Program-made: the position numbers and the translations under genes
In this document: piece after piece, positions 1 through 64,000 of the stretch
Numbering within the stretch: the stretch's first letter is position 1
Layout: every line of letters starts with the position of its first letter
Assembly (NCBI GenBank): GCA_021651055.1
Contig: JAJHOH010000001.1
Span: forward strand, 2,914,001 to 2,978,000
Direction of reading: 5' to 3'
Source of the DNA: Candidatus Manganitrophus morganii
GTDB taxonomy: Bacteria; Nitrospirota; Nitrospiria; SBBL01; Manganitrophaceae
Length of the DNA: 64,000 nt
The notes under the pieces: generated by a model
Database searches by the model: none
Seen by the model: the letters and a program-made list of their open reading frames with translations, nothing else
Told to the model about the DNA's origin: nothing

Positions 1-961
1 CGTCGGCTCCGGGACGGCGACGCGACAGATTGCCGAAATTATGCAGCGATTTGAAGAGGTCCTCCTTTGGAAGAAACCCGACCGGGTCGTCGTGGTCGGC
101 GATGTCAACTCCACGTTGGCCGCCGCGCTGGCGGCGGAGAAAATGGGAATTCCGGTGGCCCATGTCGAGGCGGGGCTCCGTAGTTTTGACCGGGCGATGC
201 CCGAAGAGACCAATCGGGTCCTCACCGACCGGCTCTCCGATCTTCTTTTTGCGACGGAGGAGAGCGCGGTTCAAAACTTGCTAAACGAAGGGGTCGAGAA
301 AGATCGAATCTTTTGGGTGGGGAACTTGATGATCGACGCTTTGATCAGTCATGCGCAGGAAGCCGAGCGATCGACGATTCTGAGAGAAATGAACGTGGCC
401 GCGCAGCAGTATGCCTTGGTCACCCTGCATCGCCCCTCCAACGTCGATACGCCGGAAGGGATGGGCCGGATTTTGACGATCCTCTCGGGGGTGGAAAAAC
501 AGATACGGATCCTCTTTCCGATCCATCCGCGGACCCGCGGGCGGATGGAGGAGTTCGGTCTGGCATCCGCAATCCGCGCCCTTCAAAACGTGACCCTCTG
601 CGAGCCGGTCGGTTATCTCGATTTCATCCGGCTGATGCGCGACGCCAAGGTGGTGTTGACCGATTCCGGGGGGATCCAGGAGGAGACCACCGCGTTGGGA
701 ATTCCCTGCCTGACCCTGCGAGAGAACACGGAGCGGCCGGTCACGATCACGGAGGGAACCAATCTTCTGACCGGGACCGATCCGGAGCGGGTCTTGGCGG
801 CGGTGATCGATATTTTGGAGGGGCGCGGGAAGCGCGGGAAGGTCCCGACCCTCTGGGACGGCCAGGCGGCCCGTCGCATCGTCCGGGTTTTGCAAAGCCG
901 ATCGACGCGTCGGGAGCCGAGTCAAGAGGTTCCTCTTTCAACGATCCTCCCCCGTTCTTAG
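1..961 (+). CDS. wecB: UDP-N-acetylglucosamine 2-epimerase (5' truncated by window edge)
   Basis: This enzyme interconverts UDP-GlcNAc and UDP-ManNAc, a cytoplasmic step that supplies ManNAc-type sugars for surface polysaccharide. The reading frame is open from base 2, so the true start lies outside the window; about 319 codons remain of a usual 360-380. Family motifs are clear: GDVNSTLA, HVEAGLRSFDRAMPEETNR, the HPRTRGRM segment and DSGGIQEE followed by RENTERP, which binds the UDP moiety. The gene leads directly into the polymerase at 975 with a 13-nt gap, so it belongs to the same polysaccharide cluster. Epimerase identity is secure; the exact sugar destination is inferred from context. 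Confidence 0.95.
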   Translation, partial: VGSGTATRQIAEIMQRFEEVLLWKKPDRVVVVGDVNSTLAAALAAEKMGIPVAHVEAGLRSFDRAMPEETNRVLTDRLSDLLFATEESAVQNLLNEGVEKDRIFWVGNLMIDALISHAQEAERSTILREMNVAAQQYALVTLHRPSNVDTPEGMGRILTILSGVEKQIRILFPIHPRTRGRMEEFGLASAIRALQNVTLCEPVGYLDFIRLMRDAKVVLTDSGGIQEETTALGIPCLTLRENTERPVTITEGTNLLTGTDPERVLAAVIDILEGRGKRGKVPTLWDGQAARRIVRVLQSRSTRREPSQEVPLSTILPRS

Positions 962-974
962 CGGAGACTGTAAC

Positions 975-2405
975 GTGGCGCAGATGGAAACAGTTCGAAC
1001 CCCTTTTCCGAAGCGGCGCTTCGGCGGATCGATGACCGCTCTCGGCTGGAGGAAAACGGCGGAGGTTTCGGAGACGGGAGGCCGATCGTTTCAGGAAACG
1101 GAGGCCCCCTCACGGCAAGAGCGGATCGCCTACGGCGCGCTCCTCTTGTTTGTCGCCCTCATCTACATTACCCCCGGGACCCTTTATCCGCCGCTGGAAG
1201 CGGTGCCGATCGCCAAAGGGGTGGCGGTGATCTCTTTTCTCTTTCTCTTCTCCGCCCTGCGAGCGAAGGGGGCCTCCTGGAGGCTCTCCGATCCGGCGAC
1301 CCTCTGGCTGATCGCCTTTGTGGCGATCGGAGGATTGTCGATTGCCACCTCCCTCTGGCGGATCTATTCCTTGAATGCGTTTCTCGACGTCTTGAAGCTG
1401 ATCCTGGTCTATCTCCTGGTCCTCCATCTCGTCGATCGCCTGGAGCGGGTCCGCCGGCTCTTCTGGGTGATGCTCTGGGCGGGGATGGTCCCGGCGGCCG
1501 GGACGCTGGCGCACTATCTCCTCAAGATCGATCTGGTCGAGGGGTATCGCGGCGCCTGGCGGGGGGTTTACGCCGATCCGAACGATCTCGCCTATAACCT
1601 GATCGTGTTGGTTCCGATCGGCCTGTCTCTTCTGGAAGCGGAGCGATCGTTTGTCAAAAGAGGTCTTGTCTTCGGCATCTTGACCGTCTTTATGATGGCC
1701 ATTTATGTGACCTTTTCCCGGGGAGGGCTCGTCGGGCTGATGGCCGTCTTCTTCTTCCAGATCCTCCGCTCGCGGAATCGGATGCTCCATTTTTCGCTCG
1801 CAACGATTCTCTTGATGGTTTTTTTAGCGGTGGCGCCGGCCCGGTATTGGGAGCGGGCCGAGACGATCTTGAAGTTCCACCACGACGAATCGGCGATGGG
1901 GCGGGTCTACGCCTGGCAGGCGGGGCTGTCGATGGTGGCCGATCGGCCGCTGCTCGGCGTGGGGCTGGGCTGTTTTGTCATGGGCTGGCCGATCTACGCC
2001 CCCGCCGAAGCGGGGACGAAGTGGCGAGCGGCGCACAACACCTTTGTGGCGGTCATGGGGGAGACCGGCCTGCTCGGACTGGCGGCGTTCGGCGCCTTTA
2101 TCGGAACGACCTTGCGGGGGGCGCAGAAAGTCAACCGTTTGGCCCGCCCGGCGCCGCGGCCGCTCTTCATCTCCCCCTCCGTCGAAAAGAAAGAACCGGC
2201 CGAAGCCCCTTCCGTGACCGAAGCAAACCGGCGGGCGGCGCTTTATGCGCGCGGTGTGGAGATCGCCCTTTGGGGATTCCTGGCGTGCAGCTTGACGCTC
2301 GGAATCGCGCGAAGCTGGCCCCCTTACCTCTTTGCCGGTCTGGCCGTGGCCCTTTACACCCTCAGAATGGCGGACGTTAGAGAAGCGCGTGGAGAATTCA
2401 AATGA
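975..2405 (+). CDS. O-antigen ligase/polymerase family (Wzy_C) membrane protein
   Basis: The 476-aa polytopic inner-membrane protein has long hydrophobic segments from about residue 55 to 290. A Wzy_C-type periplasmic loop follows, with GRVYAWQAG near residue 308, RPLLGVGLG, and AHNTFVAVMGETG near residue 352. Proteins of this family polymerise lipid-linked repeat units or ligate glycan to lipid A; which of the two cannot be told from sequence. The start chosen is GTG at 975; the first 50 residues are polar and could be trimmed to an internal ATG (for example at 984). It overlaps the flippase start by ATGA. Its position beside a Wzx-type flippase favours the polymerase role. Confidence 0.85.
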   Translation: MAQMETVRTPFPKRRFGGSMTALGWRKTAEVSETGGRSFQETEAPSRQERIAYGALLLFVALIYITPGTLYPPLEAVPIAKGVAVISFLFLFSALRAKGASWRLSDPATLWLIAFVAIGGLSIATSLWRIYSLNAFLDVLKLILVYLLVLHLVDRLERVRRLFWVMLWAGMVPAAGTLAHYLLKIDLVEGYRGAWRGVYADPNDLAYNLIVLVPIGLSLLEAERSFVKRGLVFGILTVFMMAIYVTFSRGGLVGLMAVFFFQILRSRNRMLHFSLATILLMVFLAVAPARYWERAETILKFHHDESAMGRVYAWQAGLSMVADRPLLGVGLGCFVMGWPIYAPAEAGTKWRAAHNTFVAVMGETGLLGLAAFGAFIGTTLRGAQKVNRLARPAPRPLFISPSVEKKEPAEAPSVTEANRRAALYARGVEIALWGFLACSLTLGIARSWPPYLFAGLAVALYTLRMADVREARGEFK

Positions 2406-3988
2406 AGCCGCCCCGGCAGAACGACATCTTAAAAGGGGTCGAGGCGGGATCGGGAGAGTCGATCGATCTCCCCCCGTCGCTTCCGAAAGGAGAAGCCAAA
2501 CCGGCTTCGATCAACAAGCAGGCGTTGACGTTGATTTTCGGGCGGGGTCTCTCCTCCAGTTTTACTTTTTTGATTCCGATCGTCCTCGCCCGCTATTTGG
2601 CCCCGGCCGAATATGGCACCTACAAGCAAATTTTCCTGATCTATGCGAGCCTCTTTTCGATCCTTCCGTTCGGGATTATCCAGAGTCTTTATTATTTCGT
2701 GCCGAAGGAGCCGGAGCGGATGAAAGCGTACCTGGTCCAGGCCTTTCTTTTCCTGCAGGGGTCCGGGCTGATCGCCCTTCTCTTTTTGGCGTTTTTTAGG
2801 GAGAGCATCGCCCTCCAGCTCAGCAATCCCGGCCTCTCCCCATATCTCTTCCAGATGGGGCTTTTTATCTTTTTGATGCTCTCTTCCGCTTATTTCGAAG
2901 CCCTTCTGATTTCTTCTCAAAAGATCGGCCAGGCGGCGCTGCTCGGCTTTGTCTCGGAAGCGACCAAAACGGCGAGCATGTTGATCCCGTTGATCCTGAC
3001 CGGCCGGCTCTCCGACCTCATGTGGGGGATGAACCTCTTCGCCTTTTGCCGGTTCTGCTTTGTCTTTGTCTATGTCTTCCGAAGCTACTCCCTCTCCTGG
3101 AAGGATGTCCAGTGGCCCGCCTTTCGGCAGCAGATGGTCTATGCGATTCCGTTCGGCCTGGCGGTGATTCTCCAGGTCTCCCAGGACCAGTTCCATCAAT
3201 ATGTCGTCGCCTACTCCTACAGCGCCGCCGTTTTTGCCGTCTATTCGGTCGGGATGTTCCAGCTTCCGATCGTCGAGCTGATCTACACCCCCATGTCGCA
3301 GCTCTTGATCGTTCGGATGGCGGCGCTCCGGCAGCGGGCAACCCGGGAAGAGATCATCTCCCTTTGGTTCGATATCACCCGAAAATTGGCGATGGTTTTT
3401 TTCCCCGTCTTTGTCTTTTTGCAATTGATGGCCCGTGAGCTGATCACGCTTCTCTTCACGCCGACCTATCTTGCCAGCGTCCCCCTCTTCCGCGTCGCCC
3501 TCCTCTCGTTGCTGACCGCCATTATCCTGACCGAAGGGGTGCTTCGCGCCTACGCGGAAACCCAGTTTATTCTCAAGACCACCTTCATGAAGCTGGTGCT
3601 CACCTTGATTTTGATCTTCCCCTTTCTGGCCTGGTTCGGGCTTTCCGGGGGGGTGGTCACGCTGATCGTGGTGCTGGCGACGGCGAAGACGTTGATGCTC
3701 TGGAAGGTCTCGCGTCTGATCCCGCTCCCGCTGGCCGCCCTTCTCCCGTGGCGCGACCTCTTCAGCATCGCCTTTTTTTCGCTCCTCTGCGGGATTCCGG
3801 TTCTTTTTGTCAAAAGTTTCGAGATCGCCTCGCCGCTCCTTCTTCTGGGGATGTCGGCGGCGGTTTTTGCGCTCTTTTATCTGATTTTCCTCTTCACCTC
3901 GCACCTGATCACCTTTGATGAGAAGCGGGAGATCGCCCGAATGGTCCGGCGGGTGGGGGCGCTTCTTCCGGCGACGTCCAAATCGTAG
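2402..3988 (+). CDS. Polysaccharide flippase (Wzx/MATE-like, MVF superfamily)
   Basis: The 528-aa protein has about 12-14 hydrophobic segments, the size and layout of oligosaccharide flippases that move undecaprenyl-linked repeat units across the inner membrane. A polar N-terminal tail of about 40 residues precedes the first segment (ALTLIFGRGLSSSFTFLIP). The start ATG at 2402 overlaps the stop of the polymerase gene by 4 nt, and its stop at 3988 touches the next gene, so translation is probably coupled. No substrate can be read from sequence. An alternative would be another polysaccharide transporter in the same superfamily, but Wzy and two glycosyltransferases next door support the Wzx role. 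Confidence 0.85.
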   Translation: MKPPRQNDILKGVEAGSGESIDLPPSLPKGEAKPASINKQALTLIFGRGLSSSFTFLIPIVLARYLAPAEYGTYKQIFLIYASLFSILPFGIIQSLYYFVPKEPERMKAYLVQAFLFLQGSGLIALLFLAFFRESIALQLSNPGLSPYLFQMGLFIFLMLSSAYFEALLISSQKIGQAALLGFVSEATKTASMLIPLILTGRLSDLMWGMNLFAFCRFCFVFVYVFRSYSLSWKDVQWPAFRQQMVYAIPFGLAVILQVSQDQFHQYVVAYSYSAAVFAVYSVGMFQLPIVELIYTPMSQLLIVRMAALRQRATREEIISLWFDITRKLAMVFFPVFVFLQLMARELITLLFTPTYLASVPLFRVALLSLLTAIILTEGVLRAYAETQFILKTTFMKLVLTLILIFPFLAWFGLSGGVVTLIVVLATAKTLMLWKVSRLIPLPLAALLPWRDLFSIAFFSLLCGIPVLFVKSFEIASPLLLLGMSAAVFALFYLIFLFTSHLITFDEKREIARMVRRVGALLPATSKS

Positions 3989-3999
3989 TGAGGAATGGT

Positions 4000-5214
4000 A
4001 TGACGAAACCGACCGTGCTCCACCTGATTGATTGCCTCTTTATCGGCGGCGGCGAGATGCAGATGGCCGATCTCCTCCGGCGGATCGACCGGGAAAAATT
4101 CCGCCCGCTGGTCGGCTGTCTTCGCAAGCAGGGGCAGCTCGTTCCCGTTCTGGAGGAGGCCGGGATCGTCGTAGAAGAATTTCCGGTCCGCGGCAAGCTC
4201 TTCTACCCCCGCTCGATCCGGGAGATTCTCCGCCTTGCCCGGTTCATGCGCAGGGAGCGGGTGCAGATCGTCCATACGCAGGATCTCTACTCCCACCTGG
4301 TCGGCGTCCCCGCCGCGTTGATCGCGCGGGTGCCGGTCGTGATCACGAACCGGCTCGATTTGGGGCACACGATGAAGCGATGGCATCGCCGGGCGCTGAA
4401 GCTGCTGTCATTCGCGATCACCCGGGTGATGGCCAATTCCGAAGGGGTCCGGACGATGCTGATCGAGGAGGAGAAGATCGATCCGGCGAAGATCGAATTG
4501 ATCTACAACGGGGTCAACCTCGATCAATTCCAGATTCCGTCGAAGGAGAAAGGACCGGTCCCGCCTGTGCGTGATCTCCGCCTTGAGCCGGGGGATCGGC
4601 CGATTGTGGTCGTGGCGAATCTCTGGCCGGTGAAGGGGCATGAGATTCTCTTCGAGGCGGCGGTTCGGGTCACCGCCTATTACCCGACGGCGAAGTTCGT
4701 CCTGGTCGGAACGGGGGCGGCGCGCCGGGCGATTCTCGAAGCGCGGGCGCGGGAACTCGCGATCGACAAACAGGTCCTCTTTCTCGGCCCCCGTCAGGAC
4801 GTTCCTCAGATCTTGCCGCAGATGGAAATTTCGGTCCTCCCCTCGCTGGCGGAGGGTTTCTCGAATGCGATTCTCGAATCGATGGCGGCCGGCCTTCCGA
4901 TGGTGGCGACCGACGTCGGGGGCAACCGCGAAGCGATCGTGGAAGGGGAGACCGGTTTTCTGGTGCCGCCGCGCGATCCGGAGACCCTGGCCGACCGGAT
5001 TCTCCGACTCTTGGGCGATCGGGAGGGGGGGCAACGGATGGGAAAGGCGGGAAGGGAGCGGATCAAGACGACCTTCTCGCTTCAGCGGATGGTGACCGAG
5101 ACGGAGCGTTTTTATGAACGGCTGCTGGAAGAACGGGGGGCGGGGGCCCGGGGCCGGGGGCCGGAGGGTCAGAAAATTGAAACCGATCTCTCGCGCGTCA
5201 AGGTCTCGCCATGA
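4000..5214 (+). CDS. Glycosyltransferase family 4
   Basis: This GT-B fold retaining glycosyltransferase of 404 aa probably adds a sugar to the growing lipid-linked repeat unit at the cytoplasmic membrane face. The N-terminal acceptor domain begins PTVLHLIDCLFIGGGEMQ. The donor domain carries the EX7E motif as EGFSNAILE near residue 284, followed by SMAAGLPMVATDVGG. I chose ATG at 4000 because GAGGA lies 6 nt upstream; a GTG at 3988 in the same frame would add four residues. The C-terminal 25 residues are Gly/Arg-rich and look like a non-conserved tail. Sugar specificity is unknown. Confidence 0.9.
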   Translation: MTKPTVLHLIDCLFIGGGEMQMADLLRRIDREKFRPLVGCLRKQGQLVPVLEEAGIVVEEFPVRGKLFYPRSIREILRLARFMRRERVQIVHTQDLYSHLVGVPAALIARVPVVITNRLDLGHTMKRWHRRALKLLSFAITRVMANSEGVRTMLIEEEKIDPAKIELIYNGVNLDQFQIPSKEKGPVPPVRDLRLEPGDRPIVVVANLWPVKGHEILFEAAVRVTAYYPTAKFVLVGTGAARRAILEARARELAIDKQVLFLGPRQDVPQILPQMEISVLPSLAEGFSNAILESMAAGLPMVATDVGGNREAIVEGETGFLVPPRDPETLADRILRLLGDREGGQRMGKAGRERIKTTFSLQRMVTETERFYERLLEERGAGARGRGPEGQKIETDLSRVKVSP

Positions 5215-6257
5215 TGAAGGTCCTCTTGATCGGTGATTATCCCCCCCCCTACGGCGGGATCTCGGTGCATGTGCAGCAACTCGCCGACTTCCTCCGGCGG
5301 CAGGGTTCCGAGTGTGTCGTGCTTGACATCGAGCGCGGGACCGATCCCAAGCCGGGAGCGATTCGGTTCAATGGGTATCTCGGTTTCCTCTGGACGTTAA
5401 TCCTTTTTTCCGGACGGCGGTATGTGAGCCACATCCATACCAACGGCCATAATTTCAAAAGCTGGCTGGCGATCGCGGTGACGGCATGGGTCGGTTTTTT
5501 CTCCGGCCTACGGAACATCGCCACCGTTCACTCCGGACTGATGCCGGCGTATGCCGCCGGGGGTCGGCGCCGCAAACTTCTGATCCGGGCCGCCGTTTGG
5601 CCGCTGGGAGGGGTGATCGCCGTCAATCAAAAGATCGAGCGGGCGCTTCTTGAGATCGGTGTTCCGCCGTCGCGCATTTCGGTCCTCCCGGCCTTCGCCC
5701 TCGGCCCGCGCGCCGAGGTGGTGCCGGCGTGGGCCGGAGATTATCGAAAACGGTTCTCCCCCCTCATCGCCTCGGCGGTTTATCTGGAAAAGGAATATGG
5801 GACCGATCTGCTGGTGAGCGCCTGCGCGGCGCTTCGGAAAAAATATCCGCGCCTCGGCTGCATCATCATGGGCTCCGGTTCGGAGGAAGAAGCCATTCGA
5901 TCCCAGATCCGGACGGAAAAAGGGGAAGATTTTCTCTTCCTGCTCGGAAACGTTCCTCATGATCTCTGTCTCTCTCTGATGGCGCAGTCCGATCTTTTTG
6001 TCCGTCCGACCCTCTTCGATGGGGATGCGATTTCGGTTCGGGAGGCGCTGGCGCTCGGTGTCCCGACCGTGGCGAGCGACGTTGGGTTTCGGCCTCACGG
6101 GACGCGGCTCTTCAAGCCGGGGGACGTCGCCGACCTGGCGCTTCAGATCGATCGGGCGCTGCAGGAGGGGCGGCCCCCCGCCGCGGCGGAGGAAATTCCT
6201 GAAAATCTGGTCCTCCTCCGGGGGGTGTATGAACGGGTGGTAAAGGAGAGACGATGA
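5211..6257 (+). CDS. Glycosyltransferase family 4 (second)
   Basis: A 348-aa GT-B glycosyltransferase that starts MKVLLIGDYPPPYGGISVH, a typical GT4 N-terminal strand and glycine loop. In the donor domain the usual EX7E is read as DGDAISVRE near residue 269, so the first acid is Asp instead of Glu; the following ALALGVPTVASDVG is normal. The start overlaps the previous stop by ATGA and the stop overlaps the next start the same way, placing it firmly in the operon. Likely role: a second sugar transfer in repeat-unit assembly. Donor and acceptor cannot be deduced. Confidence 0.88.
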   Translation: MMKVLLIGDYPPPYGGISVHVQQLADFLRRQGSECVVLDIERGTDPKPGAIRFNGYLGFLWTLILFSGRRYVSHIHTNGHNFKSWLAIAVTAWVGFFSGLRNIATVHSGLMPAYAAGGRRRKLLIRAAVWPLGGVIAVNQKIERALLEIGVPPSRISVLPAFALGPRAEVVPAWAGDYRKRFSPLIASAVYLEKEYGTDLLVSACAALRKKYPRLGCIIMGSGSEEEAIRSQIRTEKGEDFLFLLGNVPHDLCLSLMAQSDLFVRPTLFDGDAISVREALALGVPTVASDVGFRPHGTRLFKPGDVADLALQIDRALQEGRPPAAAEEIPENLVLLRGVYERVVKERR

Positions 6258-7213
6258 AGCGATCTGTAGAACAAGAAAAGGCGCCGGGACCCCTCTTCTT
6301 CAAGGACCCGTTAATCACTATCCGACGTGGGAAAAATAATGAGCCGCATCGCCCAAGCCGGCCGCTTCAGACCGTTCTTCCCAAGAACGGGGCGTCCCCT
6401 TCTCCGGGGACCCGCACGTTCTTGGGGGAGGAGGTCGATTATGTCGAGCGAGAGGAGCCGATCGACCGCGCCTCCCCCGCCTGCACGCAGAAACGCTCGG
6501 TCCTTTTCGTCAAACCGGACTACTCGATTGTTCGGGACCTTTTTTCGGGGGAGGGGGTCGTGAATATCGACTGGCTTCATTCCTTCGCGCCGCAGGCGCG
6601 GATCGAAGGGAATCTGGCCGAGGGGTTCCATATCACTACCCCCGACGGACGCCTCTGGCTGGTTGCCTTCGGAACACACATGAAGGGGGTCGAGGTGCGA
6701 CTGCATGCGACGGAAAAGCAGGTGGTAGTTCGGAGCGCGGGGCCGCTCCCGCTCTTTCTGACCACGCTGCTTTATCCCGATCACGCTTCTTCGCTCAGCC
6801 GGTATGATTTCAAATCGCTCTACTTCCCTTCGATCGAAGGGGGAAGCGCCTTTGAGGTTCTGACGGCGACCCACACCGATACGTTCCTCTTCGCACCCGC
6901 CCGGAAACGGCTTGCCCTTTCCAACGTCCGGTTCGAAGGGGAGCAGCTCTTCGTGCGACGGGACTATGTCGGGGAGATCGCGCGCGTCTTCGCCCTCTCC
7001 GGCCGATTCTGTTATTGGGAGGGGAAAACCCTTTTCGAGAGCGCGCAGCCGGTCCCCTTCCTTGAACTCTCTTATCGCGGAGAAATTTTGTACGTTCGGG
7101 GAACCCTCTCGGGACCGATCTCCTTTTATGCCGACGGGGTCGAAGAGGTGCATGTGAATGGAGAAAAGACCTATTTCACGCGGGACAGGGATCGATTGAT
7201 TCTCCATTTTTGA
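6254..7213 (+). CDS. Orphan heparinase II/III-type C-terminal domain protein
   Basis: From about residue 78 to the end (RSVLFVKPDYSIVRDLFSG, then a run of beta strands) the 319-aa product resembles the C-terminal beta-sandwich of heparinase II/III-like proteins common in exopolysaccharide clusters. Those proteins are normally 550-700 aa, with an alpha/alpha barrel catalytic domain in front. Here that domain is absent and the first 75 residues are polar, Pro/Arg-rich and featureless. The gene may be a decayed relic whose front was deleted, or a free-standing carbohydrate-binding domain. The start overlaps the previous gene by ATGA, so it is still within the transcription unit. Family assignment is moderate; catalytic activity seems unlikely. 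Confidence 0.55.
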   Translation: MKRSVEQEKAPGPLFFKDPLITIRRGKNNEPHRPSRPLQTVLPKNGASPSPGTRTFLGEEVDYVEREEPIDRASPACTQKRSVLFVKPDYSIVRDLFSGEGVVNIDWLHSFAPQARIEGNLAEGFHITTPDGRLWLVAFGTHMKGVEVRLHATEKQVVVRSAGPLPLFLTTLLYPDHASSLSRYDFKSLYFPSIEGGSAFEVLTATHTDTFLFAPARKRLALSNVRFEGEQLFVRRDYVGEIARVFALSGRFCYWEGKTLFESAQPVPFLELSYRGEILYVRGTLSGPISFYADGVEEVHVNGEKTYFTRDRDRLILHF

Positions 7214-7222
7214 GGGACGACG

Positions 7223-9094
<1,872 letters not shown>

Positions 9095-9098
9095 ACAA

Positions 9099-10304
9099 AT
9101 GAAGGAAAGCGCCGTTCGTGTTCCGTCGGATCTGTCGGGTAAGGTGGGCAGCCCCACAACCCTGGAGGAGACCGTCCGCCCTTTGATTGAACTGTCGATC
9201 AAAGGATTGGAGCGGATGTGGATGAAAGATCAAGGGCTCTTCTGTTTTACGGTGCGCGACGGCCAAAACGGTCCCGCGCCGGAAGGGGTCTCCCTCCGTT
9301 ATACGGCGATCACCCTTCTCGGCCTGCATCGCGCCGCAACGAACGGCTGGCCGGTTCCGCTCGATCTAAAGTCGATCCTCCGTCAGACGATCGACGCCGC
9401 GCCGACGACACGGAACATCGGGACCCTGGCGCTGATTCTCTGGGCGGGGGCGGCCTTGACGCAAAAGGTCGATCCGAAGGTCGAGGCGGCGATCCGGTCG
9501 CATGGTCCTTTTTATCAAGAAGCGGGCAACGGGGTCTATGCCACGACCGAGCTGGCCTGGCTGTTGATCGCCATGATCGAAGCGGCGGAGATCACCACGG
9601 GGGCCGAGCGGCATCGCTTCGAGGAGACAGCCCATCTCGCTTACCGGCTTCTGAAACGGAATTTCAATTCGAGGAGTTCGCTGTTTGCTTTCTCCACGCA
9701 ACTCTCCAGCAGCTGGACGCGGCCGCTTCGGAGCCGGCTCGGCTTTTTCGACGGGCAGGTTTATGGAATTTATTCCTTCGCGCAGTATGCGCGGCATTTC
9801 TCGGACGGGGAGGCCCTCTCCCATGCCAAACACTGCGCCGAGCGGATTTGCGATTTCCAGGGAGGGCGGGGGGAGTGGGCATGGCATTACAATGCCCTGC
9901 GGGGAAAAATGGTCGACCGTTATCCGGTCTACGCCGTCCATCAACATGGGATGGCGCCGCTCGCCCTCAAAGGGCTCTCCGAAATCTCGACCGGCGATTA
10001 CCGTGTTGAGATCACCCGGGGGCTTCGGTATCTCTTCGGCGAGAATCCCCTCGGGTTTCAATTTGTCGATGAGGCGCATTCGGTGATCTGGCGGTCGATG
10101 AAGCGGCGATCTCCGATGGCGAAAGCGATCTACATCAATAAGGTCGCCAGCTTCGTCGGGCCGACCGGCTGGATCTCGGCCCTGGATCACCCGTCGCTGA
10201 TGATGATTGATCGCGAGTGTCGCCCCTATGAGCTTGGATGGCTGCTTTTTGCCTTCTCGGACATTCCGCCGAAAAAAGAGGGGGGCCATGGACCGGCCGT
10301 CTGA
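9099..10304 (+). CDS. Conserved-looking protein of unknown function in polysaccharide cluster
   Basis: I do not recognise a family with confidence. The 401-aa product is soluble, without a signal peptide, and is mostly alpha-helical. Spaced helix pairs rich in Gly, Trp and His (SLRYTAITLLGLHRA, YATTELAWLLIAMIEAA, WAWHYNALRGKMVDRYPVYAVHQHGMAPLAL) suggest an alpha/alpha-toroid fold like that of polysaccharide lyases, six-hairpin glycosidases or terpenoid cyclases. That fold guess is inference. It follows asnB by 4 nt and overlaps the PHP gene by 17 nt, so it is co-translated with glycan genes. A role in glycan trimming or in building a modified sugar is possible but unproven. Confidence 0.6.
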   Translation: MKESAVRVPSDLSGKVGSPTTLEETVRPLIELSIKGLERMWMKDQGLFCFTVRDGQNGPAPEGVSLRYTAITLLGLHRAATNGWPVPLDLKSILRQTIDAAPTTRNIGTLALILWAGAALTQKVDPKVEAAIRSHGPFYQEAGNGVYATTELAWLLIAMIEAAEITTGAERHRFEETAHLAYRLLKRNFNSRSSLFAFSTQLSSSWTRPLRSRLGFFDGQVYGIYSFAQYARHFSDGEALSHAKHCAERICDFQGGRGEWAWHYNALRGKMVDRYPVYAVHQHGMAPLALKGLSEISTGDYRVEITRGLRYLFGENPLGFQFVDEAHSVIWRSMKRRSPMAKAIYINKVASFVGPTGWISALDHPSLMMIDRECRPYELGWLLFAFSDIPPKKEGGHGPAV

Positions 10305-11028
10305 ACGACAGATCGGAGCGCTTCATATTCACTCGGACACCTCGCATGACGCCGAGTGGCCGCTGGCGCGATGTAAAACGGTCTTCAAAGCGGAGGGGTA
10401 TCACTTCCTGGCGATGACCGAACATGCGGAGGGGCTCGACTCGGAGCAGGTGGCGGCCTGGCTGGACGAGTGTGATCGCCTCTCCGATTCGGACTGTCTG
10501 CTCCTCCCGGGGTTCGAGTTCTCCGTCGGACGGAATATCCATCTCCTCGGGTTCGGCATCCGGAAGTTGCTCCGCGGCAGGTCGATCGAAGCGCTGATCG
10601 ATCAGATCCATGAGGCGGGGGGGGTGGCTGTCTTGGCACATCCGACTCCGGCGGCGCTCAACCTGATCTATCCCGCGGCCGAAGCGCTCGATGGCATGGA
10701 GATCTGGAACACCCGCTATCACAAAGGAAGCCGTCTGCCGCTCCGGTTGTTGCGGGCGCTGGAGCAGCTCCGAGAGACGCGGCCCGCTTTCCACGGCTTT
10801 GCCGGGATCGATTTTCACAAAGGGACGCAAGACCGGCGGCTTTCCGTCGCCGTCGAATCGCCCCGAACGGCGGCCGGCATTCTGGCGGCCCTGCGGGACG
10901 GACAGTTTACGATCGAACGGGGTCCCGTTTCGATCCCGGCGACCGGGTCGCTCTCGCTGGGAGAGCAGATCAAGTTCGCGCTTCAAACCTCTTTTTCGCG
11001 GATGGAATCGGATGCGGTCTCTTCTTAA
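10288..11028 (+). CDS. PHP-domain metal-dependent hydrolase (copy 1)
   Basis: The 246-aa protein shows the PHP metal-ligand set in order: ALHIHSD, the His of MTEHAEG, the Glu of LLPGFEFS, HLLGFG, LAHPTP and the terminal D-x-H of GIDFHKG. The domain hydrolyses phosphoesters or related bonds using a polynuclear metal site. PHP proteins in capsule loci include CpsB/YwqE-type tyrosine phosphatases; the substrate here is unknown. ATG at 10288 follows a purine-rich AGAGGGGGG and gives the family start; in-frame codons upstream lie inside the previous gene. It is a clear paralog of the protein at 13211-14023 (see IEIWNT/MEIWNT and ILAALRDG/LLAALRNG). Confidence 0.85.
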   Translation: MDRPSERQIGALHIHSDTSHDAEWPLARCKTVFKAEGYHFLAMTEHAEGLDSEQVAAWLDECDRLSDSDCLLLPGFEFSVGRNIHLLGFGIRKLLRGRSIEALIDQIHEAGGVAVLAHPTPAALNLIYPAAEALDGMEIWNTRYHKGSRLPLRLLRALEQLRETRPAFHGFAGIDFHKGTQDRRLSVAVESPRTAAGILAALRDGQFTIERGPVSIPATGSLSLGEQIKFALQTSFSRMESDAVSS

Positions 11029-11992
11029 GCGAAAATTGCAGCGGGGGATCAAGTGGATGGTCCGCCTCTTTTATCCCTTCTATCTTCTGATCGATTTTTT
11101 CAGGAGACGAGAAGAGGTCCGGATCTTGATGTACCACAAAGTTTCCAATCTTCCGCCGGAGCGGGAGGTTCCCTATTGCAATGTCCCGGTCGCCTCCTTC
11201 GAGACGCAGATGCGCTTTTTGGCGAAGAGCGAGTTGGAGGTGGTTGCATTGGACGATCTCGGGGGCTGGCTGGAAGGAGGGTCTTTCGGAAGGGGACGGA
11301 AAAAAGTGGTGATCACCTTTGATGACGGTTTTCAGGATAACTATCTTTACGCCGCGCCGATTTTGAGGCGGCATCAGTTGCCGGCGACCTTCTTCGTGAT
11401 CACAGGGGCGATCGGACGCAATGCCCCTTTCGATCACCTTCAATGGGATGAATCCTCGTTGGCCGATCAAGCGGCGCACCCGGAGCCGTGGCTCCCGATG
11501 ACCTGGGGGATGCTCGGCGGGTTGAAAGAGCAGGGCCATACGATCGGATCCCATACCTGGTCCCATCGCTCACTCGCCGGTCTGACCCGGAGCGAGGTCT
11601 GGAATGAAATCGCCCAGTCGAAGAAAGAATTGGAGTCGGGCCTGCAGACGGCGATCACTCTCTTTTCTTATCCTTTTGGTTCCGCAGTCTATGGCGATTT
11701 GAATGAGGGGACGGAAGAGGCATTGAGAGAGGCGGGATACCGCTTTGCCTGCACGACCAAATGGGGGGCCAACCTGGCCGGGGAGCGTTGCTACCGGCTC
11801 AAACGAATTCCGGTTTATGACCATGACACCCTCTTCGATTTCAAGTGCAAGGTGGTCGGCGCGGCCGATTGGGTCGGATGGCTGAAGGACGGCTGGCAGA
11901 AGAGATTCCGGCGGGACGATAAAACCGAGTTCATCCCGACGATCCGAGAAGAGGGAAGAGAGATTTCCATCAACACGGAGAGATCGCCATGA
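11012..11992 (+). CDS. Polysaccharide deacetylase (NodB homology)
   Basis: The 326-aa product has an N-terminal hydrophobic stretch (VRLFYPFYLLIDFF, about residues 14-27) that may anchor it. The carbohydrate esterase 4 motifs follow: ILMYHKVS, ITFDDGFQDN (metal and base Asp pair near residue 104), GSHTWSH (HxxxH metal site near residue 181) and FSYPFG. It would remove N-acetyl groups from a polysaccharide or its lipid-linked precursor. ATG at 11012 places the start just ahead of the membrane-proximal segment and overlaps the PHP gene by 17 nt; a longer frame upstream is non-conserved. Related deacetylases occur in exosortase-linked exopolysaccharide loci. Confidence 0.9.
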   Translation: MRSLLKRKLQRGIKWMVRLFYPFYLLIDFFRRREEVRILMYHKVSNLPPEREVPYCNVPVASFETQMRFLAKSELEVVALDDLGGWLEGGSFGRGRKKVVITFDDGFQDNYLYAAPILRRHQLPATFFVITGAIGRNAPFDHLQWDESSLADQAAHPEPWLPMTWGMLGGLKEQGHTIGSHTWSHRSLAGLTRSEVWNEIAQSKKELESGLQTAITLFSYPFGSAVYGDLNEGTEEALREAGYRFACTTKWGANLAGERCYRLKRIPVYDHDTLFDFKCKVVGAADWVGWLKDGWQKRFRRDDKTEFIPTIREEGREISINTERSP

Positions 11993-13227
11993 AGGTATTT
12001 GTGACCGACGGCGCACAGAACCATGCCTTGGCGGTGGCCCGCTCCCTGGGGGCGAAGGGGGTCGAGGTGGTGGTCGGGGAATCTTCCGTCCTCTCCAAAG
12101 GGGGGTTTTCCCGCTATTGCCGGCAGCGTCGGGTCTATCCCTCCCCGGCGGAGAGTGTCGGCGGTTTCCTCTCCTGGATGGTCGAGGAGATGAAAAAAGG
12201 GGAGTATGATTTCCTCCTGCCGATGACGGAGGGGTGTCTGCTGCCGATCTCGGCGAATCGGGATCGTTTTCTTCCTTATGTCCGCCTTCCGCTCCCCTCA
12301 CATGAAGCGATCTTTCAGGCCTGCAATAAAGCAGACACCCTTGCCCTCGCGCAGCAGGAGGGGGTTCCGATTCCACAGACCTGGTTCGTGGAGGAGCTGA
12401 TGGAGCTGCCGGCCCTGGCAAAGACGATTCCTTATCCGGTCGTGATCAAGCCGAAGTGGTCTTCTTACTGGAAAGGAGACCGGATGACGTCGGGAGGAGG
12501 GGCGGCGTATGCCTTCGGGCCGGACGAGCTGGTGGAGAAGTTCCGGCGCGTCCATCAAGAAATTCCGTTCCCATTGATCCAGTCGTTTGTTCCCGGAAGA
12601 GGATATGGGCTTTACGCCCTCTTCGAGGAGGGAGAGCCGCGGGTCTTGTTCGCCCATGAGCGGCTGCGGGATGTCCGGCCGACCGGCTCGGGGAGCGCCT
12701 TGCGGAGGAGCATCCCCCCCGATCCGCTGTTGACGAAGCATGCCGTGTCGCTCCTCAAAGCGCTGAAGTGGCACGGGGTGGCGATGGTCGAATTCAAGTG
12801 GGAGCGGGGGCGCTCCGAGCCGGTTCTCATGGAAATCAACGGGCGTTTCTGGAACTCCCTTCCGCTGGCGATCGCCGCGGGGGTCGACTTTCCTTGGCTT
12901 TTGTTGCAGATGGCCCAAGGAAAGCCGTTCGACGATTTCCCGGCATATCAAACCGATCTCCTCTGCCGGTGGTTTCTCGGCGACTGCCGTCATCTCTTTT
13001 CCGTTTTGCGCGGGGCGCCGCCGGGATGGCCGGTCCCTTTTCCGGGGCGGGGCAAGACCCTTTTAGACTTTTTAAAATCGCACCGGCGGGGAATCGTCTC
13101 CGACACCTTCCGATGGGAAGACCCGATGCCGGGATTGATCGAGTGGCTCTATTTTGCCTTCACGAAAGCGCCCGGATATTTTCGAAGCTCCAAGAGGAGG
13201 CTTGCCAAACATGCCGAACCGGTTTAA
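11989..13227 (+). CDS. ATP-grasp domain enzyme (carbamoyl-phosphate-synthase/PylC-like)
   Basis: The 412-aa protein begins with a Rossmann-like strand (MKVFVTDGAQNHALAVARSLG) followed by ATP-grasp elements: PVVIKPKWSSYWKG, the glycine-rich SGGGAAYAF, and the metal/ATP site MVEFKWER...LMEINGRFWNS. ATP-grasp ligases join a carboxylate to an amine through an acyl-phosphate; similar proteins occur in polysaccharide and peptidyl-modification loci. The start overlaps the deacetylase stop by ATGA, and the end overlaps the second PHP gene by 17 nt. Substrates are unknown. Together with the asparagine synthetase upstream it hints that an amino acid may be attached to or amidated on the glycan. Confidence 0.82.
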   Translation: MKVFVTDGAQNHALAVARSLGAKGVEVVVGESSVLSKGGFSRYCRQRRVYPSPAESVGGFLSWMVEEMKKGEYDFLLPMTEGCLLPISANRDRFLPYVRLPLPSHEAIFQACNKADTLALAQQEGVPIPQTWFVEELMELPALAKTIPYPVVIKPKWSSYWKGDRMTSGGGAAYAFGPDELVEKFRRVHQEIPFPLIQSFVPGRGYGLYALFEEGEPRVLFAHERLRDVRPTGSGSALRRSIPPDPLLTKHAVSLLKALKWHGVAMVEFKWERGRSEPVLMEINGRFWNSLPLAIAAGVDFPWLLLQMAQGKPFDDFPAYQTDLLCRWFLGDCRHLFSVLRGAPPGWPVPFPGRGKTLLDFLKSHRRGIVSDTFRWEDPMPGLIEWLYFAFTKAPGYFRSSKRRLAKHAEPV

Positions 13228-14023
13228 GGCCGCGCTTCACCTTCATACCACCTATTCGGATGGGGAGCTGACCCTGGAAGAATTGAAAGCCCGGTTCCAG
13301 AAGGAAGGGTTTCGATGTTTGATGATGAGCGATCATGCCGAATCGATGACGCCGGAAGGGATGGAAAGGTATGTTGCTCAATGCCGCGCCCTCTCCGACG
13401 ATCAATTCTGCATCGTCCCAGGTCTTGAGTTTGCATATCCATTTGAGAGCGGCAGTCTTCACCTGCTCGGTTACGGCGTCAGTCGGTACCAACGCGAGGA
13501 GGAACCGGTCGAGATGGTCAAGACGATTCATCAACTGGGAGGGGTCGCGGTATTGGCCCATCCTTATCCGCCGTTGTTGCCTCAAATCGTTCCGATGAAA
13601 GGAACGATTGATGGGATCGAACTTTGGAACACGAAGTACAACGGCCGAATTGCCCCCGCCCTCTGGAATTACGAGTTCTTGAAGGAGGTGAGGAGACTCC
13701 GGCCGGAAGTCCTCGGTTTCTACGGCACCGACTTTCATTGGAAGACGCAATACGCCGGGCTAGCGGTCTGGATCGAGGCCGACGCGTTGACCCCGGCATC
13801 CCTTTTAGCGGCGCTTCGAAACGGAAAGTTTTATGCGGAAAAAGAGGGGATGCGCCTCACCCCGGACGGCTCCCTCACCTCCGATCAGAAGTCTTCCTTC
13901 GAAAGAAAGGAGCGGTTTTATCGGCTCTGGAGAAAGATGGTGGTCGGCGCGCGGGGCCCCTTCAAGGCCCTTCGTCTCCCGATCCCGCAGCGGCTCAAGG
14001 CGATGGCAAGGAAAGTGCTCTAA
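13211..14023 (+). CDS. PHP-domain metal-dependent hydrolase (copy 2)
   Basis: The 270-aa protein carries the full PHP ligand series: LHLHTTYSDGE, MSDHAES, IVPGLEFA, LHLLGYG, VLAHPYPP and FYGTDFHWK. AAGAGGAGG lies 10-15 nt upstream of the chosen ATG at 13211, which overlaps the ATP-grasp gene by 17 nt; an earlier in-frame ATG at 13154 would add a non-conserved tail. It is paralogous to the 10288 gene over nearly its whole length, with a C-terminal extension of about 45 basic residues. Catalysis would be metal-dependent phosphoester or amide hydrolysis. The retention of two copies around a deacetylase and ATP-grasp gene suggests distinct but related substrates. Confidence 0.85.
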   Translation: MPNRFKAALHLHTTYSDGELTLEELKARFQKEGFRCLMMSDHAESMTPEGMERYVAQCRALSDDQFCIVPGLEFAYPFESGSLHLLGYGVSRYQREEEPVEMVKTIHQLGGVAVLAHPYPPLLPQIVPMKGTIDGIELWNTKYNGRIAPALWNYEFLKEVRRLRPEVLGFYGTDFHWKTQYAGLAVWIEADALTPASLLAALRNGKFYAEKEGMRLTPDGSLTSDQKSSFERKERFYRLWRKMVVGARGPFKALRLPIPQRLKAMARKVL

Positions 14024-14039
14024 TTCATAGGGGGTTATC

Positions 14040-15272
14040 ATGCTTCAGGGAAAAGAGATCATCTGTTTTGCGAACGATTGGGACGGCGATCCATTGAGCA
14101 AGAAACATATTATGAAACGGCTGGCGCAACGGAATCGCATCCTCTGGGTCAACTCGATCGGAAATCGGAGCCCCAAGATCAATAAAAAAGATCTCGGCCG
14201 GATTTTCAGGAAGGCGAACCAATTTTTCCAGGGGGTCCGCGAGGTGGAGAAGAACATCTACGTCTTCTCGCCGGTGATGATTCCCTTCTACCATTCGATG
14301 GCGTTCCGAAAGGCGAACCAGCTCCTCTTGGCCGCGATGATCCGGAGACAGCTGAAACGTCTTGGTTTCTCCAAGCCGATCACCTGGACATTTGCCCCCT
14401 CCTCCGCCGATGTGGTGGGATGGCTCGGCGAATCCCAGGTGATCTACCATTGTGTCGACGAGTTCTCCGCTTTTTCGGACGCGCCTCAAACGGCGATTCA
14501 AAAGATGGAGGAGACCCTTCTGAAAAAGTCCGATATGGTGATCGTTTCGGCAAGCACCCTCCAGGAGAGCAAACGGCGGTGGAATCCGAACACCCACCTC
14601 GTTCGCCATGGCGTCGAGTACGATCACTTCAGAAAGGCGCTCGATCCTGCAACGGCCATTCCTCCGGAACTCGCGGCCCTGCCGCGGCCGATCATCGGGT
14701 TTCATGGGCTTGTGGCCGACTGGATCGACCTCCCCCTGATCCGGAAGATGGCGATCCAATATCCCAAGTGGTCGATTGTTCTCTTGGGATCGGCCACGAC
14801 CGACGTCTCGCAGATCGCCGGGTTAAAAAATGTCCATCTCCTGGGAAAGCGTCCCTACGAGAGTTTGCCCTCTTACTGCAAGGGATTCGATGCGGCGATT
14901 CTCCCCTTTGTGGTGAATCGTCTGACGCTGTATGCGAATCCTCTCAAGCTCCGGGAATATCTGGCGGCCGGCCTGCCGGTGGTCTCGACCGATCTTCCGG
15001 AGGTGCGGAGCCTCGGGGGAGACATCCGGATCGGCCGAAGCCACTCCAGTTTCATCGCGCACGTCGCCGATCTCGTTCAGAAAGAAGGGACGGGTCCTTC
15101 TCTTGCGCGTTCCAAGAGCATGGAGCAGGAGAGTTGGGATCACAAGGTGGAGCTTCTCTCGATGCTGATCGAGAAGGGGGCTTTATCCCAGGAGGGAGAT
15201 CGTTCCCGCGCGTCAGTAATCGGTCCTATCAGTCATTTAGATCCGATCGGTCGTATAAGACCGATGAAGTGA
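14040..15272 (+). CDS. Glycosyltransferase (GT-B, TuaH/GT4-like)
   Basis: The 410-aa GT-B protein starts [20 protein letters not shown] and contains [11 protein letters not shown], a pattern of the glycosyltransferases that begin with a '...DRPHHI..RLA' region. The C-terminal donor domain has [19 protein letters not shown] instead of a standard EX7E, as in this subgroup. It likely adds a sugar to the repeat unit. The last 18 or so residues are encoded by a small palindromic repeat (15221-15265), so the native C terminus has probably been replaced. It sits 16 nt after the second PHP gene. Confidence 0.85.
15246..15265. repeat. Palindromic repeat inside the 3' end of the 14040 glycosyltransferase
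   Basis: ATCGGTC-GTATAA-GACCGAT is a perfect 7-bp inverted repeat that contains the 14-mer shared with 46736-46749. It encodes part of the last codons of the glycosyltransferase. Confidence 0.65.
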
Positions 15273-15286
15273 GTTTGGGGGAGAAC

Positions 15287-16009
15287 ATGGGTTTACAACA
15301 GCTGGCATTGAAAATCAGGAGGAGGGAGGGGACCCTTTACAAGGGTCTCTACCAACTCGCGATTCGGATCCGGCATTTGGCCTGTCCGGTGTTCGTTCCT
15401 TTGCATCGATTTCTTTATTACGAACGGCTCTCAAGGAAGTCGGCGTGGCATTATCTCCGGCGGGTCTTCTATTGGGAGCCGCTCTTCAAGAGCATCTGTC
15501 GAGAGGTCGGACCGCGGTTCCGGCTGGTCAGCGGCATCCCCTGGGTGGAGGGATATCTCGACATCCGGATCGGGGCGGATGTGACGCTCAACGGCATCAC
15601 GACGCTCGCCGGGGCGACCGTGTGGGAAAAACCGGCCCTGGAGATCGGCGATGACTCTTACATCGGTTATCAGGTGACGATCACCGTCGGCCCGCGGGTT
15701 CGGATCGGGCGGCATGTCTTGATCGCCGACCGTGTCAGCTTGATCGGATATGACGGCCATCCGCAAGATCCGGTCGAGCGGAGAAACCACCGGCCCGCGC
15801 CAAGGGAGGATGGACGGCCGATTATCATCGAGGACAATGCCTGGATCTGTTCGAACGCAACGATATTAAAAGGGGTCACCGTCGGCGAGGGGGCGATCGT
15901 CGCCGCGCACGCGGTCGTTACGTCCGATGTCCCTTCCTACGCCGTGGTGGCCGGGAATCCGGCGCGCGTGGTGAAACAGCTCTCAAGCGCCGTGAGGAGT
16001 GAGGCGTGA
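15287..16009 (+). CDS. Hexapeptide-repeat acyltransferase (LbetaH, WbbJ/LacA-like)
   Basis: The 240-aa protein has a basic N-terminal region of about 95 residues followed by a left-handed beta-helix of hexapeptide repeats ([57 protein letters not shown]). The end, [13 protein letters not shown], is typical of this family. These enzymes O- or N-acetylate sugars with acetyl-CoA. ATG at 15287 follows GGGGGAGA with good spacing. The last codons and the stop lie inside a GTGAGGCGT-type repeat that also provides the next gene's GTG start. Likely role: acetylating the exported polysaccharide or a precursor. Confidence 0.9.
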
Positions 16010-16072
16010 GGCGTAAGGAGTCAAAGCGCCAAGCGCCAATCATTTACGCCTCCCCCACGCCGGACGCCTCAC
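15992..16072. repeat. Imperfect palindromic repeat (GTGAGGCGTGAGGCGTAA type)
   Basis: GTGAGGAGTGAGGCGTGAGGCGTAAG at one end and TTACGCCTCCCCCACGCCGGACGCCTCAC at the other form an imperfect inverted repeat. It contains the stop of the acyltransferase and the GTG start of the APH-type kinase. Confidence 0.55.
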
Positions 16073-17205
16073 GGTTTTTAGAGGGCAAGACGAACGGGGA
16101 TTCCCTCGCGCGTCTACGCGCGATGGTTTTCCGGGAGCAACAGACCCGATGGGAGGCGCTCGGTTTCTCACCGGAGTGGTCGTTCACCCTCGCGCCGATC
16201 GAGGCCGAGGGAGAAAACGCCGCCAAATATCTTGCAACCTTTTTCTCAAAAGATGAAAAACCGCAGCGGAAGGTGTTTCTGAAGCAGTATCACCATCCGC
16301 AGATCGACGGTGCCGTGGTGGAGAACGAATTCTGCGGGATTCAGATCACCCATCAGGCCTTTCAATCGACCGACCGGTTCCGCGCCCCCCAGCCTTACAG
16401 CTGCCGGCTCGGCGAGAAGATCCTTTTTATGGAGTATTGTCCCTCCGCCAGTCTGAAAAAAGTGCTTTTCCGGCCGCTTCGTTTTTCGCGCCTGTTGCTT
16501 TTGAGCCGAGAGCGTGAGAGACTGCTCGAATATATGATCGAAGCGGGCCGGCTTCTGTCGCACTTTCAGCGCATCCCGGTCAGCCACCACCCGGCGGCCG
16601 GGACGGAGACGGCGGAGGGAATCGTGCTGCGTTATGAAAAGCAGCTCTTGCGCCATCTCGGCATTTGCCGGAAAGGGGGTTTTCCGGAGGATTTGATTCA
16701 ACGGATCCAGTCTGCCGTGTTTCATCGGCTTGAAAGCCAATCCCCCTTTCCACCGATCGTTTTGCAACATTCCGATTTCGCCCCCTGGAATCTGATGGTG
16801 GGGGATCGGCATCTTTATTTGACCGATTTCCAAAACTTCACCCCCGGTTTTGCCTCCTTTGATCTGGCGTTCTTCTACTGCGCCCTGGACCTTCTCTACC
16901 GTTACCGAACCGTGGATGGGGCGCTTTTGTCCCGGATGCAGTCGGTTTTAGTCGATGCTTATCTCAATGGTCATGAAGAGGCCGGTTTTCTGGAGATGAA
17001 GCAACCCCTCCCTTTGTTTGAGGCTTTTCGATTGATGCACATGACCTACTTTGCGCAATCGATCTTTTGTATTCCCGCGGGCTCCTATTATCAATCACTC
17101 TATGCCGTTCCCTTCCGCCGCTTCTTGATCGAGTGGTTTCACCAGCACCTTGAGGATGAAGAGGGGAGCGCCGCAAAGTCGGTACGATGCCGGAAAGAAT
17201 CTTAA
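16006..17205 (+). CDS. Aminoglycoside-phosphotransferase (APH)-type kinase
   Basis: This is a kinase-like phosphotransferase of up to 399 aa. The catalytic loop [13 protein letters not shown] supplies His-x-Asp and the trailing Asn, and LTDFQN is the DFG-equivalent metal site. A conserved Lys in KVFLKQYHH probably binds ATP. APH-fold kinases in glycan loci phosphorylate small molecules or sugars; the substrate here is unknown. The first 39 residues come from a small repeat and non-conserved sequence, so ATG at 16123 ([10 protein letters not shown]) is an attractive alternative start; GTG at 16006 overlaps the previous gene by 4 nt. It overlaps the downstream hybrid kinase by 19 nt. Confidence 0.8.
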
Positions 17206-19352
17206 TCATCGATGATGAACCGCACCTCGTCATTACGCTCGAGGAGATCCTGCGGCAAGAAGGGTATGAGGTCGACTCCGCGAGAACCGGCAAAGAGGCA
17301 CTGGAGAAGCTGCGCCACGCGCCCTATGACGTCGCCATCATCGATCATCATCTCCCGGACGGAAACGGACTTGCGCTCCAGAGCGAAATTGAAAAGATCC
17401 AGCCCACTCCCGCCACGGTCCTGCTGACCGGCTACGCTTCGATCGAGACCGCCATCGAGGCCCTTCGACGCGGGGTGAGCGATTATCTTTTCAAACCGGC
17501 CCATCCGGAGGAGTTGAAGCGGTCGGTGCGGCAGGCGCTGGAGCGGAAGAAGATCTCCGAGGCGGTGACCCTTCAGCGAAAAATGGAGCTGCTTTATCAG
17601 GTCGGCCGCTCCATTACCGGGGAGACCGAAATCGATGCTTTTCTGAAAAATCTGGTTGAAAAACTTTCGGAGGTCTTGGCCCTTCCCCGCTGTCTGCTCT
17701 TTCTTTTGACTGAGGAGAGCGAAGCATTGGTGCTCAAGGCGTCGAATGTTCCGGTGGAGCGGGAGGTCCGCATTCCGGTTCGCAGAGGGGCGATCTATGA
17801 CCTCCTTCATGAGGGGAAAGAGGTCGTCATCGACGATGCACAGAAGGATCGACGGCTTCCTTCTTTATTGAAAAAGTTGCATCTCCGCTCGATGCTGATT
17901 GTTCCGGTCCTCCTCCGGGGGAACTTGCTCGGTGTCCTTTCGGTCGATTCGGGCGAAGCCCCTCACCGTTTTACCGAATCGGAGGTCAAGCTCGTTCGCT
18001 TCATCGCCGATCAGGCGGCGGTCGGCATTGAGAATATACGATACTGCCAGCGTGAGCGGGATAAAGCGAAAGAGTTCGGTCTTCTGGCGGAGATTGCGAC
18101 GACGGGGACGGAATTGCACGAGGAGCGATCGATCCTGAGTCTGGCGATCGAGAAGGCCGTTTCGCTGATGCGGGTGGATGCCGGGACGGTTTTTCTGATC
18201 GATCCGGAGCGTTGGATCCCGACCCTTTCGGTTTCGCGCGGGCCGTCGTTGGCGCCGACCGGGAGGCCGAAGCCGCTCTCCCCGCGGGGGCTGGAAGGGA
18301 TGATGGCGCTTTCTCAGAAACCGTGGGCGATTCCGAACATCGGATCGGAGAAGAAACTCCCGGCGTCGGAGCGGGGGAGGCTGAAGGGGTGGGCCTCTTA
18401 TCTCGGCGTCCCGTTGGTCTATAAGGGAATGACGCGGGGAATTCTCTCCATCGCGACCCGGCAACCGCGCAGCTTCGTTCCACGCGAGGTTGCATTGATG
18501 AACTCGATCGCCCACCAGGTGGCATTGACAATCGAGAACGTGCGTCTCTACAAATTAAACCGGGCGCATCAAGAGGAGCTGCGGCAGCTCTCGCTGAAGG
18601 TCCTCTCGACGCAGGAGGACGAGCGGAGGCGGATCTCTCGGGAGCTGCACGATGCGATGGGACAGGGTCTGTTGGCGCTCAAACTTCACCTGGAGATCCT
18701 GGCCGACCAGATCCCTCCAGAAATGACCAACCAGCGAGAGGAGATCGGGGAGGCTCACGCCATTGCAACTCAGACGATTGAGGAGATCAGAAGGCTGGTC
18801 GCCGATCTGAGGCCGCTCAAGCTGGACGATCTCGGACTGGTCCCCACCCTGCGGGGGCTGATCAAAGACTTTTCCAGGAAGTTTAAGATCCGGACCACAT
18901 TGAAACGGGTGAAACTTTACCGTCGGCTTCCCTCCGATATGGAGACGATGATCTATCGGATCGTTCAGGAGGCGCTGACCAATGTCGCCAAACATGCCCG
19001 GGCGACGCAGGTGTCGATCTGGCTGGAGCGGATTGAAGAGCAGGTCCGGGTCCGGGTGATCGACAACGGGGTCGGGTTTGATGCGACGACCCTGGCCCGG
19101 CGGCGCGCCCGCCGGTTTGGGCTGGTCGGGATTCAAGAGCGGGTCGACTTAATGGGGGGCGTTTTCCAGATCCTCTCCTGCAGAGGGCGGGGGACCGAGT
19201 TGCGGGTCGAGCTTCCCTTTGAACCGGCCGTCCAGAGACCGGAGTGGCTGCCTCCTCCGTCCGGGCCGGAACTTCGAAGGGAGCCGATCTCGACCAAGGC
19301 GACAAAGCGTCCCCTCTCGATCCGCAGGCCGCGGCGGCTTCCGCCCCATTGA
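17187..19352 (+). CDS. NarL-type sensor histidine kinase with N-terminal receiver and two GAF domains
   Basis: The soluble 721-aa protein has an N-terminal receiver (RILIIDDE, phospho-Asp D53 in VAIIDHHLPDG, Thr in LLTGYAS, Lys in FKPAHP). Two GAF-like domains follow at about residues 150-290 and 310-450. A HisKA_3 dimerisation domain has the phospho-His near residue 488 in RELHDAMGQGL, and a HATPase_c domain has VIDNGVGFD. There is no membrane segment, so it senses a cytoplasmic signal or receives phosphate through its receiver. It overlaps the APH-kinase gene by 19 nt and is followed by its likely partner regulator at 19414. It probably controls the polysaccharide operon or an associated lifestyle switch; this is inferred from position only. 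Confidence 0.93.
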   Translation: MPERILIIDDEPHLVITLEEILRQEGYEVDSARTGKEALEKLRHAPYDVAIIDHHLPDGNGLALQSEIEKIQPTPATVLLTGYASIETAIEALRRGVSDYLFKPAHPEELKRSVRQALERKKISEAVTLQRKMELLYQVGRSITGETEIDAFLKNLVEKLSEVLALPRCLLFLLTEESEALVLKASNVPVEREVRIPVRRGAIYDLLHEGKEVVIDDAQKDRRLPSLLKKLHLRSMLIVPVLLRGNLLGVLSVDSGEAPHRFTESEVKLVRFIADQAAVGIENIRYCQRERDKAKEFGLLAEIATTGTELHEERSILSLAIEKAVSLMRVDAGTVFLIDPERWIPTLSVSRGPSLAPTGRPKPLSPRGLEGMMALSQKPWAIPNIGSEKKLPASERGRLKGWASYLGVPLVYKGMTRGILSIATRQPRSFVPREVALMNSIAHQVALTIENVRLYKLNRAHQEELRQLSLKVLSTQEDERRRISRELHDAMGQGLLALKLHLEILADQIPPEMTNQREEIGEAHAIATQTIEEIRRLVADLRPLKLDDLGLVPTLRGLIKDFSRKFKIRTTLKRVKLYRRLPSDMETMIYRIVQEALTNVAKHARATQVSIWLERIEEQVRVRVIDNGVGFDATTLARRRARRFGLVGIQERVDLMGGVFQILSCRGRGTELRVELPFEPAVQRPEWLPPPSGPELRREPISTKATKRPLSIRRPRRLPPH

Positions 19353-19413
19353 TTTCGGAGCGGGAATCTGTTTCACTGAAGGATATTTCCTAACGAAGAA
19401 TGCGAGACGAAAA

Positions 19414-20067
19414 ATGGCTAAAATAAGGGTTCTGTTGGCCGATGACCACACCTTGCTTCGGCAGGGGATGCGGCGATTGTTGGAAGCGGAAGACGACTTC
19501 GAAATTGTGGGAGAGGCCGGCGAGGGGCTGGAGACGATTCACAAGGCGGAGCAGCTTCGCCCCGACGTGGTGGTCCTAGACTATGCCATGCCGGGATTGA
19601 CCGGACCGCAGGCGGCGCTTCGAATCAAGCAGATGGAGCCGAAGACCAAGCTCATTATCCTGACGATGCATGACGACGAGGAATATGTCGAAGAGGCGCT
19701 CGGCGCGGGGGCGTCGGGCTACATGCTAAAAGATTCGGCTTCCCACGAGTTGATCTCGGCGATCCGCTCGGTTTATCGGGGGGATACGTATCTCTCTCCC
19801 GGCGTCTCTAAGAAGATTGTGACCGGTTACCTTCAGCGGACGAAACGACCGGAGCCGAAGACCCCTTATGAGCAATTGACCGTTCGGGAGCGGGAAATCC
19901 TCCGGCTGCTGGCCGAGGGGCATTCCGCAAAAGAGGTTTCGCGCCTTCTTAATATTCAGCCCAAAACGGTCGACGCGCATCGATCCAACCTCATGAAGAA
20001 GCTGGGACTCCACTCCCGCACCGATCTGATTAAATACGCGATCAGGCGAAAAATCATAAAGGTGTAG
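19414..20067 (+). CDS. LuxR/NarL-family response regulator
   Basis: The 217-aa two-domain regulator has a receiver (RVLLADDHTLLRQG, phospho-Asp D56 in VVVLDYAMPG, Thr in LTMHDD, Lys in MLKDSAS) and a C-terminal GerE helix-turn-helix (LTVREREILRLLAEGHS...LNIQPKTVDAHRSN). It lies 61 nt after the HisKA_3 kinase, which is the normal partner type for this output domain. ATG at 19414 begins the conserved receiver. The TAG stop is formed by the first bases of a palindromic repeat (20063-20120), so the transcript may end or be processed there. Target genes are unknown. Confidence 0.95.
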   Translation: MAKIRVLLADDHTLLRQGMRRLLEAEDDFEIVGEAGEGLETIHKAEQLRPDVVVLDYAMPGLTGPQAALRIKQMEPKTKLIILTMHDDEEYVEEALGAGASGYMLKDSASHELISAIRSVYRGDTYLSPGVSKKIVTGYLQRTKRPEPKTPYEQLTVREREILRLLAEGHSAKEVSRLLNIQPKTVDAHRSNLMKKLGLHSRTDLIKYAIRRKIIKV

Positions 20068-20120
20068 GGGCGCAATTTATTGCGCCCTCCGGGGTGGGCG
20101 TAATGAATCACGCCTCTACA
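20063..20120. repeat. Small palindromic intergenic repeat (TGTAGGGGCG type)
   Basis: The element starts TGTAGGGGCG and ends CGCCTCTACA, an inverted repeat with one mismatch, and contains internal pairs such as GCGCAATTTATTGCGC. It overlaps the final codon and stop of the response regulator. The layout resembles non-autonomous miniature elements or REP sequences; a half-like copy (GGGGCGGGCCCCTAC) occurs near 55266. Confidence 0.6.
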
Positions 20121-20134
20121 AAAAATAGATTCCT

Positions 20135-20497
20135 TCATCGCCCCGCGTGATCGAAGAACAGTCCTAATACGCGGATGCGGGCGGGATGGCGCTCATCGGG
20201 GAGGATCTGGAATGGTTGATCTCCGAAAAAGGGGACGGCCATCGCCTGGACCACCTCGAGGGCCGGCTGTCCTTCTTTTCCGGTAATATGAAGCTGATAC
20301 TGGCCGGACGCATCCTCCCGATCGACTGCGAGAAAAAAAGCGATATCGACCCCGCAGACGACGGCGCGATGGCAATCGGCCGGACGCGCGCCGTCCCAAC
20401 AGGGGGTGCTCTCGGCCGTTTTTTTCAACGATGCGATTTTCTGGTGATCTTCCGGGGTGAAGTGAAGTGTCCCCTTTCGTGCAGACGAATTCTTCAA
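20135..20497 (-). CDS. Hypothetical protein
   Basis: No family is recognised. The most likely product is about 120 aa. The reading frame extends upstream to an ATG at 20578, but that extension is encoded by a repeat (20511-20577). A GGAGG just ahead of a TTG at 20497 (product starting MKNSSARKGTLHFTPEDHQ) suggests this is the real start, with spacing of about 4 nt. The body has two Cys (TPCWDG, AVVCGVD), acidic stretches and EGQPALEVVQAMAVPFFG, and no membrane segment or signal peptide. It is convergent with the response regulator. It reads like a true small enzyme-like protein, but coding status is only moderately sure. Confidence 0.5.
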   Translation of the reverse strand: MKNSSARKGTLHFTPEDHQKIASLKKTAESTPCWDGARPADCHRAVVCGVDIAFFLAVDREDASGQYQLHITGKEGQPALEVVQAMAVPFFGDQPFQILPDERHPARIRVLGLFFDHAGR

Positions 20498-20510
20498 AAG
20501 TCCTCCAAAA

Positions 20511-20577
20511 GCGAGTGTCGAGTGACGGGTGACGAAGGTCGGGAGCGATCTCTCGCTGACACCCGACCCTCGACCCA
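20511..20577. repeat. Inverted repeat (GTCGAGTG/GGTCGGG type)
   Basis: A GC-rich stretch contains GTGTCGAGTGACGGGTGACG and then GGTCGGGAGCGA pairing imperfectly with TCGCTGACACCCGACC. It fills the gap between two minus-strand genes and runs into the possible 5' extension of the 20135-20497 gene. It looks like a dispersed palindromic repeat. Confidence 0.45.
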
Positions 20578-20586
20578 CCTTTAGAC

Positions 20587-20970
20587 TTACATTCCCAAAT
20601 GTTTCTTCAGGTTTTCGTTTTCGGCGATCTTCGGGTTGCTTCCCCCGAACTCCTTTGCTTTCTTGAACGACTCCGTCGCTCCGGCGTGATCTCCTTTTCC
20701 ATCCAGCGCGATGGCCAGGTTGAAATGGGCTTCGGCGAAATCGGGTTGCATCCCGAGTGCCTCTTGAAAGAGCGGGGCGGCCACGTCGTAGTGGCCCTGA
20801 ACAAGATGGTCAACTCCCTCGTTGTTCTTGGCCGCCGCATCTTTGTTGCTGATGCTGGCCGGTGAGGTGATGGCGGGGATCTGCGCGCTCGAACCGCCTC
20901 CCCCTCCCGAACCGTAACAACCGGCGAGCGCCAATAGTACAAATACGATTGAAAGGGATTTCATCTTCAT
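20587..20970 (-). CDS. TPR-repeat lipoprotein
   Basis: The 127-aa precursor has a signal peptide with lipobox LALAGC (Cys near residue 18), followed by a Gly/Ser linker and about two tetratricopeptide motifs (NNEGVDHLVQGHYDVAAPLFQ; AEAHFNLAIALDGKGDHAGA). It would be a lipid-anchored periplasmic protein-interaction module. The start is well supported by AGGAGG about 6 nt upstream on the minus strand. It has its own promoter (see 21016-21044), so it is probably transcribed separately from the DUF309 gene. The function is otherwise unknown. Confidence 0.85.
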   Translation of the reverse strand: MKMKSLSIVFVLLALAGCYGSGGGGGSSAQIPAITSPASISNKDAAAKNNEGVDHLVQGHYDVAAPLFQEALGMQPDFAEAHFNLAIALDGKGDHAGATESFKKAKEFGGSNPKIAENENLKKHLGM

Positions 20971-21015
20971 GTTGCACCTCCTGGGTTAATGGATGGGGGT
21001 GAGACGACTTCGAAT

Positions 21016-21044
21016 ACTATAGGTCAATCTGGTGCCGAATTCAA
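21016..21044 (-). promoter_or_regulatory. Probable sigma70 promoter for TPR lipoprotein
   Basis: Read on the minus strand, TTGAAT (21044-21039) is followed 17 nt later by TATAGT (21021-21016), a good match to -35/-10 spacing. It overlaps the last codons of the DUF309 gene and lies about 45 nt ahead of the lipoprotein ATG. Confidence 0.5.
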
Positions 21045-21617
21045 GTGAGGCTCCCGAGAAGAATGCGGGTCCGCCAATTGGATCGTAGGGGTGCCTGGCC
21101 CCAACAGTGGGAGCTTCCCCTGTTCCATCGGGCGGAGGTAATCGTCCATCTCACTCTGAAGCCGAGCCACATCGATCCCCATCCAGCGTTGATCCCGAAA
21201 GGGGTTGAGTTGCTCCGATGCGGCGCGCCAGAGTTTTTGGGAAGAGGAAGCCTCCCGCATGTGAAGTTTAAGGAGCGAGGCGGCGAGATTGATCAATCCC
21301 TGAATCAATCGGGCCGGATCGGTCCGGGGAGGATGGCTTTTCCAGAGCGTTTCCCAGACTTCGTGTGCTTCCCAAAAGTAGAACCGGTTAAAGAGATCGA
21401 CGCCGCGCAGGTAGGCCTCGATCTTCTTCCACTGGTCCGGTGTCCAGAAAGGATGAACCTGGGTGCGGACGGCGCGACGGCTGTGCCCGCTCGGGTCGCG
21501 GATTGGGTGGGGGAGGAGGCCTGGGACGAATCGGTACGCCGGGAGCGCCCGTTCCTTGGCATACCAGGGAAAGGTCTCCATGCGAGGGGGATCGGGAATG
21601 GGAGAGAGTACCGGCAT
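21024..21617 (-). CDS. DUF309 domain protein
   Basis: The 197-aa protein has the DUF309 signature around FNRFYFWEAHEVWETLWK, with the conserved H-E-x-W-E and LIQGLINLAASLLKLH helix, roughly residues 65-140. This small all-helical domain occurs in many bacteria and its function is unknown. The N-terminal 60 residues (Pro/Arg-rich) are outside the domain and the exact start is uncertain. It follows the PilZ gene by 18 nt and likely shares its transcript with folP and ftsH upstream. Confidence 0.82.
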   Translation of the reverse strand: MPVLSPIPDPPRMETFPWYAKERALPAYRFVPGLLPHPIRDPSGHSRRAVRTQVHPFWTPDQWKKIEAYLRGVDLFNRFYFWEAHEVWETLWKSHPPRTDPARLIQGLINLAASLLKLHMREASSSQKLWRAASEQLNPFRDQRWMGIDVARLQSEMDDYLRPMEQGKLPLLGPGTPTIQLADPHSSREPHLNSAPD

Positions 21618-21635
21618 GTCTGTCGGGTCGATCCG

Positions 21636-22019
21636 TTAGCTCTGGATTTTCTCTTTCATCCAGTGAGAGAGGTGGACATACCGCTTCAGCGTCAGGCCGT
21701 CCTGGTCCGAAATTTGGGTGATCAGCAGGCCGTGGCGGTAACAGCCGTCCTGGCTCGTTTGGCTGTCGACCCGGACGACTTTGGCCTCCAGGGGAATCGT
21801 CTGCCAGTTCGAGAAGGGAAAGAGGGTCTTGGGAAGATAGAGCTTCACCTGAAGCGGCGTTCCCATCGAAAGGGCCTCTTCAAGAAGGAGCATGAAGCCG
21901 GCCTCGCCGATGCCCATTGCGCGGGCCCGCTGGAAGTGCTGATTGGATAAGGCATACTCCACCGGGAAAGTGACCCCTTCCAGACGGGACGATTTTCTTT
22001 TGTCGGGACTGTTTTCCAT
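21636..22019 (-). CDS. PilZ-domain protein (putative c-di-GMP binder)
   Basis: The 127-aa single-domain protein has the PilZ start RKSSRLEGVTFPVEYAL, where RxxxR is the c-di-GMP binding arm, and GIGEAGFML in the position of the second motif (D/NxSxxG), which is degenerate here. Strands such as PLEAKVVRVD and GCYRHGLLI fit the beta-barrel. It would act in the cytoplasm as a second-messenger effector or adaptor. The start codon overlaps the folP stop by 1 nt. Weakness of the second motif leaves nucleotide binding uncertain. Confidence 0.75.
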   Translation of the reverse strand: MENSPDKRKSSRLEGVTFPVEYALSNQHFQRARAMGIGEAGFMLLLEEALSMGTPLQVKLYLPKTLFPFSNWQTIPLEAKVVRVDSQTSQDGCYRHGLLITQISDQDGLTLKRYVHLSHWMKEKIQS

Positions 22020-22987
22020 TATCGATTCCCTTTCTCCCTGCGGATCGCCTCCGCAACACGGACAACCCGTGCGAGGGGTTTGATATCATGGACCCGGATA
22101 ATCCGCGCTCCTTGGAAGACGGCGATCGCGGCGGCGGCGGCGGTTCCTTCCAGCCGTTCCGAGGGAGGAAGGTCGAGAATCCGTCCGATGAACGATTTAC
22201 GCGAGGGACCGACCAGCAAGGGGGCCCCGAGATCGGCGAAATCACCGAGGCGATGGAGAATTTTCAGATTGTGATTGGCGGTCTTCCCGAATCCGATGCC
22301 GGGATCGACGGCGATCCGGTTTCTTGGAATCCGGTGAGCGACGGCCGCGTCGATCCGCTCGTTTAAGAACCGGCGGATCTCTCCGATCAGATCGAGATAG
22401 CGGGGACGGCGCTGCATTGTATCTGGTGTTCCGTTTGTATGCATGATGACGAGACCGGTTTTTCCCCTTGCGGCCACGGACAACATATGGGGGTCGCGCA
22501 TGAAACCGCTGACATCGTTGATAATCGAAGCCCCCGCCTCGATTGCCCGCCGCGCCACCTCCGACTTGGTCGTATCGACTGAGATCGGGATCGCAAGTTG
22601 TTTTGCCAGCCGCTCTACGACCGGAACCACACGGCGGGCCTCTTCTTCGACTGAAACCGGGGTTGCGCCGGGCCGGGTCGATTCCCCTCCGATGTCGATC
22701 AGGTCGGCTCCTTCCCCTTCCATCCGAAGCGCTTGTTCGACCGCTTGATCCGAATTAAAAAACTGTCCGCCGTCCGAAAAGGAATCTGGGGTGATATTCA
22801 AAACGGCCATGATCAACGGCCGCCGGGCGTAATTCAGCCGATACGAGCCGCAGCGCCAGATACCCGCCTGTTTTTTGGATCGGGACGGGCGGCGATGATT
22901 GAGAACAGACCCTTTTTGCGGGGAAGAAACGAAGAACCCGTCTCTCCCCTTCGTTTTAGGAGATGAGACGGGTTCTTCGTTCGACAT
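22019..22987 (-). CDS. folP: Dihydropteroate synthase
   Basis: FolP condenses p-aminobenzoate with dihydropterin pyrophosphate in folate synthesis. The 322-aa product has LIMAVLNITPDSFSDGG, IDIGGESTRPGA, PISVDTTKSEVAR, IINDVSG, VDPGIGFGK and GPSRKSFIGRI, all intact. About 45 residues precede the usual family start. They are read from a strong 17-bp inverted repeat (22928-22981) just after the ATG, with no good ribosome site, so translation probably depends on coupling to ftsH, whose stop is 10 nt upstream. No clear alternative start codon lies between the hairpin and the conserved domain. Confidence 0.93.
   Translation of the reverse strand: MSNEEPVSSPKTKGRDGFFVSSPQKGSVLNHRRPSRSKKQAGIWRCGSYRLNYARRPLIMAVLNITPDSFSDGGQFFNSDQAVEQALRMEGEGADLIDIGGESTRPGATPVSVEEEARRVVPVVERLAKQLAIPISVDTTKSEVARRAIEAGASIINDVSGFMRDPHMLSVAARGKTGLVIMHTNGTPDTMQRRPRYLDLIGEIRRFLNERIDAAVAHRIPRNRIAVDPGIGFGKTANHNLKILHRLGDFADLGAPLLVGPSRKSFIGRILDLPPSERLEGTAAAAAIAVFQGARIIRVHDIKPLARVVRVAEAIRREKGNR
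22928..22981. repeat. Perfect 17-bp inverted repeat at the ftsH/folP junction
   Basis: The arms 22928-22944 (AACGAAGAACCCGTCTC) and 22965-22981 are exact complements with a 20-nt loop. On the minus strand the hairpin begins 7 nt after the A of the folP ATG. It could be an attenuating or mRNA-processing structure for ftsH/folP. No U-tract follows directly, so a simple terminator is unlikely. Confidence 0.7.
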
Positions 22988-22997
22988 GTTTTAACCG

Positions 22998-24806
22998 TTA
23001 GGCTGGAGAGGGAGAAATCGACGACTGAAGGATCCGATCGATTTCCGGTGCATCCAACGACTCTTTCTCCAGGAGGGCCTCGGCCAACGCTTTGAGCGCC
23101 TTCATATTGTTCGTGATCAAGGTTTTGGCCCGTTCGTAGTTTTCCGTGACCAAGCGTCTGACTTCGTTATCGATCTCAATCGCGGTATACTCCGAATAGT
23201 CGCGATGTTGGTTGATCTCGCGTCCCAAGAAGATCTCCTGCTCTTTCTTCCCGAAGGTCAGCGGACCCATCTTCTCGCTCATGCCCCACTCGCAGACCAT
23301 CTTCCGGGCCAGGTCGGTCGCCTTCTCGATGTCATTTCCAGCGCCGGTAGTGCAATTGTTGAGCACCAGCTCCTCTGCGACCCGTCCGCCCATCATGATG
23401 GCGATGGTGTTGTAGAGATATTCTTTATGATAGTTGTGCCGATCGTCGGTCGGCAGCTGCATGGTGACCCCCAAGGCCCGACCGCGCGGGATGATGGTGA
23501 CCTTATGGATCGGGTCAGTCCCCGGCAACAGCTTGGCGATCAAGGTATGACCCGCCTCATGCACCGCCGTGATCCGTTTCTCCTCTTCGGAGATGACCAT
23601 GCTTCGACGCTCGACTCCCATTAATACCTTATCTTTGGCCGCTTCGAAATCGTTCATCTCGACCGTCTTTTTCCCTCTCCGGGCAGCCAAGAGCGCCGCC
23701 TCGTTGACGAGATTCTCAAGATCTGCTCCGGCAAATCCGGGCGTTCCCCGGGCGATGATTTCCAGCCCCACATCGGGAGAGATGGGGATTTTCTTCGTGT
23801 GGACTTTCAGAATTTCAACCCGTCCCTTAAGGTCGGGTCGTCCGACGACGATCTGACGGTCAAACCGTCCGGGACGGAGAAGCGCCGGATCGAGCACGTC
23901 GGGCCGGTTGGTGGCGGCAATTAAGATGACCCCTTCCGTGGTTTCGAAACCGTCCATCTCGACCAGAAGTTGGTTGAGGGTCTGCTCCCGCTCGTCATGA
24001 CCGCCGCCCAATCCGGCGCCGCGATGACGTCCGACGGCGTCAATCTCATCAATAAAGATGATACAGGGGGCGTGTTTCTTTCCCTGTTCGAAGAGATCGC
24101 GGACCCGCGAGGCGCCGACACCGACGAACATTTCAACGAAATCGGAGCCGGAGATCGAGAAGAAGGGAACCCCTGCCTCGCCGGCGATCGCCTTGGCAAG
24201 CAGGGTTTTTCCCGTTCCGGGAGGTCCCACGACCAGGACCCCTTTCGGAATGCGGCCGCCGAGCTTCTGGAATTTGGGAGGGTCTTTCAGGAATTCAATG
24301 ATCTCTTCCACCTCTCCTTTCGCCTCATCGATCCCGGCGACATCGGAGAAGGTGATCTTTTTTCGGTCTTCAGAAAGAAGGCGCGCGCGGCTCTTTCCAA
24401 AGGAGAGGGCTTTGTTCCCGCCGACCTGCATCTGGCGCATGAAGAAGATCCAGAGACCGACAAAGAGGATAAACGGACCCCATGTCATCAAGAAGGTCAT
24501 GTACCAAGGGGGCTCTTCGGGAGGCTTGGCGGTGATCCGGACGTTTTTCTCCCGGAGATTTTTAACAAGATCGGGATAGGCGGCGGAGTAGGTTTTAAAT
24601 TTGGTTCCGTCCTTCAGGATTCCCGAAATGTAGTTGTCCTTGATCGTCACCTCGGAGACTTCGCCCTTTTCCGTCTTCGCCATGAAATCGGAGAAAATGA
24701 TTTCATCCTCAATCGGCCGTGAAGAGGTATTGAAGAGGTTGTAGAGCAGGATCATAAAGAGGGCCACCACGATCCAGGGGGCTAAGTTCTTGAAACGAGG
24801 GTTCAT
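22998..24806 (-). CDS. ftsH: ATP-dependent zinc metalloprotease FtsH
   Basis: FtsH is the membrane-anchored hexameric AAA+ protease that degrades unneeded or damaged proteins. The 602-aa product has two membrane segments (about residues 8-25 and 105-125), Walker A GPPGTGKT near residue 195, Walker [12 protein letters not shown], the arginine-finger region [17 protein letters not shown], and the zinc site HEAGH near residue 417. Length is normal. AGGAGG lies just upstream of the ATG, and a promoter is visible at 24843-24871. It is first in a unit with folP, pilZ and DUF309. Confidence 0.98.
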
Positions 24807-24842
24807 TTAATCCTCCTAAAAATCAAAAAAATATTGCTCCAC

Positions 24843-24871
24843 ATTCTAACACAGTTTTTTGGCGGTGACAA
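24843..24871 (-). promoter_or_regulatory. Probable sigma70 promoter for ftsH
   Basis: On the minus strand TTGTCA (24871-24866) and TAGAAT (24848-24843) are 17 nt apart and lie about 40 nt before the ftsH start, next to an A/T-rich stretch. Confidence 0.55.
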
Positions 24872-24966
24872 TCAATTCTGCAAAGGTGGAATTGTCGAGA
24901 AAGCGCCTCCATACAATTCACAATTCGTGGAGCAAAGAGATCGTTTCAGCCGACTGGGCCGATCTT

Positions 24967-25509
24967 TCATGCATCTTCTTGGACATTTTCCAAGACGGCA
25001 ATATAGGGGAGGTTCCTGTACTTGTTCTCATAATCGAGCCCATATCCGACGACATATTTGTTGGGGATGGTAAAGCCGACATAATCGATGGTGACTTCCG
25101 TTTTCCGGCGTTGCGGCTTATCGAGCAGGGTACAGAATCGGAGCGAGTTCGGCTTTCGGGCCATGAGTTTTTTCTTAAGAAAGGTCAGCGTCAGTCCGGA
25201 ATCGACGATATCTTCGACTACAAGGACATCTTTTCCCTTTAGATTTTGTGTGGTATCCGAAATAACCTTGACCGCCCCGCTGCTTTTTTTCTTTTCACCA
25301 TAACTTGAAACGACCAGGAAATCAACATGGAGCGGAAGGGGGACGGCCCGCGCCAAGTCGGAAAAAAAGACGAAGGCCCCCTTTAGAACACCGATCATCA
25401 GAAGGTCTTTTTCCTGATAATCTTGGGCAATGCGCAAGCCGAGTTCCTGGATCCGCTTTCGCATCTCCTCTTGGGTGATCATCGGCTTTCCAAAAATCCG
25501 TCCTTCCAT
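24967..25509 (-). CDS. hpt: Hypoxanthine phosphoribosyltransferase
   Basis: The 180-aa purine-salvage enzyme converts hypoxanthine (and usually guanine) with PRPP to the nucleotide. The PRPP loop VLVVEDIVDSGLTL is intact, as are LKGAFVFFSDLAR and the C-terminal VGFTIPNKYVVGYGLDY. Size is typical. It is the last gene of the heme/ribF/tilS operon; its start overlaps the tilS stop by 1 nt. The tilS-hpt-ftsH order is widely conserved in bacteria, which supports all three calls; here ftsH has its own promoter. Confidence 0.97.
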   Translation of the reverse strand: MEGRIFGKPMITQEEMRKRIQELGLRIAQDYQEKDLLMIGVLKGAFVFFSDLARAVPLPLHVDFLVVSSYGEKKKSSGAVKVISDTTQNLKGKDVLVVEDIVDSGLTLTFLKKKLMARKPNSLRFCTLLDKPQRRKTEVTIDYVGFTIPNKYVVGYGLDYENKYRNLPYIAVLENVQEDA

Positions 25510-26993
25510 CAGGGGCCCTCAGGGAGTGGCTTCACGCCCGGCAGAGAAGCGGGTCGATCCAGCGCGTGCGCCTCCACGATCAATACCTCTTTTGATTTTT
25601 CCGTCGCCCGAAACCGGTCGTCGATCCGCAAGCCGACGACCCACAAGATTCCCTCCGGACAGGTCAGGAGGGGAATTGAGGCCCTTTGTGATTTTGGAAC
25701 CTTTGCATCAACAAACAGATCTTGAAGTTTCTTATGTTTGCCCCCCATACCGGTCGGAACGAAGTAATCTCCCGCCCGCCAGCGGCGAAGGGTCAAAGGA
25801 TTGGAAATTCTATCAAAATCGAAAGAAGCGGCGCAAGTGGAAAAAGCGGGCCGGTTTTCTCGGTTCCGATGGAGCGAAACGCTCAGGCGCAAGCCCCACT
25901 CCGGAAGGTCGATCGGGTCAGGGGAAGGAAAGAGAATCGTCTCCAGTCGCGCGGATTGAAAAGACCCCGCCCGTTCCTCTTTCAAAGGGTTTTTTCGGAG
26001 AACGAGTTCTGTATATCCCTTCTCGACCCAAAGATGATGAGGAAGCGGATAGCGCTTCCCGGTCCGGCCGGCGAGGGCTTTCAACAAAACGGTTTCGATA
26101 TGATGAAAACCGATTCCCTTCAGACCGGGATGGAGTTGGTCGAGCCCCCACCGGACGATTCGGCGTTGAAGGGCGGGGTGAAGCGACCGGAGGCGTTCGA
26201 GATCGAAAGAGACCGACGTCTTCTTTTTTTCGACGCCGAGGTGCGGGATCATCTCCTCTGTGTAGCGGGTCAAGAAATCATTCTCTTCCTGCAGCAGTTC
26301 CGATTCCCTATAGAACGCCTCCTTCACTTTCGGATTGTATTCCTCGAGAAGGGGAAGAAGCCGATGGCGGACGCGGTTCCGGAGATAGATTTCCTGCTCA
26401 TTGGAGGGATCTTCGATGAACGGGATCTGCTCCCGCGATAACTCATCGACGATCTGCTTCCGCGAAATGGACAGCAAAGGGCGAATGATCATGCCGTCGC
26501 GCATCCGGGGGATCGCGCCGAGCCCTTGCGGTCCGGCCCCCCGAAGCAAGCGCATCAGAAAAGTCTCGGCCTGATCGTCGGCCGTATGGCCCAAGGCGAT
26601 CCATCGGGCGCCGGTGGCTCCCGCGACCTCTTTTAGAAAGGCATAGCGGACTTCACGGGCCCCTTCCTGTTTTGAGAGATGCCGCTCTTTGCAAATGCGC
26701 GGGACCGGGAGGGAAGAAAGGGTGGCCGGAACTCCCCATTGGTCGCAGAGCCGCTGGACGAAAGCAGCCTCTTGCGCCGCCTCCGGTCGAAAACCATGAT
26801 TTAAGTGGGCCACATGTAGAGTGAACTGATGGCGGGAGGAAAGTTGCCGGAGAAGATGAAGCAGGCAGACCGAATCGGCCCCGCCGGAAACGCCCACAAC
26901 GATCTTGTCTCCAGGTTGGCGGGGAAATTGCCGGAAGTGCTGGGTAAAGATTTTAAGAATCGATCGATTCCTGCGGGCTGAGAGCATCTCCAC
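25509..26993 (-). CDS. tilS: tRNA(Ile)-lysidine synthase
   Basis: TilS modifies C34 of the AUA-reading tRNA-Ile to lysidine, using ATP and lysine. The 494-aa protein has the PP-loop GVSGGADSVCLLHLL near residue 38, LNHGFRPEA, and GHTADDQAETFLMRLLRGAGPQGL. A C-terminal TilS domain (RRWRAGDYFVPTGMGGKHKKLQDLFVDAKVP) makes it a long-form enzyme. The start is GTG at 26993, two codons before an ATG that could also serve. Spacing to ribF upstream is 1 nt. Confidence 0.96.
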   Translation of the reverse strand: MEMLSARRNRSILKIFTQHFRQFPRQPGDKIVVGVSGGADSVCLLHLLRQLSSRHQFTLHVAHLNHGFRPEAAQEAAFVQRLCDQWGVPATLSSLPVPRICKERHLSKQEGAREVRYAFLKEVAGATGARWIALGHTADDQAETFLMRLLRGAGPQGLGAIPRMRDGMIIRPLLSISRKQIVDELSREQIPFIEDPSNEQEIYLRNRVRHRLLPLLEEYNPKVKEAFYRESELLQEENDFLTRYTEEMIPHLGVEKKKTSVSFDLERLRSLHPALQRRIVRWGLDQLHPGLKGIGFHHIETVLLKALAGRTGKRYPLPHHLWVEKGYTELVLRKNPLKEERAGSFQSARLETILFPSPDPIDLPEWGLRLSVSLHRNRENRPAFSTCAASFDFDRISNPLTLRRWRAGDYFVPTGMGGKHKKLQDLFVDAKVPKSQRASIPLLTCPEGILWVVGLRIDDRFRATEKSKEVLIVEAHALDRPASLPGVKPLPEGP

Positions 26994-26994
26994 G

Positions 26995-27948
26995 TTACGC
27001 GGGTGTGGCCCCCTTCTCTTTCAGGACCGCCCGTGCCTGTTCGCTGTCCTTGTTCATCTGCTGGGTCAGCGCCTCGGTCGACTCGAATTTTTGGTCACCC
27101 CGAATCCAGTCGACGAAGGTGACGAGCAGACGCTTGCCGTAGATATCTTCATTGAAGTCGAAGATATGGACCTCCATCCGGTTTTCATGTTCTCCAAAGG
27201 TCGGCCGCGATCCGATGTAGACAATGCCATCGAGGGTGACATACCCTTCCGCCTTGAGGGTGGCCACCCGGACGGCGTAGACCCCCTCCTTCGGCACCAG
27301 TTCATTGGGGAGCCGGAAGTTGGCGGTTGGGAAGCCGAGTTTCTTTCCCATTCCATCCCCCTGGAGGACTTTCCCTTCCATCGTATAATACCGCCCCATC
27401 ATTCGCGCGGCCAGGTAGACGTTTCCCTCTTTCATCAGCTCACGGATTTTAGTGGAGCTGACGGGGATGCCGTCGACGGTCACCGGATCTTTCACCACCA
27501 CTTCGAATCCGAGCTCTTTACCGAATCGGATCAGATCCTCCACCTTTCCTGCGCGATCTTTCCCGAATTGAAAGTTGCGGCCGACCACTACCTCTTTCGC
27601 GCCGATTTTGTTGTGCAGATAGGTCTTGGCGAAATCATAGGGGCTCAACTGGGCGAAGTTTTTGTTGAATTCGGCGCTGAAGGCGACATCGATCCCGGTC
27701 GCCTCGATCTGCCGCATCTTCACCTGAAAGGTGCTCAACAGTCGAAGGTCCCGCTCCGGATGCAACACCTTCACGGGATGCGGCTCAAAAGTCAGGATGA
27801 CCGAGGTTCCCTCTTTTTCCTGGGCCCGCTGGATCGCCTCCGCCAAAATCGCCTGGTGTCCCAAATGAAGTCCGTCGAAGTTGCCGATGGCAACCACCGG
27901 ATAGGCCTCGATCGGTTTAATGTTGGCCGAGCCGATAAACATTCTCAT
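26995..27948 (-). CDS. ribF: Bifunctional riboflavin kinase/FAD synthetase
   Basis: RibF phosphorylates riboflavin to FMN and adenylates FMN to FAD. The 317-aa protein has the nucleotidyltransferase motif [15 protein letters not shown], the SSTKIRELM stretch and the flavokinase domain [15 protein letters not shown]...[11 protein letters not shown]. Length is normal. Its ATG overlaps the hemB stop by 4 nt, so flavin and heme cofactor synthesis are co-expressed here. Confidence 0.97.
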
Positions 27949-28925
27949 CTCTTTTCCCCCGAAATGTGCGCCATTTCTTTTGCAAAATAAGTTAAAATCA
28001 TATCCGCGCCGGCCCGCCGGATCGAGAGGAGCGATTCAATCATGGCGCGCGTCTCGTCGATCCATCCCTTCTGGGCCGCCGCCTTGATCATCGAGAACTC
28101 TCCGCTGACTTGATAGGCCGCCACCGGAACATTGAAAGTATCCTTCACTTCCCGAATAATATCAAGGTAAGGAAGGGCCGGCTTTACCATCACGATATCG
28201 GCCCCTTCTTCGATATCGAGCGCCACCTCCCGGATCGCCTCGCGCCGATTGGCCGCATCCATCTGATAGCTCTTCCGATCTCCGAACTGGGGGGCCGACT
28301 GGGCCGCATCCCGAAAAGGGGCGTAGAAGCAGGAGGCATATTTGGCGGCGTAAGAAAGGATCGGGATCTCGGTCTGCCCGTTTTCATCCAACGTCTTCCG
28401 AAGAATCCGGACCCGTCCATCCATCATGTCTGACGGGGCGATCATGTCGGCTCCGGCCTCCGCGTGTGCCAGCGCCATCTTGGAGAGGATCTCCAGCGTC
28501 TCGTCGTTGAGGATTTTCCCCTCCTTGACCACGCCGCAATGTCCGTGGGAGGTGTATTCATCGATGCAGACATCGGTGATGACGAGGAGATCGGGCGTTT
28601 TCTCCTTGATCGCCCGGATCGCCTGCGGGACCACGCCGCGCGGGTCGCAGGCGGCCGATCCGTAGTCGTCTTTCGTCTTCGGGATGCCGAAGAGAATCAC
28701 CGCCGGAATGCCCAGCCGGGCCGCCTCCGTCGTTTCCTTAAGAAGCTCGGGGATCGACAGGCGATACTGCCCCGGCATCGACGCGATCTCGCTCTTCCCC
28801 TTCTTTTCCTGGGTGACAAAAAGAGGGTAAATCAGGTGGCCGGCCGAAAGCTCGGTCTCGCGGACCATTCGGCGCAATGCTTCACTTGCCCGAAGCCGCC
28901 TCGGCCGGTGCGTTGGAAATCCCAT
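27945..28925 (-). CDS. hemB: Porphobilinogen synthase (delta-aminolevulinate dehydratase)
   Basis: HemB joins two 5-aminolevulinate molecules into porphobilinogen. The 326-aa product contains [17 protein letters not shown] and [13 protein letters not shown] with the Schiff-base lysine. The metal loop reads [14 protein letters not shown]: Cys, Asp, Cys at the three positions that are all Cys in zinc enzymes and mostly Asp/Ala in magnesium enzymes, so the metal preference is unclear. It is within the hem operon, 36 nt after cobA-hemD, and overlaps ribF by ATGA. Confidence 0.97.
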
Positions 28926-28961
28926 AAGAACTCCTAAAGGCTTGTCATTTTCTGTTCCAAT

Positions 28962-30521
28962 TTACTCTTTTTTCCCGAAATAGTCCACAATCGATTCGGC
29001 CAGAGCGGAAAGGGTATACTCGCCCGGAATGATATCGACCTTCAATCCGAACTCCCGCGCCGTCTCCGCCGTGATCGGCCCGATGCAGGCGACGGCGCTC
29101 CCGGTCAGCCATGATTGCCGCTGCGGGCCGAGGATCTCCATGAAATTGCGAAGGGTGGACGAGCTGGCGAAGGTGATCAGATCGACACCCTTAGCACGAA
29201 GAATGGTCTCCAGGATCGCGGGATCAGGCGTAGGCCGGACCGACTGGTACACCGGAACGACATCGACCTTCCCCCCCTTTTTCTGAATCTCCTCCGGCAG
29301 GATCTCTCGTGCCTCTAGGGCACGGGGGATGAGAAAGCGCTTTCCGGCAATCCCCCGTCCTTCCAGCGCTTGAAGCACCCCTTCGGCTTTAAATTCGGAC
29401 GGAACCAGATCAACCTGCAGGCCCCACGCCTCCACCTCCTCCGCCGTTCGCGGGCCGATGGCGCAGAGCGAAATTCCTTTTAATAGCCGGAGATCTTTTC
29501 GAAGGGTCGCGAGCCGTTTTCGGAACGATTGCACCCCATTGACCGAGGTGAAAATGAGCCAATGGTAATGTTCGATCCGTTCGATGGCGGCATCCGCTTC
29601 GACCCAGCTTGGCGGCGGCGCGATCTCAAGGGTTGGAAAGGAGACCGCCTCCGCCCCATAAGAAGAAAGAAGATCGATGAACTCCGGCGCCTGTTCTTTG
29701 GCGCGGGTGACGATGATCCGTTTTCCAAAAAGCGGTTTTGATTCGAACCAATTGAGCCGGTTTCGAAGCGAGACCACTTCGCCGATCACCATCACCACCG
29801 GCGGCTTCATCCCCTCGGCGGCGACTTTTTCGACGATATCCTCGAGCCGGCCGGTCAAGGTCTTCTGAAAGGGGTGGGTCCCCCACCGGATCAGGGCGAT
29901 CGGCGTCTTCGGGTCTTTCCCATGCCGGACCAGCTCCGAGACGATTCCGGCGAGGTTCCCCATTCCCATCAGGAAGACGAGGGTGTCGGGTCCGCCGGCG
30001 AGCTTGGCCCAGTCGACGAGACTTCCCTCTTTGGCGGGATCCTCGTGGCCGGTGACGAAAGCAACGGTGGACGCTTTGTCGCGGTGGGTCAGCGGAATGC
30101 CGGCATAGGTCGGAACGCTAATGGCGGAAGTGACGCCGGGGACCACTTCAAACGGAATTCCCGCCGCAACCAACGCTTCCGCCTCTTCTCCACCTCGACC
30201 GAAGATAAAAGGGTCTCCCCCTTTCAGCCGAACGACCGATTTTCCGGCCTTCGCTGCCGCAATCATCAGGTGATCGATATGCTCTTGATGAAGGGAGCTT
30301 CGCGAGCCCCCTTTTTTCCCGACGTAGACCTTCTCCGCCCCCTCTTTTGCGAATTCGAGCAGCTTCGGGTTGGCGAGGTAATCGTAGATGATGACATCCG
30401 CCTCGGCCAGCAGCTCTTTGCCGCGGAGGGTGATCAGCTTTGGGTCGCCCGGGCCTGCGCCGACCAGGTAGACGGTTCCGGTCTTTTTGTTGGAGGGATG
30501 TTGTCCCACGTTGTTTCCCAA
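28962..30521 (-). CDS. cobA-hemD: Fused uroporphyrinogen-III C-methyltransferase / uroporphyrinogen-III synthase
   Basis: The 519-aa fusion makes uroporphyrinogen III and also methylates it toward siroheme or cobalamin. The N-terminal SUMT domain (about 15-255) has TVYLVGAGPGDPKLIT, VVRLKGGDPFIFGRGGEE and VTSAISVPTYAGIPLTHR. The C-terminal HemD domain (about 265-515) begins FGKRIIVTRAKEQAPEF and has LIFTSVNGVQSF and ITFASSSTLRNF. Such fusions are common in Firmicutes and Nitrospirae-like groups. The start is TTG at 30521, with GTG at codon 5 possible. It follows hemC by 9 nt. Confidence 0.95.
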   Translation of the reverse strand: MGNNVGQHPSNKKTGTVYLVGAGPGDPKLITLRGKELLAEADVIIYDYLANPKLLEFAKEGAEKVYVGKKGGSRSSLHQEHIDHLMIAAAKAGKSVVRLKGGDPFIFGRGGEEAEALVAAGIPFEVVPGVTSAISVPTYAGIPLTHRDKASTVAFVTGHEDPAKEGSLVDWAKLAGGPDTLVFLMGMGNLAGIVSELVRHGKDPKTPIALIRWGTHPFQKTLTGRLEDIVEKVAAEGMKPPVVMVIGEVVSLRNRLNWFESKPLFGKRIIVTRAKEQAPEFIDLLSSYGAEAVSFPTLEIAPPPSWVEADAAIERIEHYHWLIFTSVNGVQSFRKRLATLRKDLRLLKGISLCAIGPRTAEEVEAWGLQVDLVPSEFKAEGVLQALEGRGIAGKRFLIPRALEAREILPEEIQKKGGKVDVVPVYQSVRPTPDPAILETILRAKGVDLITFASSSTLRNFMEILGPQRQSWLTGSAVACIGPITAETAREFGLKVDIIPGEYTLSALAESIVDYFGKKE

Positions 30522-30530
30522 TCGATTGTG

Positions 30531-31481
30531 TCAGGGTGTTCCGGGCGCCGGCGGTCTTCCCCCTTCATAAACCGCTTTGAGGATTTTATCCGCACCCTTG
30601 GACAGGAGCGATTCGGCGACCTGCGCCCCCAGCCGGGCCGCCTCGGAAATCGGCGCCCGTTGCCGCTCCCGGAGAACCTCCCGTCCGTCCAGCGTGGCGA
30701 CCCGTCCTTCGAGGGTGATCTCTTCCCCAGAGAGGGTGGCATAACCTGCAATCGGGACCTGACAGCCCCCCTCCAACCGGATCAAGAGGGCCCGCTCGGC
30801 GGTGACCGTGCAGGCGGTTTCCGGATCGTTCAAAAAAGCGATCTGTTGATTGACCTCCCGGTCCTCTCGTCGGCACTCGATTCCCAACGCCCCCTGTCCG
30901 ATCGCCGGAAGGCTGATCTCGGTTGAGAGATACTCCGTGATCCGATCGTTCCATCCCATCCGGTGAAGACCGGCGGCGGCGAGGATGATCGCTTCGAACT
31001 CCCCCTCGGCCACTTTGCGCAGGCGGGTGTCGAGATTCCCGCGGAGCATGGCGAAGTCGAGATCGGAGCGATAGGCCCAGAGCTGCGCCTGGCGTCGAAG
31101 AGAACTGGTCCCGATCTTCGCCCCGGAGGGGAGGTCGGCCAAGCGAAGCCCCCGATGACTGATCAAGGCGTCCCGCGGGTCTTCCCGTTTGGGGATGGCT
31201 GCCAGGTGGAGCGGCTCGGGGAGTTCGCTCGGAACGTCCTTCATGCTGTGGACGGCCAGATCGATTTCGTTTCGCAGGAGCGCCTCCTCGATCTCTTTGA
31301 CGAAGAGTCCCTTCCCCCCCACTTTGGCGAGGGGGACGTCGAGGATTTTATCGCCGGTGGTTTTGATCTTTACGATCTCGACCTGAAATCCCTTCTGCTC
31401 GAGCTGGCTTTTCACCCAATTCGCCTGCCAGAGCGCCAACTGGCTCCCGCGGCTCCCGATTTTTAAAACGCTCTTCGCCAT
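30531..31481 (-). CDS. hemC: Hydroxymethylbilane synthase (porphobilinogen deaminase)
   Basis: HemC polymerises four porphobilinogens into hydroxymethylbilane on a covalent dipyrromethane cofactor. The 316-aa protein has KIGSRGSQLALWQANWV, VHSMKDVPSELP, GTSSLRRQAQL and the cofactor-attachment Cys in LEGGCQVPIAGYA near residue 237. It lies 3 nt after the propeller lipoprotein gene and 9 nt before cobA-hemD, as part of the heme operon. Confidence 0.98.
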   Translation of the reverse strand: MAKSVLKIGSRGSQLALWQANWVKSQLEQKGFQVEIVKIKTTGDKILDVPLAKVGGKGLFVKEIEEALLRNEIDLAVHSMKDVPSELPEPLHLAAIPKREDPRDALISHRGLRLADLPSGAKIGTSSLRRQAQLWAYRSDLDFAMLRGNLDTRLRKVAEGEFEAIILAAAGLHRMGWNDRITEYLSTEISLPAIGQGALGIECRREDREVNQQIAFLNDPETACTVTAERALLIRLEGGCQVPIAGYATLSGEEITLEGRVATLDGREVLRERQRAPISEAARLGAQVAESLLSKGADKILKAVYEGGRPPAPGTP

Positions 31482-31484
31482 TGT

Positions 31485-32699
31485 CTAATTCATTCTCCCC
31501 TGCATTCTCGGTATCCACTCATCGACCCCCCCCTTTTCTCCCAGCCAGAGGTGCCGGTCGGCATCGATGGCGATCGCATAAACATGTTCGTTCGTCAGCC
31601 CCTCGCGGGGGGTGAGGTTCATCCACTGCCGGCCGTCGAAGCGGGAGACGCCGTGGTTGGTCCCGAACCAGATCGCTCCGTCGGCCGGATCGACCGTGAT
31701 CGCGTAAACGATGTTGCCGGCGAGACCGTCATCCGTTGTGTAGTTCTTCCAGGTCGCGCCGTCGAAACGGGCGGCGCCCCCTCCCCACGTCCCGAACCAT
31801 TTGTTCCCGTCGCGGTCGATTGCCATCGAGAAGACATAATTTTCATTGTAGGTTTCGTTGCCGCCCGGATCGAGGATCGAGAGGTCGTGCCGGTGTTTGT
31901 AGTCATCCATCTCCGATTTGGAGAGGGTGCCGAAACCGGTGTTCTCGCTCCGGGTCAGTCCCAGCTTATTCGGCGCCCCGAGACCGTCCTCGTGCCGCCA
32001 GCTCTTCCAATTTCCTTGCGGGTCGAGGCGGCTGACCCCTCCCTCCGTGCCGAACCAGACCGACTGGTCCCGATCGATCGCCAGCGCATAGACCCATCGG
32101 TCGGCCAAACCGTCTTCGGTGTTGTAATTTTTGAACGTGGTTCCATCAAACCGGCTGACCCCGTTCCAGGTGGCGATCCAGGTCGTCCCGTCCGCGGCGA
32201 AGTCGATTCCGTAGACCCAGAAGTCGGCGAGGCCGTCGGAGGGAAGGTAGGTCTTCCAATCTTTCCCGTCAAAGCGGCTGATCCCCCCATTATTGGTTCC
32301 GAACCAGTGAACCCCTCTCGGGTCTTTCTTCATCGTGAAGATATAGGGGCTCTTCAATCCATCCGCCATCGTGTAGGTTCCAAGGGCTTCTCCTGTGCGT
32401 CGAGCGACCTTGATGATCCCTTCGGAGGTCCCGACCCAGAGAAAGTCACCGTCCGCCATAAGCGAGCGGACGTAACTTCCTTCACCGGTGCTGAAACTCC
32501 CCGTCAAAAGGTAGGGGCCGCCCCTTCCATGCGGCGGGACTCCCGGAGGAAACGACGGAGCGACTTTCCGCTCTTCCGTAACAGGGGCCGCCTGCGGAAG
32601 AGTCGGTTTTGGGTTGACCTGATTGGGATCGCGTCGACAGCTGATAAGGGAGAGAATCAGAAAGGCCAGCAACAGGGGAAGTCCGATGCCCCGGTTCAT
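31485..32699 (-). CDS. Beta-propeller (two-component-regulator propeller repeat) lipoprotein
   Basis: The 404-aa precursor has a lipoprotein signal (LAFLILSLISC, Cys near 21), a Pro-rich linker and about six repeats of the form WFGT-GGISRFDG-W-Y--DGLA--VYAIAID. These match the Reg_prop repeats normally found on the periplasmic side of hybrid sensor kinases (HTCS). No membrane, kinase or DNA-binding part is present, so this is a free lipid-anchored propeller, probably at the outer or inner membrane. The 5' end overlaps the hemA stop by 1 nt and hemC follows after 3 nt, so it is embedded in the heme operon. A ligand is unknown. Confidence 0.88.
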   Translation of the reverse strand: MNRGIGLPLLLAFLILSLISCRRDPNQVNPKPTLPQAAPVTEERKVAPSFPPGVPPHGRGGPYLLTGSFSTGEGSYVRSLMADGDFLWVGTSEGIIKVARRTGEALGTYTMADGLKSPYIFTMKKDPRGVHWFGTNNGGISRFDGKDWKTYLPSDGLADFWVYGIDFAADGTTWIATWNGVSRFDGTTFKNYNTEDGLADRWVYALAIDRDQSVWFGTEGGVSRLDPQGNWKSWRHEDGLGAPNKLGLTRSENTGFGTLSKSEMDDYKHRHDLSILDPGGNETYNENYVFSMAIDRDGNKWFGTWGGGAARFDGATWKNYTTDDGLAGNIVYAITVDPADGAIWFGTNHGVSRFDGRQWMNLTPREGLTNEHVYAIAIDADRHLWLGEKGGVDEWIPRMQGRMN

Positions 32700-34018
32700 T
32701 ACAACGGTTCCTCGGGGGGGACCTTCTTCTCCTCATCGAGCTTGGAGAGGACCTCCTCGAGATGGAAGAGCCTTCGGGTCGCCTCCAGAATCATGTTGCC
32801 ATTGGTCGAGTGGGCCTCTTCCTTCAACACGGTCAGAGGGCTGTGGAGGAGCTTGTTGACGATCGAGCTGGTGAGGCTCTCCAGCATCTCTCGTTGGGCC
32901 GGGGTCAACGGTCCGAGCTTTCCGACGATTTTTTCGATCTCCGCTTTGCGGATCTCTTCGGCCCGATCTCTTAAGGCGACGATCATCGGAACGGCATCGA
33001 GCGACTTGAACCAGCGGGAGAAGCGCTCGATCTCCTCGTCGATGATCTGATCCGCCTTGAGCGCTTCCTGCTCCCGGGCGCGAAGATTGGTCTCCACCGC
33101 CAGCTGCAGATCGTCGATATCGTAGAGAAAGACGTTGTCGAGTTTGTTGATCGCCGGGTCGATGTTCCTCGGCACGGAGATATCGATGAAGAAGATCGGC
33201 CGGTTCTGGCGGATGGCGATCACCTTCGAGACCTCTTCAACCCCGATTAAGTAGTGCGGGGCGCCGGTGGAACAGAGAACAATATCCGATTCGGCCATTT
33301 GCGCCACGAAATCTTCGAACTTCACCGGGACGCCGTTGAACTCTTTCGCCAGCTCCAGCGAGCGCTCGTAGCTCCGGTTTGCGATGGCGACCGACTGGAC
33401 GCCGTTGCCGACGAAGTGGCGCGCCGCCAGCTCGGCCATCTCGCCGGCCCCGAGCAGAAGGGCCGATTTTCGGTCGAGCTTTCCGAAAATTTTTCTCGCC
33501 AGCTCGACCGCCGCGAAGCTGATGGAGACGGCATTCTCGGCGATCTTCGTTTCGGTCCGGACCCGTTTCGCCACCGAGATCGCCTTTTTGAAAACCTTGT
33601 TCAGAACGACCCCGGTAGTCTTATGGAGGATCGCTTGATCGAACGCATCTTTGATCTGGCCCAAGATTTGAGGCTCTCCGATGATCATCGAATCGAGGCT
33701 GGAGGCGACGCGGAAGAGGTGGCGAAGACCGTCCCCGGCGGCATACATGTAGAGGCAAGGGGTGAGGACGTCGGGCGAAATGCCCGGCTGGTAATGGATT
33801 AGGAAATTTTTGATCGCTTCGAAACCCTTCGTTGTCTCCTTGACCATGGCGCAGACTTCCACCCGATTACAGGTGGATAAGATCAAACCTTCCTCGATGA
33901 CGGGATTCGACTTCAGTCGATAGAGAGCCTCTCCGATCTGTTTTTCGGAGATCGAAAAGCGCTCCCGAATTTCAACCGGCGCGGTGCGATGGTTGAGACC
34001 GACGATCACGATATTCAT
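32699..34018 (-). CDS. hemA: Glutamyl-tRNA reductase
   Basis: HemA makes glutamate-1-semialdehyde from Glu-tRNA, the first committed step of C5-pathway heme synthesis. The 439-aa product has GLNHRTAPVEIRE, the catalytic Cys in LSTCNRVEVCAM near residue 50, and SLDSMIIGEPQILGQIK. The NADPH domain reads ALLLGAGEMAELAARHF, and the C-terminal dimerisation helix is present. Length is typical. It lies 59 nt after the hemX-like gene and overlaps the lipoprotein by 1 nt. hemL is not in the window. Confidence 0.98.
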   Translation of the reverse strand: MNIVIVGLNHRTAPVEIRERFSISEKQIGEALYRLKSNPVIEEGLILSTCNRVEVCAMVKETTKGFEAIKNFLIHYQPGISPDVLTPCLYMYAAGDGLRHLFRVASSLDSMIIGEPQILGQIKDAFDQAILHKTTGVVLNKVFKKAISVAKRVRTETKIAENAVSISFAAVELARKIFGKLDRKSALLLGAGEMAELAARHFVGNGVQSVAIANRSYERSLELAKEFNGVPVKFEDFVAQMAESDIVLCSTGAPHYLIGVEEVSKVIAIRQNRPIFFIDISVPRNIDPAINKLDNVFLYDIDDLQLAVETNLRAREQEALKADQIIDEEIERFSRWFKSLDAVPMIVALRDRAEEIRKAEIEKIVGKLGPLTPAQREMLESLTSSIVNKLLHSPLTVLKEEAHSTNGNMILEATRRLFHLEEVLSKLDEEKKVPPEEPL

Positions 34019-34077
34019 GACGTTTTCTTCCGTTGCGCCATCTTCAAAACATCAGACCCAAAGCGATCAGAGGCGGT

Positions 34078-34944
34078 TTAAGCCAGGGTGACGAAAATAA
34101 AAACGACCCCCACAAAGCCGATGATGGCGAGGTGGGCCGCTTTCTTCGCCCTCCATCCAATCGTAATCCGGCCATGGAGGACCATCAAGTAAAAAAGCCA
34201 GGTTCCCAAAGAAAGCGCCTGTTTTGGATTGTTCTGGATCCAAAACGAACCGATCGAATACTGCGCCCAGAGCGCTCCCGAAATAATGCCGAGGGTCAGA
34301 AGCGGAAATCCGAGCAGGATGGCTTTCTTGTTCCACTCGTCGAGCAGATCGAGGGAGGGGAGCTTATAATAAAGCGGACTGAATTGTTTCGATTTTAGGA
34401 AACTTTCCTGGAGAAGATACATAATTCCGGCAATGAATGCAATCGCGAAGGCGACGATGCCGAGCAGGGAGAGGGTTGTATGGATGCCGAACCAGATGGT
34501 CTTCAGCGTCGGGTCGAGGGTGCGGATTTCATCCGGAAGGGCCGCCGCCGAGACCAGGGAGAGAAAGGCGAGCGGGAGAATAAAAGATCCGAGGATGTCA
34601 ATTCCGTAACGGAACTCCACCAGGAAAAAAGCGAGCACGATCGCCCAGGAAAAAAAAGAGATGGCTTCATGGAGGTTGGTAAAGGGGATATACCCGGCTT
34701 CTCTGATTTGGGCGACCAGGGCAAGGGTGTGGAAGATAAATCCGGCGCCGGTCACCACGACGGCTAGCTTTTGACTCCAAGAGGAATCGGCAAACGATCC
34801 GGTCGACGAATCGGTTTCCGAGTTTCCGAAAATCGGTTTTTTGGGGAGGCGTTCTCCCTTCCGACCCCAGAGGTTAAGCAAGAAAAAGGTGGTGCCGAGG
34901 AAATAAAAAAGGAGGGTGACTTTAAAAAATAAAACATTTAGCAT
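34078..34944 (-). CDS. HemX/CcsA-like cytochrome c assembly membrane protein
   Basis: The 288-aa polytopic protein with about eight membrane segments belongs to the CcsA/HemX (cytochrome_C_asm) family. In true heme handlers a WxWDPKE-type motif follows GxLWA; here the stretch is GALWAQYSIGSFWIQNNPKQALSL, so the Trp/Asp-rich heme-binding core is replaced. This pattern and its position directly upstream of hemA match HemX, a membrane protein tied to HemA level in Bacillus. It is the first gene after a consensus promoter at 34974-35002. A cytochrome c synthase role is less likely. Confidence 0.75.
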   Translation of the reverse strand: MLNVLFFKVTLLFYFLGTTFFLLNLWGRKGERLPKKPIFGNSETDSSTGSFADSSWSQKLAVVVTGAGFIFHTLALVAQIREAGYIPFTNLHEAISFFSWAIVLAFFLVEFRYGIDILGSFILPLAFLSLVSAAALPDEIRTLDPTLKTIWFGIHTTLSLLGIVAFAIAFIAGIMYLLQESFLKSKQFSPLYYKLPSLDLLDEWNKKAILLGFPLLTLGIISGALWAQYSIGSFWIQNNPKQALSLGTWLFYLMVLHGRITIGWRAKKAAHLAIIGFVGVVFIFVTLA

Positions 34945-34973
34945 CGAAATCAGATTCGCTTTAAGGGTGACAC

Positions 34974-35002
34974 ATTATAGCCGTTGGTCAAAAGGGTGTC
35001 AA
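34974..35002 (-). promoter_or_regulatory. Consensus sigma70 promoter for the heme operon
   Basis: On the minus strand TTGACA (35002-34997) and TATAAT (34979-34974) are separated by exactly 17 nt, a full match to the sigma70 consensus. It lies about 30 nt upstream of the hemX-like gene and diverges from the promoter of the plus-strand nuclease gene. Confidence 0.85.
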
Positions 35003-35057
35003 GCTTAATTCCAAGAGAGAACAAGGGTTTGTGGGGCCGATCGATCGGGGTTGTTCG

Positions 35058-35087
35058 TTGACAAAGAATCGGTGAAAGTGATAGATT
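35058..35087 (+). promoter_or_regulatory. Probable sigma70 promoter for first bifunctional nuclease gene
   Basis: TTGACA at 35058-35063 and TAGATT at 35082-35087 are 18 nt apart, 40 nt ahead of the ATG at 35128. It lies back to back with the heme-operon promoter, with 55 nt between the two -35 boxes. Confidence 0.6.
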
Positions 35088-35127
35088 TAAAATAAATCTT
35101 TCGGTAATGATGGGAAGGACATCAATC

Positions 35128-35583
35128 ATGTTGGTCCAGATGAAGGTGCGGGGTCTCATGTTTGACCCCTATAATAATGCCTATATTATTATTCTTCGAG
35201 ACGAAGAGAATACCGAAGTCTTGCCGATTTGGGTCGGAAAGCCGGAGGCCAACGCCATCAGCCTGGCGCTGGAAGGGGTGTTTACCCCCCGACCGATGAC
35301 CCACGACCTCATCAAAAACGTCTTGGATTCCCTCGATGCGAAGGTCATTAGTATCGTTGTAACCGATCTAAAAGACAACACCTATTTTTCGAAAATTCAT
35401 CTCATGTACGGCGATTCTGAATTCACCATCGACTCCCGGCCCAGCGATGCTATTGCCCTGGCGCTTCGCGTCGACGCCCCGATCTTTGCGACCGAAGGGG
35501 TCATCAAAAAGCAGAGCTCCGAGGAATTGGACCGCTGGCTGGAGAATCTCCGGCCTGAAGATTTCGGGAAGTACGACACCTAA
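35128..35583 (+). CDS. Bifunctional nuclease (BFN, DUF151) family protein, copy 1
   Basis: The 151-aa single-domain protein carries the BFN signature: ILRDEENTEVLPIWVGKPEANAI, then SRPSDAIALALRVDAPIF. Some family members show DNase and RNase activity; in many bacteria the function is unknown. ATG at 35128 was chosen because GGGAAGGA lies about 9 nt upstream and the protein then starts MLVQMKVRG; an ATG at 35107 gives seven extra residues. The end EDFGKYDT matches the ending of the second copy. It is first in a four-gene cluster with an MPN protein, a lipoprotein and a BFN paralog. Confidence 0.9.
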   Translation: MLVQMKVRGLMFDPYNNAYIIILRDEENTEVLPIWVGKPEANAISLALEGVFTPRPMTHDLIKNVLDSLDAKVISIVVTDLKDNTYFSKIHLMYGDSEFTIDSRPSDAIALALRVDAPIFATEGVIKKQSSEELDRWLENLRPEDFGKYDT

Positions 35584-35666
35584 GCGGGCGGCATCGATCT
35601 CCTATCAAAATCAAATTGATGATCGTATAAAGAGTGGTATGATGATCAGCGGAAGAGGGGGGAAAG

Positions 35667-36197
35667 GTGCAGGTCTATCTCAACGAAAATGTCTTCATCG
35701 GTTTAATCCTCTCTGCCGTGGAAGTGTACAAGAAAGAATGCTTCGGTCTCCTCTTGGGTTATCGTAACCCCGATAAGTTCATTGTCGAGCATGCGATCCC
35801 CTATCAAAGTGTCAAGCGGGGCCATAGCTGGACGGAGCTGCGGCCTGAAAAGTGGCGGATCATTACGGAGGTCCTGAAGAATTTTCCGAAATTGGATGTC
35901 ATCGGGGACTTTCATTCTCATACAATGTACCGCGATATCCGGGCGCATGTTACCCTTAGCTCGGAGGATATTCAATATATGGCCGATGATGATCTTCAGA
36001 TCGTCATCGCAATCAACGAGAACAAGCGGTCGCGGTCAAGACTTTTCCAGTTCGATCATACGGTCTCGGGCTCGCTCGATAAATATCAGTTTAAGATTGC
36101 AGCTTATTATTTCGAAAACGGCCGCAAGAATGGGAACAACCGTCCCAGACTCGCGGAAATATCGGGCCCTCTCTCTACAAGAATAGAGCGGTTATAA
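35667..36197 (+). CDS. JAB/MPN (JAMM) domain protein
   Basis: The 176-aa protein shows a JAMM-type metal motif: DFHSHT (HxH) followed by SSED (SxxD), with an upstream acidic residue in KKECFGLLLG as the possible catalytic Glu. The spacing between HxH and SxxD is longer than the usual seven residues, so activity as a zinc isopeptidase is uncertain. Prokaryotic JAMM proteins cleave isopeptide bonds to Ub-like or sulfur-carrier proteins; no such carrier is visible nearby. GTG at 35667 follows GGGGGGAAAG. It lies between the first BFN gene and the lipoprotein gene and may be co-transcribed. Confidence 0.75.
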   Translation: MQVYLNENVFIGLILSAVEVYKKECFGLLLGYRNPDKFIVEHAIPYQSVKRGHSWTELRPEKWRIITEVLKNFPKLDVIGDFHSHTMYRDIRAHVTLSSEDIQYMADDDLQIVIAINENKRSRSRLFQFDHTVSGSLDKYQFKIAAYYFENGRKNGNNRPRLAEISGPLSTRIERL

Positions 36198-36227
36198 AGG
36201 AGGCATCGGCTGAAGAATCCTCTCATC

Positions 36228-36821
36228 ATGAAACGGACATCCCTCTTTTTTATTTTTGGTCTTTTATTTTTCGGGTGCGTCGGCATCGACGACCTCTCCC
36301 GGGAGGACTACCGTAGAGGGGTTCTCTATACCAGTAATCTTTCAACGGAAACGATCGCCGTCATGCCGATGATCGGACGGGGGGCGAACCGCGACTATAC
36401 GAAAACGGCGGAGAAGATCTTCTTCCGGGCGCTGACCGAAATGCGGCAGCAAACACAGTTGATTTCTCCCGAAGAGGGGCGAAACAAAATCGAAGCGAAT
36501 CAACTCGGTCCGCTGCTGGAACGGCTGAAGAAGGAGACATCGTTTAAAAAGGTGGCCGAGGAAAAAGATGTCGCCGAGCTGAAGAAAGTCTTCGGGACGC
36601 GCTTTCTCCTGCAGACCGAACTACAGCAGGTAGAGGTGATTGAAGGGGCGACACACGTTCGCCTCCAAGGCCGGTTGTGGGACATCGAAATGGGCGATAT
36701 CATCTGGGAGGGAACGGGGGAGTCGAGAGGGTATCTCTTCCTCTTCTTTCCGCGTGTTCCGGCCAGTTTCGAAAAAGCGGCGGAGGTCGCAAGCCGAGGC
36801 CTCATTAAGCGGCTGCCGTAA
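36228..36821 (+). CDS. Lipoprotein of unknown function (LpoB/CsgG-like architecture)
   Basis: The 197-aa precursor has a signal peptide ending in LLFFGC (Cys near residue 17). The mature part has TIAVMPMIGRGANRDY, then LKKVFGTRFLLQTELQQVEV and VRLQGRLWDIEMGDIIWEGTGESRG, an alpha/beta pattern seen in CsgG/LpoB/GNA1162-type outer-membrane lipoproteins. Assignment is structural guesswork. AAAGGAGG ends 24 nt before the ATG, too far for normal use, but exactly 6 nt before an in-frame CTG at 36210, which would add six residues. Function is unknown; it may be an envelope assembly or cofactor lipoprotein. Confidence 0.75.
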   Translation: MKRTSLFFIFGLLFFGCVGIDDLSREDYRRGVLYTSNLSTETIAVMPMIGRGANRDYTKTAEKIFFRALTEMRQQTQLISPEEGRNKIEANQLGPLLERLKKETSFKKVAEEKDVAELKKVFGTRFLLQTELQQVEVIEGATHVRLQGRLWDIEMGDIIWEGTGESRGYLFLFFPRVPASFEKAAEVASRGLIKRLP

Positions 36822-36891
36822 GCGATCATTCGGAAGGCGCCGGGTTGGCGATGTCGATGAACAAAGAACTCAGGAAGGCAGGGAGTCAGAG

Positions 36892-37374
36892 ATGAATATC
36901 CCACTAAAAGTGCACGCGGTGGTCTCCGATCCGAATACGGAAGCACAGATCGTCATCTTAAAGGATGAACAGAATGTGGAGCTTCTTCCGATTTGGGTTG
37001 GGACGACCGAAGGAAACGCGATCCGATTTGCCCTGGAAGGGATCGTCCCGCAGCGTCCTCTCACACATGATCTTCTGCGAGACCTGTTGACCCATCTGGG
37101 CATTCAGATGGAAAAGATCGTCATTCATGATCTCAACAACAATACCTATTTCGCGACCCTTTATCTGGTGCATCGGCGGACATTGGAGCAAGAAGGAATA
37201 GGGGCCGGAGAGTTTACGATCGATGCCCGACCGAGCGACGCCATTGCGTTGGCGCTTCGCACCGGGGTTCCGATCTATGTCACCGAAGAGGTGCTACGAA
37301 AGAAGTCTTCGGAGAACCTGGACGAGTGGCTTGAGCGGCTTAAACCGAAAGATTTCGGCTCCTACAATGCGTGA
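36892..37374 (+). CDS. Bifunctional nuclease (BFN, DUF151) family protein, copy 2
   Basis: A 160-aa BFN-family protein, paralogous to that at 35128-35583: ILKDEQNVELLPIWVG, RPLTHDLLRDLL, ARPSDAIALALRTGVPIYVTEEV and the ending PKDFGSYNA. It has a short insert (HRRTLEQEGIGAGE) before the second motif. I chose ATG at 36892, which follows GGGAG and starts the conserved strand MNIPLKVHAVV. It is separated from the lipoprotein by 70 nt. Nuclease activity is known for some members but not tested for this one. Confidence 0.9.
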   Translation: MNIPLKVHAVVSDPNTEAQIVILKDEQNVELLPIWVGTTEGNAIRFALEGIVPQRPLTHDLLRDLLTHLGIQMEKIVIHDLNNNTYFATLYLVHRRTLEQEGIGAGEFTIDARPSDAIALALRTGVPIYVTEEVLRKKSSENLDEWLERLKPKDFGSYNA

Positions 37375-37422
37375 AGGGACCCAACGGGTCGTCCCCAATA
37401 CCCCCCGTTTCAATCTTTCCCC

Positions 37423-37449
37423 TTGACAAAAGACCGATCATTGTATAAA
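37423..37449 (+). promoter_or_regulatory. Probable promoter for rplM-rpsI
   Basis: TTGACA at 37423-37428 is followed by TATAAA at 37444-37449 (15-nt spacer) or TAAAAA at 37446 (17 nt), about 40 nt ahead of the rplM ATG. Confidence 0.55.
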
Positions 37450-37486
37450 AATACACTACTTTACAGCGTTTAAATGAAGGATAAAG

Positions 37487-37939
37487 ATGAAAACAACGGC
37501 AGTGAAAGAGTCCGATATTCAGAGAAAGTGGTTCGTCGTTGATGCGAACGGCAAGGTCTTGGGACGCATGGCGACGCAAGTCGCGGCAGTTCTTCGTGGA
37601 AAGCATAAGCCGGTTTTTACCCCCAACCAGGACCTCGGAGATCATGTGGTCGTCATCAACGCGGCGAAGGTTGTTTTGACCGCCGGCAAAGCGGTCAAAA
37701 AGAAATACTATCACCACAGCGGTTATATGCGAGGAGGACTGAAGGAGACGAATGCGGAGAAGATGCTGCGGGAGAAGCCGGAACGGCTTGTCACCTACGC
37801 GATTGCCGGAATGCTCCCGAAGACCAAGCTTGGCAAGGCGATGGCGAAGAAATTGAAAGTCTATGCCGGGCCCGACCATCCGCATCAGGCGCAGCAACCA
37901 CAAGCTTTTGCAGTAAAAGAAAAAGAAAGGGGTTCATGA
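37487..37939 (+). CDS. rplM: 50S ribosomal protein L13
   Basis: The 150-aa L13 is an early-assembly protein of the large subunit. KWFVVDANGKVLGRMATQVA, ILRGKHKPVFTPNQDLGDHVVVINA-type sequence, KKYYHHSGYMRGG and the downstream VYAGPDHPHQAQQP are diagnostic. GAAGGATAAAG precedes the ATG. It overlaps rpsI by 4 nt (ATGA), the conserved L13-S9 operon. Confidence 0.98.
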   Translation: MKTTAVKESDIQRKWFVVDANGKVLGRMATQVAAVLRGKHKPVFTPNQDLGDHVVVINAAKVVLTAGKAVKKKYYHHSGYMRGGLKETNAEKMLREKPERLVTYAIAGMLPKTKLGKAMAKKLKVYAGPDHPHQAQQPQAFAVKEKERGS

Positions 37940-38334
37940 TCATGGCGGCAACCCGTTATTTTGCCACAGGAAAGAGAAAAAACGCCGTCGCGCGGGTTTA
38001 TTTAGAGCCGGGAGAGGGGAAGATCTTGGTGAACGGCAGGCCGTCGGATGAGTATTTCCCCCGCCAAGCCTGGAAGTATCTCCTCATCCAGCCCTTCCAA
38101 TTGACGGAGACGGTCGGACGATACAACGCTGTTGCCACTGTTCATGGCGGCGGACTGACCGGCCAGGCCGGCGCGCTCCGTCACGGCATCTCCAAGGCCC
38201 TCTTGGAAGCGATCCCCCAATCACGGACCGCTTTAAAGAAAGAAGGATTGCTCACCCGCGATCCCAGGGTCAAAGAGAGAAAGAAGTATGGGCAAAAAGG
38301 AGCGCGCAAGCGGTTCCAATACTCCAAGCGGTAA
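37936..38334 (+). CDS. rpsI: 30S ribosomal protein S9
   Basis: The 132-aa S9 has YFATGKRKNAVARVYL at the start and the invariant C-terminal GARKRFQYSKR that reaches the P-site tRNA. The start at 37936 (ATG ATC ATG) or at 37942 are both possible. A strong terminator follows at 38361-38390, closing the rplM-rpsI unit. Confidence 0.98.
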   Translation: MIMAATRYFATGKRKNAVARVYLEPGEGKILVNGRPSDEYFPRQAWKYLLIQPFQLTETVGRYNAVATVHGGGLTGQAGALRHGISKALLEAIPQSRTALKKEGLLTRDPRVKERKKYGQKGARKRFQYSKR

Positions 38335-38360
38335 AAGTTCTTTTCACCTCGCACGTGATC

Positions 38361-38390
38361 GGGAAGGTCGAAAGACCTTCCCTTTTTTTT
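38361..38390 (+). terminator. Rho-independent terminator after rpsI
   Basis: A perfect 9-bp stem GGGAAGGTC/GACCTTCCC with a GAAA tetraloop is followed by eight T residues, starting 27 nt after the rpsI stop. Confidence 0.95.
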
Positions 38391-38398
38391 AAGTAAAT

Positions 38399-38425
38399 AT
38401 CGGGACCAGAGGTCCCTCCCACAAA
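38399..38425. repeat. Short imperfect palindrome (ATCGGGACCAGAGGTCCCTCCCAC)
   Basis: GGGACC and GGTCCC form an inverted pair around AGA just downstream of the rpsI terminator and upstream of argC. It looks like the small REP-type elements elsewhere in the window; function unknown. Confidence 0.35.
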
Positions 38426-38438
38426 GATAAGTGAAGAG

Positions 38439-39476
38439 ATGACCCTCAAAGTTGCCATTGCCGGCGCCACCGGTTATACGGGTGGAGAATTGCTCCGGCT
38501 CCTGTCTCAGCATCCCCATGTCGAGGTGGTCAGTGCGACCTCCGAGCAGTCGGCCGGAGAGCCGCTCGTTCATCGGCTCCCCTCGTTAAAAGGGTATTAC
38601 GACCTGACGCTGGAATCCTTTGATCCGAAGAAGATCGCCGAAAAGGCCGATCTGGTCTTCCTCGCTCTCTCCCACACAAAAGCAATGGAACCGGCGCGGC
38701 AGCTCATCGATCTGGGCAAAAAGGTGATCGACCTCTCCGCCGATTTTCGCCTCCGATCTGCCCCGCTGTATGAGCGCTGGTACAAGTTGCCCCACTCCCG
38801 CCCCGAGCTCTTGAAGGAGGCGGTGTACGGGCTTACCGAGATCTATCGGGATGAGATCGCAAAAAGTCATCTCATCGCAAATCCCGGCTGTTATCCGACC
38901 GGGGCGCTGCTGCTCCTCTCCCCCTTTTTAAAGGCCGGGTGCATTGATCCAAGCCGGGAGATCATCATCGATTCGAAGTCGGGGGTCTCCGGGGCGGGAC
39001 GGACTCCCTCCGCAAAGGCCCACTTTACCGAGGTCAACGAAGGAATGGTGGCGTACAACGTCGGTGTTCACCGACATCTCCCTGAGATCGAACAGGAGAT
39101 TCGGCGGATCGGCAAACAGAAGATGACCACTCTCTTCACCCCGTACCTTCTCCCGGTCAACCGGGGGATATTGACGACGATCTATCTTCCGTTAAAGGAA
39201 AAATTCACACAGAAGAAGATCGATTCGGTTTTGGACCTCTATCGGGGTGAGCCCTTTATCCGGAGGTTCAACGACGCGCCGAACTTGAATCAGGTCCGTG
39301 GATCGAACTTTTGCGACATCGGCGCCTTTGCGACCCCCTCCGGTCGGACGGCAATCCTCATGTCGGCGATCGATAACCTGGTAAAAGGGGCATCGGGACA
39401 AGCGATTCAAAATATGAATGTCATGATGGGATGGGACGAGCGGCTTGGCCTGATGTCGCCGGGGATCTTCCCCTAA
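38439..39476 (+). CDS. argC: N-acetyl-gamma-glutamyl-phosphate reductase
   Basis: ArgC reduces N-acetylglutamyl phosphate to the semialdehyde in arginine synthesis. The 345-aa protein has VAIAGATGYTGGELLRLLSQHP (nucleotide binding), the catalytic Cys in ANPGCYPTGALL near residue 150, and KSGVSGAGRTPS. It is followed 23 nt later by argJ, a common pair. The end is normal. Confidence 0.97.
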   Translation: MTLKVAIAGATGYTGGELLRLLSQHPHVEVVSATSEQSAGEPLVHRLPSLKGYYDLTLESFDPKKIAEKADLVFLALSHTKAMEPARQLIDLGKKVIDLSADFRLRSAPLYERWYKLPHSRPELLKEAVYGLTEIYRDEIAKSHLIANPGCYPTGALLLLSPFLKAGCIDPSREIIIDSKSGVSGAGRTPSAKAHFTEVNEGMVAYNVGVHRHLPEIEQEIRRIGKQKMTTLFTPYLLPVNRGILTTIYLPLKEKFTQKKIDSVLDLYRGEPFIRRFNDAPNLNQVRGSNFCDIGAFATPSGRTAILMSAIDNLVKGASGQAIQNMNVMMGWDERLGLMSPGIFP

Positions 39477-39499
39477 ACGCTTTTTATTTTGGATGAACG

Positions 39500-40702
39500 A
39501 TGGAACAGATTGAAGGGGGGATCACCGCCGTCGACGGCTTTCTGGCGGCCGGAACATTTGCCGGGATCAAGAAGATGGAGAGGCCCGATCTCGCGTTAAT
39601 CTTCTCCGAGAACGTCTGCAATGTGGCGGGGGTCTTCACCAAGAACCGATTCCAAGCCGCCCCGCTTCTGCTCGATCGAAAGCACCTTCGAAAGAAAAAG
39701 GGCCAGGTGATCATCACCAACAGCGGCAACGCCAATGCTTTCACGGGGGCGCGGGGCGGTCGGGATGCCGAAGCGATGGCCGAGGCGGCGGCGCGCGCGT
39801 TGAATGTCCCGATCGCGTCGGTCTATGTCGCCTCGACCGGGGTCATCGGCGAGTTCCTGCCGATTGAAAAGATCACCGGCGCGGTTCCGCGGTTGGCCTT
39901 GCAGCTTTCGCGAAACGGCGGCCACGCGGCGGCGGAAGCGATTATGACGACCGATACCTTTCCGAAAGAGGTCGCCTTCACCGGTAAGGTCGGTCGAGAA
40001 GAGGTCCGGGTCGGTGGGATCGCCAAGGGTTCCGGAATGATCCATCCGAACATGGCGACGATGCTTGCCTTCTTGGCGACCGATGTAGCGATGGAGCCCC
40101 GTCTGCTTCAGGAGGCGCTCCGGCAAGCGGTCGATCGTTCGTTCAACCGCACCACCGTCGACGGCGACACCAGCACGAACGACATGGTCCTCTGTTTTGC
40201 CGGCGGACAGCGGGGAAAAGAGATTCGCTCCAAGGGAACGGCCTACGGCCAGTTTGTCGTCCTGTTGGAGGCGGCCTGCCTCTCGCTTGCCAAGATGATC
40301 GTCCGGGACGGGGAGGGGGCGACGAAGCTGATCGAGATTAAGATCACCGGCGGCCGAAGCGATTCGGCGGCCCGGCGGATTGCCGAATCGATCGCCTGCT
40401 CCAGTCTGGTCAAGACCGCCTTTTTCGGAGAGGATGCCAACTGGGGACGGATTGTTGCGGCCATCGGCAATGCCGGAGTTCCGGTCGATCCGGAGCAGGT
40501 CGATCTTTCCTTCGGCCCGGTGGCGCTCGTCCGTAAGGGGGTCTACCAAGGAAAGGATGCGGAATCGAAGGTGGCGGTCCTCTTGAAACAAAAGGAGATT
40601 GAATTGACGGTTTACCTCCATTCCGGCAGGGGTCGTGCCGACTTCTGGACCTCCGATCTCAGCCTCGACTATGTCAAGATCAATGCGGCGTACCGGAGCT
40701 AA
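39500..40702 (+). CDS. argJ: Bifunctional glutamate N-acetyltransferase/amino-acid acetyltransferase
   Basis: ArgJ recycles the acetyl group between N-acetylornithine and glutamate. The 400-aa precursor is self-cleaved; the cleavage motif is visible as KGSGMIHPNMATMLAF with the nucleophilic Thr following Ala. Other marks are TDTFPKEVAF, TVDGDTSTND and the C-terminal YVKINAAYRS. ATG at 39500 sits just after the argC gene. The ArgC-ArgJ pair indicates a cyclic arginine pathway. Confidence 0.97.
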   Translation: MEQIEGGITAVDGFLAAGTFAGIKKMERPDLALIFSENVCNVAGVFTKNRFQAAPLLLDRKHLRKKKGQVIITNSGNANAFTGARGGRDAEAMAEAAARALNVPIASVYVASTGVIGEFLPIEKITGAVPRLALQLSRNGGHAAAEAIMTTDTFPKEVAFTGKVGREEVRVGGIAKGSGMIHPNMATMLAFLATDVAMEPRLLQEALRQAVDRSFNRTTVDGDTSTNDMVLCFAGGQRGKEIRSKGTAYGQFVVLLEAACLSLAKMIVRDGEGATKLIEIKITGGRSDSAARRIAESIACSSLVKTAFFGEDANWGRIVAAIGNAGVPVDPEQVDLSFGPVALVRKGVYQGKDAESKVAVLLKQKEIELTVYLHSGRGRADFWTSDLSLDYVKINAAYRS

Positions 40703-40742
40703 GATGAGGAAAGAGATCCTTTTTTCCTATTGCAAATTCAGC

Positions 40743-40748
40743 TATAAT
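40743..40748 (+). promoter_or_regulatory. Probable -10 box for rpsB operon
   Basis: A perfect TATAAT lies 212 nt upstream of the rpsB ATG after a T-rich stretch in the -35 area. No clean -35 box is seen, so the call is modest. Confidence 0.4.
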
Positions 40749-40833
40749 TATGTTACTTTTTAAAATCTCATCATTTGAAATTCCTGTGATCGAGATCGTG
40801 TAACACCTTCAACAATCAACACAAAATACACAC

Positions 40834-40931
40834 GCTCCCCGCTGGGGCTCGGTCCCCGACCGAAACGGCGCAGCCGGAGGTCGGGTCGCCCTTTTTGTCC
40901 ATGAGGCAATCAGTGCGTAAAAGCGGGAGCG
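40834..40931 (+). promoter_or_regulatory. Structured rpsB leader with terminator-like hairpin
   Basis: The leader contains nested stems CCCGACC/GGTCGGG (40855-40861 with 40879-40885) and CGGC/GCCG (40866-40869 with 40873-40876), and CTTTTTG starts 5 nt later. Just upstream, GCTCCCCGCT (40834-40843) can pair imperfectly with AGCGGGAGC (40922-40930), so two folds compete. S2 commonly regulates its own rpsB-tsf mRNA through the leader; this region is a candidate for that, by position and fold only. Confidence 0.45.
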
Positions 40932-40959
40932 GAGGCTCAGACCAAAATAAGGAGAAGCA

Positions 40960-41742
40960 ATGACTGAAATGAGAGAATTACTTGAAGCGGGTGTTCATTT
41001 CGGACACCAAACCAATCGTTGGAATCCGAAGATGGCCAAATATATCTTCGGGGAGAGAAATGATATTTATATCATCGATCTTCAGAAAACCGTTAAGAAG
41101 TTCGCGGAAGCGACCGATTTCGTCCGAGACCTTGTGGCGCATGGAGAGACGATCCTCTTCGTCGGAACGAAGCGACAGGCGCAGGAGATCGTAGAGGCCG
41201 AGACGAAACGGTGCGGGATGTTTTATGTGAACCACCGGTGGCTGGGGGGAATGCTCACCAACTTCGCCACCATCCGGAAGAGCATTGAAAAGTTAAAGAA
41301 GTTCGAATCGGCGCGCGAAGACGGGACCCATGAGCGGCTGCCGAAAAAAGAAGTGCTCCAGATGGAAAAAGAGCGGGAGCACCTCGAGTGGAATCTCGGC
41401 GGAATCAAGGATATGCGGAGTCTTCCGGCGGCGATTTTTGTGATCGATACGATGAAAGAGCGAACCGCCGTGTTAGAGGCGAATCGGCTGGGGATTCCGG
41501 TCATCGCCATCGTCGATACGAATTGTGATCCCGATGAGATCGATTATGTCATTCCGGGCAACGACGATGCGATCCGGGCGATTCGGTTGATTACCAGCCG
41601 GATGGCCGATGCGGTCTTGGAAGGTCGGCGTATTCGGGAGAAGACTCAGACCGAGCGGCCGGCTCCCGCTTCCCAGCAGGAGGTAAAACCGGAACCGGTG
41701 ATGGCCGCGGCGGAGGGAGAGCCGGGAGCGACTGCTTCTTAA
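40960..41742 (+). CDS. rpsB: 30S ribosomal protein S2
   Basis: The 260-aa S2 begins [21 protein letters not shown] and has the family motifs [25 protein letters not shown] and [17 protein letters not shown]-terminal Ala/Glu/Pro-rich tail (about 25 residues) is non-conserved. AAGGAG is 6 nt upstream of the ATG. It heads rpsB-tsf-pyrH-frr, a very common order. Confidence 0.98.
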
Positions 41743-41787
41743 GCGCTACCTCGGGCTCTAAGTATCTTGTTAAAGAAAGGGAAGGGA

Positions 41788-42393
41788 ATGTCGGCAGTCG
41801 ATACGATTAAAGAGTTACGCGAGAAGACGGGGGCCGGTATTATGGATTGCAAAGCCGCCCTCGCACAGTCGCAGGGCGATCTTTCCAAGGCGATTGATTT
41901 CCTCCGGCAGAAGGGACTTGCGACCGCTGCTAAAAAGGCGGGCCGGGAAACCCGTGAAGGGAGCATCGGCTCCTACATCCACTTCGGCGGAAAAATCGGC
42001 GTTTTGGTCGAGGTGAGTTGCGAGACCGATTTCGTCGCGCGAAATCCGGAGTTCCAGGACTTCGTTCGAGATATCGCGATGCAGATTGCCGGTTCGACCC
42101 CCCCGCCCCAGTATATCCGGCGCGAGGAGGTTCCTGCGGAGGTGATCGAGAAGGAGCGGAACATCTACATCGCTCAGGCGCGTGAGACGAAAAAGCCGGA
42201 GGCAGTGATCGCGAAAATCGCCGAGGGAAAACTCGAGAAGTTTTTTGAAGAGATCTGCCTGCTGGAGCAGCCGTTCATCAAAGATCCTCAGACCAAAATC
42301 AAAGATCTGTTGGCCCAGAAAATTGCAAAGGTCGGAGAGAACATGCACATCCGACGGTTTACGCGATATCAGTTGGGTGAAGGGGAGGCTTAA
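41788..42393 (+). CDS. tsf: Elongation factor Ts (short form)
   Basis: EF-Ts recharges EF-Tu by GDP/GTP exchange. The 201-aa form starts [25 protein letters not shown] and includes CETDFVARN. It is shorter than the E. coli protein (283 aa) because it lacks part of the second core subdomain, like Thermus-type EF-Ts. ATG at 41788 follows GGGAAGGGA; an upstream TTG at 41767 is a weaker start. It lies 45 nt after rpsB. Confidence 0.97.
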
Positions 42394-42426
42394 GGGTCTC
42401 CGCATCCACCCATTTTCATGCCCGAA

Positions 42427-42458
42427 CGGAGCGAACGGCCCTTATGCCGTTCGCTCCG
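42427..42458. repeat. Perfect 13-bp hairpin between tsf and pyrH
   Basis: CGGAGCGAACGGC (42427-42439) and its complement (42446-42458) enclose a 6-nt loop CCTTAT. No T-tract follows on either strand, so it may stabilise or process the mRNA instead of terminating it. Confidence 0.75.
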
Positions 42459-42497
42459 GCAGTGTTGACCTTATCCATTCATAACAGGATCGCCGCC

Positions 42498-43220
42498 ATG
42501 TCCGATGCCAAGTATCGAAGAGTTCTTCTGAAGGTCAGCGGGGAGGTATTGGCGGGTGACCAGGGGTACGGGATCGATCCCAAGATGCTCGACACCATCG
42601 CTGAGGAGATCAAGGAGATCGCCTCGATGGGGGTTGAAACGGCGGTCGTGATCGGCGGCGGAAACATCTTCCGCGGCATCGCCGGGAGCGCCGCGGGAAT
42701 GGAGCGGACCTCGGCCGATTACATGGGGATGTTGGCGACCGTTCTTAATGCGCTTGCTCTCCAGAATATCCTCGAAAAGAAGGGGGTCTTCACCCGCGTT
42801 CAGTCGGCGATCGAGATGAAAGAGTTGGCCGAGGGATACATTCGAAGAAAGGCGATCCGTCATTTGGAAAAAAAACGGGTGGTCATCTTCGCGGCCGGGA
42901 CCGGCAATCCTTACTTCTCAACCGATACCGCAGCAGTGCTCCGAGCGATGGAAATCGGCGCCGAAGTAATCTTAAAGGGAACCAAGGTCGACGGCGTGTT
43001 CGACCGGGACCCGATGAAAGATCCGGCGGCCCGCAAGTTCTCCGAGCTGACCTTCTTCGAGGTGATCGAGAAGGGATTGAAGATCATGGATTCCACCGCG
43101 GTGACTCTTTGCATGGATAATAACCTTCCGCTGATCGTCTTCAACGTCAAAGAAAAAGAAAACATCCGCAAGGTCCTCACCGGCGAGCGTGTGGGAACGA
43201 TTATTAGAAAGTCGCGATGA
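42498..43220 (+). CDS. pyrH: UMP kinase
   Basis: PyrH phosphorylates UMP to UDP with ATP and is a hexameric amino-acid-kinase-fold enzyme. The 240-aa product starts [20 protein letters not shown] and has [43 protein letters not shown] and [10 protein letters not shown] start it at ATG 42498, the usual family start, in place of an upstream in-frame ATG at 42444, which lies in the hairpin region. It is followed by a palindromic repeat and frr. Confidence 0.97.
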
Positions 43221-43257
43221 TTTTATAGGTCCTATACGACTTATAGGACCTATAAAA
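43221..43257. repeat. 16-bp perfect palindromic repeat (TATAGGTCCTATA family) after pyrH
   Basis: Arms 43221-43236 and 43242-43257 are exact complements with a 5-nt loop, right after the pyrH stop, followed by AAACCTATAAGATCTATAAAAGG. Related short palindromes occur at 15246-15265 and 46732-46761, so it is a dispersed small element and may also act as a processing site. Confidence 0.7.
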
Positions 43258-43282
43258 CCTATAAGATCTATAAAAGGATTTC

Positions 43283-43840
43283 ATGCTTTCTGACGCGAAA
43301 AAGAAAATGGTCGAGAAGATGGAGGCTTCCCTCCAACACCTGAAGGTGGAGCTCTCCGGCGTTCGAACCGGCCGCGCCTCCTTGGTTCTCTTCGATTCCG
43401 TTCAGGTTAATTATTATGGAGCAACCACTCCTTTAAAGCAGATCGCGACCCTTTCCATCCCCGACAGCAGAACGGTCCTCATTCAGCCATGGGATACCAG
43501 CCAGCTTCCCGAGATGGAAAAAGCGATCTTGGGCTCCGGGCTGGGACTCACCCCCTCCAACGATGGAAAGGTCATCCGGATCAGCATCCCTCCTCTGACC
43601 GAAGAGCGAAGAAAAGATCTCGTGAAGCTGGTGAAAAGGATCGGGGAAGAGTCGAAGGTGGCGATCCGAAACATCCGGCGCGATACAAACGAAGAGCTCA
43701 AATCGCTGCAGAAGGACGGAACGCTGACGGAGGACGCGCTCCGCAAGGCGCAGGATGAAGTTCAAAAAATGACCGACCAAACGATCACCAAGGTCGATGA
43801 AATCTTAAAGAAGAAAGAAGCGGAGATTCTGGAAGTTTAA
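43283..43840 (+). CDS. frr: Ribosome recycling factor
   Basis: RRF splits post-termination ribosomes with EF-G. The 185-aa protein has the family features: MEASLQHLKVELSGVRTGRAS, LKQIATLSIPDSRTVLIQPWD, and RKDLVKLVKRIGEESKVAIRNIRRD. Length is exact for the family (185 aa). It is the fourth member of rpsB-tsf-pyrH-frr. Confidence 0.98.
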   Translation: MLSDAKKKMVEKMEASLQHLKVELSGVRTGRASLVLFDSVQVNYYGATTPLKQIATLSIPDSRTVLIQPWDTSQLPEMEKAILGSGLGLTPSNDGKVIRISIPPLTEERRKDLVKLVKRIGEESKVAIRNIRRDTNEELKSLQKDGTLTEDALRKAQDEVQKMTDQTITKVDEILKKKEAEILEV

Positions 43841-43900
43841 GTGAAAGTCTAGACGGCGTGTCGTTTCACGGTTCTCACAGTTGCGGATAGGAGGTCGTCG

Positions 43901-44311
43901 ATGGGTTTTCGGGTTCAGCTTTTCTTTAAACGATCTTTGGTCGGTTATTTGGTGGTTGCAACAGTGGTTCTTGGACTCCTTTCCGCTTTCCCAACGTCCG
44001 AAGGTTGGGCGATGTTTCTCCCCTCCAATCAGACCTCTTCGATCCGCCAAGAGGATCTTTCCAAGATACAGACCGTTCTCGAATCAAAAATGATTCACCA
44101 ACGCCTGGCCGATCTCGGTTTAAGCCAAGAAGAAATCACTTCCCGGCTGGCGCAGCTCTCCGATCAGGAAGTCCATCAAGTCGCCAGTCAAATCGATTCC
44201 CTCTATGCCGGAGGGGACGGGCTCGGCGTGGTGATCGCGCTTCTGGTGATTGCGATCCTCGTGGTGATTCTACTTCAACTGACCGGGCATAAAGTCATCA
44301 TCACAAAGTAG
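43901..44311 (+). CDS. PA2779-family membrane protein
   Basis: The 136-aa protein has an N-terminal hydrophobic segment (about 14-32), a middle part with VLESKMIHQRLADLGLSQEEITSRLAQLSDQEVHQ, and a C-terminal membrane helix (VVIALLVIAILVVILLQLTG). This is the layout of the PA2779 family (DUF6627), which is normally next to a PA2778-type C39 cysteine peptidase; here that gene follows within 65 nt. The role is unknown, but the pairing suggests a joint secreted or processed system. Confidence 0.75.
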   Translation: MGFRVQLFFKRSLVGYLVVATVVLGLLSAFPTSEGWAMFLPSNQTSSIRQEDLSKIQTVLESKMIHQRLADLGLSQEEITSRLAQLSDQEVHQVASQIDSLYAGGDGLGVVIALLVIAILVVILLQLTGHKVIITK

Positions 44312-44375
44312 ATCGAATGTGAGTCGACTTCATCGTACGGGGCTTGCTGATGAGATCCAGCCGATTTCTTCCGGG

Positions 44376-44927
44376 ATGATCCCAGTTCTGTTGCGGTCTT
44401 CTCTGGCGATTCTTTTCCTTACACTCGTTTCAGCCTGTGCCCCGGGTCAAATGCGTTCTCCCTCCCCGGAGGCGCTTCGGTTAAACGTTCCTTATTTCCC
44501 CCAGCAGGTCGGACTCTGCGGTCCGGCGTCGTTGACCTCCGTCTTCCATTACTGGCGGGAGGAGATTTCGGTGGAGGAGGTGACGCGCGCCGTCTATCTT
44601 CCGGAGTTAAACGGGGCGTTGGGGATCGATCTCACCCATTTCGCGCGGAAGAAGGGGATGCGGGCCGAGAGTTACGCCGGCAGCCTCCCCGATATCAAGA
44701 AACATCTCTCGCAAGGCATTCCGCTGATCGCATTTTTGAATCTGGGGGGACGTGTTTTCCCCGTCGGTCATTTTGTCGTCATTACCGGTCTGGATGAAAC
44801 GCGGGAAGAGGTGATCGTCCACTCCGGATCAGAAGAGAACAAACCGATTCCGTATCCAACCTTTGTCGCAGCCTGGGAGAAGACGAATTATTGGACGCTT
44901 CAAGTCGTTCCCCGAAGCTCAAGCTAG
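44376..44927 (+). CDS. PA2778-type C39-like cysteine peptidase lipoprotein
   Basis: The 183-aa precursor has a lipoprotein signal MIPVLLRSSLAILFLTLVSAC and a C39-like papain fold: QVGLCGPASLTSVFHYW with the nucleophilic Cys, then GHFVVITGLDE with the active-site His and HSGSEENKPIPYPTFVAAW. ATG at 44376 gives a clean signal peptide; an upstream GTG at 44319 is possible. Known PA2778 proteins carry a TPR tail in the same chain; here the TPR part is a separate, overlapping gene. The substrate is unknown. Confidence 0.8.
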   Translation: MIPVLLRSSLAILFLTLVSACAPGQMRSPSPEALRLNVPYFPQQVGLCGPASLTSVFHYWREEISVEEVTRAVYLPELNGALGIDLTHFARKKGMRAESYAGSLPDIKKHLSQGIPLIAFLNLGGRVFPVGHFVVITGLDETREEVIVHSGSEENKPIPYPTFVAAWEKTNYWTLQVVPRSSS

Positions 44928-45574
44928 CCCTGTTGGGACTTGCACGGACGCTGCTTCTCCTTCTCCTGTTCGGGCTCGCCGGCTGCGGCGCCGTTCCCAA
45001 AGTCGTCATTCTCAACGACCCGCTCTCCGGTGAAGAGCATCTTCAACTCGGGCTTTCCTATGAAGCGCGGGGGGCGTGGGACCTGGCGGTCGTTGAATAT
45101 CAAGCGGCGCTCGACAAGGGAGGATCCCCCTCGGTGATCCAGGGCTACTTGGGAAACGTTTACTACGCAAAGAAAAATTACGCCGCCGCGGAACAGGCCT
45201 ATCGAAAGTCACTCCGTCTCGACTCTCGGAACGCTCCCATTCTCAATAATCTGGCGTCGCTTTATCTGATCGAAGAGAGAGATCTGCTCGAAGCGGAGCG
45301 CTGGGTTCAGCAGGCGATCGAGATCGACCCGGCGCGAAAGCCCTACTATCTCGACACCCTCGCCGCCATTTACCTGGCGCGCGCCGAATACGAACCGGCC
45401 CTCGCCGCGGTCCGGGAGGCGAAAGCGTTGGCTCCCTCCGATCCGCTTCTCCTGAAACAGCTGAGCGAACAACAGAATCATGTGCTAGAATTGCTCGAAG
45501 AAAAAACCTCGAACGGCGTGGCCGCTCCGGTGGAATCGAATCCGAACGGCCGGGCCGGCGAGGGAGTGGATTGA
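44891..45574 (+). CDS. TPR lipoprotein, partner of the C39-like peptidase
   Basis: The 227-aa product has a signal peptide with LFGLAGC (Cys near residue 32) and four to five TPR units (HLQLGLSYEARGAWDLAVVEYQ, IQGYLGNVYYAKKNYAAAEQAYRKSL, APILNNLASLYL). It starts at TTG 44891 or a nearby TTG and overlaps the C39-like gene by 37 nt. In several proteobacteria TPR and peptidase domains form one PA2778 protein; here they are split but overlapping. It probably holds peptide or protein partners near the peptidase in the periplasm. Confidence 0.75.
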   Translation: MDASSRSPKLKLALLGLARTLLLLLLFGLAGCGAVPKVVILNDPLSGEEHLQLGLSYEARGAWDLAVVEYQAALDKGGSPSVIQGYLGNVYYAKKNYAAAEQAYRKSLRLDSRNAPILNNLASLYLIEERDLLEAERWVQQAIEIDPARKPYYLDTLAAIYLARAEYEPALAAVREAKALAPSDPLLLKQLSEQQNHVLELLEEKTSNGVAAPVESNPNGRAGEGVD

Positions 45575-45587
45575 GCAGGGGATAAGG

Positions 45588-46724
45588 ATGGATGTTCGAA
45601 GGCGCTCGGCCAGCGTGGCGGAAGTGGATCTCTCGGCATTGCGGGACAATCTTCAACAGGTCAAGAAGCGAATCGGCCGGAGGGAAATCTTGGCGGTCAT
45701 CAAGGCGAATGCCTATGGCCATGGCGCCGTCCCGATCGCGCAATTTCTGGTGGGAAAGAAACGGTCGAAGGAGATCAGCCTGCTCGGGGTCGCTTATTTG
45801 GAAGAGGCCATCCAGCTTCGAAAGGCCGGGATCACCCATCCGATTTTGTTGATGACCGGCTGCCCGATCGAGCAGATCCCTGAAATCGTCCGATATCAAC
45901 TCACCCCCCTCCTCTTCGACGCGGCGTCGCTCACCGCCCTGAGCCGGTATGCCGTCCGGCGGGAAAAGCGGGTGAACGTCCATGTCAAACTCGATACCGG
46001 CATGGGACGCATCGGCCTGCCGGTTTCCGAAGCCCTCCCGTTCATTCAAACGGCGACGGAACAGAAAGGGATTCGGGTGGAAGGGATTTTGACCCACTTT
46101 GCCGAGGCCGATCTGAAGGATCTCTCTTTTGCGAAGAAACAGTTTGAGGCGCTGAAGCAAATCTGGACCGCGCTTCAGAAGGCAAAAATGAAAGTCCGCT
46201 ATTGCCATCTCGCCAACAGCGCTGCTATTATGCACTTCGGCGCGGCGCACTTTAACTTGGTCCGGCCGGGATTGATGCTCTACGGGTATTCCCCTCTGGA
46301 AGAGGAAACGGAGATCCCGCTGAAGCCGATCCTCCAGCTACGGGCCCGCGTCATCGCAGTGAAAAAAGTTCCCGCGGGAAGCTCCATCAGCTATGGGCGC
46401 ACCTTCTTCACCCGGCGGGAGAGTCTCATCGCCACCGTGTCGGTCGGTTATGCAGACGGTTATCCGCGGCTTCTCTCCAACCGCGGGGTGATGATCGCCA
46501 AAGGACAACGGGTGCCGGTGGCGGGCCGGGTCTGCATGGATATGACGATGCTCGATGTCACCGAGGCCCCTTCCCTGAATGTCGGCGACTGGGTCACGGT
46601 GATTGGGGAAGAAGGGGGCGAAGCGGTCTGGGCCGACGAACTCGCCCGCCAGGCCGAGACCATCCCGTATGAGATTCTCTGCGGGATCGGGGAGCGGGTG
46701 CCGAGAATATACAAGGAGAGGTGA
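45588..46724 (+). CDS. alr: Alanine racemase
   Basis: Alr converts L- to D-alanine with PLP for peptidoglycan. The 378-aa protein has the PLP lysine motif VIKANAYGHGA near residue 39, KLDTGMGRIG, HLANSAA, and the catalytic Tyr in SYGRTF with SVGYADGYPR; RVCMDMTMLD completes the family. The start ATG 45588 lies 13 nt after the TPR gene. Length is normal. Confidence 0.97.
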   Translation: MDVRRRSASVAEVDLSALRDNLQQVKKRIGRREILAVIKANAYGHGAVPIAQFLVGKKRSKEISLLGVAYLEEAIQLRKAGITHPILLMTGCPIEQIPEIVRYQLTPLLFDAASLTALSRYAVRREKRVNVHVKLDTGMGRIGLPVSEALPFIQTATEQKGIRVEGILTHFAEADLKDLSFAKKQFEALKQIWTALQKAKMKVRYCHLANSAAIMHFGAAHFNLVRPGLMLYGYSPLEEETEIPLKPILQLRARVIAVKKVPAGSSISYGRTFFTRRESLIATVSVGYADGYPRLLSNRGVMIAKGQRVPVAGRVCMDMTMLDVTEAPSLNVGDWVTVIGEEGGEAVWADELARQAETIPYEILCGIGERVPRIYKER

Positions 46725-46731
46725 GGCAAAA

Positions 46732-46761
46732 TATAGGTCGTATAAGACCATAAGACCTATA
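46732..46761. repeat. Palindromic repeat (TATAGGTC family) between alr and mlaE
   Basis: TATAGGTC at 46732-46739 and GACCTATA at 46754-46761 flank an inner GGTCGTATAAGACC. The 14-mer GGTCGTATAAGACC also occurs exactly at 15249-15262, so these two are copies of one small element. Confidence 0.65.
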
Positions 46762-46766
46762 CTCTT

Positions 46767-47534
46767 ATGCGCTACTTCGAAAAAATAGGGAGTTGGCTTC
46801 TTGGCTTTTTGACGGAGGTGGGGGCGATTGCCCTCCTTTTCATCAAGGCGTTCCTTTGGACGTTCCGGCCCCCGCTTCGTTTTCGGAACATCGCCCGGCA
46901 GATGGAGGCGGTGGGGGTCGAGTCGATCCCGGTCGTCCTGATCACCGCCACCTTCACCGGGATGGTCCTGGCGCTGCAGAGCTACACCGGTTTCCAGCGG
47001 TTTAATGCCGAGGGGCTGGTCGGGACGGTCGTCGCCCTTTCGATGACGCGGGAGCTCGGGCCGGTCCTGACCGGGCTGATCGTGGCGGGGCGCGCGGGGG
47101 CGGCGATGGCCGCCGAACTCGGGACGATGAAGGTGACCGAGCAGATCGACGCCCTGGCGTCGCTGGCGGTCGATCCGGTCCAATATCTGATTACGCCGAG
47201 ATTGCTCGCGGGGATGTTGATGCTTCCGCTCCTGACCGTCTTTTCGGATTTCATCGGCATCATCGGAGGATACCTGATCTCGGTGCAGATGCTGGAGGCG
47301 AATCCGGGGATCTATATCCGCCGGACGATTCAGTATCTGGAGCCGAACGATATTTGGGGGGGGCTCTTGAAGGCGATGGTTTTCGGCACCCTCATCGCAA
47401 CGATCAGCTGCTACAAGGGATTTAATACGCAAGGGGGGGCCGAAGGGGTCGGGCGGGCGACCACCGGGGCCGTCGTCATCGCGGAGATGCTCATTTTGAT
47501 CTCCGACTATTTCCTGACCGCCTTTCTCTTTTAG
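46767..47534 (+). CDS. mlaE: Mla/MCE ABC transporter permease (MlaE)
   Basis: The 255-aa membrane permease of the MlaFEDB retrograde phospholipid transporter family has FTGMVLALQSYTGFQ, the family's ELGPVLTGLIVAGRAGAAMAAELGTMKVTEQIDAL and a run of six hydrophobic segments. It moves lipids between the inner and outer membrane with MlaF and MlaD, which follow in order. AlphaFold-type details cannot be checked here. The gene begins 42 nt after alr, with the palindrome in between. Confidence 0.94.
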   Translation: MRYFEKIGSWLLGFLTEVGAIALLFIKAFLWTFRPPLRFRNIARQMEAVGVESIPVVLITATFTGMVLALQSYTGFQRFNAEGLVGTVVALSMTRELGPVLTGLIVAGRAGAAMAAELGTMKVTEQIDALASLAVDPVQYLITPRLLAGMLMLPLLTVFSDFIGIIGGYLISVQMLEANPGIYIRRTIQYLEPNDIWGGLLKAMVFGTLIATISCYKGFNTQGGAEGVGRATTGAVVIAEMLILISDYFLTAFLF

Positions 47535-47558
47535 AATGATTTTAGGAGGGGGAAGGTC

Positions 47559-48353
47559 ATGAAACCGATGATAGAGCTGATCGATGTAAAGAAAAGTTTC
47601 GGCAACAACCATGTCTTGCGGGGGGTGAACCTCCAGGTCGAGGCCGGCGAAAACATGGTTGTCATCGGGGGAAGCGGAACCGGGAAGAGCGTTATTCTAA
47701 AGCACATCATCGGCCTGATGCGGCCCGATTCCGGACGCATTCTCATCGACGGGGTCGAAATTGAGACCCTTCCCGAGAGAGAGCTGAGCGAATTTCGGAA
47801 GCGGTTCGGGATGCTCTTCCAAGGGGCGGCCCTCTTCGACTCGTTGAGCGTTTGGGAGAATGTCGGCTTCGGGCTCCGGGAGCATACCGATTTGCGGGCT
47901 GAAAAAATCCGGGAGATCGCCCGCAAGAAATTGGAAATGGTGGGGTTGAAAGGGATCGAGGATCGGATGCCGGCCGATCTCTCCGGCGGGATGAAGAAGC
48001 GGGTCGGCTTGGCGCGGGCGATCGCGATGGATCCGAAAATTATTCTTTACGACGAGCCGACCACCGGACTCGATCCGATTATGTCCGACGTCATCAACGA
48101 GCTGATCTGCCGGATGAACAAACAGCTTCAGGTGACCTCGGTTTCGATTACGCACGACATGAAGAGCGCATATAAAATCGCCGATCGGATTGCGATGCTC
48201 TATCAGGGTAAAATTTTAGAGGTCGGCACCCCCGAGGAGATTCGGAACAGCCCCAACCCGGTGGTCCAACAGTTCATCACCGGGAGCGCGGTCGGCCCGA
48301 TCACCGTGGGGGAGGGGATCGGCGGTCCAAAGAGCGAGGATAAGGAAGCCTAA
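47559..48353 (+). CDS. mlaF: Mla/MCE ABC transporter ATP-binding protein (MlaF)
   Basis: The 264-aa ATPase has Walker A GGSGTGKSV near residue 39, the signature LSGGMKKRVGLARA, Walker B IILYDEPTTGLDP and the switch His in SVSITHD. It powers phospholipid transport with MlaE. A GGAGGGGGAAGG region lies upstream of the ATG. It is 24 nt after mlaE and 42 nt before mlaD, as in classic mla operons. Confidence 0.95.
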   Translation: MKPMIELIDVKKSFGNNHVLRGVNLQVEAGENMVVIGGSGTGKSVILKHIIGLMRPDSGRILIDGVEIETLPERELSEFRKRFGMLFQGAALFDSLSVWENVGFGLREHTDLRAEKIREIARKKLEMVGLKGIEDRMPADLSGGMKKRVGLARAIAMDPKIILYDEPTTGLDPIMSDVINELICRMNKQLQVTSVSITHDMKSAYKIADRIAMLYQGKILEVGTPEEIRNSPNPVVQQFITGSAVGPITVGEGIGGPKSEDKEA

Positions 48354-48395
48354 GCGCTTATCTTTCATTCCTATTCACTTCTATAAGGAGATCCA

Positions 48396-49853
48396 TTGAA
48401 GGGAATCACCACTGAAGCGAAGGTTGGAGTCGCTGTCCTTGTCGGTCTTCTTCTTCTCACGTATATGACTTTCAAAGTCGGCGGATTCGCCTTTCTTCAG
48501 GAAGAGGGGTATCGCCTCAATGCCACATTCAGCTCCGCTTCGGGTCTTGATCGACGGGCCCCCGTCCGGGTGGCGGGGGTGGAGGTTGGACAGGTGGAAA
48601 GTATCGAACTGGTGGACGGGGGTGCGAAGGTGATCCTCAAACTTCAGTCGGAAATCAAGATCCGAAAGGGGGGACACGCTGCGATCCGGTCGGAAGGGCT
48701 CTTGGGGGATCGCTATGTGGAGATCGTCCCCGGCACGGAGAATACGTTTTGGGGGAACGGGGAGACGATCCCGGTCCAGGAGGCCTCCGCGGACCTTGAA
48801 AATCTGATGACGCGCTTTTCCAGCATCGCCGACGATGTGAAAGCGGTCACCACGTCGCTCCGGGAGGTTCTCGGGAGCGAGGAGGGAAAACAGAATCTAA
48901 AGGAAGTCCTGGAAAATGCGAAGGGGCTGACGAAAGGGATCAACGAGTGGGTCCAGAAAAATCAGGAGCCGCTCAGCCGCTCCATCAGCAATTTCGAGTC
49001 GTTCTCCACGTCGCTCAAAGAGGAGGGGAATGAGCTTGTGGAGAGCCTCACCCGGATGGCCCAGAAGATGGAGCGAGGGGAGGGGACCCTCGGCAAGTTG
49101 ATCAACGATGATGAAGCTTATGAGAAGCTGACCCGCGCCCTGGACGACCTCGGCCATTCGTTGAAGGGGGTGGAGAAACTCACGGCCAAGGTCGAGCGGG
49201 GGGAGGGAACCATCGGGAAGCTCTTTACCGATGAGACCGCGTACGAAAATATCAACAGCGCCCTGGAAGGGATCGGCAACGCGGTCGGCCGGATCGAAAA
49301 ATTCCGGACCCATGTCGGCTTCCGAAACGAATATCAGCTTCAGGAGAGCCAAAACAAAGGCTACTTCACGATTCAACTTCAACCCCGCGCCGACAAATTC
49401 TACCGGGTGGAGATTGTGGATGATCCGCGGGGGAGCGTCCGCGAGAAAACCACGGTCATCACCACCGACGGGGTGCCGAGCACCATCACCGAGCTGGAGA
49501 CGCAGCGCCGGTTAAAGCTCTCCGCCCTCTTCGGAAAGCGGGTTTCCAACCTCGGTCTCCGGATCGGTCTCGTTGAGAATACCTTCGGCGCCGGGGCCGA
49601 CTACTTTTTATTTAATGAGGCCTTCCGGGTCAGCGTCGACGTTTGGGATTTCAACAGCGACGATCCCTTGTCGGAGCGGGCGCATCTGAAGTTGACCACC
49701 GCCTATACCCTCTTTAAATACATCACTTTCGAAGCCGGCTACGACCAGATCCTCAACAATGATCTGAATACCTTTTTCATCGGCGCCGGGCTCCGGTTTG
49801 AAGATGATGATCTGAAATATCTCATCGGCTCCATGGCCACCGCGGCTTTTTAA
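48396..49853 (+). CDS. mlaD: MlaD/MCE-domain protein with C-terminal barrel-like region
   Basis: The start is TTG after AAGGAG. The 485-aa protein has an N-terminal membrane anchor (about 10-27), an MCE domain (about 35-115: FSSASGLDRRAPVRVAGVEVGQV), then about 190 residues of helical linker with repeated GEGT(L/I)GKL. From about residue 315 to the end it shows amphipathic strand-rich sequence (RFYRVEIVDDPRG-type, KLTTAYTLFKYITFEAGYDQILN, FFIGAGLRFED) typical of outer-membrane beta-barrels. It would bridge inner membrane and outer membrane for lipid transport. The C-terminal domain is unusual against the short E. coli MlaD (183 aa). Confidence 0.88.
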   Translation: MKGITTEAKVGVAVLVGLLLLTYMTFKVGGFAFLQEEGYRLNATFSSASGLDRRAPVRVAGVEVGQVESIELVDGGAKVILKLQSEIKIRKGGHAAIRSEGLLGDRYVEIVPGTENTFWGNGETIPVQEASADLENLMTRFSSIADDVKAVTTSLREVLGSEEGKQNLKEVLENAKGLTKGINEWVQKNQEPLSRSISNFESFSTSLKEEGNELVESLTRMAQKMERGEGTLGKLINDDEAYEKLTRALDDLGHSLKGVEKLTAKVERGEGTIGKLFTDETAYENINSALEGIGNAVGRIEKFRTHVGFRNEYQLQESQNKGYFTIQLQPRADKFYRVEIVDDPRGSVREKTTVITTDGVPSTITELETQRRLKLSALFGKRVSNLGLRIGLVENTFGAGADYFLFNEAFRVSVDVWDFNSDDPLSERAHLKLTTAYTLFKYITFEAGYDQILNNDLNTFFIGAGLRFEDDDLKYLIGSMATAAF

Positions 49854-49900
49854 AGGACGCCTGTGCCGGTCTTCGAAAAAGAGATGAATCCCTTCGGCTT

Positions 49901-49918
49901 GTGTGATTTCGGTCACAC
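49901..49918 (+). promoter_or_regulatory. CRP/FNR-family-like palindrome upstream of secreted DUF4091 gene
   Basis: GTGTGATTTCGGTCACAC is a perfect inverted repeat with the TGTGA-N6-TCACA form of CRP-family sites. It lies 216 nt before the ATG of the large secreted gene, in a 280-nt gap that otherwise holds no gene or clear promoter. Confidence 0.5.
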
Positions 49919-50133
49919 GAAAAAGGGGAAAGGAAATCTTCGGCACGTTCTTCAATTCATTTCCGGCATCCCAGTCCGACTTTCCAGTAGAGTATCTCCC
50001 TCCTTTTGTTCCGATTGATCCGATCTAAGGAAAATATCAAAAGGAATTAGAGCGGTTGCCCTATAGCCGATCGATCACGTTTTGGTATGCTTGCGCTTTG
50101 TCTTCATCCAAACCTTTATGTGTGGAGCGCGGC

Positions 50134-53100
50134 ATGAACCGATGGCGGCAGTGGGTGATTCTGGTCAGTTCTTTTTTCCTCTCGATCGGTGTTGCAGAGG
50201 CGCAGACGATCTGGTGGGATACCGGGATGGTCAAGCTCCGCCAAGCCAACAGCGGGACGACAGGGGATCCGGTCCCCGCTGGAATCGATCTCTGCACCAG
50301 CACCGGATGCAGCCAAGGGGGGGCAACCCTCTCCGCAGGAAGAAACGAGTTCGAGCCATTTCAAATTTTTATTGCCGCCGCCTCTTCCGCGCTCTCTCAA
50401 GTCAACGTCACAATCACCGACCTTTCCGACGGCCGGGGGAACGTCATCGCCGCGCTTGCCAACGGCCGTCCTAAGAATATCGTTATTTACCGCGAGCATT
50501 ATCTCCCCGTTACTTCCACCTCTTCTTCGGAAGGAAAATTAGGACTCTGGCCGGACGGTTTGGTTCCCAAGGTCGATGAATATTTCGGCGAGGTCCGGCG
50601 GATGCCGGGGGAGACCGCGCCGGCCTTTCCGTTTAACGTCGCCGCGAATCAGAAGCAGGGGATCTGGGTCGATCTGTATGTTCCGCAGGGGACCCCCGCC
50701 GGCCTCTACCGGGGGACGGCCCAGGTGACGATCGGGAGCGCCGTCGCCGCCACAATTCCGATCCAGCTGACGGTCCGCAATTTTGACCTTCCCTCCATTC
50801 CTTCTTTAAAAACAGCCTATGCGGTCGGAATCGGCGAGGCGAAGACCGGCCATTACGGTACCGCCGCGGTCGGGGATGACAAGTACTGGGAGATCATCTG
50901 TCTTTATACAAAGGAGATGCTGCTCCATCGGGTCTCGAACGAAAACGCCATCTGGCCGAGGCCGGTCTGGAGCAACTCCCTCGGAGGGATCAATTGGTCG
51001 CTCCCGGCGATCTCGACCACCTGCAACCAGCGGTATCCGGAGTTTCTCAGCGGCGGGGATCCCAACCTCCTTCCGAACGGAAAGCTCCCGGGGACGAAGC
51101 TGACCCGGGCCCGGATGCGGGACGGAACGGGGCTGAGCGCCACCGGCGTGGAAACGGTCGCTTATTACCGGGATTATACCCGGTACATCGCCGACAAAGG
51201 ATGGAAATCGCAGCTTTTCTATTATCTCTGGGATGAGCCTCCCTATCCCTCGGTGAGCGGGGTCCGGCGGTGCGACCAGAATTACAGCGGCGGCGCCTCG
51301 GCCGCCTGGAGAGAGGTCTACCAGAAGGCGAAGTTTTTCAAGGACAACGCCATCGACATTCCGATCATGATCACCAGCAGCCGGCAGGCGAGCGAAGATT
51401 GCTTCACCAATTATCTGAGCGTTCCCGATTATACCCGTTATCTCGACATCTGGACCGTCCCGAACAGCTGGATGAATGGAAAGCCGACCGGCGGTTTCCC
51501 TTTCAACACCAACCTTCGGCGCAGCTATGACACGATCATCACCCCCGGAAAGGAGCTCTGGTGGTATCACGCCTGCGGCAGCCACGGCTGCGGCGGGTCG
51601 GAGACCGGATATCCCACCCCGATGGCCGACCTGCCGGCGATCTACAGCCGCGCCTTTGAGTGGCTGACCTATCAATACCAAATCGGCTACGCGGCGCCGG
51701 GTCCCGGCACTCAACTCTATTTCGATACGGTCTACGCCTATCAATTCCCGGCCAACGATCCGTGGAAAAACATCTACTACTTCAGCGGCAACGGCGACGG
51801 CACCTTCTTTTATCCGGGCCGTCCCGACAAGATCGGCGGGACAAGGCACATTCCGATCCCGAGCATCCGGCTGAAGATGCTCCGGGAAGGGATCGAGGAT
51901 TACGAATATCTCACCCTCGTCGAGACAAAAAAGGAAGAGGAAGGAGTCGACGGAAAGGCCTGGATCAAACAAAACATCCTCGATCCTTATATGGCCGCGG
52001 TCGACCCGGCGGACGGGGCGAGAAAATTGATCACCTATGTCTGGAACAAAAATCCGGGAAGCCCCACGTCGAGCAGCGGACTCCTGCGGGCGAGGGAAGA
52101 ATTAGCCAAAGTCCTCTCCGCACAGCCCGATTTTACGATCGCCGCCGCTCCCACCTCCGCCTCGGTGGTGGCCGGAGGGACGGCCGCATCGACGGTGACG
52201 ATCTCTTCGAAGGACGGCTTTAATACTTCTGTCGGAATCAATTGCGACGCCTCCCATCCGACCGTGACATGCAGTTACAGTCCTTCCTCCGTCCTCCCGC
52301 CGATCAACGGCAATGCCTCTTCCACCCTGACGGTGAGAACACAGGCGACGACGCCGATTGGGAATCACACGATCACGGTGAACGGGGCAGCGGGAGATCT
52401 TTCTCACCCGGCGACGTTCACCCTCACGGTGAGGCCGGCGCCCGATTTCCAGTTGACGGTCTCCCCCGCCTCACTCAGCACAACGGCGGGAGGGACGGCG
52501 GCTTCTACACTGACGGTTTCATCGGTCAACAGCTTTAATTCTTCGGTCTCCCTGACCTGCACGACCTCCAACCCCGGCGTAACCTGCAGCGATGTCAGCG
52601 CCGCCGTCACCCCGCCGGCCAACGGATCGGGCGCGACCACGGTAAATCTCCGGACGCTCGCCACCCTTCCGGCCGGAAGTTATTCGGTCACAGTGAGAGG
52701 GGCCTCCGGAAGCCTGCTCCGTCAGGCGACCCTCGCGCTGACGGTGACCGCTCCCGCCCCGCCGCCTCCCGCAAACGTCAGCGATACGTTCGATCGGGCC
52801 AACAACACGAGCTTGGGGGCGAACTGGAACGAGTATATGGTCGATTTCGAGATCAACGGCAATCAGGTCCGCAACCGTGATGCCGCCAGCCAGGAGGCGC
52901 GGTGGACCCAATCGATCGGACCGGATCAAGATGTCTCGGCCGACTGTAAGACGACCGCCGCCGGCAGCAGCTGCGGGGTGATGGCGCGGTGGTCGAATGC
53001 AAATAATTTCTATTATGTTCGACTCGATGCCGGGATGGGAGATATCGCTCTGTTCAAGAAGGTGAACGGCGTCTATACGAAACTGGCGATGACGGCGCGG

Positions 53101-53838
53101 CCGATCGGCTACAACACCTATTACCGGCTCCGTTTGGTGATCAAAGGAAGCACGATCAATGTTTACTTCGCAGGGGAAGGAGCGCCGGCGATCGCCGTCA
53201 GCGACTCCTCTCTTGGCACGGGAGAATACGCCGGGATTCGTTCCCACGCTTCCGCGGTCGGGACCACCTGGTTTGATCGTTTCTATGTGGTCTCCGCCTC
53301 AGGCAGCTCGCTCAGCGACTCGTTCGATCGGGCCAACGGCACAAGCTTGGGAGTGAACTGGAACGAGTATATGGTCGATTTCGAGATCAACGGCAATCAG
53401 GTCCGCAACCGTGATGCCGCCAGCCAGGAGGCGCGGTGGACCCAATCGATCGGACCGGATCAAGATGTCTCGGCCGACTGTAAGACGACCGCCGCCGGCA
53501 GCAGCTGCGGGGTGATGGCGCGGTGGTCGAATGCAAATAATTTCTATTATGCGTTGCTCGATCCGGGACTGGGAAGTACAGTTCTTTTCAAAAAGGTGAA
53601 TGGCGTCTTTACGCGATTGGCAACGGCGAATCGGGTCTTGAGCTTCAATACTCATTATCGGGTTCGCCTGGTGACCCAGGGGAACACGATTCGGGTTTAC
53701 TTTGCCGGGGAGAGTACCCCGGCCATCACCGTCACGGACAACTCCTTGACGGCGGGAAATTATGCCGGAATCCGTTCCTATGCGGGTGCGGTTGGGACAA
53801 CCGGGTTTGATAATTTTAAAGTCACCGCCGCTCCTTAA
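50134..53838 (+). CDS. Large secreted protein: DUF4091 glycoside-hydrolase-like, Ig-like and duplicated lectin-like domains
   Basis: The 1234-aa secreted protein has a signal peptide (MNRWRQWVILVSSFFLSIGVAEA). Its catalytic-like region of about 570 residues ends in RLKMLREGIEDYEYL near residue 580, typical of DUF4091 GH-like proteins. Two Ig/BACON-like domains (about 665-770 and 770-875) follow, then two laminin-G-like domains (about 880-1060 and 1060-1234). The last two share a 196-bp identical stretch. ATG at 50134 follows TGTGGAG; an in-frame ATG at 50056 lacks a signal peptide. It may bind and cleave an extracellular polysaccharide, possibly the one made by the polysaccharide cluster; that is inference. 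Confidence 0.8.
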   Translation: MNRWRQWVILVSSFFLSIGVAEAQTIWWDTGMVKLRQANSGTTGDPVPAGIDLCTSTGCSQGGATLSAGRNEFEPFQIFIAAASSALSQVNVTITDLSDGRGNVIAALANGRPKNIVIYREHYLPVTSTSSSEGKLGLWPDGLVPKVDEYFGEVRRMPGETAPAFPFNVAANQKQGIWVDLYVPQGTPAGLYRGTAQVTIGSAVAATIPIQLTVRNFDLPSIPSLKTAYAVGIGEAKTGHYGTAAVGDDKYWEIICLYTKEMLLHRVSNENAIWPRPVWSNSLGGINWSLPAISTTCNQRYPEFLSGGDPNLLPNGKLPGTKLTRARMRDGTGLSATGVETVAYYRDYTRYIADKGWKSQLFYYLWDEPPYPSVSGVRRCDQNYSGGASAAWREVYQKAKFFKDNAIDIPIMITSSRQASEDCFTNYLSVPDYTRYLDIWTVPNSWMNGKPTGGFPFNTNLRRSYDTIITPGKELWWYHACGSHGCGGSETGYPTPMADLPAIYSRAFEWLTYQYQIGYAAPGPGTQLYFDTVYAYQFPANDPWKNIYYFSGNGDGTFFYPGRPDKIGGTRHIPIPSIRLKMLREGIEDYEYLTLVETKKEEEGVDGKAWIKQNILDPYMAAVDPADGARKLITYVWNKNPGSPTSSSGLLRAREELAKVLSAQPDFTIAAAPTSASVVAGGTAASTVTISSKDGFNTSVGINCDASHPTVTCSYSPSSVLPPINGNASSTLTVRTQATTPIGNHTITVNGAAGDLSHPATFTLTVRPAPDFQLTVSPASLSTTAGGTAASTLTVSSVNSFNSSVSLTCTTSNPGVTCSDVSAAVTPPANGSGATTVNLRTLATLPAGSYSVTVRGASGSLLRQATLALTVTAPAPPPPANVSDTFDRANNTSLGANWNEYMVDFEINGNQVRNRDAASQEARWTQSIGPDQDVSADCKTTAAGSSCGVMARWSNANNFYYVRLDAGMGDIALFKKVNGVYTKLAMTARPIGYNTYYRLRLVIKGSTINVYFAGEGAPAIAVSDSSLGTGEYAGIRSHASAVGTTWFDRFYVVSASGSSLSDSFDRANGTSLGVNWNEYMVDFEINGNQVRNRDAASQEARWTQSIGPDQDVSADCKTTAAGSSCGVMARWSNANNFYYALLDPGLGSTVLFKKVNGVFTRLATANRVLSFNTHYRVRLVTQGNTIRVYFAGESTPAITVTDNSLTAGNYAGIRSYAGAVGTTGFDNFKVTAAP
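52822..53017 (+). repeat. 196-bp identical direct repeat, copy A (inside the secreted DUF4091 gene)
   Basis: This stretch is identical base for base to 53356-53551, offset by 534 bp (178 codons). The flanks diverge, pointing to recent conversion or duplication of the lectin-like domain. Confidence 0.9.
53356..53551 (+). repeat. 196-bp identical direct repeat, copy B
   Basis: This is the second copy of the identical stretch, in the final lectin-like domain. The frame is conserved between copies. Confidence 0.9.
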
Positions 53839-53859
53839 ACAGTTAAAGAGCGGACCTCA

Positions 53860-53911
53860 TGCCTGGAGAGGCCCCTCGCGAGGGCATCTCCAGGCACCTT
53901 CCCCGATTTTT
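53860..53911 (+). terminator. Terminator after the secreted DUF4091 gene
   Basis: TGCCTGGAGA and TCTCCAGGCA (53860-53869 with 53887-53896) enclose a GC-rich inner palindrome, and a T5 run follows at 53907-53911. It is placed 22 nt after the stop codon. Confidence 0.8.
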
Positions 53912-54034
53912 AAGCCAATGCTCAATTTGTCAGACAGCTCCAAGCCGGCGGATCAATGCGTCTTCTTCCGGCCTCTGTCCGAGTGGATCCTGCGGATTGT
54001 CCCCTTTTTTCCAGGACATTCTTTGAAAAGGTTC

Positions 54035-54064
54035 TTGACAAGTGTCAACCATTTTAAATATGAT
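54035..54064 (+). promoter_or_regulatory. Promoter with palindromic operator for the CxxHxxM secreted protein
   Basis: TTGACA (54035-54040) and TATGAT (54059-54064) lie 18 nt apart. The -35 box is the left half of the palindrome TTGACA-AG-TGTCAA, a likely repressor or activator site. The leader to the ATG at 54386 is about 315 nt; it holds several hairpins but no gene that I can support. The rest of the 547-nt gap from 53839 holds only the terminator above. Confidence 0.6.
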
Positions 54065-54385
54065 GGGGCAGCTTCATACCCTTATTCGGGCCGCGCGCTT
54101 CTTCGGACGCGGCATCCGATCCTGAGTCATCAGGGTACGATGCAAGACAGAAGGCATATCACATGGATTAGAAAGTGCCTTCCACGGCGGCAGGGGAAGT
54201 GGGGCTGATTTGGAATCGTTCGTATGAAGAAAAATAATCCTCCCTTCACTGTGGAAGCGCAAAGTAGAACAATATCCAAGCGTTTCCCATCATTCACCTG
54301 GAAACAGTCGTAAGCATGAATCAGGGAACGGGGGAGCCGGGGGGCTCTCTGAAAGTTTCACTACTTTAAAAAAGGAGATAAACAG

Positions 54386-55204
54386 ATGAACAGGTTCGTC
54401 AAGCTATTCGGTACCACAGTTGCTGTCAGTCTGTTGTCTGCGACGTTTGCTTTCGCAGATTACGCAGAAGCACCCGTCTCCGGCGGGGGGTCGGTGTCGG
54501 GAAAGATCACTTTTAAGGGGACCCCTCCTCCACCGGAGAAATTCGATCTAGCCAAGTTTCCTCAGGCCAAATTCTGCAGCAGTGTTGATTCCGAGGGGAT
54601 GACCCGGCTCCGCCATGATGTGAAGGTAAAGGGCGGCGCGTTGGCCGATGTCGTCGTCTACATCACCAATATCGAAAAAGGAAAACCGTTCAAGCCCGAA
54701 GCCACCAAGGTGGTGGCCGACCAGTGCCGTTTCTTGGTTGAGGGGGGAGCTTCCAAGTCGGTCGGTGTCGTCGTGAAGAAGGGTGAGATCTCGTTCACCA
54801 ATAACGATGCCGATCCGAGCGAAGAGAAATCGAAGGAAGGGGTGCTCCACAACCCGCACGGTTACGAAATCGTCGGACCGAAGAGCTCCACCACCTTCAA
54901 CAAGCCGCTTCCCAAGAAGGGCCAAACCATTACCGAGAAAATCAAGCCGATCAACTTCAAGAGGGACGGTTCCTTCCTGAAGGTGGAGTGCGACCAGCAC
55001 AACTACATGAACGTCTGGTTCCGCCCGATCGAAAATCCTTATTATGCCATCGTCGGCGAGGACGGCACTTTCACCATCGGGGACGTTCCTCCGGGGAAAT
55101 ATAAGATTGAGGCGTTCCACCCCAAGCTGGGATTTGTGGAGAAAGAAGTGGAAGTGGCCGGCGGCGGAAAAGCAACGGCCGATTTCGAGTTTGCCGGCAA
55201 ATAG
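54386..55204 (+). CDS. Secreted cupredoxin/carboxypeptidase-regulatory-like protein
   Basis: The 272-aa precursor has a signal peptide (to about residue 26, ending FAFADYAEA). A beta-rich body contains LHNPHGYE and CDQHNYM (C-x2-H-x2-M) near residue 200, a pattern of type-1-copper-like or methylamine-utilisation-related periplasmic proteins. Beta strands NPYYAIVGEDGTFTIGDVPPGKYKIEAFHPKLG resemble the carboxypeptidase regulatory-like domain. Copper binding is inferred only from the motif. AAGGAG is 7 nt upstream. It is a single gene with its own palindromic promoter and a strong terminator. Confidence 0.75.
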   Translation: MNRFVKLFGTTVAVSLLSATFAFADYAEAPVSGGGSVSGKITFKGTPPPPEKFDLAKFPQAKFCSSVDSEGMTRLRHDVKVKGGALADVVVYITNIEKGKPFKPEATKVVADQCRFLVEGGASKSVGVVVKKGEISFTNNDADPSEEKSKEGVLHNPHGYEIVGPKSSTTFNKPLPKKGQTITEKIKPINFKRDGSFLKVECDQHNYMNVWFRPIENPYYAIVGEDGTFTIGDVPPGKYKIEAFHPKLGFVEKEVEVAGGGKATADFEFAGK

Positions 55205-55227
55205 CACCTTTCAAGATCAACAAAAAA

Positions 55228-55258
55228 GGGGAAGCGGTTGAACCGCTTCCCCTTTTTA
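55228..55258 (+). terminator. Rho-independent terminator after secreted cupredoxin-like gene
   Basis: GGGGAAGCGGT and ACCGCTTCCCC form an 11-bp stem with a TGA loop, followed by T5 and further T-rich sequence; the upstream A6 means it can also serve the minus strand. Confidence 0.92.
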
Positions 55259-55265
55259 TTTTTTG

Positions 55266-55283
55266 TGGCAGGGGCGGGCCCCT
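55266..55283. repeat. Small GC palindrome (GGGGCGGGCCCCTAC)
   Basis: GGGGC-GG-GCCCC type palindrome lies between the terminator and arsS, resembling half of the element at 20063-20120. Confidence 0.35.
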
Positions 55284-55311
55284 ACAAGATTCATGTTTTA
55301 TGTTTGCATGA

Positions 55312-56358
55312 TTAAGTCAGCGTCCCGCCGCAGGAAGAGCCGGCGCCGGCGGTGCAGCCGTAGCAATGGTTGCCGGTGACGATCCGGCGGTGGTGAAGCG
55401 CCGCCGGATCGAAATCGGAGAGATGCCGGGGCGCGCCGCCGTCCACCGGCAGATCGAGCATTTGGTTGAAGTCGCAATCGTACAATGTGCCGTCCCATCC
55501 CACCGAGATCGTATAACGGCACATCACCCCCGCCGCGGCGGCCGGGTTGAAAGCGTTGGCGAGCCGTTCCATGTACCCTTCCACATTGCCGGTCTCGATC
55601 AGAAATTCCAGAAAGCGGCTGATCGGCATGTTGGTGATCGTGTAGAGCCGGTTGAAGACGACGCCGTAGCGGAGGTCCAACTCCTTCCGGAATTGCGCCT
55701 CGATCGCTTCCTGTTTGGGGGGAAGAAACGCGCCGACCGGATTATGCACCAGATTCAGAATCAGCCCGCTTCCTTCGACGCCGTAGCCGATTTGATTAAG
55801 GAGCCGCAGGGCGGCGATCGACTTTTCGAAGATCCCCTCTCCCCGCTGCGCGTCGGTTTGTGCGGGGCGATAGTAGGGAAGCGACGCGATGATTTCGACC
55901 TGATGATCGGCCAGGAACGCCGCAAGATCGGCCTGAGAGGGGAGGAGCAGGACGCTCAAATTGCATCGATCGATCACATGCCGGCCCAGGGCGCGCGCCT
56001 GGGTGACCACCCATCGGAAGTGCGAATTCAACTCCGGCGCGCCGCCGGTGATATCGACGGTCGGAATGTCGGTTTGAGCCAGCGCGTCGATACACGCCTC
56101 GGCCGTTTCACGCGTCATCATCTCCCGGCGGTCGGGAGCGGCATCGACATGGCAATGGCGGCAGGCCTGATTGCAGAGTTTCCCGAGGTTCATCTGAAAA
56201 ACCGAAATCCCGGTGGCGTGGAGCGGATCGAGACCGGCCTGTCGCATCGGCGCATCGAACGGCGGACACCCTTTGATCTCCGAGAGAATCCGGAGCTGCT
56301 CGGTTTCCGAGGTTAATAAACTCCCTCGGGCCTTTAGGCTGAGTCTCGTTTCAGACAT
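55312..56358 (-). CDS. arsS: Radical SAM protein ArsS-like (arsenosugar biosynthesis)
   Basis: The 348-aa radical SAM enzyme has CNQACRHCHVDAAPD, the CxxxCxxC site that holds the 4Fe-4S cluster, and ITGGAPELNSHFRW. A Cys-rich C-terminal region (CRYTISVGWDGTLYDCDFNQ; HCYGCTAGAGSSCGG) is the hallmark of the ArsS family that adds a 5'-deoxyadenosyl group to dimethylarsinous acid. It follows 11 nt after the AhpD-like gene, the usual ArsS partner. ArsM is not in the window. Other radical SAM/Cys-rich roles cannot be excluded. Confidence 0.85.
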   Translation of the reverse strand: MSETRLSLKARGSLLTSETEQLRILSEIKGCPPFDAPMRQAGLDPLHATGISVFQMNLGKLCNQACRHCHVDAAPDRREMMTRETAEACIDALAQTDIPTVDITGGAPELNSHFRWVVTQARALGRHVIDRCNLSVLLLPSQADLAAFLADHQVEIIASLPYYRPAQTDAQRGEGIFEKSIAALRLLNQIGYGVEGSGLILNLVHNPVGAFLPPKQEAIEAQFRKELDLRYGVVFNRLYTITNMPISRFLEFLIETGNVEGYMERLANAFNPAAAAGVMCRYTISVGWDGTLYDCDFNQMLDLPVDGGAPRHLSDFDPAALHHRRIVTGNHCYGCTAGAGSSCGGTLT

Positions 56359-56369
56359 TCTTTCTCCTG

Positions 56370-56702
56370 CTACATCGAGAGCTTGTGAGCCACGTTCCGC
56401 ATCTGGACCCCATGGACCAGCGAGGCGCCGCCGCGGATCGCACAGGCGACATGAACCGCCTCGGTCATCTCCTCGACATTGGAGCCCTTCTCAAGGCAGG
56501 CCTGCGTATAGGAATCGATGCAGTAGGGACATTGTACCGCGTGGGAGACCGCCAGGGCAATCAGCGCCTTCTCCCGCTCGGTCAGTGCCCCCTCGGCGAA
56601 AACGGCGTTGTAATAGCTGGTGAACTTCTCCCACAATTCTTTGTTTCCTTTTCCCATCTCTGCAAATTTTCCAAGATCCCCCGGGTGATAATAGGTCTCC
56701 AT
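56370..56702 (-). CDS. AhpD/carboxymuconolactone-decarboxylase-like protein, arsenosugar-associated
   Basis: The 110-aa protein has the AhpD-like CxxC in AVQCPYCIDSYTQACLEKG and the helix HVACAIRGGASLVHG. Its start METYYHPGDLGKFAEMGKGN and position before arsS match the arsenosugar biosynthesis-associated peroxidase-like family (TIGR04169-type). It probably reduces or holds an arsenic intermediate via the dithiol. The start is supported by AAAGGGGGAAGG just upstream. It shares one transcript with arsS. Confidence 0.82.
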   Translation of the reverse strand: METYYHPGDLGKFAEMGKGNKELWEKFTSYYNAVFAEGALTEREKALIALAVSHAVQCPYCIDSYTQACLEKGSNVEEMTEAVHVACAIRGGASLVHGVQMRNVAHKLSM

Positions 56703-56834
56703 TCCTTCCCCCTTTTGATGTATGTCGTCCGATCATTTGGACTAACGAAGAATGCATTCTGATGATGTGTACCATGTCCCGGCCGTTCTTGCAATCCTCT
56801 TCGGTGTCCGTCTCGGGAGAGGTGAAAAGGGAAA

Positions 56835-56875
56835 GCCCTGCCGGAGAAGCAACGAGGTCACTTCCTCGGCAGGGC
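56835..56875 (-). terminator. Probable terminator after the secreted 352-aa protein
   Basis: GCCCTGCCG and CGGCAGGGC (imperfect beyond) form a hairpin on the minus strand just after the stop at 56895, followed by TTTCCCTTTTC. Confidence 0.65.
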
Positions 56876-56894
56876 GAGCTTGATGCTGTTTATC

Positions 56895-57953
56895 TTACTG
56901 ATCGATGCTGACGATCGGGCAGTTCACGACGACCCCGATCGCCCCCCAGGGCATGCCTTCCGGACCGGTGACGCGGCCTTCCGCGGCGAGGCGGGCGACG
57001 GTGTTGAAGTCTTTTTGGGCGGCGTTGGTTTTGGCGCCGATCGCCTCCGCTTTCCAAACGGCGATATGGACATCCCACATGGGGGTGTAAAGCTCTGCGC
57101 GATCGCCGAAGGGGATTTCCTGAACGATGTTGAAAGGATCGCCTTCACCCATCAGCGCCGAAGCAAGCCCCTGGCGGGCGGGGTTCATTTTTCCGGTCTG
57201 GCCGTTTGCAAAGGGGATCAATCCGATCAAGGCGGAGCCCGGGCCGCTGGACCCTTTCATCGGGGTCGCTGCAAGCCGCGGGGTGTAGGTGGCCGCTTCC
57301 ACCGCGGCGACGCCGGGGTCGGAGGCATTGAACGAAGTGTAGTGGACGACCTTCCCTTCAAAGAAGCCCTGGGTCATCTTGAACGTTGCCTTTTTATTTT
57401 TAAGATCGAAGGAGACGGTCCGGTCATGTTCTCCCGTGCTGTTCTTCACGTGGGGGGCGTTCAAGACCGTTCCGTCCGGAAGCTCGATGAGCGGAGTATA
57501 ACCGGCTTCGGCGATTGCCCCCGGCTTCGCCTCTTTCGGAGGAAAGCCGGTCGGTCCCGGAACGACGCTGCGCACCGGAGAGAAGATGACGCTCCCGGTA
57601 AACGCGATCCTCCCATTCACGATTTTTACCTTCTCGACGGCATTGGTTCCTTTGGCGTTCGCCATCTTCGGCGAATAGTGAACCTTCCGCCGCGCGGCGT
57701 CTTCTTTGTTGGATGATTCGGTCACGACAAACCAGACCGTCTCCGTCCCGCGTTTTCCCTCGAAGATCGGCAGGGTCACGCTGCTCAGGTCGGCGCTTTC
57801 GGTCGCGCTCTGGAGAAGAAGCGTGTGTCCCTTCTTCATCATCCTGTCGTCTTTCATCATCCCATCCATCGCCGACGCCGACGCTGTCGGCGAAAGAGCG
57901 GAGAGGGAGAGGAGGAGCGTCCAGGCGGCAAGTGCTTGTCTCGTTGTCTTCAT
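56895..57953 (-). CDS. Secreted protein of unknown function linked to ECF sigma/anti-sigma
   Basis: The 352-aa precursor begins MKTTRQALAAWTLLLSLSALSPTASA, a clear signal peptide, then a Met-rich patch (MDGMMKDDRMMKK). The rest is beta-rich, with VWFVVTESSNKEDA, GFPPKEAKPGAIAEAGYTPLIELPDGTVLNAPHV and a C-terminal PWGAIGVVVNCPIVSIDQ. I recognise no family. AGGAG lies 7 nt before the ATG at 57953; a longer in-frame start at 57995 lacks support. Two GTAAGG-N14/15-CGAC boxes upstream suggest that the adjacent ECF sigma factor reads it. Met-rich sequence would allow metal binding (unproven). Confidence 0.7.
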   Translation of the reverse strand: MKTTRQALAAWTLLLSLSALSPTASASAMDGMMKDDRMMKKGHTLLLQSATESADLSSVTLPIFEGKRGTETVWFVVTESSNKEDAARRKVHYSPKMANAKGTNAVEKVKIVNGRIAFTGSVIFSPVRSVVPGPTGFPPKEAKPGAIAEAGYTPLIELPDGTVLNAPHVKNSTGEHDRTVSFDLKNKKATFKMTQGFFEGKVVHYTSFNASDPGVAAVEAATYTPRLAATPMKGSSGPGSALIGLIPFANGQTGKMNPARQGLASALMGEGDPFNIVQEIPFGDRAELYTPMWDVHIAVWKAEAIGAKTNAAQKDFNTVARLAAEGRVTGPEGMPWGAIGVVVNCPIVSIDQ

Positions 57954-58003
57954 TGTTCTTCTCCTATGTTGAGTTGGGTGATCTATCGCTTGCACGGACG
58001 TAT

Positions 58004-58028
58004 GTCGGCCCCATTTTGAAATCCTTAC
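58004..58028 (-). promoter_or_regulatory. Candidate ECF sigma promoter box 1
   Basis: On the minus strand GTAAGG (58028-58023), 15 nt, then CGAC (58007-58004), about 50 nt before the secreted-protein start. The -35 box sits within the palindrome TTTGAAAT-N6-ATTTCAAA (58015-58036). Confidence 0.5.
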
Positions 58029-58095
58029 ATTTCAAAGTAGGAAAAAAACAGAAAGGATTTTAGAGAGCGCTTTGGAAATGATCAGGGGAAAATGA

Positions 58096-58119
58096 GTCGG
58101 GAAAAAATGAAATCCTTAC
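58096..58119 (-). promoter_or_regulatory. Candidate ECF sigma promoter box 2
   Basis: A second GTAAGGATTTCA (58119-58108) is followed by CGAC (58099-58096) after 14 nt. It repeats box 1 in the same direction, 91 bp upstream. Confidence 0.45.
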
Positions 58120-58146
58120 TAAAGATACTCAGGAAAGGAACGGAGG

Positions 58147-58434
58147 TTATTTGCTTTTTGGACGGAGGGCCTGTTTGATTCGCTCCTGGGCTTCAGGGGA
58201 GAGAGCGCCGGGGGCGGTCTCCCCGACTTTCTCGGGATTACCGCCCAGGATGTTGTGGATGAAGCGGATTTGTTTTTGATAACGAAAACACCATTTGCAG
58301 ATCAGAAAATGGAGCCGGATGGAGAGCCGCTGCCGAATCGAGGGGGGCCGTTCCATTGAATTGGAAATCAACTGAATGATCTCCTTGCAGGAAGGGGTAT
58401 GACGCGCCAGAAAATTCGTGAGCCATCGGGTCAT
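58147..58434 (-). CDS. ZAS-type anti-sigma factor
   Basis: The 95-aa protein has the zinc anti-sigma (ZAS) motif H-x3-C-x2-C in LHFLICKWC near residue 48, with an upstream Cys in HTPSCKEI. It would hold the neighbouring ECF sigma factor in the cytoplasm until a redox or metal signal releases it. There is no membrane segment. ATG at 58434 overlaps the sigma gene stop by 4 nt, so the two are translated together; a longer in-frame ATG at 58479 lies inside the sigma gene. Confidence 0.85.
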   Translation of the reverse strand: MTRWLTNFLARHTPSCKEIIQLISNSMERPPSIRQRLSIRLHFLICKWCFRYQKQIRFIHNILGGNPEKVGETAPGALSPEAQERIKQALRPKSK

Positions 58435-59108
58435 TCTTTCACCTGTTTTTCTTTTCCAAAGAAGTGTATTTCCAGACACTGCCTCAGTTGCATCCGGGCG
58501 CGATGCATCAGCACCCAGAGGTTCGAGGCCGTCAGGTTCAGTACTTCACAGACCTGCTCACTGCTGACGCCGTCGATTTCTCTTAACGAGAATACGTGGG
58601 CCATTCGGGAAGGAAGCTTGGAAAGGCATCGATCCAATGCGATCCAAAACTGCTTTCTCTCAAGCAGGCGTTCCGGGTCGGCGTTCCACTCGCACGGGCC
58701 GGTTCCGTCCCGCTTCCAATGGCCGTTCTCGTCGAACGCTCCTTCCATCTGATCTTCAAACCGGGAGAGGTCCTCGATCGGTGTTTCCCGGCTGATCTTC
58801 CGGAAATAATCGATCACCTTGTGCTTGAGAATCCCGATCAGCCAGCTTCGCTCCGAGGCTTGTCCTAAAAAACGATTCCGGCCCTGAAACGCGGAGAGAA
58901 GGGTTTCTTGGACGGCGTCCTCGGCGAGCTTCGGATCGCGGAGCCGGAGAAGCGCAAACCGATAGAGGGCATCGCCATGCATCTCGACCCACTTCTCGGG
59001 GTCGGACGATGGAGTCCCCTCGTCCGGTTTTCGATCAATGGCGGGTTCGCTGATCAAAGAAGGTCCCTCACTGGCCAGTTTTTTAGCATGTTTCCTTGAT
59101 TCTTGCAA
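58431..59108 (-). CDS. ECF RNA polymerase sigma factor
   Basis: The 225-aa group IV sigma factor has region 2 (ALYRFALLRLRDPKLAEDAVQETLLSAF; LIGILKHKVIDYFR) and region 4 (CLSKLPSRMAHVFSLREIDGVSSEQVCEVLNLTASNLWVLMHRAR). An N-terminal tail of about 40 residues precedes region 2. It is followed by its ZAS anti-sigma gene and then the secreted-protein gene with GTAAGG boxes. Those boxes are not seen upstream of the sigma gene itself, so simple autoregulation is not evident. Confidence 0.95.
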   Translation of the reverse strand: MQESRKHAKKLASEGPSLISEPAIDRKPDEGTPSSDPEKWVEMHGDALYRFALLRLRDPKLAEDAVQETLLSAFQGRNRFLGQASERSWLIGILKHKVIDYFRKISRETPIEDLSRFEDQMEGAFDENGHWKRDGTGPCEWNADPERLLERKQFWIALDRCLSKLPSRMAHVFSLREIDGVSSEQVCEVLNLTASNLWVLMHRARMQLRQCLEIHFFGKEKQVKE

Positions 59109-59223
59109 ATATATTTGCTGAGGTGGCGCTCCGGAAGGGTGTAAGCGGGGCTACTTTCAAAGTTCCGCTAACAGACTATCCTATTCATAACAGCCGATAG
59201 GCATCGTCAAGACAAGGGGAGGA

Positions 59224-59436
59224 ATGAAGATGGCCGAGTGGAAATGTCAGGACTGTGGCAAGGTATTCAAAACGCAGCAAGATCTGCTGGCCCACGAACT
59301 CGAGCATGCCCCCCGCTATGAATGCGCCGTTTGCGGGGAGGAATTTAAAACGAAAGAGGAGGCCTATCTCCATGAGGTCGGCAAACATGGGCGGCCCCCG
59401 GCCACCGATCCGGTCCCCATAAGGCGACCCGCCTGA
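59224..59436 (+). CDS. Tandem C2H2 zinc-finger protein
   Basis: The 70-aa protein has two classical fingers: C-Q-D-C-x12-H-x3-H and C-A-V-C-x12-H-x4-H. GGGGAGGAATG precedes the ATG. TFIIIA-type C2H2 pairs are rare in bacteria and are usually found as small Ros/MucR-like or short tandem proteins; here no DNA target is known. It is divergent from the sigma gene and has a gap of 115 nt to its start. Confidence 0.8.
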   Translation: MKMAEWKCQDCGKVFKTQQDLLAHELEHAPRYECAVCGEEFKTKEEAYLHEVGKHGRPPATDPVPIRRPA

Positions 59437-59603
59437 AGGGGTTGATTCTCCTGCTGATTAAATCAGAAAAAAGGGACCGCTTGAAATCGGCAAGGGGTTC
59501 GGCGTATAAGGGAAAGAAGGTCTTACCGGAGAGCCGTTCCCCTCGCAAGAGGGATGGAAGGTGTTCTTTTTCGCGTCGACTCGTTCTAAGGAGGGAAAGG
59601 GGA

Positions 59604-60332
59604 ATGGCGCATGTATTCGACCTGCCGCTCTCTCGGGAGCGGAGGGCCGACGATCAAGAGCGGCGCCGGGATCATCGGCGAAGCGCCGATCAGATCCGGC
59701 GCAAGGAGCGCCGCGTTTTTCCGACGGCGGTCCGCTTCGGCTTCTACGGTTTGATCACGGCCGGGTTCTTTCAGGGATTTATCTTTGCCTCTTATTTTAT
59801 CGAAGCGAAGCGGCTCTTCTCCGAGAACGGTCCGGTAGAGTGGTGCCAATTCCTGCTCCTCCTCACTTGCTGCGGCTGGCTGCAGGCGATCGCGGTCCGC
59901 TCCGGATCGCGGCGCGAGATCTTCCACCTCGGGACCCTTTTCATTCTGATGGCGGCCGTTCGCGAGATGGATGCCAATCTCGATCGCTACGTTTTCGACG
60001 GCGCTTGGCAGCTGGTGGTGACGGGGTTGATCCTTTCCGGCTTGCTCTACGCTTGGCCCCGGCGCAGGAAGATCGCGGCGCAGCTTCAGTCTCTCATTTT
60101 TTCTCGTCCCTTCGGATTGCTCTTGGCCGGCCTGTTTGTCGTGACCCTTTTTACGCCTCTCCTGGGACAACAGCGTTTCTGGCAGGCGGCGCTCCAGGAG
60201 CGCTATATCCGGTCGGTGGCCCGGATCGTCGAGGAGAGCGGCGAGCTTTTGGGTTTCCTCCTTCTCCTCTTCGGATGTATCGAGATGTTCACCTTCTTCC
60301 CGCCGGATCAAAACGACGCGCGATCCTCCTAG
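59604..60332 (+). CDS. Polytopic membrane protein of unknown function
   Basis: The 242-aa protein has an N-terminal charged, Arg-rich region (RERRADDQERRRDHRRSADQIRRKERR) followed by five to six membrane segments. Conserved-looking elements are FYGLITAGFFQGFIFASYFIEAKRL, VREMDANLDRYVF and VEESGELLGFLLLLFGCIEMF. I recognise no domain of known function. ATG at 59604 follows AAGGAGGGAAAGG, a strong ribosome site. It stands alone before the VTT-DUF3047 gene and may be co-transcribed with it. Confidence 0.75.
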   Translation: MAHVFDLPLSRERRADDQERRRDHRRSADQIRRKERRVFPTAVRFGFYGLITAGFFQGFIFASYFIEAKRLFSENGPVEWCQFLLLLTCCGWLQAIAVRSGSRREIFHLGTLFILMAAVREMDANLDRYVFDGAWQLVVTGLILSGLLYAWPRRRKIAAQLQSLIFSRPFGLLLAGLFVVTLFTPLLGQQRFWQAALQERYIRSVARIVEESGELLGFLLLLFGCIEMFTFFPPDQNDARSS

Positions 60333-60429
60333 ATCCGTTCTCTTCGAATCTCCGCGCTCGAAGCTCTCCCTGTTTTTGCGCTGGCGCTTCCAGGCCCGAT
60401 TCGATACAATCAGCAAAAACAGGAGGGGT

Positions 60430-61812
60430 ATGGCCTCGAAGAGACGCTTCTTTTTCTTTTTGCTGCTCCTGATCGTCCTGGTCGCCGCCGTCCGGCTGCT
60501 CGGGTTGCACGACGCGCTCGATCAGCAGCAACTCCGGAGCGGGATCGATCGATGGGGGGCCTGGGGACCGCTTCTCTATATTCTGATCTTCGCGATCGCC
60601 CCGGTCCTCTTTCTGCCGGGCCTCCCGATCACCGTCGCCGGGGGATTGGCCTTCGGCCCCCTCTGGGGGACGGTCTACGCTTCGATCGGATCGACGCTGG
60701 GGGCGGGGCTCGCTTTCCTGGTGGCCCGCTACTTTGCGCGGGAAGCCGTTTCAGAAATGCTCGGAGAGCGATGGAAGCGGATCGACGCGGGGGTGGCGGA
60801 GCGGGGCTGGGTCTTTGTCGCCATCACCCGCTTGATCCCGCTTTTCCCGTTTAATCTTCTCAACTATGCCTTCGGCCTGACCCGAATTCCTTTTGCGATT
60901 TATCTTTTTACCTCCTGGCTCTTCATGCTCCCCGGGACCGCCGCGTATGTGATTTTTTCCAGCTCGCTCCTCGATCTGATCAAGGGGGATCTCTCGCCGG
61001 CGTTTCTCATCGGGCTGGTCCTGCTGGTTGCCCTCTCCGTCATCCCCTTTTTTTATCGGCGCTGGAAGGGATCGAAAGACTCCCTTCCAAAAGTGATCAT
61101 CTGGGGGGCGGCGCTCCTTCTGCCGTTTCTTGCGATTCAAAAAGCCGATGCGGAGGAGCGGATCGACCTCCTCACGAATCGGCAGGGTGAGAGCGGCCTT
61201 CCGGAGGGATGGCGGCCGCTGACGTTCCAGCGGATCTCCCGCCACACCGACTATCATCTTCTGGAAGAGGAAGGACGCCCGGTGATCCGGGCGGTCAGCC
61301 GGCAGGCGGCCTCCGGTTTGATTCACCCGCTCGATCTTGACCCTCGCCGCTACGAAACCCTCTCTTGGTGCTGGAAGGTCGACCGGATTATTTCGAAGGG
61401 GGATGAGACGGAGAAGAAGGGGGATGATTACGCCGCGCGGGTTTACGTCACCTTCCGGTTCGATCCGGACAAGGCGACCTTTTGGGAGCGGACCAAGTTC
61501 AGCGTCCTGAAGCGGATCTACGGGGAGTATCCGCCGAAGGCGGCGATCAACTACATCTGGGCGAACCGGCTTCCGAAAGGGGAGGCCATTGCAAACGCTT
61601 ACACCGACCGGGCGCGGATGGTCGCCGTCGAGAGCGGGAATGAGCGGGTCGGCGAATGGGTCTGCCAAGCCCGGAGCCTGTATGCCGACTATCAATGGCT
61701 CTTCGATGAGGCGCCGCCGCCCCTTTCGGGCATCGCCGTGATGACCGACACCGACGATACGGGTGAAGAGGCGACGGCGTTTTATGCCGATATTTTTTTA
61801 AAGGCGAAATAA
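60430..61812 (+). CDS. VTT/TVP38 (SNARE-associated)-DUF3047 fusion membrane protein
   Basis: The 460-aa protein joins an N-terminal VTT domain to a DUF3047 domain. The VTT part (about 40-230) has membrane segments, LPGLPITVAGGLAFGPLWGT and TRLIPLFPFNLLNYAFGL. The DUF3047 part (about 255-460) begins LPEGWRPLTFQRISRHTDYHLLE and includes LSWCWKVDRIISKGDETEKKGDDYAARVYVTF. VTT proteins carry lipids or ions; DUF3047 proteins are secreted with unknown function. AGGAGG is 3 nt upstream of ATG 60430. It ends within 1 nt of the oxidoreductase start. Confidence 0.85.
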   Translation: MASKRRFFFFLLLLIVLVAAVRLLGLHDALDQQQLRSGIDRWGAWGPLLYILIFAIAPVLFLPGLPITVAGGLAFGPLWGTVYASIGSTLGAGLAFLVARYFAREAVSEMLGERWKRIDAGVAERGWVFVAITRLIPLFPFNLLNYAFGLTRIPFAIYLFTSWLFMLPGTAAYVIFSSSLLDLIKGDLSPAFLIGLVLLVALSVIPFFYRRWKGSKDSLPKVIIWGAALLLPFLAIQKADAEERIDLLTNRQGESGLPEGWRPLTFQRISRHTDYHLLEEEGRPVIRAVSRQAASGLIHPLDLDPRRYETLSWCWKVDRIISKGDETEKKGDDYAARVYVTFRFDPDKATFWERTKFSVLKRIYGEYPPKAAINYIWANRLPKGEAIANAYTDRARMVAVESGNERVGEWVCQARSLYADYQWLFDEAPPPLSGIAVMTDTDDTGEEATAFYADIFLKAK

Positions 61813-63239
61813 TGTCTGACCCATTCGATATTGTGATCATCGGAGGGGGCGCCGGCGGGCTCGTCGTCGCAAGCGGGGCGGCGCAGTTCGGGGCGCGGGT
61901 GGCGCTGGTTGAAAAAGAGCGCGGCCTCGGCGGAGATTGCCTTTATTACGGGTGCGTCCCGACGAAAACGCTGGTCCATTCCGCGCGGGTCCTTTCATTG
62001 ATCCGGCGCTCGGAGGAGTTCGGCCTCGGCCGGGTGATTCCGTCCGAAGAGAGCTTCACGGGGGCGATGGAACGGATGCGGCGGATGGTCGCGCGGATCG
62101 GCGAGCATGACGATCCGAAACGGTTTGAGGCGATGGGGATTCGGCTCTTCTTCGGAGAGGGGCGTTTTGTCGATCCGAAAACGTTTGAAGTCGCCGGCCG
62201 GAGGATTGCCGGGCGGCGGTTTGTCCTCGCCACCGGCTCCCGACCCGGTGCCCCGCCGATTCCAGGTCTGGCCGAGGCGGGATTTCTGACGAACGTCACC
62301 GCGCTGGCGCTCAAACAGCGTCCCGAGACGATGGCGATCATCGGAGGGGGACCGGTTGGTCTCGAATTCGCCCAGATCTTCCACCGGCTGGGGGTTCGGA
62401 TTACAATTCTCGAAAAAAGCGATCATCTCTTGCCGAATGAGGATCGGGAGATCTCCGAAGGGGTCGAAGGAATCTTCCGAAAGGAAGGAATCGATTTTCT
62501 GACCGGCGCTTCGGTTCAAGAAGTCCGGCGGGAGGGGAATCAAAAAGTTCTCCTCGTCGGAGGTAAAGAGGGGGTTCGGCGGATCGCCGCCGAGGAGATC
62601 CTGGTTGCCGTCGGCCGCGCGCCCAACGTCGAAGGGCTGGGACTCGAAGCGGCCGGGGTCGCCTATGACCGGGAGGGGGTGAAGGTCGACGCCGCCCTCC
62701 GGACGACGGCGCGGCATATCTGGGCCTGCGGCGATCTGGTCGGACCGTATCAGTTCACCCACATGGCGGAATACCAGGGAGGAATCGTCGTCTCCAACGC
62801 CCTCTTCCCGTTCGTCCGCCGGAAGGTCGATTACCGGGTCGTTCCCCGGGTGACCTTCACCGATCCGGAGGTGGCGCGGGTCGGCCTCACGGAGGCGGAG
62901 GCAAGAGAGAAGGCCGGCCCGGTGCATGTCTACCGCTTTCCCTTCAAGCAGGTCGATCGGGCGATCATCGAAGGGGAGGAGGCCGGCTTCATCAAGCTGA
63001 TCGCCGACCGGCGGCTCCGGATCGTCGGCGCCCACCTGATCGGCCCGAGCGCCGGAGATCTCCTCCATGAATATGTTCTGGCGATGAAGGCCGATCTGAA
63101 AATCACCTCCCTTTCCACCACGATCCATGTCTACCCGACCCTCTCCCAGGGGGTCAAGAAGGCGGCCGATCAATACTTCCGCGAAAAACTCTTCACCGGC
63201 TGGTTCCCGAAGCTGGCCCGCTGGCTGATTCGGTTTTGA
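61812..63239 (+). CDS. FAD-dependent pyridine nucleotide-disulfide oxidoreductase (mercuric-reductase/LPD-like)
   Basis: The 475-aa class I flavin disulfide oxidoreductase has an N-terminal FAD-binding IIGGGAGGLV and the redox pair GGDCLYYGCVPTK near residues 43-48. A second nucleotide loop IIGGGPVGLEFAQIF lies near residue 175, followed by WACGDLVGPYQFTH and the C-terminal interface domain. It lacks the N-terminal metal-binding domain and extra C-terminal Cys pair of MerA, so a mercuric reductase is not assured. It starts at the last base of the VTT-DUF3047 gene; VTT genes and such reductases are often neighbours. Confidence 0.9.
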   Translation: MSDPFDIVIIGGGAGGLVVASGAAQFGARVALVEKERGLGGDCLYYGCVPTKTLVHSARVLSLIRRSEEFGLGRVIPSEESFTGAMERMRRMVARIGEHDDPKRFEAMGIRLFFGEGRFVDPKTFEVAGRRIAGRRFVLATGSRPGAPPIPGLAEAGFLTNVTALALKQRPETMAIIGGGPVGLEFAQIFHRLGVRITILEKSDHLLPNEDREISEGVEGIFRKEGIDFLTGASVQEVRREGNQKVLLVGGKEGVRRIAAEEILVAVGRAPNVEGLGLEAAGVAYDREGVKVDAALRTTARHIWACGDLVGPYQFTHMAEYQGGIVVSNALFPFVRRKVDYRVVPRVTFTDPEVARVGLTEAEAREKAGPVHVYRFPFKQVDRAIIEGEEAGFIKLIADRRLRIVGAHLIGPSAGDLLHEYVLAMKADLKITSLSTTIHVYPTLSQGVKKAADQYFREKLFTGWFPKLARWLIRF

Positions 63240-63338
63240 TTTTCTCGGCCCCCTTCTTTTGCCGGGATAATCCTATCGGATAGGTTGTCCGCGCCGGGTG
63301 AACTCTCTAAAATAGAAAAAGTGGTTTGGAGTGCGCGG

Positions 63339-64000
63339 ATGGCGATTTTCAATAAAACCAAGCCGATTCCGGAACAGGAGAGCGCCGGAGAGACCGAGCG
63401 GATCTATCATGAGATCCGCCAGACCCTTCGTTCCACCGGCGTTCCTCAACTGTTCTGCAGCTGGGCAGGCTACGGAAAATTTCTTCCCTTGGTCTGGAGC
63501 GCCCTTCGGCCGAATGCCGAGACCCGTCTCTATGAAGAAGCGTCCGACCGGCTTCGCGCGGAAGGGGCTCGTCTGATCAAGCCGATGGAAAAACCGGATG
63601 TTTCTGCGCACGTGCGACTGGGAGAGAGTCAAACGTATCACCTTCGGGCCTCCCTCGATCTCTATCACTATCTCTACCCAAAATTGCTCGTGCTGACTTC
63701 GGCCGTTCAACGCGCTCTCGCCGGCGAGCGGATCGGGAAAGAGGAGAACCGGGAATTGGAGCGGATCGAACGCGGCGCCCCTGCCGGAATGATTGCGATG
63801 GAGCTGGCGCCGGAAGAGCCGCAAGACCCCCGCCTTCGAGCGTTGTTTGAAGAGATAAAAAAAACCTCGAAGCTTCCGAGCGTCGTCATGGAGATCCGTA
63901 CCCTGGCGCTCTGGCCCGACTATTTGTTTGAAGCCCGGAAGCGATTGATGCCGATCATCGTCGGCCCGGAGTATAAACAGGCCGAAGAGCGTCTGAAGCA
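63339..64000 (+). CDS. DehI-family (2-haloacid dehalogenase superfamily) protein, 3' truncated
   Basis: The open reading frame runs off the right edge at 64000, giving 220 codons. The product (MAIFNKTKPIPEQES...) matches the helical repeat style of DehI-like proteins (IYHEIRQTLRSTGVPQLFCSWAGYG; LALWPDYLFEARKRL), which hydrolyse haloacids of both stereoisomers or are of unknown function. The start ATG at 63339 has GGAG 8 nt upstream. Catalytic residues cannot be checked since the end is missing. Confidence 0.7.
   Translation, partial: MAIFNKTKPIPEQESAGETERIYHEIRQTLRSTGVPQLFCSWAGYGKFLPLVWSALRPNAETRLYEEASDRLRAEGARLIKPMEKPDVSAHVRLGESQTYHLRASLDLYHYLYPKLLVLTSAVQRALAGERIGKEENRELERIERGAPAGMIAMELAPEEPQDPRLRALFEEIKKTSKLPSVVMEIRTLALWPDYLFEARKRLMPIIVGPEYKQAEERLK

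Follow-up and report, generated by a model that had tools for sequence, protein, structure and literature searches.

Linked NodB-type deacetylase, ATP-grasp and PHP genes in a glycan operon of Candidatus Manganitrophus: a possible glycan-modification cassette

Four overlapping genes of Candidatus Manganitrophus morganii raise the question of why two PHP-type metallohydrolases lie around a polysaccharide deacetylase and an ATP-grasp ligase, and whether these enzymes serve one pathway. The genes are found in a window of 64,000 nucleotides, which is the whole stretch of DNA that was analysed (Table 1). The original prediction described a deacetylase and a ligase flanked by two PHP proteins in a glycan operon; all four open reading frames are present with the predicted boundaries. 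PHP1, the deacetylase, the ATP-grasp protein and PHP2 are part of a Candidatus Manganitrophus glycan operon, which is of the Wzy type. The overlaps are 17 bases (U401/PHP1), 17 bases (PHP1/deacetylase), 4 bases (deacetylase/ATP-grasp) and 17 bases (ATP-grasp/PHP2). Purifying selection acts on each of the four genes. An Rfam scan of the whole window gave no match above the gathering scores.

Table 1. Genes of the glycan operon in the window
Feature	Coordinates	Strand	Remarks
wecB, UDP-GlcNAc 2-epimerase	41..961	+	TIGR00236 285.8 bits, above cut-off; amino-sugar precursor supply
Wzy/O-antigen-ligase family polymerase	975..2405	+	PF04932 1e-18
asnB-type glutamine amidotransferase	7223..9094	+	PF00733 1.8e-103; neighbour, outside core
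U401, genus protein without family, 401 aa	9099..10304	+	neighbour, outside core
PHP1, PHP-type metallohydrolase, 246 aa	10288..11028	+	ATG start; paralogue seen only within genus
NodB/CE4-type polysaccharide deacetylase, 326 aa	11012..11992	+	ATG start; PF01522; TFDDG, SHTWSH
ATP-grasp ligase, carbamoyl-phosphate-synthase-like/ATPgrasp_Ter group, 412 aa	11989..13227	+	PF15632, PF02786
PHP2, PHP-type metallohydrolase, 270 aa	13211..14023	+	ATG start; PF02811
GT-B glycosyltransferase, TuaH-like	14040..15272	+	PF13692 1.2e-8; 16 bp 3' of PHP2

The deacetylase matches PF01522 at 98.9 bits (E 2.6e-28; curated cut-off 23.1), and the two motifs found in its translation correspond to TFDDG and an HxxxH-type motif, which we take to be the catalytic motifs of NodB/CE4 deacetylases. 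Its N-terminus, when read by eye, has a hydrophobic stretch that could anchor at the membrane. The ATP-grasp protein scores above the cut-offs of PF15632 (32.8 bits, E 6.6e-8; cut-off 29.1) and PF02786 (27.7 bits, E 2.4e-6; cut-off 19.8), and in a 17-row alignment E282, N284 and R286 are invariant and K154 nearly so; these are presumably the metal/ATP residues.

PHP2 is above the cut-off of PF02811 (31.3 bits; cut-off 26.4), and PHP1 is below it at 14.5 bits and is therefore assigned to the PHP superfamily via homology to PHP2, the two proteins being 36% identical across an alignment of 239 columns (E 3e-49). Judged from their sequences, PHP1 and PHP2 are true paralogues, with a weak sister grouping in the tree (support 84/61). 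H10, H12, D17, H42, E73, H84, H117, D174 and H176 (PHP2 numbering) are invariant in all nine aligned genus rows, and we take these to be the metal ligands, based on alignment to solved PHP proteins and on known features of the family. The kinship and common ligand series that had been predicted are therefore present in both proteins, and the predicted matching C-terminal pattern holds up to about residue 240, beyond which PHP2 has about 26 further residues. In a 19-row PHP alignment across loci, six ligand positions are invariant and the other three (H12, D17 and H42) are missing in locus L049 alone. The predicted structure of PHP2 (pLDDT 91.7) resembles TM0559 (2anu, Z 22.0) and RNase AM (9etk and 7ug9, Z 16.1 and 15.6), which have the fold and ligand series in common with it but are only about 20-26% identical, with no sign of common partners or substrate. 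The best NCBIfam match of both PHPs is the CehA/McbA metallohydrolase family NF038032, to which they are not assigned, as 68.4 and 68.9 bits are below the cut-off of 80. No other Pfam PHP family, including the CpsB/Wzb/YwqE type, matches either protein at E<=0.1.

The order PHP1-deacetylase-ATP-grasp-PHP2 is also present in three other Manganitrophus genomes (G002, G003 and G005), as well as in G004, in whose assembly PHP1, the ATP-grasp gene and several others are broken between frames. The part of G001 that was seen is a single 3.3-kb contig, beginning inside the deacetylase and continuing with ATP-grasp, PHP2 and the next gene. The original prediction had been staked beforehand on the PHP pair not being random in related genomes, and it stands in this respect; the bracketing by two PHPs was seen in Manganitrophus only, and the other cassette loci carry one PHP. 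In most of these loci, the PHP is directly 3' of the ATP-grasp gene, which is the position that PHP2 takes in Manganitrophus. PHP1 has a dN/dS of 0.18-0.26 in the within-genus comparison. The Manganitrophus PHP was duplicated, resulting in two diverged, still constrained copies, which presumably serve two related substrates.

The host locus also encodes the amino-sugar proteins GlmS-like and WecB. The wecB frame opens before the window, with its TIGR00236 match running from profile position 76, and the upstream portion is found in L117 at 16808-17301. The glycosyltransferase next to PHP2 is below the cut-off of the TuaH family NF047676 (77.4 bits; cut-off 550). Just upstream of PHP1 lie asnB and the 401-residue gene, as predicted. 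At E<=0.1, neither Pfam nor NCBIfam matches U401, and among 295 genomes sampled in the phylum it is found in G000 and G005 only. Four sequences went into the predicted structure of U401, which is of low confidence (pLDDT 59.8) and weakly resembles GH88/GH105/GH76 enzymes, with unsaturated glucuronyl hydrolases best (E 1.4e-3; E 0.53 for the sequence), which hints at a possible alpha/alpha barrel fold.

The linkage of the families was examined in loci chosen by PHP sequence alone. In a pooled check of 21 genomes, an ATP-grasp homologue at E<=1e-25 is present in 19 (one copy each, two in G000), and in 18 of these 19 genomes having both families it is no more than 1.2 kb away from the PHP. The linked genomes belong to Patescibacteria, Fibrobacterota, Gemmatimonadota, Alphaproteobacteria, Acidobacteriota, Bacillota and Manganitrophus. 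The independent profile PF01522 is found within 2 kb of the PHP/ATP-grasp pair in 16/19 genomes, against 0.26 expected under uniform placement, a null that is lenient because glycan genes cluster. A purpose-built deacetylase profile adds L043 and L049, both of which belonged to its training set. Six held-out genomes (E<=1e-40) were also considered, five of which have the ATP-grasp within 1.2 kb and the deacetylase within 2 kb; in the sixth (G343), ATP-grasp and deacetylase are side by side on another contig.

A peptide-based search returned 25 PHP loci (3 Manganitrophus and 22 others), which is not a census because it is limited to loci carrying one of two short peptides. Outside the genus, the ATP-grasp is directly beside the PHP in 12 of the 22, and it is absent there in the other ten (L053-L057 and L059-L063), nine of which, all with weaker PHP similarity, are omitted from alignment A3, with L053 retained. 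Linkage also follows the PHP score in a control with PHPs left out of profile building: the fetched stretch holds an ATP-grasp for six of seven PHPs at >=149 bits (L075, L110-L114 and L116, with L112 as the exception) and for one of 23 at <=104 bits (L071 with; L115 and 21 other loci without). In the Patescibacterium locus L045, deacetylase and ATP-grasp are fused in a single 688-aa frame, indicating that the two share a pathway; together with the ATP need of the ATP-grasp domain, this implies a cytosolic site. On a haloarchaeal plasmid (L071), deacetylase, PHP and ATP-grasp overlap in a row. Due to the cross-phylum linkage, the fusion and this gene row, the core is deacetylase, ATP-grasp and PHP. 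The larger set of the original prediction is narrowed accordingly: homologues of asnB occur in 2/22 (L043 and L051) and of U401 in 0/22 distant PHP loci (tblastn E<=1e-3), and neither is a core member because neither follows the cassette to other loci.

The occurrence of the cassette is rare and patchy, in unrelated phyla, as seen in 1720 genome look-ups (repeats included); Roseibium aestuarii and Natribaculum luteum are cultured carriers. A Terriglobia genome (G322) has ATP-grasp and PHP with no neighbouring deacetylase, a Woesearchaeota genome (G324) has a PHP at 272 bits and no ATP-grasp, and L115 (PHP 3e-27) has no ATP-grasp nearby, nor any in its genome at E<=1e-25. Ten PHP-less plasmid relatives of the ATP-grasp were examined and have other gene settings, indicating that this family is not tied to the cassette chemistry. 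In favour of a joint role of deacetylase and ligase, a Priestia plasmid (L083) has a deacetylase of a different family, PIG-L, one gene away from an ATP-grasp of the cassette family, the intervening gene being a GT4. On the ATP-grasp tree, PHP linkage must have changed at least twice, judging by the starred branches (four times in the best tree), so the linked sequences do not form one clean clade. Plasmid searches by PHP gave six records, L075 with the triad and L076, L077 and L124-L126 with neither partner; further such searches gave the L075 record only. With the L071 PHP, eight records including the query were found, and the profiles detect neither ATP-grasp nor deacetylase in L120-L123 and L127-L129. 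IMG/VR scans for phage carriage gave one weak match and then none, and the ATP-grasp query found one unannotated record in a phage collection, at 22% identity.

What the three enzymes do together can be proposed tentatively from their families. They may form a three-enzyme glycan-modification cassette for de-N-acetylation, ATP-grasp amide ligation to the freed amine and a PHP phosphoester step, a reading that we consider quite possible, at slightly under an even chance. The NodB-type deacetylase would work in the cytosol on a carrier-linked glycan intermediate and strip the N-acetyl group off one of its hexosamines, and the ATP-grasp ligase would activate a carboxylate, most likely of an amino acid or another small acid, and form an amide with the freed amine. 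In the least certain step, not necessarily the last, the PHP would cleave a phosphoester on the same intermediate, for example a lipid-linked sugar phosphate. The modified unit would then be flipped and polymerised via the Wzx/Wzy genes of the operon. We infer that the predicted sugar deacetylation, amino-acid attachment and phosphoester hydrolysis is still the best mechanism; what has been observed is that the three families are linked physically across genomes, that a deacetylase is fused to an ATP-grasp in one case, that the catalytic residues are kept and that selection on the genes is purifying. The acceptor of the ATP-grasp enzyme could also be something other than a sugar amine.

Parts of this logic are known from other systems. 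In Nod-factor synthesis, a NodB deacetylase frees a hexosamine amine that is acylated by a second enzyme, NodA. The cassette would follow the same order of NodB-type deacetylation and then N-acylation, but it has an ATP-grasp ligase in place of the NodA acyltransferase and in addition a PHP hydrolase, and lies in a Wzy polymer locus. In mycothiol and bacillithiol synthesis (MshA/MshA2/MshB/MshC and BshA/BshB/BshC), a glycosyltransferase, in some cases a phosphatase, a deacetylase and amino-acid ligation act in series, which is comparable to the enzyme series of the cassette. However, the cassette deacetylase is of the NodB type (PF01522) and not PIG-L, its ligase is an ATP-grasp and not MshC/BshC, and the setting is a glycan export locus, so the cassette is not a member of these systems. 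XrtA/PEP-CTERM loci also have, by family names, an asparagine-synthase-like amidotransferase and a deacetylase, but those of the window are far under the XrtA-specific cut-offs (TIGR03108, 592.1 against 816.9 bits; TIGR03006, 25 against 276.2 bits), and membership is rejected.

A hint on the PHP substrate comes from three haloarchaeal plasmids (L120-L122), each with a relative of the L071 PHP directly 3' of a UbiA-type prenyltransferase, which is annotated in 2/3 plasmids as decaprenyl-phosphate phosphoribosyltransferase. At such a position, one would expect a phosphatase for sugar phosphates. The argument is a distant one: these relatives share 34-39% identity with the L071 PHP and score 90-95 bits with the cassette PHP profile, and L123, a fourth such relative, lacks a UbiA gene next to it. 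Like the cassette, this UbiA-PHP-LPG-synthase-like operon has a PHP beside lipid-linked-sugar enzymes, but no ATP-grasp or deacetylase is present within the 8.5-kb stretches. A PHP phosphoesterase in a UbiA neighbourhood is also mentioned in PMC12419801.

Other roles for the PHP have to be considered. It might be an editing or maturation amidohydrolase, either taking off acyl or amino-acid groups that were misattached or trimming an amide or carbamate which the ligase has made, so that the two enzymes form a make-and-break pair. PHP-superfamily enzymes also cut bonds besides phosphoesters, as in the CehA/McbA carbamate hydrolases, and the CehA/McbA family is the top match of both PHPs, though under its cut-off; the PHP also accompanies the ATP-grasp without an adjacent deacetylase in G322. 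On the other hand, the best-scoring solved structures bear titles that name phosphoesterases, for the most part predicted ones, or RNase AM, with the AMP-bound 2yb1, titled amidohydrolase, as a counterexample, and the UbiA-linked relatives suggest a phosphate substrate, which leaves this role rather unlikely. It is most improbable that the PHPs are CpsB/Wzb/YwqE-type tyrosine phosphatases that tune polysaccharide export and whose placement is unrelated to the ligase: no such family matched, the PHP tracks the ATP-grasp across phyla, and in a Pfam scan of part of the locus genes, the Wzz-like protein has the domains Wzz and GNVR only, with no kinase domain, although PHP-type tyrosine phosphatases are a known part of exopolysaccharide loci according to PMC10816263 and PMC2364625.

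The ligase and deacetylase might also act apart: the deacetylase would work later, on the finished polymer, and what the ATP-grasp builds would be a donor of carbamoyl or dipeptide-like type. The solved sequences nearest to the ATP-grasp are 2pn1 and CarB, with no characterised sugar ligase, and the hydrophobic stretch of the window deacetylase could hold it at the membrane; against this, the L045 fusion sets both domains on one membrane side, and the Patescibacterial and L048 deacetylases have no obvious signal peptide when read by eye, making separate action unlikely. Finally, many modifying enzymes cluster in glycan loci, so the three families, common there, could have been shuffled together without a shared pathway, and the patchiness and linkage changes fit this. 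The 18/19 adjacency, the overlapping genes, the fusion and the held-out result (5/6) make such a bystander effect very improbable, as does the deacetylase's absence by the purpose-built profile from all ten PHP-less ATP-grasp loci, where L070 and L072 have annotated deacetylases about 5 and 7 kb away.

No description of deacetylase, ATP-grasp and PHP together was found in the open-licence PMC literature; Iyer et al. 2009, an amidoligase survey outside this scope, may mention them. PMC2824669 concerns an animal ATP-grasp, and the words polysaccharide, PHP, glycosyl and deacetylase are absent from the main text of PMC9040806 on Manganitrophaceae. Annotation gives the deacetylase, ligase and hydrolase of this recurring unit separate and generic names. 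In the broadest reading, which is somewhat unlikely, the cassette would be an unrecognised route to aminoacyl-amino-sugar units in bacteria and at least one archaeon, with phosphatase, deacetylase and ligase acting in a mycothiol-like order on a lipid-linked unit, and the surface polymer would bear amino-acid amides that differ by lineage. In Manganitrophus, the decorated polymer would perhaps be the matrix around the manganese-oxide nodules. If the proposed order is true, amino-acid-substituted amino sugars become predictable from genome sequence, and the cassette offers a well-defined set of three enzymes for assay. The patchy spread over unrelated phyla would fit horizontal transfer of one chemistry. 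For these manganese-oxidising autotrophs, the cassette also opens a first way into the study of their extracellular polymer.

The genes for the NodB deacetylase, the ATP-grasp ligase and the two PHP metallohydrolases are located in a Wzy-dependent glycan operon of Candidatus Manganitrophus morganii (single contig, 4.29 Mb; the window spans C1:2914001-2978000). Upstream of the window, Wza-like and Wzz-like export proteins, a bacterial sugar transferase, a GlmS-like protein, a GT2, two Acetyltransf_6 proteins and a further NodB deacetylase are encoded (L117). Within the window, the order is WecB, Wzy, Wzx, glycosyltransferases, a weak heparinase-like protein, asnB and U401 (a 401-aa genus protein without family), followed by PHP1, deacetylase, ATP-grasp, PHP2, a third glycosyltransferase, a hexapeptide-repeat transferase, an APH-type kinase, a response regulator-histidine kinase hybrid and a LuxR-type regulator. 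Wzx, gt1, gt2 and both regulators were named by reading translations. From Wzy to the hybrid regulator, genes are separated by -19 to +17 bases. The two regulators come after the glycan operon genes, with overlaps or short gaps, and are possibly a dedicated control of this operon. The sole family signal of the heparinase-like protein (319 aa) is a weak heparinase II/III C-terminal match, and a homologue is absent from the corresponding stretch of another Manganitrophus genome (G005).

Features and their coordinates
Feature	Record	Position	Strand
Heparinase-like protein	window	6254-7213	
asnB	window	7223-9094	
U401	window	9099-10304	
PHP1	window	10288-11028	+
NodB deacetylase	window	11012-11992	+
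ATP-grasp	window	11989-13227	+
PHP2	window	13211-14023	+
Hybrid and LuxR-type regulators	window	17187-20067	
Second ATP-grasp family member	G000:C1 (L118 6514-7722)	1812558-1813562	
Paceibacterota PHP	L049	8546-9343	
Priestia megaterium plasmid set	L083	3025-7222	
Haloarchaeal UbiA-PHP operon	L120	3011-5661	
Haloarchaeal UbiA-PHP operon	L121	3040-5628	
Haloarchaeal UbiA-PHP operon	L122	2976-5604	

The original prediction, that the two PHPs are related and have a common ligand series, was borne out by their alignment (36% identity, E 3e-49) and by nine ligand positions that are invariant in nine genus rows. The gene-order look-up it proposed recovered U401-PHP1-deacetylase-ATP-grasp-PHP2 in G002, G003, G004 and G005. 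PHP2 is 99% identical to its counterpart in Candidatus Manganitrophus sp. GAC4 (L039), the nearest named record; in a 98-genome search, it was found in 5/5 other genus genomes and, at 1e-5, in none of the 12 listed same-order genomes outside the genus. Among 295 genomes sampled in the phylum, the PHP profile (1e-20) and the U401 profile (1e-8) matched only G000 (the genome studied here) and G005. Within the genus, dN/dS is 0.18-0.26 for PHP1, 0.10-0.11 for PHP2, 0.08-0.13 for ATP-grasp, 0.13-0.17 for the deacetylase (last codons omitted) and 0.08-0.19 for U401, rough ratios from three pairs per gene with several dS values above 1. In the GAC4 assembly (G004, L036), several operon genes, including PHP1 and ATP-grasp, are split between frames, which looks like sequencing error of that assembly.

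A pattern scan of the genome collection with the genus PHP alignment gave 25 loci, 22 of them outside the genus. With the window proteins as queries, an ATP-grasp homologue (25-38% identity) was found directly 5' of the PHP in 12 of these 22: five Patescibacteria, three Bacillota and one each from Fibrobacterota, Gemmatimonadota, Roseibium and Terriglobia. Pfam places a NodB deacetylase just upstream of ATP-grasp in L047, upstream with a glycosyltransferase in between in L042 and 3' of the PHP in L050; the L043 match falls short of the cut-off, and in L045 both domains are fused in one 688-aa frame. The haloarchaeal Natribaculum luteum plasmid (L071) carries overlapping annotated genes for deacetylase, PHP and ATP-grasp. 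The Paceibacterota PHP of L049 lacks three ligand positions (H12, D17, H42), yet adjoins ATP-grasp and deacetylase, and is perhaps a non-catalytic partner. The set is also present on a plasmid of 24 kb deposited as Bacillus velezensis (L075, NZ_CP061940.1); its PHP shares 60% identity with the Roseibium PHP, and mislabelling or contamination of the record is probable. The genome studied here encodes a second, diverged ATP-grasp family member (E 6e-53).

The cassette is rare. Counting the query genomes, PHP profile A3 matched 7/200 genomes in the phylum of G317 (plus one weak match, G326, 3e-27, at the cut-off of 1e-25 used there) and, at 1e-40, 1/239 in the phylum of G314, 1/240 in the class of G319, 2/149 in the phylum of G322 and 1/148 in the class of G321. 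A pooled check covered 21 genomes (G000, 13 from the pattern scan, six new and G326). ATP-grasp was found in 19 at 1e-25; the genome search gave none in G324 (Woesearchaeota) and G326. PHP and ATP-grasp lie at most 1.2 kb apart in 18 of the 19, the exception being G343, where ATP-grasp is beside a deacetylase on a contig other than that of the PHP. PF01522 was found within 2 kb of either gene in 16/19, the exceptions being G314, G320 and G322 (Terriglobia); in G314 and G320, a divergent deacetylase was detected by a purpose-built profile whose training set included them. Uniform placement would give 0.26/19 (P about 1e-28), a null that ignores glycan-gene clustering; therefore, the held-out genomes, with both neighbours in 5/6, and the fusion outweigh this P value.

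For PHPs outside profile training, ATP-grasp was present in the fetched stretch for 6/7 scoring at least 149 bits and for 1/23 scoring at most 104 bits. From two overlapping record sets (68 and 95), L071 and ten plasmid loci having an ATP-grasp relative without PHP were sampled; the purpose-built profile detected a deacetylase in none of these ten, and annotated deacetylases lie ~5 and ~7 kb away in L070 and L072. On the Priestia megaterium plasmid L083, a PIG-L deacetylase stands one gene from a member of this ATP-grasp family; a GT4 and a phosphotransferase belong to the same group, and spore-coat and exosporium genes are near. This is a parallel deacetylase-ligase arrangement that uses a different deacetylase family.

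Both the linkage and the fusion indicate a common cytosolic pathway for deacetylase and ligase. The enzyme families suggest that the deacetylase would expose an amine, which the ATP-grasp ligase, whose nearest sequences are 2pn1 and CarB, would acylate. Of the three steps, that of the PHP is the least certain. The PHP2 predicted model (mean pLDDT 91.7) is closest to TM0559 (2anu; Z 22.0, 2.5 A over 194 residues; Foldseek E 2e-12), followed by BVU_3505 (3e38; Z 21.3) and RNase AM (9etk; Z 16.1), and profile alignment with 2anu pairs HxH, D, H, E, H, H and DxH. This predicted shared fold does not settle whether a phosphoester is the bond cut; an amide or carbamate hydrolase is also possible, as the PHP resembles CehA/McbA. 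A sugar-phosphate phosphatase is favoured because of the PHP superfamily and three haloarchaeal operons (L120-L122), where a PHP related to that of L071 directly follows a UbiA-type prenyltransferase; a fourth relative (L123) does not. These three operons also encode an LPG-synthase-like membrane protein, and a DolP-mannose transferase and an NAD-dependent enzyme are in the surroundings.

Each of the three enzyme families is already known. No name for the three-family unit was found in open-licence papers, a scope that leaves out one relevant survey. The deacetylase-ATP-grasp-PHP unit would be a variant among glycan-modification cassettes. In Manganitrophus, the presence of two diverged PHPs points to a pair of related substrates.
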